NCBI GenBank assembly: GCA_020720765.1
Contig: DYOB01000001.1
Location: 1-45,221, forward strand
Source: Borreliella garinii
Lineage (GTDB): Bacteria; Spirochaetota; Spirochaetia; JABEVK01
DNA length: 45,221 nucleotides
Reading direction: 5' to 3'
Below the pieces are notes generated by a model. It was not told the origin of the DNA. It saw nothing but the letters and a program-made list of their open reading frames with translations, and made no database searches. Positions 1-45,221 of the stretch are shown in pieces. Each line of letters starts with the position of its first letter. The first letter of the stretch is position 1. The translations under genes and the position numbers were made by a program.

Positions 1-29
1 ACTGTCCCTGATGAGAAAACTATCTGGTA

Positions 30-218
30 TTACCGAAACGAACTTTCTAGGAGCCCGGAAACCCTGGTCTGTGTCAAAAAGCCTGAAAGAGTGCCTATTC
101 TACCCTTTATCTGACCAAAACCGTAAAAAATTCCATCACATCGGCTTTTGGGGATAACCGTTAGGTTTTTAGAGGGGGCCCATAGGACAACCAAAACAAT
201 GGCAATTACCATTAACAT
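30..218 (-). CDS. Possible small membrane-anchored protein (62 aa), unrecognised
   Basis: I do not recognise this protein. The ATG at 218 is preceded by a good Shine-Dalgarno sequence (AGAGGA, six bases before the start), which is the main reason for listing it. The first 15 residues (LMVIAIVLVVLWA) form a hydrophobic segment suited to a membrane anchor or uncleaved signal. The rest is a short basic tail with one Cys. It would be transcribed away from the cyclase gene, with an AT-rich region of about 165 bases between them. No homology is evident by eye and the protein is short, so it may be a chance ORF or the remnant of a longer gene. Confidence 0.3.
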   Translation of the reverse strand: MLMVIAIVLVVLWAPSKNLTVIPKSRCDGIFYGFGQIKGRIGTLSGFLTQTRVSGLLESSFR

Positions 219-382
219 AAAGTTTCCTCTGAATCTTTCGATCCAAGGTTAATATACTCATTGTTAATAAAATAAGCAAATAATAAAGTAAATATACATT
301 CAGTATTTGCAATAATATGTCCCTAAATATCATTGGCAAAATAATTCTTGACAAAACGAAAAAATCTACAAGACTATAACCC
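219..382. other. AT-rich intergenic region upstream of the cyclase gene
   Basis: This stretch is far richer in A and T than the rest of the window and has no convincing ORF. It would hold the promoter of the cyclase and perhaps that of the small minus-strand ORF. A perfect -35 hexamer TTGACA lies at 348-353. A plausible -10 (GACTAT, 372-377, spacing 18) sits only five bases before the cyclase ATG. No clear terminator or RNA gene was seen here or in bases 1-29. Confidence 0.4.
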
Positions 383-2425
383 ATGAGAAATCATATTCTT
401 ATATTTTTGTTCATAGGTTCTGCACTTTTTGGAGATCCTATCGATCCCGATCTCGGAAAAACACCGATTATTGATGGGTGGCGGTGGCTTGTCGGGGATA
501 ATCCTGCGTACGCAACGTCAGACTGGGACGATTCTCCATGGTATACAGTCAGGGCCCAGGAAAAATTCGACTTAGGTGAAGAACGTGCAGGGTTCTGGAT
601 GAGGCTGAACTTTGAAGTCGTGGAAGAGAGAACTCAACCCGTTTATTTTTTTATAACCAAATTTTTCGCTCCCGCTGAAATTTTCGTCAATGGTGTTCAA
701 ATTGAATCTCGTGGTTCTTTCCCTCCCCATTACTATCCCGATATGGCGAAAAATATCATAGTAAAAATTTCCGATTTGCTTTTGCGAAAAGGGAAAAATG
801 TTATTGCGATCAGGAGTTTCTACGACGGACCTAGCTTGCCTGCTCCAGCAGCCTTTTTTGGTGGTAAGGATGAGTATCTCTTCGAGGCTAACATTGTGGA
901 ATTCTTCAATTCGACAATGTATTTCTTTTTCGGTGCGGTCAATCTTTTTACGGGTATAGTCTTCCTTATTCAGTTTATCTATAGAAGGGATTTCTCGGCA
1001 AACCTCGTATATGCACTATCGAGTTTGATTATGGCCGCTTACTTTTTCGAATTAGGTTCTATTTTTGGTATCGGGGGACAATTATTCCGTCATTTCGCGA
1101 AAGCATGTTTCCCCCTGGGCATGTCTTTATTAATCGTTTTTTTTATTCAATATTTTAAAATATTTAACCGTAAACGAATCTATTTTTCGATCCTTTTTTT
1201 AGGATTGGCAGCCGGTTTGTTTCTTTTCTTTTCACCGAATGAAACTATGCTGGATCAACGTTTTGCTCAATTGCTACTACCCATCCAGATCAGTATTTTG
1301 GTTGCGCTTTACATGGTAGTCCGTTCGACTTTTTCCGGGAACAGGGACGCTGTCCCCATTTTAGCGGGATCCTTTCTTGCAGTAGCTTTCGGCAGTTACG
1401 ATATTGTGCATTTTGTTATCGGGGTTGAGCCCTTTGCCTGGCTCCAGGGGATTGGATTTTTCTCTTTGCAAATGTCGATGTTTGTATCCCTCTCGATCCG
1501 CTCGGCGCGTCTGAATACGGAATTGACAAATTATTCTGCGCAACTCGAGGTAAAGAAAACCGAGTTAATTGCCCTAAACACTTCTCTCAACCGTTTTGTG
1601 CCTCAGGAGTTCTTGAGCTTTCTCGGTAAGGATTCGATCACCCAAATCCGGCTGGGTGATGGTGTGCTTAAAGAAATGACAGTTTTATTTTCGGACATCC
1701 GGAGTTTTACAACTTTATCGGAGCGAATGACCCCTGATGAAAACTTCAGGCTATTAAACTCATATCTTTCTCGAATGGCACCGGTTATCAGGGAAAGCGG
1801 AGGAATTATTGATAAGTATATCGGTGATTCTATTATGGCGCTTTTTCCAGGGAGTCCTGCGGAAGCCGTCGCTGCAGCCTTGCGCATGCGTCTTGCCCTT
1901 CAGGAATATAACGATGGAAGAATAAGAGTGGGCTATACGAGTATCGATATGGGAATAGGGCTCCATTCGGGGCCCCTGATGATGGGAACCATCGGTGAAC
2001 ACAACCGCATGGAATCAACGGTGATATCCGATGTGGTCAATATCGCAAGCCGCCTCGAAACTTTGACTAAACTTATGCAGGTACCGATTCTTACAAGCCG
2101 GCAATCATTAACCGAGATTCCTAAATATGAGGAATTTATTGCATCCCGCCATTTGGGTAATATTTTAGTGAAAGGAAAAACGGAAAAAGTATCCATCTAT
2201 GAAGTTCTATCCGAAGCCACCGATCCGCACTATGCGATAAAACGCGAACAGAAGAAGGATTTCGAAAAGGCAGTTCAAGCCTTTGACTCGGCGGAATTTG
2301 CTCTTGCCGAGGAAATTTTTTCAGGACTCTCCCAGACAACTCCCTGTGACCCGGTGGCACAAAGATACCTGACTTACCTCCAGCTCAAGCAACCTGAAAA
2401 TATTTGGTTGGCTCCTTTGAGCTAG
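383..2425 (+). CDS. Membrane class III adenylate/guanylate cyclase with 7TM sensor module
   Basis: Converts a nucleoside triphosphate (probably ATP) to a cyclic nucleotide at the inner membrane. A signal peptide (residues 1-17) leads into an extracytoplasmic beta-rich sensor domain (about 20-170). About seven hydrophobic helices follow (about 175-385), the layout of 7TMR-DISM receptors, then a short coiled linker. The cyclase domain spans about 425-620. The two metal-binding aspartates are visible: D438 in FSDIRSFT and D482 in YIGDSIMALF. The later VNIASRLE stretch supplies the transition-state Asn and Arg, so the enzyme should be active. The last 50 residues look like a TPR-type helical repeat. 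ATP versus GTP specificity cannot be settled by eye. No Shine-Dalgarno sequence precedes the ATG; a TTGACA/GACTAT promoter very close to the start would give a leaderless mRNA. Confidence 0.88.
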   Translation: MRNHILIFLFIGSALFGDPIDPDLGKTPIIDGWRWLVGDNPAYATSDWDDSPWYTVRAQEKFDLGEERAGFWMRLNFEVVEERTQPVYFFITKFFAPAEIFVNGVQIESRGSFPPHYYPDMAKNIIVKISDLLLRKGKNVIAIRSFYDGPSLPAPAAFFGGKDEYLFEANIVEFFNSTMYFFFGAVNLFTGIVFLIQFIYRRDFSANLVYALSSLIMAAYFFELGSIFGIGGQLFRHFAKACFPLGMSLLIVFFIQYFKIFNRKRIYFSILFLGLAAGLFLFFSPNETMLDQRFAQLLLPIQISILVALYMVVRSTFSGNRDAVPILAGSFLAVAFGSYDIVHFVIGVEPFAWLQGIGFFSLQMSMFVSLSIRSARLNTELTNYSAQLEVKKTELIALNTSLNRFVPQEFLSFLGKDSITQIRLGDGVLKEMTVLFSDIRSFTTLSERMTPDENFRLLNSYLSRMAPVIRESGGIIDKYIGDSIMALFPGSPAEAVAAALRMRLALQEYNDGRIRVGYTSIDMGIGLHSGPLMMGTIGEHNRMESTVISDVVNIASRLETLTKLMQVPILTSRQSLTEIPKYEEFIASRHLGNILVKGKTEKVSIYEVLSEATDPHYAIKREQKKDFEKAVQAFDSAEFALAEEIFSGLSQTTPCDPVAQRYLTYLQLKQPENIWLAPLS

Positions 2426-2690
2426 GAGCCTGTTGCGCTTGAGATTTTGACACAGGACCGGGGAGCTTGGTGTGGGAGTGTGGACGGAAGTCAAATTTCC
2501 TTGGTTGCCTTACCGACTCGGAAGCTACCGAAACAAGAACTTCCATCTCTTGGTTCAAATGCTCGTCTTTTCCTTCTTCTTTTGAATCGGCGTCCTTGGC
2601 TTTCTGCATCAATTCAGCGACTTTCTCTGAAAGTTCCTTCTCCAATTCCACAGCCCGGTCGTTGCGAATACTTTTGTATCGTGGTGCCAT
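2385..2690 (-). CDS. Possible small charged coiled-coil protein (101 aa)
   Basis: This is an unrecognised minus-strand ORF. The ATG at 2690 is used here; an in-frame TTG at 2696 is possible. Residues about 10-45 are rich in Lys, Glu, Ala and Leu with the spacing of an amphipathic coiled coil, which is protein-like. The C-terminal half is basic, Ser/Gln/Pro-rich and probably disordered. No clear Shine-Dalgarno site precedes either start. The ORF runs through the left copy of an inverted repeat and ends 41 bases inside the cyclase gene on the opposite strand, so its last residues may be accidental. It follows sufU by about 100 bases on the same strand and could be co-transcribed with suf. It could equally be a chance ORF. 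Confidence 0.33.
   Translation of the reverse strand: MAPRYKSIRNDRAVELEKELSEKVAELMQKAKDADSKEEGKDEHLNQEMEVLVSVASESVRQPRKFDFRPHSHTKLPGPVSKSQAQQAPSSKEPTKYFQVA
2426..2444. repeat. Left copy of a 19-base inverted repeat
   Basis: GAGCCTGTTGCGCTTGAGA begins directly after the cyclase stop codon. It matches the reverse complement of 2737-2755 at 18 of 19 positions. It overlaps a hairpin with GGCTCC (2410-2415) and GGAGCC (2425-2430) as arms. The pair of repeats bounds about 330 bases. Confidence 0.7.
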
Positions 2691-2736
2691 GGGCAACAGA
2701 ATATCACACAGTTCAACCTCAAGTAAATTCCTGCGG

Positions 2737-2755
2737 TCTCAAGCACAACAGGCTC
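2737..2755. repeat. Right copy of the 19-base inverted repeat
   Basis: On the minus strand this reads GAGCCTGTTGTGCTTGAGA, one base different from the copy at 2426-2444. The 12-base palindrome GCTCTTAAGAGC overlaps its outer end. Both copies therefore carry a small dyad at their outer edge, like REP-type or MITE ends. No target-site duplication is evident outside the pair. Confidence 0.7.
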
Positions 2756-2792
2756 TTAAGAGCTCTTTTAGACAATTCCTTCCCCTTACCCG

Positions 2793-3221
2793 CTAAATTT
2801 TCTCTTCGAGCATTTTAGCGGCGGCGTTCCAAGCGAGGGTTGCACATTTAACCCGTACCGGGAGTTGGACGACCCCAGACAGGGCGGCAAGGTCCCCCAT
2901 CGTTTCCAGGTCGGAAATCGAACCCTTGCCTTTCATGATTTCAAGAAACCGGGCGACCAAGTTTTGTGCCTCGTTTAAAGTTTTTCCTTCAAGTACGTCA
3001 CACATCATATCGGTGCTCGACATGGAGATGGAACAGCCTGCCCCGTCGAAGTTGCATTGTTTCACGACTCCCTTTTCCACACTGAGCTGGAGCCTCACCT
3101 GGTCCCCGCAACTCGGATTCTCGAAGAGTGGAGCATCAGGGTTGAGGATGGCACGATAGTTGGGATTTTTAAAATGATCACGGATCATCTCTTGGTACAT
3201 TTCATCAAAACCTTGGTTCAT
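2793..3221 (-). CDS. sufU: SufU-type Fe-S assembly protein / sulfur acceptor
   Basis: Accepts persulfide sulfur from the cysteine desulfurase SufS and passes it to the SufBCD scaffold. At 142 residues it has the normal length of the family. The three conserved cysteines and the aspartate are present: C38 and D40 in NPSCGD, C63 in GAGCSIS and C126 in VKCATLAW. The insertion before the third Cys is the one that separates SufU from IscU. In SufU these residues bind zinc and exchange it with SufS. It is the last gene of the suf operon; its start overlaps the end of sufS by four bases, suggesting coupled translation. I see no convincing intrinsic terminator after it. Confidence 0.95.
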   Translation of the reverse strand: MNQGFDEMYQEMIRDHFKNPNYRAILNPDAPLFENPSCGDQVRLQLSVEKGVVKQCNFDGAGCSISMSSTDMMCDVLEGKTLNEAQNLVARFLEIMKGKGSISDLETMGDLAALSGVVQLPVRVKCATLAWNAAAKMLEEKI

Positions 3222-4444
3222 AGGACGGTCACGGCCTCCTCAAGATTTTTTATAAAAAAATCAACTTCCTCAACGGTGTTGTAAAGATAGAAACTGGCAC
3301 GCGCTGAACTCACGACTCCGAAACGCCGGCCCAAGGGATGGGCGCAGTGATGGCCTGCCCGGATAGCGATTCCCCTCGAGTCGAGAAAAGCAGCAAGGTC
3401 GTGGGCGTGGATTCCCGGCAGATCAAAAGCCACGATTCCGCCCCTCTCTTTAGCCGATCCTAAAACTCGAAGCCCTTTTATTGTTGACATTCCTTCAAGC
3501 GTTCTCTGGGTGAGGGTTATTTCGTGCTGATGGATGGCATCCAGTCCAACTTTTTCCAAGTAGCGGATAGCTGCTGCCATACCTACGCTTCCTTCGACGT
3601 TTGGGGTACCAGCTTCGAACCGGAAAGGAAGATCGTTGAGGTCGAACCCGTCGAGCCGAACGCTCCTGATCATCTCGCCTCCTCCATGGAAGGGGGGGAG
3701 GGTTTCCAAAATAGGTTTCGCTGCATAGAGAACGCCGATCCCCATGGGGCCGCACATTTTATGCCCGGAAAATGCAAGGAAGTCGGGTTTAAGAGCCCGA
3801 ACATCCATCTTCATATGAGGTACGCTCTGAGCCCCGTCGATAAGCACAGGGATACCCTTGCCGTGGGCTTTTTCAATGATGTATTGAACGGGGTTGATGG
3901 TCCCTAAAACATTACTCATTTGGGTGATGGCTACTAGCTTAGTCCTCGTTGTGAGAAGGGTTTCAAAAGAATCGAGGTCGAGTGTGCCATCATCGAGAAC
4001 TGGTATTATTTGGAGTTTAAGCCCGTGCCTTTCGGCAGCCATAAGCCAGGGAACCAGGTTGCTGTGGTGTTCCATGGTGCTGATAAGGATTTCGTCGCCC
4101 TGGTGGAATTTTTCAGGCAGGGTGCGAGCAACGAGGTTGATACTCTCCGTAGTCCCGCGGGTGAAAATGATCTCCTCGAGAAATTCTGCGTTTATAAATT
4201 TTCTTACAGCTTCGCGTGAATCTTCAAGAAGCGAAGTAGCGCGTTCGCCCAGGGTGTGAATCCCCCGGTGGACGTTGGCGTTGGAAGTGGTGTAATACTC
4301 CGAAATGGAATCGATAACAGAATGAGGTTTCTGGGTAGATGCAGCGTTGTCCAGATAAACAAGCGGTACATCTTTTCCTTGTTTCTGAAAGACCGTGCCG
4401 AGAATGGGGAAATCCTGTCTTAGCACTAAGGGTACTAAAGGCAT
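3218..4444 (-). CDS. sufS: SufS cysteine desulfurase (PLP-dependent)
   Basis: Takes sulfur from L-cysteine, giving alanine and an enzyme persulfide that feeds Fe-S cluster building. The 408-residue length fits the group II desulfurases. The PLP-binding lysine is K229 in FSGHKMCGP, and the catalytic cysteine is C367 in RAGHHCAHP. Both are in the SufS-type context, and the N-terminal DNAASTQKP motif is intact. It starts six bases after the sufD stop and overlaps sufU by four bases, so SufS and its acceptor SufU are coupled. It depends on PLP, which the pdxS/pdxT pair elsewhere in this window would supply. Confidence 0.97.
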   Translation of the reverse strand: MPLVPLVLRQDFPILGTVFQKQGKDVPLVYLDNAASTQKPHSVIDSISEYYTTSNANVHRGIHTLGERATSLLEDSREAVRKFINAEFLEEIIFTRGTTESINLVARTLPEKFHQGDEILISTMEHHSNLVPWLMAAERHGLKLQIIPVLDDGTLDLDSFETLLTTRTKLVAITQMSNVLGTINPVQYIIEKAHGKGIPVLIDGAQSVPHMKMDVRALKPDFLAFSGHKMCGPMGIGVLYAAKPILETLPPFHGGGEMIRSVRLDGFDLNDLPFRFEAGTPNVEGSVGMAAAIRYLEKVGLDAIHQHEITLTQRTLEGMSTIKGLRVLGSAKERGGIVAFDLPGIHAHDLAAFLDSRGIAIRAGHHCAHPLGRRFGVVSSARASFYLYNTVEEVDFFIKNLEEAVTVL

Positions 4445-4450
4445 TTTCTG

Positions 4451-5662
4451 TCAGCCTTCCCTGAGAAGCTGTTCGAGGGTCGACTCCACGGGTATTCGGA
4501 ACTGGGTGGGAAGAGAATCGATAATTCCCTGGAAGAGACCCATGGTGATTAAAACCTTGGATTCTGAAGGTGAAAAACCACGGGATTGAAGGTAATGAAG
4601 TTGTTCCTCGTCGACTTTTCCTGTCGTACTCCCGTGGGTGCACTTGAGGTCGTTGTGATCTATTTTTAGCTGGGGCAGACTGTCTGCTCTAGCTCCGTCG
4701 TTGAGAATAAGATTTTTAATGGAGAGGTAGGCATCGGTTCCTTTTCCTTCAGGGGTCACTTCGATAAGGCCCTGGAATATGGTTCTTCCTCTGTCGCGTA
4801 CAGCACCTTTAAACAGGGAGTTGCTTTTCCCCCGGGGAGCCTTATGGTTGAGTACCAGACGCAGGTCTTTGTGTTGTTTTCCCTTGCAGACAAAGATGCC
4901 CTGGGCTTTGATTTCCGCTCCCTCACCGATAAGGGAAGCGTCCCACTGGGTCTTCGCAGTAGCCGTTCCAATGCTCACAAGATTATAGTTGAAAACGCTG
5001 TTTCTTTCCTGGACGCTTAGGCTGTGATCGACTTGGTAGGAGGTCTGGGAAAGGGCCTGGATCTCGGTTAAAGTAAAATTTGCGCTTTCTCCGATAAAAG
5101 CCGAAGTTCCTCCATTGATAAACACAGTGTCTGAACTATCCCATCTTACAACCGCGTGCACCTCGGAAAGCCGGCGTGCCTTGAAAAGTATCCGGGGCCT
5201 GTACATAGTTTTTTCCATGGGGTTTGAGGATGCGTTCCAGTGAACAAGGATGGGTTTATCGAGTACGGCATTTTCATCAATCTCAATGATTAAAGTAAAA
5301 TCCATACGGGCCAGATGATCGCTAAGAAACCTGTCGGGGTTTTGGAAAAGGTGGTTTTTGAAATTTTCTTCATCTTGGTCTTCGAGGTTTCGGATGGTGA
5401 TCTTCTCAGAACCGGACCATATTTTTACCTTTCGAGAATCTTCAATTAGAACCACTGCACTATACGATGAATCTTTTTCGTAGTCAGAAATTTCCAGATG
5501 TTCAAAATGGGTTTGAAATTCATCCACAGGCAGACTTTCCATCTGCGTGCGTCGCCAGAGTTCAACTTTCTTGGTAGGCCAGGATTGCAGGTCGCATTCC
5601 AGGGAGTACTTGTTCCTCATTTGTACGAGCCATTGAGGCTGTGTAGTGATGGCGAATTTCAC
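4451..5662 (-). CDS. sufD: SufD scaffold subunit of the SufBCD complex
   Basis: Partner of SufB in the SufBC2D scaffold on which clusters are assembled. At 403 residues it has typical SufD length. The N-terminal third is helical and variable, followed by a long beta-helix core characteristic of SufB/SufD, with the motif [17 protein letters not shown] around 285-300. The C-terminal region has the family pattern [20 protein letters not shown], close to the matching stretch of SufB. Its start overlaps the sufB stop by four bases (ATGA type) and sufS follows six bases later. SufD is usually more diverged than SufB, and that holds here. Confidence 0.94.
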
Positions 5663-7068
5663 CCGACAGATCCCTCCATTTCCAGTTCAATAAGACGGTT
5701 TAGTTCTATCGCGTATTCCATGGGAAGCTGTTTAACAAGGGGGTCAATAAATCCGTTGACTATCATCATGCTCGCTTCAGTTTCATCGATTCCCCGGCTC
5801 ATCAAATACAGGAGCTGGTCTTCGCTGATTTTACTCACCTTGGCTTCGTGTTCGATACTGACATCGTCGGAGCTGATTTCCATATAGGGGTAGGTGTTGC
5901 TTTTACTGTTTTCGTCGATGATCAAGGCATCGCAATCCACCTTGCTTTTAATCCCAGTCATCCCCGGGGCGACTTTTATCAAGCCGCGGTAGCTTGAAAT
6001 ACCCCCGTTTTTTGAAACTGATTTTGCAGTGATAACACTTGACGTATTGGGTGCGTTATGGACCATTTTACCGCCGGTATCCTGCTGCTGGTTTTTTCCC
6101 GCAAAAGCTATACTGAGAACCTCCCCGTGTGCGCCTTCTCCGAGGAGAAAGACCGAGGGGTATTTCATGGTGCGTTTTGATCCAAGGTTTCCATCCACCC
6201 ATTCCACCGTCGCTCTTGCGTGGGCATGCGCGCGTTTGGTGACCAGGTTGAAAATATTTGTACTCCAGTTTTGGATAGTAGAGTACCTTACACGAGAACC
6301 GGGCATGGCGATGATTTCCACCACGGCGGAGTGCAAGGAGTCGGAAGAGTAGGTAGGCGCAGTGCAACCTTCAATGTAATGAACGAAGCTACCCTCTTCG
6401 GCTATAATCAAGGTCCTTTCAAACTGCCCAAAATTCTGCGAGTTGATCCTGAAATAGGCCTGGACGGGGATGTCGACTTTTATACCCTTAGGCACGTAGA
6501 CAAAACTGCCGCCGCTCCAAACAGCCGAGTTCAGAGCTGCGAATTTATTGTCGTTATAGGGAATCACAGTTCCAAAATACTTCTTGAAAATTTCAGGGTG
6601 TTCCCTTATTCCGGTTTCAGGGTCGACGAAAATCACTCCCTGGTCCTGAAGATCCTGCCTGATGCTGTGGTAGACCATTTCAGAGTCGTACTGAGCTCCG
6701 ACACCGGCGAGAAACTTTCTCTCAGCCTCGGGAATACCAATGCGGTCGAAAGTTTTTTTTATATCCTCGGGAACATCTTCCCAGCGTTTCTGTGTTTCCG
6801 CAGTGGGCTTGATATAATAGTAAATACTTTCAAAGTCGATCTCTGAAAGGTCGGCACCCCAGGTCGGCATGGGAAGTTTTCTGAAAGCTTCAAGGCTTTT
6901 AAGGCGGAAGTTGAGCATCCATTCGGGCTCGCCTTTTGATGCGCTTATTTGTTCAACTACCTCCGGGTTAAGACCAATTTGAGTTTTTACAACAGAGCGT
7001 TCCGGGAAGTGGAAGCCATACTTGTAATCACCTATATCATAATCCTGGATCGGCGCGTCAGCTGGCAT
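5659..7068 (-). CDS. sufB: SufB scaffold subunit of the SufBCD complex
   Basis: Core scaffold protein that holds the nascent Fe-S cluster with SufD and is driven by the SufC ATPase. At 469 residues it matches the usual SufB length. Clear family stretches are [39 protein letters not shown] and [21 protein letters not shown], followed by the SufB C-terminal block [21 protein letters not shown]. The Cys in EGCTAP is the conserved one in this region. The start codon overlaps the 3' end of sufC by 11 bases, so the two are probably translationally coupled. Confidence 0.97.
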
Positions 7069-7834
7069 TTTCCGTCTCCTCTATTCCATACTGGGCTTTC
7101 ACCCAGTCGTAGCCTTTTTCCTCGAGAACCGTGACAAGATCCTGCCGGCCGGAAGTTACGATGCGTCCCTTATACATGATATGGACAACATCGGGCCGGA
7201 CGTAGTTGAGAATGCGTTGGTAGTGGGTGATAATCAGAGCTCCGAAGTTCTCGCTCCTCATTTTATTGATTCCCTGGCTGACCACTTTTAATGCGTCGAT
7301 GTCCAGGCCGGAATCTGTTTCGTCAAAAATAGCCATTCCAGGCTTGAGTGAAAGCAGTTGAAGGATCTCCATGCGTTTTTTCTCTCCGCCGCTGAAACCT
7401 TCATTGAGGTACCTATTGATAAAATTCTGATCCATTTCGAGGTAGTCCATATCGGCCCTGACCTGTTTGATAAAGGCGCTGATATTCATTTTTTGACCTT
7501 TCCCCTCTAGCTGTATCTCCACTGCGCGTTTGAGAAACTTACCCACGGTCACTCCGGGGATTTCCACCGGGTACTGAAAGGCCAGGAAAAGGCCCAACCG
7601 AGCCCTTTCATGAACTTCTAGGTCCAGGATATTTTTATTATCAAAGAAAACCGAGCCGCCAGTCACTGTGTAATGCGGGTGTCCCACAAGGACGTTAGCC
7701 AAGGTGCTCTTTCCTGAACCGTTTGGACCCATCAGGGCAGCGATTTCCCCGGTCTTAAGTTCCAGATCGATACCTTGAAGAATAGGTTTCCCCTGAATTT
7801 CAGCTTTTAATCCTTCGATTCTTAACGTGCTCAT
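7058..7834 (-). CDS. sufC: SufC ABC-type ATPase
   Basis: Cytoplasmic ABC ATPase that binds SufB and SufD and powers cluster assembly; it is not a transporter. The motifs are complete: Walker [10 protein letters not shown] near residue 36, ABC signature [11 protein letters not shown] near 149, Walker B with the catalytic Glu in [12 protein letters not shown] and the switch His in LIITHYQR. The length (258) is normal. An AAGGAA Shine-Dalgarno site lies a few bases before the ATG. It is 15 bases downstream of sufT and overlaps sufB by 11. Confidence 0.97.
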
Positions 7835-7849
7835 ATTATTTCCTTATTC

Positions 7850-8152
7850 TTATATAGGGATTCCAAACATGAGCTTCATTTCTTCACTCATCATATCTTT
7901 ATCCCAGGGTGGATTCCAAACTATTTGTGCCCGGATGTCTTGTCTTCCAGTTGCACCCTTGACAGCTTCCTGGACCTCCTCCAAAATCATGTCGCCAACG
8001 GGACAGGCTGGGGAGGTGAGTGTAATATCCACCTCGATCCAATCACCCTTGTCTTCGGCCCGGTAGATTAAACCAAGGTCGACAATAGGTAAACCCAGGT
8101 CGGGGTCGACAACCTCGCGCATAAAGTCAATGAGTTGATCCTGAGTATACAC
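7850..8152 (-). CDS. sufT: SufT-like MIP18/DUF59 Fe-S maturation protein
   Basis: First gene of the suf operon. Proteins of this family help mature or deliver Fe-S clusters to target enzymes. The 100-residue protein is a single MIP18 (DUF59) domain with VVDPDLGLPIVDLGLIY near the N-terminus, the conserved Cys in TSPACPVGD and the C-terminal NPPWDKDMMSEEMKLMFGI. The start is GTG at 8152, chosen because an AGGAGG Shine-Dalgarno site (8157-8162) sits four bases upstream. The context confirms a role in cluster handling rather than in phenylacetate oxidation (PaaD), which shares the fold. Confidence 0.92.
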   Translation of the reverse strand: MYTQDQLIDFMREVVDPDLGLPIVDLGLIYRAEDKGDWIEVDITLTSPACPVGDMILEEVQEAVKGATGRQDIRAQIVWNPPWDKDMMSEEMKLMFGIPI

Positions 8153-8170
8153 TGCGCCTCCTATCTAATT

Positions 8171-8187
8171 CCGACTAATTTAGTCAG
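8171..8187 (-). promoter_or_regulatory. IscR type 1-like operator overlapping the suf -10
   Basis: CTGACTAAATTAGTCGG on the minus strand contains a perfect 6+1+6 palindrome (8173-8185). It fits the core of the published type 1 IscR box (YYGACTRwwwYAGTCRR) at every position; the outer flanks match less well. It covers the -10 hexamer, so a bound Rrf2-family repressor would block RNA polymerase. No Rrf2-family gene is in this window. Confidence 0.55.
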
Positions 8188-8205
8188 AATAAGGAAAGAG
8201 GTCAA
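8177..8205 (-). promoter_or_regulatory. Sigma70-type promoter of the suf operon
   Basis: On the minus strand, -35 TTGACC (8200-8205) is followed by a 17-base spacer and -10 TAAATT (8177-8182). Transcription would start near 8170 and leave a leader of under 20 bases containing the AGGAGG site of sufT. The -35 overlaps the stop codon of the upstream recQ-like gene, so suf has its own promoter even though recQ lies upstream on the same strand. Confidence 0.6.
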
Positions 8206-9635
8206 GGGCGTAAGACTAAGCCTTTATAAGACCCCTTTTCCGGGATAAGAACCTGGGACGTTTGGGTCCAGGATTCTACGATGTCCTCCACGGTTTCTAG
8301 ACTCAATGCGTAAAACAGTCCCCAGCCTATTTCAAGGTGGAGCTCGTGTTTAACGGCGTCCGGGCTCGGCCTTCCCCAAAGGAGGCGGGACCATTCGTGT
8401 GGTGTCCATCTTTTATGATGTTCTTTGAGGAGGGCTTGAAGGGGGGCTTCGTTCGGTTCCTCGTTTTTTTCCCCGGCGCAGATATCGCAGCCGGAACACG
8501 TTTCAAGTTTGCTGTCGAGGGCTTTGAGCAGGAGTTCCCTGCGGCAATACTGGCTGTTTTCGCAATAGGTTTTATTATCTTCACTTTTGAATTTGGAATG
8601 CCGTGTGACCAACTGGATAGCCCTGGCCGGTTTGCCGTCGCGGCCGGCCCTTCCGCTTTCCTGGAGGTAAGAGGTCAGCGACTCCGAAGGGTCCCAATGA
8701 ATAACGGTTCGAATACCCGCTTTATCCACTCCCATCCCGTAGGCAGAAGTCGTACAAAGGACACCGGTTTCAGAAGCAAAAAACCAAGTTTCGACTCGGG
8801 TCTTTTCTTCACGCGTCAAACCTGCGTGGTAAAATCGGACCTCGGTGTCACAGGTTTCTGAAGATATCAATTCAGCCAGGGATTGGACACCCATCCTGCT
8901 TGAAGCAAAAACTATCAAAGGCCGTTGTTCGGTTTTCAAAAGTTCGAGAAGCATCTGCCTTCGCGAAAACCCCTTTACGACCTTGTAATAGATATTGGGC
9001 CTGTCCGGAATCCTACGGTAAGAATTAAATTTTAAATTTTGAAAAAGGTTGGCTTCGAGCGCATTCTGTGTCTGGATTCCAGCGGTTGCCGTAAAAGCGC
9101 TCAGTCGGCCGGCTGCAAGTGAAAGAGCTCCTTTGGCCGCCTCGAGGTAGGCTGGACGGAAGGAGAGTCCCCATTGATCGATACAATGCGCCTCGTCAAA
9201 AACGAGATGACCGATCTTTATCTTTTGAAGTTTTTCACGCACTTCGGCTTGAACCAACATTTCAGGGTTTGTGATCAGAACCTTAACAGAACCATTCGAC
9301 ACCCGCTCCCAAAGGTCGCTGCGGTGTTTCCGGGTCTGCCCGCCGCGCAACACCAAAGAGGGAATCCCCAGGGATTGAAAACGCCGGTTCTGGTCTTCCA
9401 TCAGGGCGAGAAGCGGATAAACAATAACCGTCAACCCCTCGAGGAGAAAAATCGGCAAGGTAAAACATAGACTTTTTCCCGCACCTGTCGGAAAAATGAT
9501 AAGGTTGGGTCCATTCTGATTGACGATACCCAGGATTGCTTGTGCTTGAAAAGGGTAAAGGTAGGGAACTCCGAGTTTTTCTTTAGCCAATTCCTGGATA
9601 TGAGTTTCATTCCACATAAGAGAATAAAGCGCCAA
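8202..9635 (-). CDS. recQ: RecQ-family ATP-dependent DNA helicase
   Basis: 3'-5' DNA helicase of superfamily 2, acting in DNA repair and recombination. Motifs are in order: Walker A FPTGAGKSLCF near residue 50, the DEAHCIDQWG box near 145 that is typical of RecQ, the TATA motif, and motif VI QESGRAGRDG near 330. Four cysteines after it (YCENSQYC and CSGCDIC) form the RecQ zinc site. The protein is short (477 residues): after a shortened, atypical C-terminal region there is no HRDC domain. The TTG start at 9635 has AAAGG six bases upstream; an in-frame ATG at 9617 is an alternative. It lies 30 bases after the LiaF-like gene and may share its transcript. Confidence 0.9.
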   Translation of the reverse strand: MALYSLMWNETHIQELAKEKLGVPYLYPFQAQAILGIVNQNGPNLIIFPTGAGKSLCFTLPIFLLEGLTVIVYPLLALMEDQNRRFQSLGIPSLVLRGGQTRKHRSDLWERVSNGSVKVLITNPEMLVQAEVREKLQKIKIGHLVFDEAHCIDQWGLSFRPAYLEAAKGALSLAAGRLSAFTATAGIQTQNALEANLFQNLKFNSYRRIPDRPNIYYKVVKGFSRRQMLLELLKTEQRPLIVFASSRMGVQSLAELISSETCDTEVRFYHAGLTREEKTRVETWFFASETGVLCTTSAYGMGVDKAGIRTVIHWDPSESLTSYLQESGRAGRDGKPARAIQLVTRHSKFKSEDNKTYCENSQYCRRELLLKALDSKLETCSGCDICAGEKNEEPNEAPLQALLKEHHKRWTPHEWSRLLWGRPSPDAVKHELHLEIGWGLFYALSLETVEDIVESWTQTSQVLIPEKGSYKGLVLRP

Positions 9636-9665
9636 GATTGGCCTTTTGCTTGTAGATAAAGAAAA

Positions 9666-10190
9666 TTATCTAGCGCGAACCCTGACTTCCGCCATCAAGG
9701 CGAAACCTTCGAGGATAATCACGGATTTGGGTTGAACGGGTCTGGGGGTCAACTTAACTTCAGCCATGACTGCGTTGATTTGTGATATCACTTCGGTTTC
9801 TGAATTAACGGTGAGTTTGAGTTCACTGAGAATAGTCGTACATGGGATTCTTACCTCCGAACCCGCTGATAGTCGAGTGAAATCCAGGTGGGCGCTACCA
9901 AGAACTGTAAATACTTTTTCCGGAACCTTGCCATCGGTCATCAACCAGGCTTGTTCGGAAAGGGTTGTCATGATTTTAGAACCCATCGGGATCAATGCCT
10001 GGGTCGTGTAACTTTCATGAGGAACTTGGGAAGCGAGCGGTGCAAGTGCATTGTCCACTTCGGATAAGTTCTGGGCTCTGTCGACCTTTCTACTTGCCAC
10101 TTCATAGTGGTCGGGGGTGATGAACCCTTCCATCATACCTGCGTCAAGAATTTCTATTGCCATCGAGCGTGCTTTTTCTAATTCCGTCAT
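9666..10190 (-). CDS. DUF1707/LiaF-like cell-envelope response protein
   Basis: The N-terminal 50 residues resemble the SHOCT/DUF1707 helical motif found near membrane and envelope-stress proteins (GFITPDHYEVASRKVDRAQNLSEVD). The C-terminal half (about 90-170) is a beta-rich repeat like the C-terminal domain of LiaF (KVFTVLGSAHLDFTRL... then VRIPCTTILSELKLTV). There is no transmembrane segment, unlike full LiaF. It overlaps the kinase gene aarF upstream by four bases (ATGA), so the two are probably coupled. A role in sensing envelope damage is inferred from family resemblance only. I rate the domain assignment as moderate. Confidence 0.65.
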   Translation of the reverse strand: MTELEKARSMAIEILDAGMMEGFITPDHYEVASRKVDRAQNLSEVDNALAPLASQVPHESYTTQALIPMGSKIMTTLSEQAWLMTDGKVPEKVFTVLGSAHLDFTRLSAGSEVRIPCTTILSELKLTVNSETEVISQINAVMAEVKLTPRPVQPKSVIILEGFALMAEVRVRAR

Positions 10191-11818
10191 AGTGTCTTAG
10201 ACCTCCATATCGACCATAAAAGCCAGATACCCATAAGGATGGCTCCGCCGAAAAGCGGAGTAGCAAAGATGGGAATACCGTAGAAAAAAGGCTGGCTCGG
10301 GCTCTGGATAAGAACCGTACCTGCAAGAATCAAACCCGTGATGATAAGCGAAGCACTGAGCCGGTTAGAAATCTTTCCCAGATCGCGCATTGTGTTCTCA
10401 AGATTTTTTTCATTGAGGGATATCTGGATTTTTCCCGCTCTTAAAGTTTTAAGAGCCGCTCGTATATCGTAGGGGAGGCCTTTAAGAAGTTTTAAGACTT
10501 CATAAGTTCCGCCCATACCCTGGAGAAGAAGTTCTTTTGTATCGAGCTTTCCGAAAAAATTATGGTAAAGGGACTTGCTCAACCATTCGATAAGCTGAAA
10601 CTCGGGGAAAAAGATACGGGCGAGCCCGTCAAGGCCGACTAAAGTTTTTATCAGAGTGAAATAGTATGCGGGCATTCCCAGGTGATGCTTGGAAAAAAGG
10701 TCGGATATCTGTGTAAATAATTGGATAAGGTCGAGCTGGTTCAGGGGTATGTCGAGAAAATGTTCCACCGTTCTTCCCAGTTCGTTTTCAAATGCAGCTG
10801 AGGGTGCTTTCTCTTCTGTCGAACAGAGTTCCCAAATATCGTGTACTAGCATGACACGGTCCCCGGTTGCGATGGCTAGCATCAGATCATTGAGGATGTC
10901 CCGTTGTTTTTTATAGAGGACCCCCATCATGCCCATATCGAGAAGGAAGACATTACCATTATTTTGTATCAAAAGATTTCCCGGGTGAGGGTCTGCATGA
11001 AAAAAACCGTGGGTGAAAATCTGTATCCGAAAACTATCGGCCAAACCTTCGAGAAATTTCTGCGGTTTGATATCCGAGTCCTCGAGTGCTGAAGGTTGAA
11101 ACGGGTGCTTGCCTTCGACGTAATACATAACCAAGACACGACACGTAGAAAGTTCATTGACAGGTGCGGGTGACTTGAGAAAAGATTTGTCAGGGAAGAG
11201 CGCTTGGAATTTCACGAGTGATCTGAGTTCCTCTCTAAAGTCCAGCTCCTTGAGAATTGTGCGCTCGAATTCAACGATCAAACCTTGTGCGTCGATAGTT
11301 CCTTCACGGATGAACAGAGCCGCGAAGATATTAGCCATCCTTTTCATAAGGGCAATATCGTCGAGGATAGTTTTTTTTGCGTCGGGTCTTTGAATTTTAA
11401 CAGCTACTAATTTACCGTTTTTCATCTTTGCCTTATGGACCTGGCTGATGCTGGCTGCGGCTACGGGTTCACCGTTCCATTCGGAAAACACAAATTCAGG
11501 GCCGTGACCCCACTCCTCGAGGAGGACTTTTCTGGCTTCCTCTTCTGAAAACGGGGGTACGTTGAATTGGAGTTTCTGAAGTTCCACTAAAAGTTCCGGT
11601 GGAAAAAGGTCGACGCGGTTACTCATAATCTGGCCGAATTTTATAAAGGTGGGGCCGAGTTCTTCAAGAATAAGCCTTAGACGAACCCACCTGCTTTCTC
11701 TAAAAATATGGTGAAAGCTGAAAACTTGGTGCGTTTTTTTTAATAAGTGTGCAAATCCATGTTTACTGATGACTTGGAGAATATGGCGGGTGCGCTGGAC
11801 CAATGCCTGTCTTGACAT
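10187..11818 (-). CDS. AarF/UbiB (ABC1) family atypical kinase
   Basis: Member of the UbiB/ADCK family of atypical protein-kinase-like ATPases, usually linked to quinone or lipid metabolism. Visible motifs are KFGQ in FIKFGQIMSNR (the KxGQ element), AAASISQVH (the Ala-rich nucleotide loop), the VAVKIQRP lysine, HADPHPGN in the catalytic loop and LLDMG as the DFG-equivalent. Two hydrophobic helices at the C-terminus (about 492-510 and 515-537) anchor it in the membrane. The length (543) is normal. Nothing nearby is a quinone-synthesis gene, so I give no ubiB symbol. The start ATG has no Shine-Dalgarno site; a TACACT hexamer ends six bases before it, pointing to leaderless expression. Confidence 0.9.
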   Translation of the reverse strand: MSRQALVQRTRHILQVISKHGFAHLLKKTHQVFSFHHIFRESRWVRLRLILEELGPTFIKFGQIMSNRVDLFPPELLVELQKLQFNVPPFSEEEARKVLLEEWGHGPEFVFSEWNGEPVAAASISQVHKAKMKNGKLVAVKIQRPDAKKTILDDIALMKRMANIFAALFIREGTIDAQGLIVEFERTILKELDFREELRSLVKFQALFPDKSFLKSPAPVNELSTCRVLVMYYVEGKHPFQPSALEDSDIKPQKFLEGLADSFRIQIFTHGFFHADPHPGNLLIQNNGNVFLLDMGMMGVLYKKQRDILNDLMLAIATGDRVMLVHDIWELCSTEEKAPSAAFENELGRTVEHFLDIPLNQLDLIQLFTQISDLFSKHHLGMPAYYFTLIKTLVGLDGLARIFFPEFQLIEWLSKSLYHNFFGKLDTKELLLQGMGGTYEVLKLLKGLPYDIRAALKTLRAGKIQISLNEKNLENTMRDLGKISNRLSASLIITGLILAGTVLIQSPSQPFFYGIPIFATPLFGGAILMGIWLLWSIWRSKTL

Positions 11819-11824
11819 TTTTAA

Positions 11825-11853
11825 AGTGTAAGCCGTTGCATGAAGTTAAGCAA
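11825..11853 (-). promoter_or_regulatory. Promoter of the AarF-family gene (leaderless type)
   Basis: TTGCTT (11848-11853), 17-base spacer, TACACT (11825-11830), then six bases to the ATG at 11818. The predicted transcript would begin at or next to the start codon. The -35 overlaps one arm of the inverted repeat shared with the divergent glgX promoter. Confidence 0.45.
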
Positions 11854-11856
11854 CGG
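11833..11856. promoter_or_regulatory. Inverted repeat between divergent aarF-like gene and glgX
   Basis: CCGTTGC (11833-11839) and GCAACGG (11850-11856) are perfect 7-base arms separated by ten bases. They lie between the -10 elements of the two divergent genes and overlap both -35 regions. This is the position expected for an operator controlling both. It could also reflect just the two symmetric TTGC -35 elements. Confidence 0.45.
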
Positions 11857-11862
11857 TATACT
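11836..11862 (+). promoter_or_regulatory. Candidate glgX promoter
   Basis: -35 TTGCAT (11836-11841) and -10 TATACT (11857-11862) are only 15 bases apart, shorter than ideal. The -10 ends nine bases before the chosen glgX ATG, and no Shine-Dalgarno site is present. Confidence 0.35.
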
Positions 11863-11871
11863 GTATTGACT

Positions 11872-14028
11872 ATGAAACTCATTCGGACAGAATCGGGGAG
11901 TCCCTACCAGCTTGGGGCGAGAATGGACCATCAGGGATGCAATTTCGCCTTGTTCAGCAGGCACGCACACTCGGTTGAGCTTGTATTTTTTGAAAAGGCT
12001 GAAGATGGCGAACCCACGGCGAGATTTCCCTTCGACGGCTCGGTAAACCTAACGGGGGATGTTTGGCACATTTATATTTACGATGTTGCACCCGGACAGC
12101 TATACGGCTATTATGTCAACGGCCCATATGATCCTTTAGGCGCAGGCCATAGGTTTAATGTGAATAAACTTTTGATTGACCCATACGCCATGGCTGTAGC
12201 CGGTGAATACCATTGGACGGACCCTTCGTGTTTTGTTCATATTACAGACCATCCAAACGGGGATGCAAGTTTTAGTACCCTTGACGATACGGCCCATGTT
12301 GCGAAAGGGGCTGTTGTTGATACGAGGGATTTTGACTGGGGCAAAGACAAGCCTCTGAACATTCCTATGCAGGATACCATCATCTATGAAACCCAGGTTC
12401 GGGCGTTTACAAAGGACCCTAGTGCAAAGGTCAAATTGCCGGGCACTTACCTGGGTATGATAGAAAAGATTCCCTATTTGAAAAAACTTGGAATTACAAC
12501 TGTCGAACTCCTTCCTGTCCAAGATTTCAACCCTTTCGAAAACATAAAAACTAACCCAGAAACAGGGGAACACCTGGTAAATTTCTGGGGATACTCCACA
12601 TTAAACTTTTTTGCACCTGCACGGTGGTATGCAAGCGATGGGGATGGGCGTACTGCTGTTAAAGAGTTCCGTCAGTTGGTTAAAGCCTTTCATGAAGCCG
12701 GTATGGAAATCATCCTCGATGTTGTTTACAACCACACCGGTGAGGGAAATGAATACGGTCCCATCCATAGTTTCAGGGGTTTCGACAATGTCGTCTATTA
12801 TATGCTTGAAAATGCACGCTATTATAAAAATTACAGCGGATGCGGAAACACCTTGAATTGCAACCACCCCGTTGTGCGCTCCATGATCCTGGATAGTCTG
12901 CGTTACTGGGTAGTCGATATGCACGTGGACGGTTTCCGGTTCGACCTGGCCGCCATTTTAGGAAGGGACAGCAACGGGCACTGGATGCCTAACCATTCCA
13001 TCCTTAGCGACATAGAAAAAGATCCTATTTTATCGAATACAAAAATAATCGCTGAAGGATGGGACGCCGCCGGACTTTACCAGGTCGGTGGTTTTCCTAA
13101 ACGCTGGGCGGAATGGAATGCTTCTTTCAGGGATGACGTGAGGGCTTGGATTAAGTCTGACAACGGAAAAGTTACCGAGATCGCTAAAAGGCTAACCGGA
13201 AGTTCCGACCTTTTTCACTATGCTTACAGAAGGCCGTACCAAAGTATCAACTTTATCACAGCACACGATGGGTTTACTCTTATGGACCTGGTCAGCTATA
13301 ACGAAAAGCACAATCATGAAAATGCCGAGAACGAGTCGGACGGTTCCAACCATAACCTGAGCTGGAACTGCGGAGAAGAAGGCGTTTCGAAAAAGAAGGA
13401 GGTCTTGGATCTGCGTGAAAGGCAGATGAAGAATGCCCTCCTTATACTTATGGTCAGCGCAGGAACTCCCATGGTTTTATCCGGTGATGAACTCGGCTTC
13501 AGTAAAAAAGGTAATAACAACACCTACTGCCATGACAATAGTTTAAACTGGCGTAATTGGAACCTACTTGATCAAAACGCCTCTTATCACAGCTTTTTTA
13601 CCTATGCCGTTAATTTCCGCCGAAATCACCCCGCCTTGAGGCGTTCGACTTTTTTCCGCGGGGAGGATATGACTGGGAATCAAATCAGGGACATCACCTG
13701 GTACGGTGTTGACGGTTATCCGGATTGGAGCCAGGAAAGTCATTGTCTGGGTTTTATGCTCGATGGAAGCCGTTTTGATACAGGCGCAGAATTTGACGAT
13801 GATTTAATTTTTTATGCCAGCAATACTTACTGGGAAGCCAAGGCCTTTAAAATACCCGACCCTCAGAAAGGACACCCCTGGCTCTTATGCATTGATACTT
13901 CCTACAATCCTGGATTCTGGCATGTTGGTGAGGAACGCATTGTTTCAAATACTTACACGCTGGGACCGAGGAGTTCTATACTTTTAAGGATGCCTCTGCG
14001 TTCTCTTTTTCCAGTTCCCTCCCAGTAA
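11872..14028 (+). CDS. glgX: Glycogen debranching enzyme GlgX (isoamylase-type, GH13)
   Basis: Hydrolyses alpha-1,6 branches in glycogen or limit dextrins. With the ATG at 11872 the protein has 718 residues and begins directly with the CBM48 domain (LGARMDHQGCNFALFSRHAHSVELVFF), as in other GlgX proteins. The ORF is open upstream to 11803, but that extension overlaps the divergent gene and looks unnatural. The GH13 barrel follows with region I DVVYNHT, nucleophile D358 in GFRFDLAA, acid/base E395 in IIAEGWD and D466 in FITAHDG, so the active site is complete. The last 53 bases overlap the convergent activase-like gene. No other glycogen gene is nearby. Confidence 0.95.
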   Translation: MKLIRTESGSPYQLGARMDHQGCNFALFSRHAHSVELVFFEKAEDGEPTARFPFDGSVNLTGDVWHIYIYDVAPGQLYGYYVNGPYDPLGAGHRFNVNKLLIDPYAMAVAGEYHWTDPSCFVHITDHPNGDASFSTLDDTAHVAKGAVVDTRDFDWGKDKPLNIPMQDTIIYETQVRAFTKDPSAKVKLPGTYLGMIEKIPYLKKLGITTVELLPVQDFNPFENIKTNPETGEHLVNFWGYSTLNFFAPARWYASDGDGRTAVKEFRQLVKAFHEAGMEIILDVVYNHTGEGNEYGPIHSFRGFDNVVYYMLENARYYKNYSGCGNTLNCNHPVVRSMILDSLRYWVVDMHVDGFRFDLAAILGRDSNGHWMPNHSILSDIEKDPILSNTKIIAEGWDAAGLYQVGGFPKRWAEWNASFRDDVRAWIKSDNGKVTEIAKRLTGSSDLFHYAYRRPYQSINFITAHDGFTLMDLVSYNEKHNHENAENESDGSNHNLSWNCGEEGVSKKKEVLDLRERQMKNALLILMVSAGTPMVLSGDELGFSKKGNNNTYCHDNSLNWRNWNLLDQNASYHSFFTYAVNFRRNHPALRRSTFFRGEDMTGNQIRDITWYGVDGYPDWSQESHCLGFMLDGSRFDTGAEFDDDLIFYASNTYWEAKAFKIPDPQKGHPWLLCIDTSYNPGFWHVGEERIVSNTYTLGPRSSILLRMPLRSLFPVPSQ

Positions 14029-17000
14029 TAACGAGCATTTGAAGCCGGTTTTCTATATTCGCAAAACTGGTATCAGGGTCAAAGTCCAAGGGTAGTATTT
14101 GGACGTGCGGGAAGCGTTTTTTAATGGGCTTGATCATTCCCCGGCCTGAAATATGGTTGGGAAGGCAGCCAAATGGGCTGAGAATGACAAAACTATTGAT
14201 CCCTTCCGTCGCCATTTCTATGATCTCGGCAGGCATTAGCCATCCTTCCCCAACAAGAAGCGATTCGGGCATCATGCCTTTAATATTGGACATGATTTTT
14301 TCCATATCGTGGTGACCTCTATAAAACTTGAAGTCTTTCATTATCTTGTAAACCGAGTCGCCTATGGCCTTAAATACCAAATCAGAGAGTCCGCTGATGG
14401 CCAGCGTCATAAAAGAATTTTGAAGTAGTCCTTCTTTTCCCTTCCATTTGTCAACAATATATTTTCTGCGGAAGAAGTCCGTAAGGCTCGGAAGAATGAC
14501 TTCCATACCGTGGGATTCCAGATACCGCTCCACATCACCGTTGGCTGAGGGGTGGAAGTTGATAAGAATTTCCCCAATAATTCCTACGCGCGGTTTTCTG
14601 GCAGACCTCTCGATTTCAACCGCGTTGAAGGCTTCAACGGCCTCTTGGATTACCTGTTTGGCCTTTTTAATACTGATGACAACTTCAACAGCGACCCTGT
14701 TTAAATAATGATCGAAGAGCTTATCGCTAGTTCCCTTAACTTTTTCATAGGGGCGAATGGCACGAAGCATCATTTCCAATGAATCTATCAGGGCAAGGCT
14801 CCACGCCATCCTTACCTGGAAAAGCGGTCCGAGCGTAAAACCGGGATGGATATTCTTGGCGTCGGTACCAGTCGTGATAAAAGGAACCTGGGGATAACCT
14901 GCCTCGTCGAGGGCCTTTCTTGCGAGTGCTACATAATGACCGGCCCGGCAGTCTTCACAATTTTTTGAGAGACCCACAGCCGTCTTGTCGGGGTCCACAT
15001 CGCCGCTTTCCAACATGCGAAGAGCTTCACCGATATTAACCTGAGCGGGAAAACAGATATCGTTGTGAACGTATTTTTTACCGAGTTCGATGGCCCTTGC
15101 ATCGGCGAGGGGCATCTGCGCAACCATATAACCTTCTCTTTCGATAACGCTACGTGTAACCGTGCTGAATGCCCTCGATAGGTTGGGAATGATAATGGTC
15201 TTGTTTTTCTTATCTTCTTTCGTGAATTTTACTGCGTAAGCGTCTTCCATTTCATCCACGTGAAGGGATTTTTGATTTCTTCTTGTCCGGACGGTTTCCA
15301 CAAAACTCTTGACGCGAATACTGATAGGGCCGCGGTTCTCTCCCTCGTCAAGTTTTAGAATGAGTGGCTCTTTACCGCTTTTTTCCCTCATGATCCGCGA
15401 CATTTCGTCGCTGATGACGGCGTCATGGCCACATCCGAAACTTACAACCTGGGCGAGTTCGAGGTCGGGTGATTCGGCGCATAGGAGGGCGGCTCCGATC
15501 ATACGGGAGTGGAAGGGATTATAAGAATCCATCCTGCTCGTACGAAGGTCCGCATCATGAAGGTCAGGCAGAGCATCAAGGGTAATCACAGGGATCCCGA
15601 GGCTTGTAAAATGGCTAGAGAGATCGTGGCTGATAAGTGGATCAGCGTGGTAGGGCCTGCCAGCTACGACGACGCCAAAAGTTTTTCGGTCTTTAATAAG
15701 CTGGAGTGCTCTTCTTCCTTCGTTTCGAAGTTCTTCGAAAAAGGAGAGCTCGGTTTTAGCGGCAATATGGTAGGCCTTTGTTGCAATATGGGGTGGAAAA
15801 CCGAGTTCACGGTATAAAAACTGGACAACTTGCCTTCTTTTATGCACCATGTCGTACCAGACAAAACTCGGATGGAGGAGTTTGATTCCATGCCTTTCCT
15901 CCGGTTCATCCTGCCGGGCTATGACTGTGGGATAACCCTGGATAAGAGGACACATATGCCCGCCTTGTCCTCGGTTATTTTCCTTAGGCATCATAATCAG
16001 TGTAGGCATAAAGATCCTGTCGACCTTTTTTTTAATCAGGTCTTGAATATGTCCGTGGGTGAGTTTAGCCGGGAAACACACCGTATCCGAGGGGACGCTC
16101 GCTAGACCGCTTTCGAAGAGGGGATATGAACTTGTTTTTGAAAGGACGACCTTGTACCCTAAACTCTGAAAAAGCACCCGCCAGAAAGGAAGAGACTGCC
16201 AGAATTCCAGGGCCTGCGGAATACCCATGGTTTCATTTCTCGCAGGGGCGATGGTTTCATGGGGCCAATTTTTCACCAAAAGTTCCTGATGGGTTCTGAT
16301 AAGATCGGGCACATTGTTGATTTTACGTGTTTTCGCCAGAACCTGCTCGCGTACTTCGGGGTCCTGGATATCCCCGAGAATTTCGCCCTTTTCACACCTG
16401 TGACCCGTGACAAAGTTCGTTCCGTCGTTAAAAGTGACGATGGTTCGGCTACAGTGGTTGGTGCAGAAGTGGCAGATCTGACCCGGGTTGGTTTTATAGC
16501 TGAAGTTCTCCATTTCCTCAAGGCCGATAAAACTCGATTCATACGCCGGGTCGAAGAGTTTTCTTTCTTCTATGTGTCGTTTTGCAAGAATTGCTGCGCC
16601 CCAAGCTCCCATTTCTCCGGGCAGGTTCGGCCTGGTAACTGGTCTTCCGATATACTGTTCGAAAGCCCTAAGGACAGCGTCATTTTTAAAGGTACCACCT
16701 TGAACGACGATGTTCTTCCCCAACCTGTCGAGGTTTGCAATGCGTAAAACTTTCGTGAATACATTTTCAATAACCGAACGGCAGAGACCCGCCATAATAT
16801 CCGAGGTGGATTTCCCGGATTTCTGTTCCGTGATAATGCTTGAGTTCATAAAAACTGTACAACGCGAGCCGAGTTTACTGGGTTTCTCGCTTTGGAAGGC
16901 AAGCTCGGCCACGTTCATCACGGGAATTTTGAGGGACTTGGAATACGTTTCTATAAAACTCCCGCAGCCTGCGCTACAAGCCTCGTTCAGGGTGATTCCG

Positions 17001-18367
17001 GTGACAACCCCGTTTTTTATAAAGACTGCCTTCATATCTTGGCCACCGACGTCGAGGATAAAATCAACATCGGGATGCAGCTGTCTGGCGGCCTCGGCGT
17101 GAGCTACGGTTTCAACAGTGTGGTAATCGGCTTTAATGGCCTGGGCAAAGAGATTCTCAGCGTACCCTGTTGTTCCGACGCCCAGAATTTCCAAGGTTAC
17201 TTCTTTCTTCTTCCAATGGTCCCTGAAATTCGTCAGGGCTTTTCTCAGAACTTCGAGGGGTTCTCCTTGGTTATTGGCGTAAAATTTATCGACGACCTTT
17301 CCGTCTTCGGTCATCAAAACAAGCTTCGTGGTTGTCGAGCCGCCGTCGATTCCCAAATAAGCCCGTAGTGTTGTCCCGGGTTCAAAATTTTCAGGCTTCC
17401 AGGCCGAAAGGTGGCGTTTGTCAAAATCCTTTTTTTCTTCCTCGGAAGAAAAGAATAATAATGGGAGTTCCACCGAGGATGTTTTATCCGAGGGGTCTTC
17501 GATAACGAGACCTGCTCTTCCGATATAATCGTTGGGTTGTTCACCATAGAGGACGCGCGCTGAGAGGGCGGCCCCGAGAGCCACGATGAGTTCAGGCCGA
17601 GGAGGGAGGAGGACCTGGTCGACCCTGAGGTTCAGACGTTCCTGAAAAACCCGGACAAGGATGGGGTTGAAGGTCAGAGGCCCGCCTTCGAAAATAACGG
17701 GTGGAACGATATTCATACCCTGTGCCAAACCGCCTATGGTCTGTTTGGCGATGGCGTGGAGGCTGGAGAGGGCGATGTCTTCGATTCCGACACCCTGGTT
17801 GAGTAGAGGTTGGATGTCGGTCTTAGCAAAGACCCCACACCGGCCTGATATCTCATAAACATTCCTTCCCCGGGAAGCAAGTTCGTTAAAATCCTCGGTC
17901 TTGATATTGAGAAGTTCGGCAACTTGGTCTATAAAAGCACCCGTACCCCCGGCACAACTGCCGTTCATCCGCATATCCGAGGTCACCTGCTTTCCTGTTC
18001 TTTCGTCGTGGCGAAAAAAAATAACCTTGGCATCCTGACCGCCGAGTTCGATGGCGCAATGGGTCTGAGGGTAGAGTTCTTTAATGGCAATAGTGTTCGC
18101 AACGACTTCCTGGGTAAAAAAGGCGCGCGTTTTCCGGGCAAAGGGTTCGCCTGCACTCCCGCAAAAAGCGGTTCGGAAGTTGGCACCAGGAAATTTTTCT
18201 TCGATTTCAGCTAATAGTACATCAAGGGAACCTTTTTGGTCAGCATTATGACGGCGGTATTCCCCGTATTCAATTTTTTCAGACTCGGGATTCCAAACAA
18301 CGGCCTTAACCGTGGTGGAACCCACATCGATTCCCAGAAGAAGCTCTTTTGATTGTTGGTTACTCAT
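13976..18367 (-). CDS. Large acyl-CoA dehydratase activase-related protein (1463 aa)
   Basis: Fusion protein related to the ATP-dependent activator (HgdC/BadF/BcrA) of 2-hydroxyacyl-CoA dehydratases. Two ASKHA ATPase domains lie in tandem: GIDVGSTTVKAV from residue 12 with NGSCAGGTGAF, and GIDGGSTTTKLV near 342 with EACSAGCGSFIE. The Cys in each SCAGG / SAGCG stretch lies where the activator holds its [4Fe-4S] cluster. A Cys cluster follows (C632, C635, C639), then a DUF2229-type region and a long C-terminal part resembling dehydratase components. Such fusions occur in anaerobes and their substrate is generally unknown. A GAGGAA Shine-Dalgarno site supports the ATG. No stand-alone HgdA/B genes are in the window. 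Its 3' end overlaps glgX by 53 bases. Confidence 0.85.
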   Translation of the reverse strand: MSNQQSKELLLGIDVGSTTVKAVVWNPESEKIEYGEYRRHNADQKGSLDVLLAEIEEKFPGANFRTAFCGSAGEPFARKTRAFFTQEVVANTIAIKELYPQTHCAIELGGQDAKVIFFRHDERTGKQVTSDMRMNGSCAGGTGAFIDQVAELLNIKTEDFNELASRGRNVYEISGRCGVFAKTDIQPLLNQGVGIEDIALSSLHAIAKQTIGGLAQGMNIVPPVIFEGGPLTFNPILVRVFQERLNLRVDQVLLPPRPELIVALGAALSARVLYGEQPNDYIGRAGLVIEDPSDKTSSVELPLLFFSSEEEKKDFDKRHLSAWKPENFEPGTTLRAYLGIDGGSTTTKLVLMTEDGKVVDKFYANNQGEPLEVLRKALTNFRDHWKKKEVTLEILGVGTTGYAENLFAQAIKADYHTVETVAHAEAARQLHPDVDFILDVGGQDMKAVFIKNGVVTGITLNEACSAGCGSFIETYSKSLKIPVMNVAELAFQSEKPSKLGSRCTVFMNSSIITEQKSGKSTSDIMAGLCRSVIENVFTKVLRIANLDRLGKNIVVQGGTFKNDAVLRAFEQYIGRPVTRPNLPGEMGAWGAAILAKRHIEERKLFDPAYESSFIGLEEMENFSYKTNPGQICHFCTNHCSRTIVTFNDGTNFVTGHRCEKGEILGDIQDPEVREQVLAKTRKINNVPDLIRTHQELLVKNWPHETIAPARNETMGIPQALEFWQSLPFWRVLFQSLGYKVVLSKTSSYPLFESGLASVPSDTVCFPAKLTHGHIQDLIKKKVDRIFMPTLIMMPKENNRGQGGHMCPLIQGYPTVIARQDEPEERHGIKLLHPSFVWYDMVHKRRQVVQFLYRELGFPPHIATKAYHIAAKTELSFFEELRNEGRRALQLIKDRKTFGVVVAGRPYHADPLISHDLSSHFTSLGIPVITLDALPDLHDADLRTSRMDSYNPFHSRMIGAALLCAESPDLELAQVVSFGCGHDAVISDEMSRIMREKSGKEPLILKLDEGENRGPISIRVKSFVETVRTRRNQKSLHVDEMEDAYAVKFTKEDKKNKTIIIPNLSRAFSTVTRSVIEREGYMVAQMPLADARAIELGKKYVHNDICFPAQVNIGEALRMLESGDVDPDKTAVGLSKNCEDCRAGHYVALARKALDEAGYPQVPFITTGTDAKNIHPGFTLGPLFQVRMAWSLALIDSLEMMLRAIRPYEKVKGTSDKLFDHYLNRVAVEVVISIKKAKQVIQEAVEAFNAVEIERSARKPRVGIIGEILINFHPSANGDVERYLESHGMEVILPSLTDFFRRKYIVDKWKGKEGLLQNSFMTLAISGLSDLVFKAIGDSVYKIMKDFKFYRGHHDMEKIMSNIKGMMPESLLVGEGWLMPAEIIEMATEGINSFVILSPFGCLPNHISGRGMIKPIKKRFPHVQILPLDFDPDTSFANIENRLQMLVITGRELEKENAEASLKV

Positions 18368-18424
18368 AAGTTCCTCATTCGATGATATTTAAGCCATACT
18401 TTTGGAATCATTACAAGCTACGGT

Positions 18425-18453
18425 TTGATTTTTTGCCGGTCAAGCGGTAAACT
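18425..18453 (+). promoter_or_regulatory. Candidate promoter of the 855-aa orphan gene
   Basis: TTGATT (18425-18430), 17-base spacer, TAAACT (18448-18453), nine bases before the ATG at 18463. The intergenic region also has to drive the divergent activase-like gene. Confidence 0.4.
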
Positions 18454-18462
18454 GAATGAAAG

Positions 18463-21030
18463 ATGTCTATAAAAAAAGAAGTTCCTGAGAAAGTGGATTG
18501 GTACGATTCCGCTGAACACGACATCGAAGCCGGAATTTTCTCCGAAGAAGATGTCAGTCTGGAGTCGTGGGAAGAAGCGCGCGATTTCAGGAGTGAAGAA
18601 GGAATAGAGCCTCCAGTGGCTAAAGGAAAATCGCTTTCTCCCAAAATGCTCGCCATGCGAAAGCTAGGGAGGGAATCCAGGGTTCCGAGAAAAATCTGGC
18701 TGAAACTTCTAGCGGCGTCAGAACTCGACGATATCCGCGGGGCTGAAAATAAAATTGGAATGGGGCTGCTTTTTGAAGCCTTCTGTGAAAATGCTAACAA
18801 ACTCTGGCTCGATCCCCTTGAAGAACTCAAACCTATCATAGAAAATTTGGAAAAATTTCAAGGTGAAATCCGTCACCTGAGAAGTTTTATCTATTTGATG
18901 GTTCAACTTTCAAGGGAAAAAATCTCGCCCGGGGCTTTTCTCCGTTTTGTTCTTAGACCACGCATGAATTTTGATTACAATTTTAGGAATTGGCGTGAAA
19001 AAAATTTTTGGGCTCTTGAGAAAATAGCACTGGGACTGATGGAACTCCGAAAAGAGCGCCCTTTTCATGAGGTCTTTTTGGGAAAAAGCCGGGCACTTGT
19101 CGAACAGGTGCTTGCCAAGTACGTAGGAAAACCCCTGGCCCGGTTCAGGACGACGGAATTGGATCAGGACGCAAACCTCGATGCCTACTTCCAGGTCTGG
19201 TCCAAGTTGACTTTTGAGAACGTGTTCTTCCTTCAGTTTTGTCGGGTCAATGTTTTCCCTTTTTTCTACCGCCTTTCGGGGAAGATCGATCTTGTTCAGC
19301 TGGTGTCCGTCGTGAAAATCCTATTAAGCCTGGAAAAAGCCTTTTCGAAAGGGCTTCCCCATGCAACCACTTATACCCATGAGTCTGTTTTGAGTTTCAG
19401 CCTCTACACGGATTTTGAGGCGAATATGACTGCCCGAAACGATAAGGGGCTCGGCCCATACGACATGGTTAGGGAACTTAAGGCTTTTCTCCTTTGTGTT
19501 AACGAGCTGTTAAACACAAACGCCGGTGTCTTTTTAACAAGTTGGCTTTCCGGGTTTTTTCACGCAGAGAAAGACCCGGATTTTGCCGAATCAGTGTCGC
19601 TGCTGATACCCCTCTTAAAAGACTCCGGCGGGATGGATCTCTACCGTTGGCATATTGTGGCACTTTCAAAGGCTGTTCCATCTGCGAGGCCAGATTTTCT
19701 CCGCGAGGTTGAAGTACACGGTGGCCGGCATCCGCGTTATAAGGAGGCTTATACCTGGGGACCGCCTGAACCTAAAACTTACCTGCATATTTCTTCTGGT
19801 TTGCTTTCTGCAGCTAAGGCTTCCTCTTTATCCATCACTTGGAACCGAATACTTCCTGAAAGGAGGGAACCCAACGGCGAGGTCTTCGGTGCGGCGCGCC
19901 AAAAAATCCGTATGGATTTCTGGGAGCACTCTTGGAGGTCGCTTTCAAGTGTGCCGGAGACTAAGATCGACTTTCGAAATATGATTCCTCTTTTACAAAA
20001 TGATATCAATCTAGGCGAGAAACTTCTTAAACAGTCGAAGGAAGCACTTATTCTCCGTGATTCGGAGGAGCTGAAAACCAGAATTCAGAGAATCACCCAA
20101 TCTTTGAAACTGCCCGCTGTCCTATTAAAAAATATAGATTTCTTTAATCCCGGCGAAGGAATCTTAGCACTTATCCTTGCGGCTGGGAGGTTTGGCAAAC
20201 CTGGAAATTCCTGGAATAATCTGGGTTTGCAGTGTTGTGCCCAACTTTTGCTTGCTCCTGAACACCAAACTCCGATGGATTTTCTAATTAAGGATATTGC
20301 CCTTGAGCGGCCTACTGAACACCATTTAGGCTGGGTTGTATGGTTGGGGTATAAAGCCTTGGAAAACGTTTGGACCAGCTGGGATAAGGTCACCCAGCAT
20401 TTAAGGCCCAAGGTAAGAGAGCTATTAAGTTATTTCGTCCTTGAACCTTCGTGGGGTTTTGGACCGGAGGCCTTCCAAGAAGCCGTTCGCCGGATTTTTT
20501 CTTTAGATGCGATCAATTTTGACCGTTCGCGCTTTACGGACGCTATGACAACCATGATGAGGTCCAAAAGTGAAGAAAAGATTCAGATTCGGTTTTGGGA
20601 ATCTGATGAACCAAAAAAGGGGGCGCTTTACACCGGAGCTTTTCTGGTTTCAGGAAATCTCATTGCCCTTGCCCACCTTGGTCCGACAACTCCGGGAAAC
20701 TCTATTCATTACCTTTTGGAAAAAATTGACATAGCCCCGGAAATTTCTGTAATTTGGGGACAAAACGATTTTCTCCGCCTCTATGCTCATTTTAGAAAAC
20801 TCTGGGAAGATTTCTTTCTCCAAAAAGAATGGGGTCTAGGTCTTATCGAGAAACAGTGGCAATGGGTAGGTCTTCAAGAACTTTCAGATGCTATAACTGT
20901 TTGGGAAAAAAAACTTGGAGCGAGAAGTTTAACCTTAAAAAGTTCAGATGGGAAGGTTCAGAAGGTCTTAGGTTTTGCCGGAAAAGGCCTAGATAGAAAA
21001 TCAAGAAACATGTTGGATATTATTGGGTAA
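18463..21030 (+). CDS. Large hypothetical protein (855 aa), unrecognised
   Basis: I do not recognise any domain. The N-terminal 70 residues are acidic and probably disordered. The remainder reads as predominantly helical, rich in Trp, Phe and Leu, without a signal peptide or transmembrane helices, so it is probably cytoplasmic. No nucleotide-binding motif, metal cluster or repeat stands out. The ORF is long, has the same base composition as its neighbours and ends at a clear hairpin terminator, so the gene is real. It stands alone as a transcription unit between the divergent activase-like gene and the convergent RRM gene. A lineage-specific spirochaete protein is the most likely explanation. 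Confidence 0.75.
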   Translation: MSIKKEVPEKVDWYDSAEHDIEAGIFSEEDVSLESWEEARDFRSEEGIEPPVAKGKSLSPKMLAMRKLGRESRVPRKIWLKLLAASELDDIRGAENKIGMGLLFEAFCENANKLWLDPLEELKPIIENLEKFQGEIRHLRSFIYLMVQLSREKISPGAFLRFVLRPRMNFDYNFRNWREKNFWALEKIALGLMELRKERPFHEVFLGKSRALVEQVLAKYVGKPLARFRTTELDQDANLDAYFQVWSKLTFENVFFLQFCRVNVFPFFYRLSGKIDLVQLVSVVKILLSLEKAFSKGLPHATTYTHESVLSFSLYTDFEANMTARNDKGLGPYDMVRELKAFLLCVNELLNTNAGVFLTSWLSGFFHAEKDPDFAESVSLLIPLLKDSGGMDLYRWHIVALSKAVPSARPDFLREVEVHGGRHPRYKEAYTWGPPEPKTYLHISSGLLSAAKASSLSITWNRILPERREPNGEVFGAARQKIRMDFWEHSWRSLSSVPETKIDFRNMIPLLQNDINLGEKLLKQSKEALILRDSEELKTRIQRITQSLKLPAVLLKNIDFFNPGEGILALILAAGRFGKPGNSWNNLGLQCCAQLLLAPEHQTPMDFLIKDIALERPTEHHLGWVVWLGYKALENVWTSWDKVTQHLRPKVRELLSYFVLEPSWGFGPEAFQEAVRRIFSLDAINFDRSRFTDAMTTMMRSKSEEKIQIRFWESDEPKKGALYTGAFLVSGNLIALAHLGPTTPGNSIHYLLEKIDIAPEISVIWGQNDFLRLYAHFRKLWEDFFLQKEWGLGLIEKQWQWVGLQELSDAITVWEKKLGARSLTLKSSDGKVQKVLGFAGKGLDRKSRNMLDIIG

Positions 21031-21033
21031 TAA

Positions 21034-21057
21034 AAAACCGGCCGTGAAGCCGGTTTT
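21034..21057. terminator. Bidirectional intrinsic terminator
   Basis: AAAACCGGC (21034-21042), loop CGTGAA, GCCGGTTTT (21049-21057): a perfect 9-bp stem between two convergent genes. On the minus strand the stem ends in six T residues, so it works best for the RRM gene. On the plus strand there are four T residues, enough for weak termination of the 855-aa gene. Confidence 0.8.
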
Positions 21058-21062
21058 GAGTT

Positions 21063-21368
21063 CTAGCAGGTGTAGTAGTCCCTTCTTTCGAATGAACGAC
21101 CTTCTCCGCGTCCTCCTCCTTCTTTGGGAAGAGCCAGATTGACCTTCAGCTTACGACCTTCGAAATCTTTGTCATTCAAAGCTTCGATTGCCGCATTAGC
21201 GGAATCACTTTCTGTCATTTCGACGAAAGCAAAACCCTTGCTACGGCCAGTCTGCCGATCAATAATCACATTGACGGAACTGACTTCACCATAAGCGGCA
21301 AACAGATTCCTCAAACCATCTTCTGTCGTGCGGTAATTCATGTTACCCACGTATACTTTGTTGGACAT
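21063..21368 (-). CDS. RRM-domain RNA-binding protein
   Basis: Small single-RRM protein of 101 residues, like the cold-inducible Rbp proteins of cyanobacteria and other bacteria. RNP2 is VYVGNM (residues 4-9) and RNP1 is KGFAFVEM (about 44-51); the aromatic residues that stack on RNA bases are present. A Gly/Arg-rich tail follows. I start at the ATG at 21368, which has GAGG seven bases upstream and begins MSNKVYVGN as in the family; the longer ORF to 21404 would run into leader hairpins. It has its own consensus promoter and a leader of roughly 90 bases with two hairpins, which suggests post-transcriptional control, perhaps by its own product. Confidence 0.93.
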   Translation of the reverse strand: MSNKVYVGNMNYRTTEDGLRNLFAAYGEVSSVNVIIDRQTGRSKGFAFVEMTESDSANAAIEALNDKDFEGRKLKVNLALPKEGGGRGEGRSFERRDYYTC

Positions 21369-21372
21369 TCCC

Positions 21373-21424
21373 AACCTCACTCCCGGTTTCCCGGATATAA
21401 TCAACCCCCTTGCGGAGGTTTTTT
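21373..21424 (-). promoter_or_regulatory. Structured 5' leader of the RRM gene: two GNRA hairpins and possible SD switch
   Basis: Read on the minus strand, AACCTCC-GCAA-GGGGGTT (21420-21403) forms a 7-bp stem with a GCAA tetraloop and one U-G pair. Next, CCGG-GAAA-CCGG (21394-21383) forms a second hairpin with a GAAA tetraloop. The Shine-Dalgarno region follows as GAGGTT (21378-21373). The first arm, AACCTC, is also the exact complement of GAGGTT. The leader could therefore switch between an open state (two hairpins) and a closed state with the ribosome site paired. Confidence 0.5.
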
Positions 21425-21467
21425 CAGAAAGCTCATAGCACTTTCGAATCCCAACAGGACCACGTTC

Positions 21468-21496
21468 ATTATTTCACCTTGTTGGCATCCTGTCAA
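21468..21496 (-). promoter_or_regulatory. Promoter of the RRM gene
   Basis: -35 TTGACA (21491-21496, perfect consensus), 17-base spacer, -10 AATAAT (21468-21473, five of six). It is the best promoter in the window. Transcription should start near 21461, giving a leader of about 93 bases before the ATG at 21368. Confidence 0.65.
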
Positions 21497-21541
21497 GTTT
21501 CATCCAGGCATTTTTCTCCACCAAATGCCCTAAAAATGGGT

Positions 21542-21547
21542 TATACT
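21542..21547 (+). promoter_or_regulatory. -10 element of the HD-GYP gene
   Basis: TATACT ends seven bases before the ATG at 21555, with no Shine-Dalgarno site between. No good -35 is seen at the usual distance, so the promoter is weak or activator-dependent. Confidence 0.35.
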
Positions 21548-21554
21548 GGTTTTT

Positions 21555-23246
21555 ATGTCTGCTATCAAACAAAATTCCAACGAATTAGCCTTAATCGATC
21601 TCCTTTTAAATATGGATTTGGCCGAAGAACACCCGGAATCTTTTTATCATCAGTTCCTAGAAACAGCTATTCGACTGATTCCCGAGTCCCGTTACGGCAC
21701 AGTGAGCCTTATATCCGGGAAGGAATGGAAGTATGTGGCCTCGGTTGGGCACCAGCTTGAGGTGCTTCTCACCCTACCTCTGGAAGCCAGGTGGGATCTG
21801 AGTTCGGGGGAATTGATGGAAGTCAACGAAATGGAATCCAAACACCAAACCCAATTTCCCCCTGAAATTGCAAAGAAATTCATGGAAGCGGTACGGAAGA
21901 CCTCGGCAACCCTGATAGGAGCCTACCATCTTCCTGGTGGTGACCGGGTTACCCTTGCCTTGGACATACCCTTTGGAAGCCCTGGCCGGTTTTCTGATGG
22001 GTCAAAGAAGATTTTTCAAGCGCTCCTTAAATTCGCAGGAAAACACCAGCGCCTCGTTAAAGACGAAAGGGATCTCCGCATAGCGTACTCGGATCTGCAG
22101 GATAGGACCAACGGTCTTGAAATGAGCTACCAGGAGATTTCCAACCTCAGCGAGAAACTGCGCCAGGTCCTAAATCTAGCATACGAGATGGGGCAGGGCG
22201 TGATGGAGACGCGGGGCTATTTTGATTTACTACTCCAGTCCGCTCTTTCCACTATCGAACAGGCCGACTATGGAACTTTAAGTTTGATTGAAAAAGGGCA
22301 CTGGAAATTTATGTCAGCCGTTGGGCATGACCAGGAAAAACTGAAAACACTTTCACTCTCGGGGAAATGGCTGCCTCCGGTAAAAGACGGTGTTGATATC
22401 AGACCGGTTTTAAAAGATTTTCAAAAATCGCTCCCGGCCGAATTTTTTCTCGAACTGAAAGAAGCCTGGAAGGCATCGGAGAATTCCCTTGTAGCCCTCC
22501 TTGAAGTTTCCGGGGACCTGAGCATCTTTATTACCCTGGATTCACGAGAGGGCAGTGACAATCCGCTTCCGCAGTCGAGTAAACATATTTTCGAGTCTTT
22601 TGCTCGGCTTGCTAACAGTTTTCTTAAACTCAAGGTCCACACCGAGGCAATAAAAAGGGCCTATTTAGGTTTTGCAGAGAAGCTTTCCCTTCTGGCGGAA
22701 GCCCACGATGCAGATACAGCCCAACACAACAAACGGGTTGCTGAACTTTCGGGGTATCTGGCTAGGGAGGCGGGATTAGAGGACGTTTTATCGGAAGAAA
22801 TCGAAACATTTTCCATCCTTCACGACATAGGTAAAATATTTATCGATACGTCTATCATCAAGAACAGCAATGAGCTCGACGAAGAGGACTACGAGATCAT
22901 AAAAAAACACACTACCCTTTCAGAAAGCCTTTTGGATGACCCATTTTTCAAAACAGCAAAAAAAATCGCTGTCTGCCATCACGAACGATGGGACGGTTCG
23001 GGGTATCCAAATAAACTTAAAGGTGAAGAGATTCCGATCGAAGCGCAAATTGTCAGCATTGCCGATGTCTACGATGCGATTCGTTCCAAGCGTTCCTATA
23101 AAGACGCTATTCCTGCAAAGGAAGTCCTGAGGATCATGAAGGAAGGTGATTCACGCATCCACCCTGGTATGTTTAACCCCAAACACCTCGAACTTCTGGA
23201 ATCCCGCCTCGAAGAGATAGAAAGGCGGTTTTACATCACTGTCTGA
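21555..23246 (+). CDS. HD-GYP phosphodiesterase with two GAF-like sensor repeats
   Basis: Probably hydrolyses the second messenger cyclic di-GMP. The C-terminal HD-GYP domain (about 365-555) has the metal-binding motif ILHDIGKIFID, then HHERWDGSGYPNKLKGEEIP with the GYP signature and IADVYDAI; these are the residues needed for activity. Before it lie two similar regions of about 170 residues that look like GAF-type sensor domains. The first contains YGTVSLISGKEWKYVASVGH and the second YGTLSLIEKGHWKFMSAVGH, so they arose by internal duplication. The protein has no transmembrane segment and should be cytoplasmic. Its 3' end overlaps the LysM gene by 11 bases. What the GAF-like domains bind is unknown. 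Confidence 0.9.
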   Translation: MSAIKQNSNELALIDLLLNMDLAEEHPESFYHQFLETAIRLIPESRYGTVSLISGKEWKYVASVGHQLEVLLTLPLEARWDLSSGELMEVNEMESKHQTQFPPEIAKKFMEAVRKTSATLIGAYHLPGGDRVTLALDIPFGSPGRFSDGSKKIFQALLKFAGKHQRLVKDERDLRIAYSDLQDRTNGLEMSYQEISNLSEKLRQVLNLAYEMGQGVMETRGYFDLLLQSALSTIEQADYGTLSLIEKGHWKFMSAVGHDQEKLKTLSLSGKWLPPVKDGVDIRPVLKDFQKSLPAEFFLELKEAWKASENSLVALLEVSGDLSIFITLDSREGSDNPLPQSSKHIFESFARLANSFLKLKVHTEAIKRAYLGFAEKLSLLAEAHDADTAQHNKRVAELSGYLAREAGLEDVLSEEIETFSILHDIGKIFIDTSIIKNSNELDEEDYEIIKKHTTLSESLLDDPFFKTAKKIAVCHHERWDGSGYPNKLKGEEIPIEAQIVSIADVYDAIRSKRSYKDAIPAKEVLRIMKEGDSRIHPGMFNPKHLELLESRLEEIERRFYITV

Positions 23247-24213
23247 TTGTGGGTAAGGCCAGTTCCCAGCCTGGTAGTAGAAAATCAGGGTTCTTTATAA
23301 GCCCGCTGTTTTTCTGAACGATCCCAGGCCAAGCTTGGGCGTCAAAGAGTTTATCCCGGGCTATCATCCACAGAACATCTCCCTGTTTCACCTTATAGGT
23401 TGGGTCTTGCGGGGTACCAGGAACTAACGGAACAGCAGGACCTTCAGGCACTTCGATAATTTCCATGTTGGTTGTACCTGTTTGGTTGGATAAATTCTGT
23501 GAATTGGGAGGAGTTTGGATTTCAGGTAAGACGAGTTCTTGTTCCGCTGGAATTTGTGACTGGGGGGATTGCGTCGGATTTTCCTGTGCTGGTTTGAACT
23601 GGTTGGCCAATATCAGGTAAATGATGGTTATAATGATGCCTGCGAGAAGAAAACCTAAAAGAATGGGGCGCCAGGGCCATTTGGGAGACTTTTTTTTCGG
23701 TTTGATCTTTTTATTTTCCACAATTTCCTTAGTAAAAGGAGTTTTTTCCCATTCACCCAGGTAATCGAGGGCTTTTTGGGTCAAGGGATAGTCGTTAGAA
23801 AGTTTTTTCAGAGTGGACGGGAGGGCAATATTGGAAGAAATTGCGAATTTTTCGCGAGCTGCACGAAGAAACCTTCTATGAATTTTCGCATCTTCAAATC
23901 CCAAAAGTTCGCTTTCCAAGAATTTTAAAACATCGTCGTCGTAATTTTTTTCTCCGACCAGCCTTAGGTTACCTTGTATTGAAAAGGAAGGCCAGTTGAT
24001 GGTCCAGGGAATATGTTCATCGAGCCAGTTTTTATCTTCTTCCAAAGCAGGAAGAATTGTTCTAAGAAAAGCTAAGGTTTCCTGGTCTTGGCTCTGAAGA
24101 TTTTCACCCACTACGGTTTCGGACCAGAGCTTGGCCCAATTTTCGAGGGCCAAAAATTCCAGCTTTTTCTTTTGAAAAAGTTTTCTTGCCTTCTGAATGA
24201 GTTTTGTATCCAT
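23236..24213 (-). CDS. Membrane protein with C-terminal LysM domain
   Basis: The start is taken at ATG 24213 (MDTKLIQKARK, 325 residues); the longer ORF crosses into the divergent gene. The N-terminal 200 residues are charged and helical and lie in the cytoplasm. A basic stretch (KKIKPKKKSPK) precedes one transmembrane helix near 205-230. A Pro/Gln/Thr-rich linker then leads to a LysM domain (YKVKQGDVLWMIARDKLFD..., last 50 residues) that would bind peptidoglycan in the periplasm. The protein may link a cytoplasmic process to the cell wall. It is the only gene of its unit; a TATAAT hexamer ends seven bases before the ATG. Confidence 0.85.
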   Translation of the reverse strand: MDTKLIQKARKLFQKKKLEFLALENWAKLWSETVVGENLQSQDQETLAFLRTILPALEEDKNWLDEHIPWTINWPSFSIQGNLRLVGEKNYDDDVLKFLESELLGFEDAKIHRRFLRAAREKFAISSNIALPSTLKKLSNDYPLTQKALDYLGEWEKTPFTKEIVENKKIKPKKKSPKWPWRPILLGFLLAGIIITIIYLILANQFKPAQENPTQSPQSQIPAEQELVLPEIQTPPNSQNLSNQTGTTNMEIIEVPEGPAVPLVPGTPQDPTYKVKQGDVLWMIARDKLFDAQAWPGIVQKNSGLIKNPDFLLPGWELALPTIRQ

Positions 24214-24219
24214 ATGTGG

Positions 24220-24226
24220 TATTATA
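24220..24226. promoter_or_regulatory. Overlapping -10 elements of the divergent LysM and omptin genes
   Basis: TATTATA serves both directions: TATTAT (24220-24225) is five bases before the omptin ATG on the plus strand, and TATAAT (24221-24226) is seven bases before the LysM ATG on the minus strand. The two promoters must exclude each other. The -35 regions are weak (ATGAGT at 24197-24202 for the plus strand). Confidence 0.45.
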
Positions 24227-24230
24227 GGGT

Positions 24231-25196
24231 ATGCAGGTAAAAAGAAAAGGTTTTTCCCGTCAAAGCGTGAAATTTTACACAAAACTCATGTTTTTTCTAG
24301 TCGTCACAGGGGGGGGAGCGCAGGAAGAGGAATGGACTTCCGAGTTGACTCTTGGGACGGCCATGGTTTGGGGTACAGCCCAGGAATTCGTCTTTAAAAC
24401 AGACCATAAACCCGATAAACTCAGTTTGTTAATTTGGGATATACCTGTAAGTATGGGGCCCAAACTCGATTTCCGTCTGCAAAGCCCTTGGTTGTGGTAT
24501 GTTGTAGGCAATTTTCTCGGTGCATTGCCTTTAAAAACCGGACTCATGATCGATAAAGACTGGACAGACGCTACTCCAGATACGGACGAACCAGATATTT
24601 ATTCAGAAAGTACAAATTTTCTCACTTCTTTTTGGAAGGCTAAAGTCGAAACCGGTGTATCTTTTGAGACTTTTGAATTTCTAAAACTTGATACCTTTTT
24701 CAACTTTCAGCTTTTACATACATCCTGGGAAGGGTGGAATTCTGTTCAACGTGTAAAAGGAAATCCAACCCCCGTCTATCTTTATGGTCAAACTATCGAC
24801 TACCGCCAAACCTGGTTTGTTCCGGGAATCGGCGGCAGACTTCGGGGGGAAGGAGATTTCTGGCTGGTAAAACTAGGTGTGTCTTGGAACCCCTGGCTTT
24901 TTCTCCAGGCGAGAGACATTCACATAGTAACCTTTGATCCTAAAACTTTCCTGGATACCGTTTACGGCGGTTGGGGGTGGAATGCGGACGCTGAAGCTGG
25001 ATGGGAATTCCTTGAATCCTGGTGGGCCGTTTTTCAGTTCGACTACTCGTTTTGGCAGGCCTGGTACGGCGACACCCTCAATTCTGTAAACGGCGCGTCT
25101 TCGGAGTCCGCCGCTTATTCCATAAGTAAAGGGACCTCCGGGGGAGATATGTCTCGTTTTGGCCTTTTCTTAGGGGTGAGGTTCGTGATAGAATGA
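24231..25196 (+). CDS. Omptin-family outer-membrane aspartyl protease
   Basis: I assign this 321-residue protein to the omptins (OmpT, Pla), beta-barrel proteases of the outer membrane. It has a signal peptide (hydrophobic LMFFLVVTG, cut near GAQ) and long amphipathic strands rich in Trp and Tyr. The motif MIDKDWTD corresponds to OmpT MVDQDWMD and supplies the Asp pair D108 and D110. ARDIHI supplies D229 and H231, matching OmpT Asp210-x-His212. All four catalytic residues are therefore present at the right spacing. The loops differ from enterobacterial omptins, so the substrate cannot be predicted. Lipopolysaccharide, which OmpT needs, may be replaced by another lipid. A lipoprotein gene follows after three bases. 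Confidence 0.75.
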   Translation: MQVKRKGFSRQSVKFYTKLMFFLVVTGGGAQEEEWTSELTLGTAMVWGTAQEFVFKTDHKPDKLSLLIWDIPVSMGPKLDFRLQSPWLWYVVGNFLGALPLKTGLMIDKDWTDATPDTDEPDIYSESTNFLTSFWKAKVETGVSFETFEFLKLDTFFNFQLLHTSWEGWNSVQRVKGNPTPVYLYGQTIDYRQTWFVPGIGGRLRGEGDFWLVKLGVSWNPWLFLQARDIHIVTFDPKTFLDTVYGGWGWNADAEAGWEFLESWWAVFQFDYSFWQAWYGDTLNSVNGASSESAAYSISKGTSGGDMSRFGLFLGVRFVIE

Positions 25197-25199
25197 GGC

Positions 25200-25586
25200 A
25201 TGCGTTTTTCCACTCTTTTTCTTCCGATCCTCATTCTCATTCTTTACAGTTCCTGCGGTAAAAATTATCAACTCGAGGGGATCCGGCTTTCGACAACTCC
25301 TGTTCTCCAGATTCAAAACCTCTTCGGTGTTATAGCCCACCCAACTTTGAGGATCCGGAGTCAGCCCAGCGAGGAAGGCGAGATTGTCACGGTCCTTGTC
25401 CGCGGTACGATAGTAGAAATTGAACTGATGGATCAACGGGATATGATCATCGACGGCCAGGAAGGAAGGTGGATGAAAATACGCTACCAGGGACGTCGAG
25501 GCTGGGCCTTCGGGGGTTTCGTTCAGGTCTTTGATTCGTTAGAAAAAGCAAGGCGAGGCGTTCAAGCGCTCTTTCTTACTGAATGA
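25200..25586 (+). CDS. SH3-domain lipoprotein
   Basis: A 128-residue lipoprotein. The signal ends with a spirochaete-type lipobox LYSSC, placing the lipidated Cys at residue 19. The mature part carries a bacterial SH3-like domain (about 42-115; LRIRSQPSEEGEIVTVLVRGTIVEI and GRRGWAFGGFVQVF), a fold that often binds peptidoglycan or protein ligands. An ATGAGG Shine-Dalgarno site precedes the ATG. It lies three bases after the omptin gene and overlaps the DUF445 gene by four bases, so the three form an envelope-related operon. Confidence 0.87.
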   Translation: MRFSTLFLPILILILYSSCGKNYQLEGIRLSTTPVLQIQNLFGVIAHPTLRIRSQPSEEGEIVTVLVRGTIVEIELMDQRDMIIDGQEGRWMKIRYQGRRGWAFGGFVQVFDSLEKARRGVQALFLTE

Positions 25587-26923
25587 CCTGGGTCGACTGG
25601 ATACTGCCCGCTACAGTTGGAGCAATCATCGGTTATGTGACGAACGACCTCGCCATTCGAATGTTATTCCGACCTCTGACGCAGAAAAAGCTTTTCGGCA
25701 TTCCCATCCCTTTTACACCTGGAGTGATTCCTAGGCAAAGGGAAAAACTCGCCAGGTCGCTGGGAAGGATGACAAGTAACGAACTTTTAAATGCCGAGTC
25801 CATCATGGTCCACCTTCGACGTACATCGACACTCGACGCACTTTCTGCAAGTCTGGGAAATTCCCTTGAATCTTTTCTTTCACGCCCTGCTGTTTACTAC
25901 CTCGAAAAAATCAACACCTCGGAAGGGGCGTGGTCGAGAGTGGTTAGTATCGTTAAAACAGCACTCGTTCCTTTTTTGGACAAGCTCTGGGATTCACCAC
26001 TTGAAAGGGTTCTTCCGGAAGGCGCCCGCGGGGCGCTAACCAAACTTCTCGCCGCACTTTCACAGCGGATCAATAACCCCAAAGAAGGTCTCGTGGCTGG
26101 AAGCGGATTCTCATGGTTGAAGCCTGTTTTACTTGAGAGGTTTCCCTATTTGCAGGAAGCTCTCCGTGGATGGCTGCATTCGGCGGATGTCAAAACAGCC
26201 CTGAACGAATCGGGACTCTACTTACTTCGGAGAGCGTTGGAAGCCTTGAGCACGGTCCAGAGGTTCTTAGTATCAGCCATCCAATACGATAAAAGCCTAG
26301 AAAGTTCGATGCCCGAGCTGACTGAATCTGCAGTGAACAGGTTTTTGGGTTTTCTTGACGACCCTGACCACCAAGGGGATTTAATCGATAGGGCCCTGAG
26401 GGTCCTCCACCAGAGTCTGACCCACGAGTCGCTTTCTGAACGGATGAGTCCGTGGATCATGGATTTCTGGGAGGAATCTAAAAGCCTGACACTGAAAGAA
26501 AATCTGGAAAAATACTTTGGCTGGGATAGAGAAAAATTTGTAACATGGTTTGGTGAAAAACTTGGCTTGTTCGGCGGTGTCGGGTCGGGACTCCTTGAAG
26601 ATATAAAAGAAAAGGCTTGGGCGCAGAAACCCCTCAACCAGCTCCTGGGTCTTGAAAGTTTTGATTTTGCTTCGCTTTCGAGGGATTCGGCCGAGGGTCT
26701 AATATCCATGGTAGAAAAAGAATTACCCGGGTTCCTCCAAAAATTCGATATTCAACAAATGGTGGAAAACCGGGTCAACTCCCTCGAGCTTGTCAGGGTT
26801 GAGGGTCTTCTTCTCCAGGTCATAGAAAAACACCTCAAATGGATCAATGTTTTCGGAGCTCTGCTGGGGGCGCTTCTGGGTCTCAGCCAGACCCTAATGC
26901 GTCTTTTTGGAGTAATTGGGTAG
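25583..26923 (+). CDS. DUF445 family membrane protein
   Basis: A 446-residue member of DUF445 (YheB/YjiN-like), a family of uncharacterised membrane proteins. The first 30 residues form a membrane helix with the family motif GAIIGYVTNDLAIRMLFRP, followed by FGIPIPFTPGVIPRQREKLARSLG. The centre is long and helical. A last hydrophobic helix near 420-440 (FGALLGALLGLSQTLM) returns to the membrane, giving a hairpin-like topology. Coupled to the SH3 lipoprotein by a four-base overlap. Only 23 bases separate it from the convergent pdxT, with no hairpin terminator visible. Function unknown. Confidence 0.88.
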   Translation: MTWVDWILPATVGAIIGYVTNDLAIRMLFRPLTQKKLFGIPIPFTPGVIPRQREKLARSLGRMTSNELLNAESIMVHLRRTSTLDALSASLGNSLESFLSRPAVYYLEKINTSEGAWSRVVSIVKTALVPFLDKLWDSPLERVLPEGARGALTKLLAALSQRINNPKEGLVAGSGFSWLKPVLLERFPYLQEALRGWLHSADVKTALNESGLYLLRRALEALSTVQRFLVSAIQYDKSLESSMPELTESAVNRFLGFLDDPDHQGDLIDRALRVLHQSLTHESLSERMSPWIMDFWEESKSLTLKENLEKYFGWDREKFVTWFGEKLGLFGGVGSGLLEDIKEKAWAQKPLNQLLGLESFDFASLSRDSAEGLISMVEKELPGFLQKFDIQQMVENRVNSLELVRVEGLLLQVIEKHLKWINVFGALLGALLGLSQTLMRLFGVIG

Positions 26924-26946
26924 AAAGGGGTTTGTAAAGGGAAATT

Positions 26947-27513
26947 CTATTTCTTTCCCACCATATTTAGAAACCATCTATGCACTCTCTCATCTTCGGT
27001 GAGTTCCGGGTGAAAGCTCGCAGCGAGAATGTTTTCGTTTTGTATCAGAACCGGTACATTTTCGCGTTCGGCTAGGACTTGGATACTCTGCCCCAAGCGT
27101 ACAACCTTGGGTGCCCTGATAAAAATTCCCGGGCTTTTGGTTCCATCCTTCCAGTCGACCTCTGCTTCAAAACTTTCTAGTTGCCTGCCGTAAGCATTGC
27201 GTTCCGCGGTGATATCAAGGAGGTCGAGCCAAGGTTTTTCCTGGCCTTGAACAACATGCGCCAGCAGGATCATTCCGGCGCAGGTTCCAAAAATAGGTTT
27301 CCCTGACTTCGAGAACTTTTGAAGCACTTCCACTAAACCATAGCGCCGTAGAAGTTTACCTATAGTGGTACTTTCACCGCCGGGAAGAATAATTCCTTCC
27401 ACAGAGTTTATATCTTGATCGGTAAGGACCGGCTTCGCGGTGACGCCGATTTTCTTGAGCATTCTTAGGTGGGGGTCAAATCCACCTTGAAGGGCGAGAA
27501 CACCGATTTTCAA
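26947..27513 (-). CDS. pdxT: PdxT glutaminase subunit of PLP synthase
   Basis: Hydrolyses glutamine and channels ammonia to PdxS for direct synthesis of pyridoxal 5'-phosphate. The 188-residue protein has the class I glutamine-amidotransferase triad of the family: nucleophile Cys in GTCAGMILLA and the His-Glu pair in SFHPELTED. The N-terminal GVLALQGGFDPH and PGGESTTIGKLLRR stretches are typical of PdxT. It begins six bases after the pdxS stop and is clearly co-transcribed with it. Confidence 0.96.
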   Translation of the reverse strand: MKIGVLALQGGFDPHLRMLKKIGVTAKPVLTDQDINSVEGIILPGGESTTIGKLLRRYGLVEVLQKFSKSGKPIFGTCAGMILLAHVVQGQEKPWLDLLDITAERNAYGRQLESFEAEVDWKDGTKSPGIFIRAPKVVRLGQSIQVLAERENVPVLIQNENILAASFHPELTEDERVHRWFLNMVGKK

Positions 27514-27519
27514 GGGGGT

Positions 27520-28425
27520 TTACCAGCCCCGGAGTGCAAGCCGTTGATTATCCGTAAGGGAACGCACATCGATTCCGGGCATCGAGGCACCGAGACCTTC
27601 ACTGACTTCAGCCAAGACTTTTGCGTCCTTATAGTGGGAAACAGCTTCAACAATTGCTTTAGCCAGAAGGGCAGGGTTGCCCGATTTAAAAATACCCGAT
27701 CCAACGAAGACTGTTTCTGCACCAAGCTGCATCATCATGGCAGCATCGGCTGGTGTGGCAACTCCGCCGGCGCTGAAATTCGGCACAGGAAGGCGGCCAC
27801 GATGGGCTACCTCGACGACTAAATCGTAAGGGGCACCCATTTCTTTTGCAGCGGTCATAAGAGCCTCGTGAGGAAGGCTTTGGAGACGGCGGATATCGTT
27901 CATAAGTGTACGCATATGGCGCACCGCCTCGACTATGTTTCCTGTACCCGCTTCACCTTTTGTCCGGATGAGCGCTGCACCCTCACCGATTCGTCTCAAA
28001 GCCTCGCCTAAATCACGGCAGCCGCACACAAAGGGAACCTTAAAGTTCTGTTTATCGACATGGTAGGTTTCATCAGCCGGGGTAAGGACCTCGCTTTCAT
28101 CGATAAAATCGACTCCGAGGTGTTCGAGGATCTGTGCTTCGACAAAGTGTCCTATCCGGCATTTAGCCATAACAGGGATGGTAACGGATTCCTGAATCTT
28201 TTTTATCATCGAGGGATCGCTCATCCTGGCTACTCCGCCCTGGCTCCGGATATCAGCTGGAACTCTTTCTAAAGCCATAACTGCAACGGCGCCGGCTTTT
28301 TCAGCAATACGGGCCTCTTCTACGTTGGTCACGTCCATAATGACCCCGCCCTTCAGCATTTCAGCCAGTCCAATTTTTGTTTTCCAGGTACTCTTCTGCC
28401 TCTCCGACCAAAGATTTTCACTCAT
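27520..28425 (-). CDS. pdxS: PdxS pyridoxal 5'-phosphate synthase subunit
   Basis: Makes pyridoxal 5'-phosphate from ribose 5-phosphate, glyceraldehyde 3-phosphate and ammonia in the DXP-independent pathway. The 301-residue TIM-barrel protein is highly conserved: [29 protein letters not shown] with the first catalytic Lys, [20 protein letters not shown] with the second Lys and the phosphate loop, and [27 protein letters not shown] Shine-Dalgarno site lies four bases before the ATG. The promoter region is shared with the divergent yggS, so supply of PLP and a PLP-homeostasis protein are adjacent. Confidence 0.97.
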
Positions 28426-28471
28426 CTTTCACCTCAATACTTATAGCTATCCAATTTTCAAGGCTTCGTCA

Positions 28472-28500
28472 ATGACAAAACACCCGTTCATGATTAAACT
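28472..28500 (+). promoter_or_regulatory. Promoter of the yggS unit (leaderless type)
   Basis: ATGACA (28472-28477), 17-base spacer, TAAACT (28495-28500), then six bases to the ATG at 28507. A TTGACG hexamer on the minus strand (28467-28472), a possible -35 for pdxS, abuts it, so the two divergent promoters are back to back. Confidence 0.5.
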
Positions 28501-28506
28501 AAAGTG

Positions 28507-29205
28507 ATGGATTGGAATTCTCATGTTCGGATTAACGCTGGGGCAATCGAAGAAACCGTGACTCAAACTTGTATCCAGTCTGGGAGAAACCGTTCGGCGG
28601 TGACAATTATGGCTGTCACAAAAACCCTTCCGGTCGAGGCCGTTTCCGCAGCTTATTCACTGGGCTTCCGCCACTTCGGTGAAAATCGAGTTCTAGAGGC
28701 ACTTGAGAAATTCGAGACAGGGGTTTATCAAGATTCCACTCTGGATTTGATAGGTCACCTTCAAACCAATAAAGCAAAAAAAGCCGCAGAAATTTTTCAG
28801 GGGGTACAAACCTTGGATTCTGAGACAACAGCAAGGGAACTCTCCCGGCGGGCGCTTCAGGCTGAAAAGAACATCGAGGTCCTGATCGAATACAATACTT
28901 CGGGGGAAGCTCAAAAAGATGGTTTACAAAGCTGGAAAGAATTAATCTTATTGGCAGGTTTACTGCAGAGCCTCCCGAACATTACCCTTAAGGGTTTGAT
29001 GACAATGGCTGCTTTTACAAGCGAGGAAAAAATTGTTCGAAAATGTTTTGCCCAGTTAAAGGAATTAAAAACAAAAATCGAGACTGAATTAAAGGTTCAC
29101 CTACCTGTTCTTTCTATGGGAATGAGTCAGGATTATCCCTGGGCCATCATGGAAGGTTCCACACTGATCCGCATTGGCACTGCCTTATTCGGGGGTAGAA
29201 AATGA
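28507..29205 (+). CDS. yggS: YggS/PLPBP family PLP-binding protein
   Basis: Single-domain fold-III PLP-binding protein that maintains free PLP levels and amino-acid balance; no catalytic activity is established for the family. At 232 residues it has the usual length. The PLP lysine is in IMAVTKTLP (about residue 39), followed by the family motifs FGENRVLEALEKF, LIGHLQTNKAKKA, LKGLMTMA, LSMGMSQDYPWAI and RIGTALFG. I start at ATG 28507; an overlapping GTG at 28504 is possible. It is divergent from pdxS, the source of its cofactor, and overlaps the next gene by four bases. Confidence 0.94.
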   Translation: MDWNSHVRINAGAIEETVTQTCIQSGRNRSAVTIMAVTKTLPVEAVSAAYSLGFRHFGENRVLEALEKFETGVYQDSTLDLIGHLQTNKAKKAAEIFQGVQTLDSETTARELSRRALQAEKNIEVLIEYNTSGEAQKDGLQSWKELILLAGLLQSLPNITLKGLMTMAAFTSEEKIVRKCFAQLKELKTKIETELKVHLPVLSMGMSQDYPWAIMEGSTLIRIGTALFGGRK

Positions 29206-29627
29206 AAAACCTAATGCTTCTTCTCTTCTGTACTCAGGGTGCATTTGCACAAACTGCCCCAGCCCCCGCGACTCCTCCTAATTCTTACCTTGGGGACCGG
29301 TTTCCTCCCGGGTGGAAGGAACTCGATAGGGCTAAAACACTGATGATCGGTGCCTTTCCATTTGCTTATCTTTTAAGCGGGTTGGGTTATGATATCAATT
29401 ATTATATTCAAAGTGGTTTTAACCCGACCTATACGCCTTGGCCGGCCGGACCAGGGACAGAATCTTTTACCGGTGAGGCGCTTCAAGAAAAATATAAAAC
29501 TCTTGTGCTGTCGAGCGTCATCATTGCGGGAACACTTGCTTTAACGGATTTTATTTTGGGTTTACTGGAACCACCCGAGTACGTTCCTCCCCCTATAACG
29601 GAGGAAGTTCCCGATGGCCAGCCTTAA
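29202..29627 (+). CDS. Small exported or membrane protein, unrecognised
   Basis: I do not recognise this 141-residue protein. It has a short signal peptide ending near AFAQ (residue 17), a Pro/Ala-rich mature N-terminus and two hydrophobic stretches (about 47-63 and 105-125) that may be transmembrane helices. The C-terminal tail is Pro/Glu-rich. It overlaps yggS by four bases and rluA by 14, so it is certainly expressed with them. Its placement between two conserved housekeeping genes says nothing specific about its role. Confidence 0.7.
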   Translation: MKNLMLLLFCTQGAFAQTAPAPATPPNSYLGDRFPPGWKELDRAKTLMIGAFPFAYLLSGLGYDINYYIQSGFNPTYTPWPAGPGTESFTGEALQEKYKTLVLSSVIIAGTLALTDFILGLLEPPEYVPPPITEEVPDGQP

Positions 29628-30531
29628 TCTCCAGACAGATATGGATTCATTCGGAGTCCGCCTCGACCATTTCTTAACGCGCAATGAAGGCCTTCCAACC
29701 CGGAGCCAGTTTTCTGCAAGGAATCTCAAGGTGATTTCAGGGGATAAAGAACTCAAAATGTCCCTTAGGCTTAAAGGTAATGAGTATTTAACAGTCACCT
29801 GGGATGATGAAGTTCCTTCACATCTGGAGGCTATCCGAATGGACCTTGAAATCCTTTATGAGGACAATGACACCCTTGTAATCAATAAGCCCCGCGGGCT
29901 TTCCGTTCATCCCGGTACAGGAAAGCCTGTTCCAACCCTTGTCCACGGCATAATGGGTTACTTAACTGAACCCAGCGAGGCTTGGGAGGCACCGGAACGG
30001 CCGGGAATTGTTCACAGGTTGGATAAGGATACCACTGGAATCATCTTGTGTGCAAAGAATACCAAGGCGCTCGAGTTCTACAGTAAACAATTCCGTGAAC
30101 GCAAGGTTAGAAAAACTTATATCGCACTCGTAAGAGGAACACTCCCACGTTCAACCGGACGCGTTGAAAATCTTTTAGGCAGGGATCCGAAACACCGGCA
30201 GAGATTTGCTGTTGTAGCAAGTGGCGGAAAAAACGCCATCACCGAATATGTAATCCGTGAAAAACGTGAAGGTTTAGCCCTAGTAGAGCTCAACCTGCTC
30301 ACCGGAAGGACCCACCAACTCCGGGTGCATCTGGCCCACCTCAAATGTCCTATCATCGGGGACATTCTCTATGGAAGGGGACAGAAACCGCCACTGATGC
30401 TACATGCTCGGTTATTGGAATTGACACTGACTGACGGGACGCTCAAGACTCTGGTTGCACCGCTTCACTCCTCATTTCTCGAAAGGCTTATTGAGGTTGG
30501 CTTCTCGACTCTGGATTTAGCCAAGGGTTGA
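29614..30531 (+). CDS. RluA-family pseudouridine synthase
   Basis: Isomerises specific uridines to pseudouridine in 23S rRNA (RluC/RluD-like) or tRNA. The 305-residue protein has an S4-like N-terminus (VRLDHFLTRNEGLPTRSQFSARN), the catalytic Asp in GIVHRLDKDTTG (motif II) and the RTHQLRVHLAHL motif. Subfamily (RluD versus RluC) cannot be decided by eye. A GAGGAAG Shine-Dalgarno site is six bases upstream of the ATG, inside the previous gene. Its 3' end overlaps the convergent beta-lactamase-fold gene by 44 bases. Confidence 0.94.
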   Translation: MASLNLQTDMDSFGVRLDHFLTRNEGLPTRSQFSARNLKVISGDKELKMSLRLKGNEYLTVTWDDEVPSHLEAIRMDLEILYEDNDTLVINKPRGLSVHPGTGKPVPTLVHGIMGYLTEPSEAWEAPERPGIVHRLDKDTTGIILCAKNTKALEFYSKQFRERKVRKTYIALVRGTLPRSTGRVENLLGRDPKHRQRFAVVASGGKNAITEYVIREKREGLALVELNLLTGRTHQLRVHLAHLKCPIIGDILYGRGQKPPLMLHARLLELTLTDGTLKTLVAPLHSSFLERLIEVGFSTLDLAKG

Positions 30532-31072
30532 AAAGTTTTTCCGCCTTTAACGAAGTCGGGGGGCCTTCTCCAGGGTAAATGGTCAAATCCTGGTAATGAG
30601 GGAAGAGTTTTTTATGGAGTGCCTCGATGATAAGTTCACGCTTATAAACGATGCCGTCGTCACCTATGTCACCGGCGCTCAGTACATCACCTGAAAAAAG
30701 CATGTGACGGATTTGAAACATCACGGCATCGTGGCTTAATTCAGGAAAACCTATTATACCGATTTCTGTTTCGCCTATTTGAAGAAAATGCCCGGGTTTG
30801 ACCTCGTGGCAGGGAAAATCAAAGATATTATGGGAATGTGCGTAAATCTCGGCAGAATAGATTTTCAACAAGGTTTTAAGACCCCTCAAATGCGCTGCGG
30901 CCTGGCGTGTAATAAGTATGGATCGGATTTCCCAAGAGCGGGATTCGAGTGCCTCCAAAATAGGAGCGTGGAAGACACCAGGATCGATGACGATTGCGTC
31001 GCCGGGATGATCGGGGCCGAGTATATACGTGTTGCTGAAATTTTCATGCGAATAAAAGTAAAGGAGTTTCAT
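30488..31072 (-). CDS. Metallo-beta-lactamase-fold protein with degenerate metal site
   Basis: The 194-residue protein follows the glyoxalase II-like MBL pattern (SNTYILGPDHPGDAIVIDPG at the N-terminus, LFSGDVL and IYPGEGPPT later). The signature that normally reads T-H-x-H-x-D-H is ITRQAAAH here. Three of its four ligands are lost (R56, A58 and A60 in place of His, His and Asp) and only H61 remains. H114 and D129 are kept, and the last loop has Glu where GHGP normally has His. A binuclear zinc hydrolase is therefore unlikely; it may bind one metal or have become a binding protein. It overlaps the pentapeptide-repeat gene by four bases. Confidence 0.8.
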   Translation of the reverse strand: MKLLYFYSHENFSNTYILGPDHPGDAIVIDPGVFHAPILEALESRSWEIRSILITRQAAAHLRGLKTLLKIYSAEIYAHSHNIFDFPCHEVKPGHFLQIGETEIGIIGFPELSHDAVMFQIRHMLFSGDVLSAGDIGDDGIVYKRELIIEALHKKLFPHYQDLTIYPGEGPPTSLKAEKLFNPWLNPESRSQPQ

Positions 31073-31668
31073 TTTTTTTCACGTCCTTTCCAGGTCCATT
31101 CAGCCTCTTCCGAGTTGGAGTACTTGAGGTTGAGATCCTCGATCTGTGACTCTTGAAAACGGGTTCTTGCAAGGTTGCAATCTTCCATTATGCAGTTAGA
31201 AATAGTACTTTTAACAAACCGGCTGAAATAGAGGTCGCAGCTGTGAAAATTGACTGACTTCAGATGGCATCCGTTAAAATTGCAATGGAGGATGTCGCTT
31301 CCTTCCCATTCAAGATCAGTCATCTGACTCCCGGCGAAAGAGCAGAAAACCCATCGGGTTTTTTTCATGTTGGTTTTTTCCCAGTATGAAAAATCGAAAA
31401 AACAGTTTTCAAAAACACAGCTTTCCAAATTTATCTCCGAGATTTGAGTACCGGAAAAATGGACGTTTTCAAAACGCCGGCCGCTGAGATCGATTTTGGT
31501 GAGTTTCAGTCGCCTGAAATTTAAATCGTGGTATGTTGTCCCGGGGAGGAGAAGTGCAGGGAGTTCCATGGAAAGAGTATCATTTTCATCCAAATGGTTC
31601 TGACAAACGTCCCTAAAACTCATCGGTTCCCGCCGGCATCCTACGATTTTGCAAATTCTCGTGGTCAT
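31069..31668 (-). CDS. Pentapeptide-repeat protein with N-terminal Cys/His motif
   Basis: The central 150 residues are built of five-residue repeats of the A(D/N)LXX type in degenerate form (FENVHFSGTQISEINLESCVFENC and onwards), which fold into a right-handed square beta-helix. The N-terminus has Cys at 6, 11 and 22 and His at 25, a likely small zinc knuckle. No signal peptide is present. Some pentapeptide proteins mimic DNA and protect gyrase, but this one is not close enough to assign that role. It is first in a two-gene unit with the degenerate MBL protein. A TACACT hexamer ends five bases before the ATG. Confidence 0.83.
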   Translation of the reverse strand: MTTRICKIVGCRREPMSFRDVCQNHLDENDTLSMELPALLLPGTTYHDLNFRRLKLTKIDLSGRRFENVHFSGTQISEINLESCVFENCFFDFSYWEKTNMKKTRWVFCSFAGSQMTDLEWEGSDILHCNFNGCHLKSVNFHSCDLYFSRFVKSTISNCIMEDCNLARTRFQESQIEDLNLKYSNSEEAEWTWKGREKK

Positions 31669-31673
31669 GCTCC

Positions 31674-31702
31674 AGTGTAACAGAATTCTGATACTTAGGT
31701 AA
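31674..31702 (-). promoter_or_regulatory. Promoter of the pentapeptide-repeat gene (leaderless type)
   Basis: TTACCT (31697-31702), 17-base spacer, TACACT (31674-31679), five bases to the ATG at 31668. The intervening GGAGC could alternatively serve as a close Shine-Dalgarno site. Confidence 0.4.
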
Positions 31703-31719
31703 GGAGACTTGCTCCTCCC

Positions 31720-31748
31720 TTGAGCGTTAAAACAACAAAGGGTACACT
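31720..31748 (+). promoter_or_regulatory. Promoter of the murI operon (leaderless type)
   Basis: TTGAGC (31720-31725), 17-base spacer, TACACT (31743-31748), six bases to the ATG at 31755. No Shine-Dalgarno site is present between the -10 and the start. Confidence 0.5.
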
Positions 31749-31754
31749 TGTGTT

Positions 31755-32576
31755 ATGCAACCTATAGTGATTGTAGATTCAGGGGTGGGCGGTTTACCTT
31801 ATCTCTCGTGGATTATGAAGAATTTGCCTCATGAAAAACTGATCTACATTGCTGACAGACAAAACTTTCCCTACGGCGAGAAAGCACCCGGGGTTGTCCG
31901 GGATGCGGTGGTGGACTTGGCACAGACACTGTGCACGACCCATGATCCCAAACTCCTGATCATTGCATGCAATACAGCTTCGGTCTACGCATTAGAAGCA
32001 CTCAGAGAAGTTTTGGATATTCCTGTCGTTGGAGTTGTCCCGGCAATTAAGACAGCGGCACAGGCCACGAAAAATGGCCGCATAGGAATTCTTGCTACCG
32101 AACTGACGGTCAGATCTTCTTACCTGGCCCAGCTTATCCAGGAATTTGCTGCGGATAAATGCGTGATGAGTTTCAGCGCTGGCGATATCGTTCGGCTCGT
32201 GGAGGAAGACTATCTTTATCCGGATACCCAGGAACGGGATAACCTTCTTCAGGGTTGGGCTGAAAGAATTAAAACTCTTGACATCGACACCGTGGTCCTC
32301 GGCTGTACGCATTTCCTCCATGTCATTCCAGAATTAAAACGATGGTTTGGAAACGATGTTATCCTTGTGGATTCCCAAAGCGGGGTGGGAAGGCGAGCCG
32401 AATACCTTTTAAAAGAACGGGGTTTGCTGGCCGTCGAAGGAGAAGAAGGAGGCGAGTTTTGGGTACATTGGGAAGAAGGTAAAGTGCTGCCCAAAGTTGA
32501 GATGGACAAGTATAAAAATTTTTCTTTGCGTTTCGGATTGAATTTTAAAGGTCTTTACCGGAACACCAACCCATGA
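31755..32576 (+). CDS. murI: Glutamate racemase MurI
   Basis: Makes D-glutamate for peptidoglycan. The 273-residue protein has all family motifs: IVDSGVGGLPYL at the N-terminus with the conserved Asp, the first catalytic Cys in IACNTASVYAL (about residue 73) and the second in VLGCTHFLHVIPEL (about 180). FPYGEK is also typical. It begins a compact operon with rsgA and mutS2 and overlaps rsgA by four bases. The C-terminal 30 residues extend beyond the usual end and are not recognised. Confidence 0.96.
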   Translation: MQPIVIVDSGVGGLPYLSWIMKNLPHEKLIYIADRQNFPYGEKAPGVVRDAVVDLAQTLCTTHDPKLLIIACNTASVYALEALREVLDIPVVGVVPAIKTAAQATKNGRIGILATELTVRSSYLAQLIQEFAADKCVMSFSAGDIVRLVEEDYLYPDTQERDNLLQGWAERIKTLDIDTVVLGCTHFLHVIPELKRWFGNDVILVDSQSGVGRRAEYLLKERGLLAVEGEEGGEFWVHWEEGKVLPKVEMDKYKNFSLRFGLNFKGLYRNTNP

Positions 32577-33490
32577 TTGGAACAATTGTTTACGGGATCA
32601 ATAACATCTACATGGTCGAGCACTCCCACGGTGAGGTGTTATGCAGAATTAAAGGGAAGGTTCTCGGCAATGACAGAAGCGAATATAATCCTCTTGCACC
32701 CGGTGACGAAGTTGAATGGGAAGCCGACGGGACAGAAAATTCCCAGGGTTTGATAACGGGCCGTTTGGAAAGAAAATGTGTCTACCAGCGTTGGAATAAG
32801 AAGGGACAAGCCCCGCAGACACTTGCGGCTAATATTGACATTGCCGGGTTTGTCACGAGCGCCGATCAACCCGAGTTTAGACCAAGGTTCCTGGACCGCG
32901 GGATAATAATCGCCGACCGGGCGGAAATTCAGCCTTTTATCCTTGTCAATAAAATCGATCTGGGCCTTCAAAGATGGGTCGTTCAAAGGCTGGAAAACTA
33001 TGTATCCTTAGGCTATAAGGTTTTTCCTCTCTCAGTGAAAACAGGAGAGGGAATTCCAGAGTTAGTCGGTGCCTTGCAGGACAAGACCATCATGCTTTCG
33101 GGGCAGAGCGGAGTAGGAAAATCTTCCCTCCTTAATGCTCTCGTCGAAGGAGCGGGGCAGAGGGTCGCGGAGATTTCAAGTAAATTCCTTCGAGGTGTCC
33201 ATATGACAAACTTTGCCAAACTTTTTCATGGCAAGGGTTTTACAGTCATCGACACACCGGGAATCCGTGAACTTGAATTATGGGATATCGATGTCGAGGA
33301 GCTTGAAAGTTGTTTTCCTGAATTCCGGATCTACCGCAGTTCCTGTGCCTTCCAACCTTGTACCCATAGGGATGAACCTTCGTGTGCGGTAAAGGACGCC
33401 GTTGAAGACGGTCTTATCCACCCGGACCGTTACGAGAATTATCTCAGACTTTATGATGAAATAGCGAAAGGGCAGACCTATGGATGTTGA
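32573..33490 (+). CDS. rsgA: RsgA small-subunit ribosome biogenesis GTPase
   Basis: Circularly permuted GTPase that checks late 30S ribosome assembly. Motifs appear in permuted order: G4 VNKID (about residue 123), then G1 GQSGVGKSSLLNAL (about 178) and G3 DTPGIREL (about 226). An N-terminal OB-fold region precedes them and a C-terminal zinc site follows (CAFQPCTHRDEPSC). The length of 305 fits. Overlaps murI by four bases and mutS2 by 11, so all three should be translated together. Confidence 0.96.
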   Translation: MIGTIVYGINNIYMVEHSHGEVLCRIKGKVLGNDRSEYNPLAPGDEVEWEADGTENSQGLITGRLERKCVYQRWNKKGQAPQTLAANIDIAGFVTSADQPEFRPRFLDRGIIIADRAEIQPFILVNKIDLGLQRWVVQRLENYVSLGYKVFPLSVKTGEGIPELVGALQDKTIMLSGQSGVGKSSLLNALVEGAGQRVAEISSKFLRGVHMTNFAKLFHGKGFTVIDTPGIRELELWDIDVEELESCFPEFRIYRSSCAFQPCTHRDEPSCAVKDAVEDGLIHPDRYENYLRLYDEIAKGQTYGC

Positions 33491-35816
33491 TTCATCCAAT
33501 TCTCTTGAAATCGACAAGATTTATGAAGGTATACGCTATTACTGTCTGAGCGAAGCAGGGAGGATGTTTCTCAACGGCATAGTACCGGCCAAGACTCCCC
33601 ACGAACTGGAAGAGCGACGACTATTTGTCACAGGGGTGATGAAAGAATTGCTTGAAGACAGGGTTCCCCCGGCTTTTCCCGCCCCGGAAATAGACCACGA
33701 GATGGTGACTCTCAGACTGGAGAACTCGTACCTCAACGGAAAAGAATTCCGTCTCATAGCTGAATATTTAAATTCGACTATGGCTGTACGAAATTGGCTA
33801 TTAGGCTCAGTCCAGACTGTTCTACAGAATGAAGGTGAAGCCTGGCCCGACTTGAGTACCGAAGCCCAGAAACTTTTCTCGCTATTTAGTTCAGAAGGCG
33901 AACTCGATGCTGATAAAATTCCCTCTTTGAGAAAATTGTCCCAAGAACAAATAGAACATAAAAAGCGAAGGGAAGAAGCGGCAAAAAGGCTCCTTGGGGA
34001 TGTTGCCCTGAAACCCTTCTGGCAAACCCAACAGTTTTCTTCCAAGGACGAACGGTTGGTCCTGCCTTTAAAGGCCGACTTCAAAGGCAAGGTGCCGGGA
34101 ATCGTCCACCAACATAGTTCTTCAGGTCAGACCCTTTTTCTTGAGCCCTTTGAAATCGTGGAACTGAACAATGACCTTGTACGTCTCGACGAAGAGTACC
34201 GCCGCGAGGTGATTAAAGTTCTTCAGGAATTGACGGGATCTTTAAAACGCCGTCTACCTGAAATTCTCGAGCTTCATATAAGGTTTCCCCTCATGGACAG
34301 CGCACTCGCCAGGGCCATCTGGGGTTATTCCCAACACGGTTCGTTTCCGGTTTACGCCTTTCCCCACGAGGCGTGGAGTCTTATCCATGCTCGGCATCCT
34401 TTGTTGGGAAAAACAGCTGTACCTGTGAGTATCAATGTACCGGCTCAGACCCTGGGCATGATCCTTTCTGGGCCCAACACCGGAGGTAAAACAGTCTTCC
34501 TCAAAACCCTCGCAGTCATCACGTATTTTCACCAGATTGGTTGCCCGGTTCCCGTCGATCCTGATTCAATCCTGCCGCTATTTGGATCCATTTATGCAGA
34601 CATAGGCGACAAGCAAAGTATTTCAGCCTCGCTTTCAACCTTCTCCGCTCATTTAATGAGGGTGAAAACTATTCTTGAAAACGCTGGATCGGGCATGCTC
34701 GTCCTCCTGGATGAACTGGGCACGGGTACGGACCCACAGGAAGGTGGTGCCCTGGGAGTGGCTATTCTGGAAGAACTTGAAACCCGGAAGGCTTTCACCG
34801 CCGTCACAACCCACCATGGAACCGTCAAACAGTTTGCCTTGACACACCCGAACTTTATGAATGCCTCGGTGGAATTTGATGCCAACTCCGGTCGACCTAC
34901 CTACGCCTTAGTCCAAGGCGTCACTGGAACAAGCCACGCCCTGGATACAGCCGAACGGCTCGGTCTTCCAGCGCAGGTGACACGGCGCAGCAGGGTCCTC
35001 CTGGAACACAGTCAATCCCAGGCGGAAAAAAAGATCGCCAGCCTGGAAATTCTTGAAGAAGAAGCCAGGCAGAAAGAAGCCTCATTGCAACACAGGGAAG
35101 CTGTACTTGTGAAGCTTGAAGACGAAAGGGAAGAAGCCAACCGCTTATTTCAGGAAAAATACGTATCCTGGGAAAGGGACAGGCTTATGGACCAGGAGCG
35201 CCAACTTTCCGTCATGCGCCGGGATTTTGAACAGCTCGTCCAAAAACTGCGCCAGTCCCAAGCCGATAAAAACGATATTCTGGACACCCGGGAATGGATG
35301 GAAAAAACCAAGACAGAAATCCAAAATCAGAAAGAAGAATCAGAAAAAATCCTTCGTGCTGTCGGCAGGAATAACCTAAAAACGTGGAAGAAGGGAGATC
35401 AGGCATATTATAAGGGTAAGCGGGTTGTCCTTGAGAGACCGGGTAGAGACGGAACCTGGACTCTACAAGCAGGAGTCTTAAGGCTCGAGGCCCTGGTTGA
35501 AGACCTAGATTCCATTGAGGACGAAAAGATTGTCCAGGCATACCGTGGAGAAGTATCTCAAACACCCGGGATAAAGGCAGTTTTTCAGCTGGATATCAGA
35601 GGCGAAAGGGCCGAAGAAGCAAAGTTGTTGCTGGAGCGCCAGATTGATAGGGCCCTGGTGGATGGGATCAACGAATTTTCAGTGGTTCACGGGCTCGGCG
35701 AAGGCCGTCTTCAAAAAGTAGTGAGGGATCTTCTTGCCCTTCATCCGCATATTATCGATTATTATTATGCGACACCCGAGGAGGGCGGTTTTGGGAAAAC
35801 AATTGTCCGTCTTTAG
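33480..35816 (+). CDS. mutS2: MutS2 ATPase/endonuclease
   Basis: Paralogue of MutS that suppresses recombination or, in some bacteria, rescues collided ribosomes. The 778-residue protein lacks the mismatch-binding N-terminal domain. It has the clamp/lever helices, Walker A SGPNTGGKTVFLKTL near 328-342, Walker B LVLLDELGTGTDPQEG near 410 and a long coiled coil (about 520-630). The C-terminal Smr nuclease domain begins with LDIRGERAEEAKLLLERQID and contains VVHGLGEGRL. It is the third gene of the murI-rsgA-mutS2 run and overlaps the next gene. Confidence 0.96.
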   Translation: MDVDSSNSLEIDKIYEGIRYYCLSEAGRMFLNGIVPAKTPHELEERRLFVTGVMKELLEDRVPPAFPAPEIDHEMVTLRLENSYLNGKEFRLIAEYLNSTMAVRNWLLGSVQTVLQNEGEAWPDLSTEAQKLFSLFSSEGELDADKIPSLRKLSQEQIEHKKRREEAAKRLLGDVALKPFWQTQQFSSKDERLVLPLKADFKGKVPGIVHQHSSSGQTLFLEPFEIVELNNDLVRLDEEYRREVIKVLQELTGSLKRRLPEILELHIRFPLMDSALARAIWGYSQHGSFPVYAFPHEAWSLIHARHPLLGKTAVPVSINVPAQTLGMILSGPNTGGKTVFLKTLAVITYFHQIGCPVPVDPDSILPLFGSIYADIGDKQSISASLSTFSAHLMRVKTILENAGSGMLVLLDELGTGTDPQEGGALGVAILEELETRKAFTAVTTHHGTVKQFALTHPNFMNASVEFDANSGRPTYALVQGVTGTSHALDTAERLGLPAQVTRRSRVLLEHSQSQAEKKIASLEILEEEARQKEASLQHREAVLVKLEDEREEANRLFQEKYVSWERDRLMDQERQLSVMRRDFEQLVQKLRQSQADKNDILDTREWMEKTKTEIQNQKEESEKILRAVGRNNLKTWKKGDQAYYKGKRVVLERPGRDGTWTLQAGVLRLEALVEDLDSIEDEKIVQAYRGEVSQTPGIKAVFQLDIRGERAEEAKLLLERQIDRALVDGINEFSVVHGLGEGRLQKVVRDLLALHPHIIDYYYATPEEGGFGKTIVRL

Positions 35817-36402
35817 AGCGGTAATACTCTTTTCTATTACAATACTTGTTTCATGCGGTGATATGTCGGTGAAGATCCGTTTTGAATCCCTCACGAGCGG
35901 CCAGGTTGAAATGAGCTACCTTGTATTGAGGGAGTTTTCACAAGTAGGCGGTAGAAATCATCCGCTGAACTGGCCGGTAATCCGTTCAGAATGGACTGAC
36001 ATGGTTGGCAGGGTACAGGGAGTCACTTTGGAAACACATTCACTTGAAGAATCGCCCGATGGAAAACTCGTCAAGGCAACCCTTAGATTTGCCAATCTTC
36101 AATCTTTAGAGGGAATTTCTATCCAGTTTGGGCAGAGACTGACCGTTATCCCCAACCAAAATATCTATACCATGACTTTTAATTATCAGGTACCCGATTT
36201 TTCGAGTTTTGGAAACCAATCTCTCGCCTTGTCCAGAATTTACCTCCAAGGCCGTGAAATCAGCTGGGAAGTCCAGACACCTAGAACGGTAAGGGACAAT
36301 GGAAGGGCTCAGAGAACCGCTGATAACAGGGGGCTTACTCTCAAGGATTCTTTCATCGAGGCACTTGGCGGCCAGACCCCGGTTTGGCGGGCTCAGTGGT
36401 AA
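35791..36402 (+). CDS. Lipoprotein, unrecognised (203 aa)
   Basis: I choose the TTG at 35791 because a GGAGG Shine-Dalgarno site lies six bases upstream, within the mutS2 gene. It yields a clean signal MGKQLSVFRAVILFSITILVSC with the lipidated Cys at residue 22. An ATG further upstream (35767) would add a long basic stretch and has no ribosome site. The mature part (about 180 residues) is beta-rich and has no domain I know. Overlaps mutS2 by 26 bases, so it is expressed with it. A role at the cell surface or periplasm follows only from the lipobox. Confidence 0.75.
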   Translation: MGKQLSVFRAVILFSITILVSCGDMSVKIRFESLTSGQVEMSYLVLREFSQVGGRNHPLNWPVIRSEWTDMVGRVQGVTLETHSLEESPDGKLVKATLRFANLQSLEGISIQFGQRLTVIPNQNIYTMTFNYQVPDFSSFGNQSLALSRIYLQGREISWEVQTPRTVRDNGRAQRTADNRGLTLKDSFIEALGGQTPVWRAQW

Positions 36403-36421
36403 TGATTAACGTGGTGCTTTT

Positions 36422-36826
36422 ATGAGTTTCCAACACCCCTTGACCGAAGAATGGGACCGCAGGCTCGAGGCTGTTTTCGAGAGGGTGGACATCAAAATGG
36501 AACAACACTTCAAAGAAGTCTTCCCGCGTAGAAACAACCGGCCAGCCCATGGAGAAACGGCAAGTTCGCAGATGAGCGGTTTATTTAACATTGGTGCAAG
36601 TTTTTCTGCAGGCTATGGATCGGAGCAGGGAAGGGGTTACGTCATCGATGTGGAGCTTTGCACCTATCATAACGTTGACTCCGAGCTCAAGGAAAATATT
36701 GAAACTTACGCACGCGAACTTATTAAACAGGAACTTGAGCAGGAGTTTCCGGGAAGAAAGCTTGAAATCATGAGGGACGGCGGCGTCTATAAGATCACCG
36801 GGGACTTTTTCTTAGGAAAGGCCTAA
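36422..36826 (+). CDS. Small hypothetical protein (134 aa), unrecognised
   Basis: No domain is recognised. The N-terminus is helical and charged (PLTEEWDRRLEAVFERVDIKMEQHF), the middle is Gly/Ser-rich (GLFNIGASFSAGYGSEQGRGYVIDVEL), and the C-terminus combines a helix and a short beta hairpin (RKLEIMRDGGVYKITGDFF). It is soluble, without signal or membrane segments. It follows the lipoprotein after 19 bases and ends 64 bases before the V-ATPase operon, which has its own promoter. Composition is like the neighbours, so a real gene is likely. Confidence 0.7.
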   Translation: MSFQHPLTEEWDRRLEAVFERVDIKMEQHFKEVFPRRNNRPAHGETASSQMSGLFNIGASFSAGYGSEQGRGYVIDVELCTYHNVDSELKENIETYARELIKQELEQEFPGRKLEIMRDGGVYKITGDFFLGKA

Positions 36827-36834
36827 GTCTCCCC

Positions 36835-36863
36835 TTGCAAACTTTAAACTCTGACTATACAAT
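36835..36863 (+). promoter_or_regulatory. Promoter of the V-ATPase operon
   Basis: -35 TTGCAA (36835-36840), 17-base spacer, -10 TACAAT (36858-36863). Transcription would start near 36870, leaving a leader of about 20 bases with a GGAG ribosome site (36881-36884) before the ATG at 36891. Confidence 0.6.
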
Positions 36864-36890
36864 CGTACTAGTTTAGCACAGGAGAGACGC

Positions 36891-37490
36891 ATGGACACGG
36901 ATTTGAAGGGGCTTCTCGAACAGATACAACGTGAAGGTGTAGAGAAAGCTAGAGTCGAGGCGGATAAAATTCTTTCAGAGGCTCGAAAGCTCTCTGACAC
37001 ATTGATCCATGATGGAGAGCAGAAAATTGCTCGAAGCCGATCACTTGCAGAAACGGAAATCCAGCGTCAAGAAGAGTCATCCAAGGCAGCTCTCGTTCAG
37101 GCTGGCCGCGACTTACTGCTTATGACTCAAAGAAAATTAACTGAAATATTTCATTCTTTGCTCCAAGACTCTGTAGCAGAAACCATGAAGGGCGAGTTTC
37201 TTGAAAGACTGATGATGAAAGCTGTCGAAAACTGGAAAGAAGACTCCGTTCGCCTGGAGATCTCCACATCGGAATCCGACGAACTTGTAAAAAACCTAAA
37301 AAACAAATTAGCACAGAAATTTTCTAAGGGCTTTGACGTCTTACTGAGCGATCATTTTACAAAAGGCTTTAAAATCGGAACAAAAGACGGTGCGATTTTT
37401 TATGATTTTTCACCGGCTACTCTTTCTGAGGTTTTTTCCGAGCTAATCAACCCCCTTCTTATTCCCACTATTCAAAAGGCTGCGGAGTAA
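36891..37490 (+). CDS. atpE: V/A-type ATPase subunit E (peripheral stalk)
   Basis: Forms the peripheral stalk that holds the catalytic head against rotation. The 199-residue protein is a long charged helix (residues 5-115, rich in Lys, Glu, Ala and Gln) followed by a small globular C-terminal domain (HFTKGFKIGTKDGAIFYDFSPATLSEVFSELINPLL) typical of subunit E. It is the first gene of the operon, as in other spirochaetes. A partner stalk subunit G/H is not encoded here as a separate gene. Confidence 0.88.
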   Translation: MDTDLKGLLEQIQREGVEKARVEADKILSEARKLSDTLIHDGEQKIARSRSLAETEIQRQEESSKAALVQAGRDLLLMTQRKLTEIFHSLLQDSVAETMKGEFLERLMMKAVENWKEDSVRLEISTSESDELVKNLKNKLAQKFSKGFDVLLSDHFTKGFKIGTKDGAIFYDFSPATLSEVFSELINPLLIPTIQKAAE

Positions 37491-37493
37491 AAT

Positions 37494-38021
37494 TTGTCAA
37501 GTTTTTATTTTACCCTTTCGAGTCTTCCTTATCTTGGCACTCTTCCTCTGCCCATCAACGGGGATCAATTTTTGGAATTGTGCCGTTCTGAAACGACGGA
37601 AGATGAGATTGAACTTCTCCGTAGGGTGGTTTCCAACGAAATCATCGAACACCCGCTTCTTCTGATGTACCAGGAATGGGAACACGCTATGCGCTACGAA
37701 CTTGCGAGATTGAGAGCGCAGAAACTAGGATGGGGCCAGCCCGAGTCTCGGTTCAGCGGTCTGAACCTGGCGGATACTGCAAAAGTTATTTTTCTAAAAG
37801 AGAGTCCCCTTGAAGCGGAAGAAACCCTGGACCGTATGCGTTTGGAGGCTGTCGAGGCTTTGTCCCAGGGTGTCTATTTCCAGTGGGAAAACCTTCTGTC
37901 CTACGCCCTACGTCTAGCGATTTTAACCCGTCAGTCTTTAAGGGCGAAAGATTCAGGTGTGGCCCAGTTTGAAGTCAACTATAACAAAATCACCCAAATT
38001 CGAGGAGTTCATGCGTCATGA
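37494..38021 (+). CDS. DUF2764 protein, V-ATPase-associated
   Basis: A 175-residue helical protein of the DUF2764 family, found in the second position of spirochaete-type V-ATPase operons. The TTG at 37494 is the start: GGAG lies eight bases upstream and the protein then begins MSSFYFTLSSLPYLG, the family pattern. Its place between E and A, where many V-ATPase operons carry subunit C or F, suggests it takes over a central-stalk or connector role; this is inference, as no biochemical role is known to me. It overlaps subunit A by four bases. Confidence 0.85.
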   Translation: MSSFYFTLSSLPYLGTLPLPINGDQFLELCRSETTEDEIELLRRVVSNEIIEHPLLLMYQEWEHAMRYELARLRAQKLGWGQPESRFSGLNLADTAKVIFLKESPLEAEETLDRMRLEAVEALSQGVYFQWENLLSYALRLAILTRQSLRAKDSGVAQFEVNYNKITQIRGVHAS

Positions 38022-39778
38022 CACAAGGTAAGGTCACAGGTGTAAACGGAAACATGGTTTCGGTAGAGACGGAAGGCGTGGTCTCCATGAATGAAGTGGC
38101 GTACGTCCGCTTGGGGGAAACCCGTTTAAAGAGCGAGGTGATCCGTATCAGCGGGACCAAAGCCGACCTTCAGGTTTTTGAAATGACCAAAGGGATCGGT
38201 GTCGGGGATCCTGTGGAATTCACCGGAGAAATGCTCGCTGTGAAACTTGGACCCGGCCTTTTAACACGCATCTACGACGGATTACAGAATCCTCTTCCCG
38301 ATCTGGCCGAGAAGTGCGGGTTCTTCCTTGAAAGGGGCATCTATATGGAGCCTCTCGATACTAAGAAAAAATGGGCTTTCACCCCAACCGTAAAAGCGGG
38401 CGATAAAGTCCGTGCGGGCGACAGCATGGGTTGGGTTCCAGAGGGCGGTTTCACACATAGAATCATGGTCCCCTTTTCTTTTAAAGGAGAATGGAGTGTT
38501 GAGAGCGTCGTTTCCCATGGTGAATACAATGTAGAACAGACCATAGGCCGTGTAAAAAACTCTGAAGGATTTTCCCACGACTTGACCATGACCATCACCT
38601 GGCCGGTCAAGAGGGCCATCACGGCTTACGCCGAGAGGCTCAAACCCGTTGAACCCATGATCACTAAGGTTCGTTTGATCGATACTTTTATTCCTGTCGC
38701 CCTCGGCGGAACCTACTGCATACCCGGACCTTTCGGAGCGGGTAAGACCGTGCTCCAACAGGTTACTTCAAGAAATGCGGAAGTTGATATTGTGATTATC
38801 GCTGCGTGCGGTGAAAGAGCGGGTGAGGTAGTTGAAACACTCAAAGAATTTCCCGAACTGATGGACCCGAGGACGGGGAAGACCCTGATGGAACGTACCA
38901 TCATCATCGTGAACACAAGTTCCATGCCTGTCGCTTCCCGCGAAGCCTCCGTTTACACAGCTGTCACAATGGCGGAATACTATAGACAAATGGGGCTAAA
39001 AGTTCTCCTGCTAGCCGATTCGACAAGCCGCTGGGCCCAGGCCATGCGTGAAATGAGCGGACGCCTGGAGGAAATCCCCGGTGAAGAGGCCTTCCCCGCC
39101 TACCTTGAATCGGTTATCGCATCCTTTTATGAGAGAGCGTGCATAGTCCGTCTGCGTGATGGAACGACGGGTTCGGTCACCATAGGCGGAACAGTGAGTC
39201 CTGCCGGCGGTAACTTTGAAGAACCCGTGACCCAGGCTACCCTGAAAGTGGTGGGTGCTTTTCACGGTCTCTCGCGCGAAAGGTCCGACGCCAGAAAATA
39301 CCCGGCCATCCACCCGCTGGAAAGCTGGAGCAAATATACAGGTATCGTGAATAAGGCTATGACAGAGTACGCCCGAGGGATTCTCTTCCGGGGGAATGAA
39401 GTCTCCCAGATGATGAAAGTCGTCGGTGAAGAGGGGACGAGTATCGATGATTACCTCCTGTTTTTGAAAAGCGATTTTCTCGATGCCGTCTACCTTCAGC
39501 AGAACAGTTACGACCCTGTCGACAACTCTGTCAGTCCGGAGAGGCAAAACCACACTTTTTCCATCCTTTTCAGTATTTTAGGCGGCCAGCTCCAGTTTAA
39601 AGAGAAGGAAGAGGCGCGTGTCTGGTTTTATAAGCTGAGACAGTCCTTTTTGGATTATAACGGGCACGTATGGAAGAGCCCCGAGTTTGAAAAAATTGAA
39701 GGGAGCATTCGGGAGATGGTGAAGGAAAAATCCATGGGGCTCGAACCTGAAGCCGCAAGTCTGTCGGGGAGGGCGTAA
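38018..39778 (+). CDS. atpA: V/A-type ATPase catalytic subunit A
   Basis: Catalytic ATP-binding subunit of the A3B3 head. The 586-residue length is normal for the family. The P-loop GPFGAGKT is at 237-244 with K243, the catalytic Glu lies in ACGERAGEVVE, and the Walker B-like stretch VLLLADSTSRWAQAMREMSGRLEE is intact. The non-homologous insert typical of A subunits (about 110-190, GDSMGWVPEGG...) is present. It overlaps the preceding DUF2764 gene by four bases and subunit B follows after three bases. Confidence 0.97.
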   Translation: MTQGKVTGVNGNMVSVETEGVVSMNEVAYVRLGETRLKSEVIRISGTKADLQVFEMTKGIGVGDPVEFTGEMLAVKLGPGLLTRIYDGLQNPLPDLAEKCGFFLERGIYMEPLDTKKKWAFTPTVKAGDKVRAGDSMGWVPEGGFTHRIMVPFSFKGEWSVESVVSHGEYNVEQTIGRVKNSEGFSHDLTMTITWPVKRAITAYAERLKPVEPMITKVRLIDTFIPVALGGTYCIPGPFGAGKTVLQQVTSRNAEVDIVIIAACGERAGEVVETLKEFPELMDPRTGKTLMERTIIIVNTSSMPVASREASVYTAVTMAEYYRQMGLKVLLLADSTSRWAQAMREMSGRLEEIPGEEAFPAYLESVIASFYERACIVRLRDGTTGSVTIGGTVSPAGGNFEEPVTQATLKVVGAFHGLSRERSDARKYPAIHPLESWSKYTGIVNKAMTEYARGILFRGNEVSQMMKVVGEEGTSIDDYLLFLKSDFLDAVYLQQNSYDPVDNSVSPERQNHTFSILFSILGGQLQFKEKEEARVWFYKLRQSFLDYNGHVWKSPEFEKIEGSIREMVKEKSMGLEPEAASLSGRA

Positions 39779-39781
39779 ATC

Positions 39782-41083
39782 ATGAGAAAGGTCTACAGTA
39801 AAATTGATGCCATCGCTGGAAACGTGATCACAGTTAAGGCTGATAATATCCGCTACAAGGATCTTGCCGTCGTTCAGTCGCGCCATGGCCAGTCCTTAGC
39901 CGAGGTGATCCGTCTTAAAGGCGCGGATGTCAGCCTTCAGGTTTTCAACGGGGGAAGGGGTGTCAGCACGGGCGACGAGGTGCGTTTCTTGGGTCACGCC
40001 ATGCAGGTGGCTTTTTCGGAGAACCTTTTAGGAAGGATCTTTACTGGTTCGGGTAAACCCCGCGACAACGGTCCCGAGTTGACGAGTGAACTTGTGGAAA
40101 TCGGCGGTCCTTCGGTTAACCCCGCAAAAAGAATTATTCCCAGGAATATGGTGCGCACCGGAATTCCAATGATCGACCTTTTCAATACCCTCGTCGAGTC
40201 GCAGAAACTTCCTATCTTTTCAGTGAGCGGCGAGCCTTATAACGACCTGCTTTCGAGGATTGCCCTTCAGGCAGAAGTGGACATCATCATCCTAGGGGGA
40301 ATCGGCTTAAAATACGACGATTACCTGGGTTATAAAGAAGCGCTCGAAAGCGGAGGCGCTATGAGCCGCACCGTTTTCTTCGTCCATACAGCCGCAGATC
40401 CAACCGTGGAAGCCTTGCTTGTACCCGACATTGCCCTAGCTGTAGCGGAAAATTTTGCCCTCAAGGGAAAAAAGGTCCTGGTTCTTCTTTCCGATATGAC
40501 GAACTTCAGCGACGCAATGAAAGAAATTGCCATCACGATGGAACAGGTTCCCTCGAATAGGGGTTACCCCGGGGATCTTTACTCCCAGCTGGCTTCACGG
40601 TACGAAAAGGCCGTGGATTTTGAAGGGGCTGGTTCCATTACCATCCTCGGAGTAACCACGATGCCAGGTGATGACGTGACCCACCCCGTTCCAGACAATA
40701 CTGGGTATATCACTGAGGGCCAGTTCTATCTAAGAAACGGACGCATCGAACCCTTTGGTTCACTCTCCCGTCTGAAACAGATGGTCAACGGTAAAACCCG
40801 TGAAGACCACCGTGCCCTGATGGATGGTATGATCAAGCTTTATGCCGGTTATAAAGAGTCCTTGGAAAAGAAGAGCATGGGTTTCCGCATGAGCAACTGG
40901 GATACAAAACTTCTCAAGTACGGGGAGCTTTTCGAAAAGGAGATGATGGACCTCAAGGTGAACATCCCCCTCGAAAAAGCCCTGGACAAGGGCTGGGAAA
41001 TTCTTGCAGGGTGTTTTGATCCTTCGGAGACAGGAATGAAAACGGACTTGACCAATAAGTTCTGGCCCAAGAAGGGGGACTAA
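39782..41083 (+). CDS. atpB: V/A-type ATPase regulatory subunit B
   Basis: Non-catalytic partner of subunit A in the hexameric head. The 433-residue protein lacks a P-loop, as expected (the equivalent region reads [11 protein letters not shown]). It keeps the B-subunit motifs [38 protein letters not shown] and [25 protein letters not shown]. It is slightly shorter than the usual 460. It lies between A and D with almost no spacing. Confidence 0.97.
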
Positions 41084-41084
41084 C

Positions 41085-41684
41085 TTGGCCAAAATCAGGC
41101 TGACTAAGAATGAGCTGAAAAAACTTAAAGACCAACTCAAAAGATTTCGGCGCTACCTTCCAACCTTGATTCTAAAAAAACAGCAACTCCAGATGGAAAT
41201 CCGCCAGGTTGAAGCCCTGAGGGACGAGAAACGCAGGGAACAGGAAGCCCTTAAAAAATCTATCGAGTCTTGGGTGGGCGTATTCGGTGAAGGATTGGAC
41301 CTGTCGGATTACGTTCGCATTAAGGAAGTACGCACCGGGGAGGGTAACATCGCTGGTGTGGACATTCCACTTTTCCAGGGCGTGGATTTTGAGACCATCA
41401 CCTATGATCTTCTCATCCTTCCTCTTTGGGTGGATACAGGCGTAGAATACTTGAAAAAGATCATCACCTACGACATTCAAGTTGAGATTCTTGAAGAGCA
41501 GGTCCGCCTTCTCGGTGAGGAGCTCAGGATTACAACCCAGCGTGTCAATCTTTTTGAAAAGATCAAGATTCCCGAGACACGGGAGAACATCAGAAATATC
41601 AATATCTATCTGGGTGACCAACAGACCGCAGCCGTGGTCCGTGGAAAAATAGCCAAGGCCAACCTTGTGAGGACGCAAGCATGA
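41085..41684 (+). CDS. atpD: V/A-type ATPase subunit D (central rotor shaft)
   Basis: Central shaft that turns inside the A3B3 head. The 199-residue protein is two long helices (IRLTKNELKKLKDQLKRFRRYLPTLILKKQQLQMEI at the start, and the C-terminal NLFEKIKIPETRENIRNINIYL stretch) around a middle region. The start is TTG at 41085, supported by a GGGGG run seven bases upstream and by the family-typical beginning. Overlaps subunit I by four bases. Confidence 0.93.
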   Translation: MAKIRLTKNELKKLKDQLKRFRRYLPTLILKKQQLQMEIRQVEALRDEKRREQEALKKSIESWVGVFGEGLDLSDYVRIKEVRTGEGNIAGVDIPLFQGVDFETITYDLLILPLWVDTGVEYLKKIITYDIQVEILEEQVRLLGEELRITTQRVNLFEKIKIPETRENIRNINIYLGDQQTAAVVRGKIAKANLVRTQA

Positions 41685-43609
41685 TTGTACCGATGAAAAA
41701 GGTTTGGATAGCGGCGACGCTCTCGCATAAACAGCAAACCCTAAAAAGCTTGGCAGATCTCGGTATCGTCCACTTGGAGGAAAGCTTCCCCCAGTCACAG
41801 GATTTGGAAAAAGCAAGGATAGAACATTCCCAACTCGAGTCACTCGTGATGTTTCTCGAGGAATACGCCCCCCAAAACAAGACGGAAGCTAAACCAGCCC
41901 GACCTGAAACCGTAACCCGGCTTATCGAAATTCGCGAGGAAATGGAGCAGCTCGCCCAGCAGAGGCAAGATCTGCTTCAGCTTAGGGAATCTACCTCGCC
42001 CTGGGGGAATTTCGACCCTAAAGGTATCAAACCTCTCGAGGCTTCCGGACTGTACCCCAGGGTTTATTCCCTGGATGTCCAACAGCAAGCGACTTTCCCG
42101 GGTTCGAGTAAATCCATCGTACTTTCTAAAAATAAGGAAAAATTAACTCTTCTTATCCTCCAGGATGCACCCGAAGCTTTTAAGGGCTTTGAATTCCTTC
42201 CTTTTCCAGCGAAAAGTCTTTCGGAAATCGATTCAGAAATTTCAGGATGTTTGAAAAAGCGCAAGGCTTTGCTTTCAGACCTTGAAGAACTCGCAAAAAC
42301 TTTACCTTCCTTAAGGGAGATGAAGGAAAAGGCTAAATGGACAATCGGCTGGGAATCGGCGTATGCAAGCGCAGGTAATGAAGAAGACCTTGTTTATTGG
42401 ACGGGTTATATTCCCAAAGGAACCCAGGAGAATCTCCGCAAGAGTGCTCAGGACGCGGGTTTTGGTTTTGGAATCGCCGATCCTGGTGAAGATGATGCGG
42501 TACCCACACTTGTGAAGAACCCCATCGTACCCGGTATGGTTAAACCCCTGTTTAATTTGCTGGGAACTGTACCAGGTTACCGAGAACGCGATATCAGTCT
42601 TCCTTTCTTGGCGTATTTTATAGTTTTTTTCAGTATTCTCGTGGGTGATGCAGGCTACGGCTTGCTTTTTCTTTCACTGGGCCTGGGAATGGTTTTCTCG
42701 GACCTTCTAAAAAAGAGAACACCGGGGGACATCGGCGTCTTGCTCACCTTTCTCTCCGTGGGTACCGTAGTCTGGGGTGCATTGACAGGTACGTGGTTTG
42801 GTAACCTTATTGAATTATCCCAGGGTCAACTTCGCGAATTTCTCAGATTCTTCGCTGTAAGGCCGTTTGTGGATGAAAATTACCAAACAAGCATTGCCTT
42901 CGTTAAGTGGTTTGTCTTTACCCTGGGGGTAACCCACCTCAGTATCGGGCATATTTGGAATATTTTCAGACTTCTTTTTAAAGATAAGAATTTTCTCAAA
43001 GCGCTTGCCCAGGTTGGTGCTCTTGGGACAACCCTCGCACTTTACCCTATCGTATTAACCTTGGTAATATCGCCTGCCGAAGTTGCCCAATTACCCGAAG
43101 CGATCAGCAAATTGAACGCCGGAACTCTCTTCGCACTGTGGCCTGAAAATATCATGTATAATCTCTATGCCGCTTTTGGGGGTGTGGGGTTTGTTATTCT
43201 TTTCGGGAGCCAGGAAGGGAATTTACTCAAGGGGCTTTTAAGCGGATTTGCCAATATACTCAATACCCTTCTGGGAGCAATCAGCTGGTTCTCGGATAAT
43301 ATCAGTTATATCAGGTTATTTGCAGTGAGCTTGGCGGGATTTGCTATAGCTTCGAGTTTTAATACAATGGCTCTTGGTGTTATGGCGATGTTATCCACTT
43401 CCATGCCGGGCTTGGCTGGCTCGACATTAGGGTTTGTTGCTGGAAGTCTTATCCTTCTGGCGGGTCATAGCCTAAACCTTGCAATGGCCCTCCTGGGAGT
43501 TATAGTTCATGGAGTCAGGCTCAACCTTCTGGAATTTTCCGGCAGGGTGGGAATAGAATGGTCGGGTTTTGAATATCAGCCTCTACGGGCTTACAAAGAA
43601 AATCGGTAA
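41681..43609 (+). CDS. atpI: V/A-type ATPase subunit I (a-type membrane subunit)
   Basis: Membrane subunit that forms the two half-channels for the pumped ion. The N-terminal half (about 1-290) is soluble with coiled coils, and the C-terminal half has seven or eight transmembrane helices starting near 305. The two arginines that face the rotor in this family are present: R545 in SYIRLFAVSLAGFA and R613 in HGVRLNLLEF. The protein has 642 residues, a normal length. Thirteen bases with AAGGAG lead into subunit K. Confidence 0.95.
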   Translation: MIVPMKKVWIAATLSHKQQTLKSLADLGIVHLEESFPQSQDLEKARIEHSQLESLVMFLEEYAPQNKTEAKPARPETVTRLIEIREEMEQLAQQRQDLLQLRESTSPWGNFDPKGIKPLEASGLYPRVYSLDVQQQATFPGSSKSIVLSKNKEKLTLLILQDAPEAFKGFEFLPFPAKSLSEIDSEISGCLKKRKALLSDLEELAKTLPSLREMKEKAKWTIGWESAYASAGNEEDLVYWTGYIPKGTQENLRKSAQDAGFGFGIADPGEDDAVPTLVKNPIVPGMVKPLFNLLGTVPGYRERDISLPFLAYFIVFFSILVGDAGYGLLFLSLGLGMVFSDLLKKRTPGDIGVLLTFLSVGTVVWGALTGTWFGNLIELSQGQLREFLRFFAVRPFVDENYQTSIAFVKWFVFTLGVTHLSIGHIWNIFRLLFKDKNFLKALAQVGALGTTLALYPIVLTLVISPAEVAQLPEAISKLNAGTLFALWPENIMYNLYAAFGGVGFVILFGSQEGNLLKGLLSGFANILNTLLGAISWFSDNISYIRLFAVSLAGFAIASSFNTMALGVMAMLSTSMPGLAGSTLGFVAGSLILLAGHSLNLAMALLGVIVHGVRLNLLEFSGRVGIEWSGFEYQPLRAYKENR

Positions 43610-43622
43610 CTAAGGAGAAATT

Positions 43623-44078
43623 ATGGAAATCGTAACACCATCGGTGGCAATGAATTGGGGGCTTCTGGGAATTGGAGCAGTTTTGGCCTTGTCGGCGGTC
43701 GGTTCTGCTATGGGAGCCGGAGTAGCTGGCATGGCGGCGGTTGGAGCCTGGAAGAAATGTTTCCTCCAGAATAAACCTGCGCCCTTCCTTCTTGTCGCCT
43801 TCGTCGGAGCGCCTTTAACCCAAACTATTTATGGTTATCTCTTAATGGGTAATCTGCTGCAGAAGGCAGCTACCATGGACCCAGCCAAACTTCTCGGCAT
43901 CGGCGTCCTGGGTGGTTTGGCCATGGGTATGTCGGCTTTCTTTCAAGGAAAGGCTGCAGCATCTTCTTCTGATGCTCTGGCTGAAACAGGCAAAGGGTTT
44001 GGTCAATACATCCTTGTGATCGGTTTGATCGAAACTGTTGCTCTTTTCGTTATGGTGTTCCTCCTGGGTGTGGTATAA
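43623..44078 (+). CDS. atpK: V/A-type ATPase subunit K (rotor ring)
   Basis: Proteolipid of the membrane rotor ring, with two helical hairpins (four transmembrane helices) in 151 residues. The ion-carrying carboxylate is E137 in GLIETVALF; the first hairpin lacks one, as usual for V-type rings. T66 and Q67 (PLTQTIYG) and Q108 (FFQGK) match the Thr64, Gln65 and Gln110 ligands of the Na+ site in Enterococcus hirae NtpK, so Na+ binding is plausible. An AAGGAG ribosome site precedes the ATG. It is the last ATPase gene. Confidence 0.96.
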   Translation: MEIVTPSVAMNWGLLGIGAVLALSAVGSAMGAGVAGMAAVGAWKKCFLQNKPAPFLLVAFVGAPLTQTIYGYLLMGNLLQKAATMDPAKLLGIGVLGGLAMGMSAFFQGKAAASSSDALAETGKGFGQYILVIGLIETVALFVMVFLLGVV

Positions 44079-45221
44079 GTTCTCGCGGAGTTTTAACCTC
44101 ATCTTTCTGCTCCTGACTGGTTATCTTTTCAGTCAGGAGGTGGAACCTTCCTGGGTACTCTTTCAAAAGGGGAAAATTGCCTACTCTGAAGGGCGTTGGG
44201 TGGATTCCATCCAGTTGCTCAGACAGGCTGGAAACCTACGTTCTGTTTTCCCTGAAGCTGATTGGTACCTCGGGAAGGTCTATTTTGAGACTGGTGAGAT
44301 GAGTTCTGCCATGAGGCACTTTCAAACCGCGCTTGATGAAGCTGATTTTCTGCGAATTCCTGAAGAAAAATTTTTAATCTTTTACGATATTGATAAAATC
44401 TATCAAATCAGTTCTACCGGAGAAAATCTTTCTCGACGTGTCTCGCTTCTTCGAGATCAAATCCTCGGAAGCCTGACCGAGGAAAGGCAAACAGAAGCAC
44501 AATCCCTCCGCACCCAGGGTGAAATCATCCGGGAACGCTATCTCTCTGCCTTTTTAGAAAACTATATTGGCCGTCCCGAGGAAAAAAGGGTGGGGCTGGA
44601 CAGGGTTCTCTTTCTTTTTAGAAAACAGCCCGATTACAGCCTTCAAGCCCTGACACTGCTTTCTGAGCTATGGCTGAAAGGCAATGATCAATCAGGTTCC
44701 GCTGTAAGGGATTCGGCAACCTATGCACTTCATGGTTTAGTGATGATTTTTTCCCGCGCCATTGAAGAATTGTCCCGCCTGGATTCGCAATATCAATTCT
44801 CCGTCTTCTCGCCTTCGCTTTATAAGGGGCAAGAGAATACACCGGGAATTATCTACCCTCAAAAAAGTTTTATGGCTATTTTCCAACCTCGGTTGGCCGG
44901 AATGCCAATGAACGAGCGTTTAAGGGTGTATGAACCTTTATGGGAGTATTTACAGAAAACCCAAGCATCAAAACTTTTATGGACTTTAGCAAGGAGCCTG
45001 AGGTTCTGGGCGGAAAGAGTCCAGAACGTCATAGTCGGCAATGCGGATAATTATGAAAAGCTTCTAGGTCCGGTTCTCGGGTACGAAGCAGACTTAGGGC
45101 AACCTTGGAGAAATATTGTTCTTTTGACCGATGGAGCTCCTGCCGGACTTGAAGAGGCAAAACTTATTCTCGAACAACTTTTTCAGAGGGAACAAGATAC
45201 TTTACGTATTTTGGTCGACAT
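44068..45221 (+). CDS. Exported TPR-like protein, 3' end beyond the window
   Basis: An ORF begins inside the end of atpK and stays open to the last base (at least 384 codons), so the gene is cut by the window edge. The GTG at 44068 gives a good signal peptide (MWYKFSRSFNLIFLLLTGYLFSQ, cut near SQ). Next come helical repeats of TPR type (ALFQKGKIAYSEG-like start at residue 29, then WYLGKVYFETGEMSSAMRHF near 66). The remainder is helical and not recognised. The start overlaps the atpK stop by 11 bases, so it may be translated with the V-ATPase, although a structural link is unproven. A downstream start cannot be excluded but would lose the signal. Confidence 0.7.
   Translation, partial: MWYKFSRSFNLIFLLLTGYLFSQEVEPSWVLFQKGKIAYSEGRWVDSIQLLRQAGNLRSVFPEADWYLGKVYFETGEMSSAMRHFQTALDEADFLRIPEEKFLIFYDIDKIYQISSTGENLSRRVSLLRDQILGSLTEERQTEAQSLRTQGEIIRERYLSAFLENYIGRPEEKRVGLDRVLFLFRKQPDYSLQALTLLSELWLKGNDQSGSAVRDSATYALHGLVMIFSRAIEELSRLDSQYQFSVFSPSLYKGQENTPGIIYPQKSFMAIFQPRLAGMPMNERLRVYEPLWEYLQKTQASKLLWTLARSLRFWAERVQNVIVGNADNYEKLLGPVLGYEADLGQPWRNIVLLTDGAPAGLEEAKLILEQLFQREQDTLRILVD

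Follow-up and report, generated by a model that had tools for sequence, protein, structure and literature searches.

A predicted IscR-type operator on the suf promoter of a spirochaete, with a second copy before fbpA

Validated type-1 sites of the Rrf2 protein IscR in Pseudomonas aeruginosa overlap promoter elements, with repression by holo-IscR only, and the footprinted sites share 64-76% identity with the consensus (16-19/25) (PMC6599224). In Rhodobacter, one Rrf2 protein, also named IscR, serves both iron import and cluster assembly (PMC4618611). RisR of Myxococcus xanthus, of the IS6 subgroup of Rrf2, is an operon-linked repressor of a sufBCDSUT-type operon and binds Tt/gGAC-N7-GTCCt/a over the promoter (PMC9973013).

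We compared these systems with the suf operon in a 45,221-nucleotide stretch of Borreliella garinii DNA (the window). As with E. coli and P. aeruginosa IscR, a 25-bp site resembling ATASYYGACTRWWWYAGTCRRSTAT lies over promoter elements; however, the site lies on suf, not on isc, whereas E. coli suf carries a type-2 site and is activated. Unlike in E. coli and P. aeruginosa, ferric uptake shares the box, and the gene of the candidate regulator, L001, is unlinked and without a box of its own. A single Rrf2 Fe-S regulator over Fe-S assembly and iron uptake would resemble Rhodobacter IscR and rhizobial RirA (PMC4618611), but the operator of Rhodobacter IscR is the 19-bp Iron-Rhodo-box and that protein has a single Cys, while RirA gives L001 a much lower score (53.6 bits). 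RisR is alike in placing a GAC-N7-GTC operator over a suf promoter, but it is encoded first in the operon and its subgroup is distant from IscR, whereas the L001 clade is sister to E. coli IscR.

A type-1-like palindrome over the suf promoter

The operon sufT-C-B-D-S-U runs on the minus strand from 8152 down to 2793, directly downstream of a recQ-like helicase gene (8202..9635, minus strand). Its first gene is sufT (DUF59/FeS_assembly_P, PF01883; 7850..8152), which starts with GTG at 8152, and it continues with the genes for the SufC ATPase (7058..7834; assigned by PF00005 and position), SufB (5659..7068; PF01458), SufD (4451..5662; PF01458), the cysteine desulfurase SufS (3218..4444; PF00266) and SufU (2793..3221; PF01592). 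A Shine-Dalgarno sequence, AGGAGG (8157..8162, minus strand), precedes the sufT GTG (8152-8150) and is found in the congener, G001, as well. We detected no match to Rfam families in the window. Near the end of sufU (window about 2421-2758) lies a dispersed intergenic repeat that is also present on three other contigs (L002 85-274, L003 1974-2029 and L055 496-540), its pieces being 87-100% and mostly at least 95% identical; it occurs twice near contig ends and may help explain the 527-contig assembly.

Between recQ and sufT we found a palindrome whose core (8171-8187) reads CCGACTAATTTAGTCAG on the plus strand of the window and CTGACTAAATTAGTCGG on the minus strand. The core matches YYGACTRWWWYAGTCRR at 17/17 positions, the sole exact match in the window, and its symmetry reaches ATTCYGACTAA-T-TTAGTCRGAAT with 10/11 arm positions paired. 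Around it we predict a 25-bp IscR type-1-like operator, AATTCCGACTAATTTAGTCAGAATA (8167..8191, no strand assigned), that is kept in relatives. A sigma-70-type promoter, TTGACC-N17-TAAATT, is predicted on the minus strand at 8177..8205. Its -35 TTGACC (8205-8200) contains the stop codon of recQ, which ends at 8202, and its -10 TAAATT (8182-8177), placed after a 17-base spacer, falls within the operator; the columns align with the congener's TTGATC-N17-TATATT. The first-pass annotation had described a box that fits the core of the type 1 IscR site and covers the -10 of this promoter right before sufT, and both the fit and, on the minus strand, the coordinates were borne out.

Against the full 25-bp E. 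coli type-1 consensus, the suf box matched 18/25 positions (shuffle p 0.027), which is within the range of the footprinted P. aeruginosa sites (64-76%; PMC6599224). Loose copies proved uninformative and were discarded: at three or fewer mismatches the window had 8 copies of the motif against 6.7 expected, which is no enrichment, and one-mismatch cores were rarer genome-wide than the reversed control. The exact form GACTRWWWYAGTC occurred at two sites in the whole genome (3.4 Mb, 527 contigs), before suf and before fbpA, whereas by our own estimate chance would give this exact 17-mer about 0.1 times in a genome of 3.4 Mb. As a predicted operator, the suf box is convincing through its conservation and not as a single site.

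The copy before fbpA and the box in related genomes

The second exact site, ATAACCGACTATTTTAGTCGGTTAT, is a perfect 25-bp palindrome located 36-37 bp before fbpA, whose product is a ferric-iron binding protein (best match PDB 7w3w, E 3e-83). Here the box abuts a predicted -35, TTGACA, in both this species and the congener. We estimate the centre of the site at roughly -47, so activation is also possible, and of all the steps in the mechanism that we propose below, the sign of regulation at fbpA is the weakest. The first-pass annotation had suggested looking for further copies before Fe-S genes. The genome-wide search returned the exact copy before fbpA, an iron-uptake gene that the annotation had overlooked, and no convincing copy before other Fe-S genes.

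A type-1-like box that scores 22/25 and is a two-mismatch copy of the palindrome (L055, contig C396, about 9518) was also seen where a dtxR gene ends, immediately upstream of a gene resembling ferredoxin-NADP reductase. IscR of P. aeruginosa controls fprB, so the reductase-like gene may be a weak third target. We considered it as a third member of the regulon and left it tentative, given that the orthologous position in the congener is degenerate (18/25) and other members of the family reach 16-19/25.

We then followed the box into relatives. In the congener, the 25-bp pattern at three or fewer mismatches gave exactly two matches, before suf and before fbpA, and the reversed 25-bp control at the same threshold gave none in either genome. 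Matches to ATASYYGACTRWWWYAGTCRRSTAT were 18/25 for suf and 23/25 for fbpA in this species, and 22/25 and 23/25, respectively, in the congener. The suf promoters of the two species can be aligned position by position as CCCTTGAYC-N17-TAWATT, and in both the box covers the -10. The alignments thus show a position of the site that differs between suf and fbpA but is kept within each gene.

A sequence-only search model made from ten sites ranked fbpA and suf first in both congeners. It found suf in six further genomes (G003, G004, G027, G052, G068 and G085) whose sites had helped to build it, and also in G011, whose site lay outside the model. In G068, two further top sites, again outside the model, lie before an uptake gene of the siderophore type and before an FbpA-like gene. 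Matches of model R1 were also seen before an O-acetylhomoserine sulfhydrylase-like/metA pair (L219 in G028) and before a glutaredoxin-like gene (L227 in G075), with the variants ATACCTTATTAAAATAGTAAGGTAA and ATACATTACTATTTTAATAATGTAT.

For an independent test, we scored the published E. coli consensus, which is external to these data, in the 160 bp before each suf operon. For the 22 spirochaete suf operons that have no linked rrf2 gene, the upstream DNA was enriched in the consensus with a Fisher p of 1.7e-15, or 2.9e-13 without the genus of the window, where single p-values were floored at 0.001 and some relatives are close to each other. Conservation of the palindrome upstream of suf, on which the earlier proposal had been staked, holds for the congener and for many relatives in the class. 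A clear box is absent from roughly half of these 22 operons, and likewise from some half of the suf operons of genomes that have the L001 clade; most fbpA orthologs in the class have no box.

Candidate readers of the box

Three Rrf2 genes are present in the genome (L001, L002 and L003), all away from suf. This agrees with the first-pass suggestion of an IscR-like protein encoded elsewhere, one of the three lying in the sister clade of E. coli IscR. That gene, L001, is on contig C124 beside an aconitase gene, and its 15-member clade is sister to E. coli IscR with support 97/88 in a tree with three references only (IscR and NsrR of E. coli, and CymR of B. subtilis). The best solved relative of L001 is likewise E. 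coli IscR (2e-20). Like IscR of E. coli and P. aeruginosa, L001 has the DNA-contact residues E43, Q44 and R59 and the wing residues G60 and P61, all invariant in alignment A2, the exceptions among the contact residues named in the literature being S40/Y41. When compared with the IscR ligands Cys92, Cys98, Cys104 and His107, three Cys align in L001, with spacing X9 then X5 and one extra Cys. Unlike in the E. coli and P. aeruginosa proteins, the His107 equivalent is Tyr in this species; it is His in the congener. L001 scored 120 bits, below the NCBIfam IscR equivalog cut-off of 207.55, and we therefore call it IscR-like and not IscR.

E. coli iscR is autoregulated. No box was detected upstream of L001-clade genes in the 14 genes examined (one with little upstream sequence), and we dropped both autoregulation of L001 and linkage to isc or suf, as the gene lies on another contig beside aconitase with no box upstream. 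All genomes with a suf box have the L001 clade, but so do nearly all the rest; the clade is present in 21/22 genomes with unlinked suf loci, so a co-occurrence test has almost no power; G019, the one genome with an unlinked suf operon and without the clade, is also without the box. In G056, a cysK-like cysteine synthase gene stands before an IscR-clade rrf2 gene (L060) and their ends overlap, which suggests a cysteine-related role of the IscR clade in some lineages.

In at least seven relatives of the class, the suf operon begins with an rrf2 gene from a different clade (96/88); loci with this second subfamily directly before sufT are L028, L033, L036, L038, L039, L040, L043 and L046. The arrangement seen with RisR of the IS6 subgroup is thus found in those relatives and not here, where recQ precedes sufT, and the earlier remark that no regulator is nearby is right for this genome. 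A swap of regulators at the suf operon in class relatives is possible. Just before the linked rrf2 in several relatives we observed AAATACGAC-N7-GTC-like palindromes (combined p 0.001). From these sequences, GAC-N7-GTC appears to be a half-site rule common to cluster-binding Rrf2 proteins, and an Rrf2 reader of the box in the window is supported since the same half-sites are common to the linked-rrf2 palindromes and to the RisR operator.

Among the alternatives, the serious rival is the DtxR family. An iron- or manganese-sensing repressor of this family with the palindrome as its operator would equally explain the joint appearance of the box on suf and ferric uptake. This genome has three DtxR-family genes and the two-mismatch copy at the end of one of them, and in G068 a dtxR-type gene stands directly before the boxed fbpA. 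However, the fit to the IscR type-1 consensus extends over its full length, most closely at fbpA and at the congener's suf, and in relatives the gene before suf is rrf2, not dtxR, with a GAC-N7-GTC-like box in front. Moreover, an Rrf2 protein, RisR, has been footprinted on Tt/gGAC-N7-GTCCt/a (PMC9973013). We weighed these observations together and consider a DtxR-family reader unlikely. GAC-N7-GTC is not known from the DtxR, IdeR and MntR boxes. The Fur box, too, is not known to resemble the site at suf and fbpA. We dropped an argument from the absence of Fur and DtxR, as both families are present (DtxR proteins in 13/13 and Fur proteins in 12/13 of the genomes checked).

Genes of the fbpA type adjoin dtxR in G068 (L177, C44) and in G032 (C1:2677777-2679262), and in G082 (L243, C12:31654) such a gene is separated by about 300 bp from a fur gene in the opposite orientation. 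Regulators of iron uptake seem to be exchanged between lineages.

Less probable again is that another Rrf2 protein of this genome, L002 or L003, reads the box. Both are members of the family, and L002 has retained the recognition-helix E-Q pair; but L002 is CymR-like by score and without cluster cysteines, and L003, which has no E-Q pair, groups apart, weakly with NsrR. L003 (C469) adjoins a ferredoxin-like gene and a hydroxylamine reductase (hcp) gene and is likely a nitrosative-stress regulator. Furthermore, G027 has a suf box and a single Rrf2 gene, of the L001 clade. The least credible explanation is that no regulator is involved and the AT-rich palindrome arose by chance or purely from promoter constraints. 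The modest shuffle p of the lone suf box (only 0.03) and the lack of enrichment of loose matches speak for it; against it stand the recurrence of this site before both suf and fbpA in the two species of the genus and the class-wide enrichment of an external consensus, and conservation already contradicts it.

Proposed working of the switch and its wider occurrence

We conclude that the box probably serves as the operator for an IscR-like repressor of the Rrf2 family whose gene lies elsewhere in the genome, with L001 as the candidate. Binding, the cluster and the direction of regulation are what we infer in the following scheme. A dimer of L001, carrying an Fe-S cluster on its three conserved cysteines, would sit on the 25-bp type-1-like palindrome. 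Over the suf -10, the holo-protein would block transcription of sufTCBDSU while clusters are plentiful, a proposal that draws on the position of the site and the behaviour of characterised IscR, and the box at fbpA would tie ferric-iron uptake to the same cluster signal. Once clusters run short, the apo-protein would leave and the suf and fbpA operons would be released.

The open-access literature that we searched gave no description of a spirochaete regulon of the IscR type; most likely, a known type of switch is here extended to another phylum. With a type-1-like site and an IscR-clade protein both present, deep conservation, as judged from sequence, fits better than independent invention. 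In one reading, plausible but tentative and somewhat short of probable, spirochaetes keep an IscR-clade master switch with the proteobacterial type-1 operator, an unlinked gene over SUF and ferric import, and other spirochaete families replaced it at suf by an operon-linked Rrf2 with a variant GAC-N7-GTC operator, an ancient recognition rule being common to two diverged Rrf2 subfamilies. If the IscR-type switch proposed here is real, the type-1 recognition rule is older than the split of Proteobacteria and Spirochaetes, or has moved between them, and this lineage has both the assembly of clusters and the import of iron under one sensor of cluster status. The suf and fbpA operons would form a defined two-operon regulon that is testable in vitro.

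Type-1-like palindromes, ATATCTGACCGACTTGGTCAGTATT and ATATCTGACCAAGTCAGTCAGTTTT, were also seen before sufC in a member of the Zixibacteriota (L104) and in an uncultured sediment bacterium (L106), hinting that this type of box may occur in further phyla.
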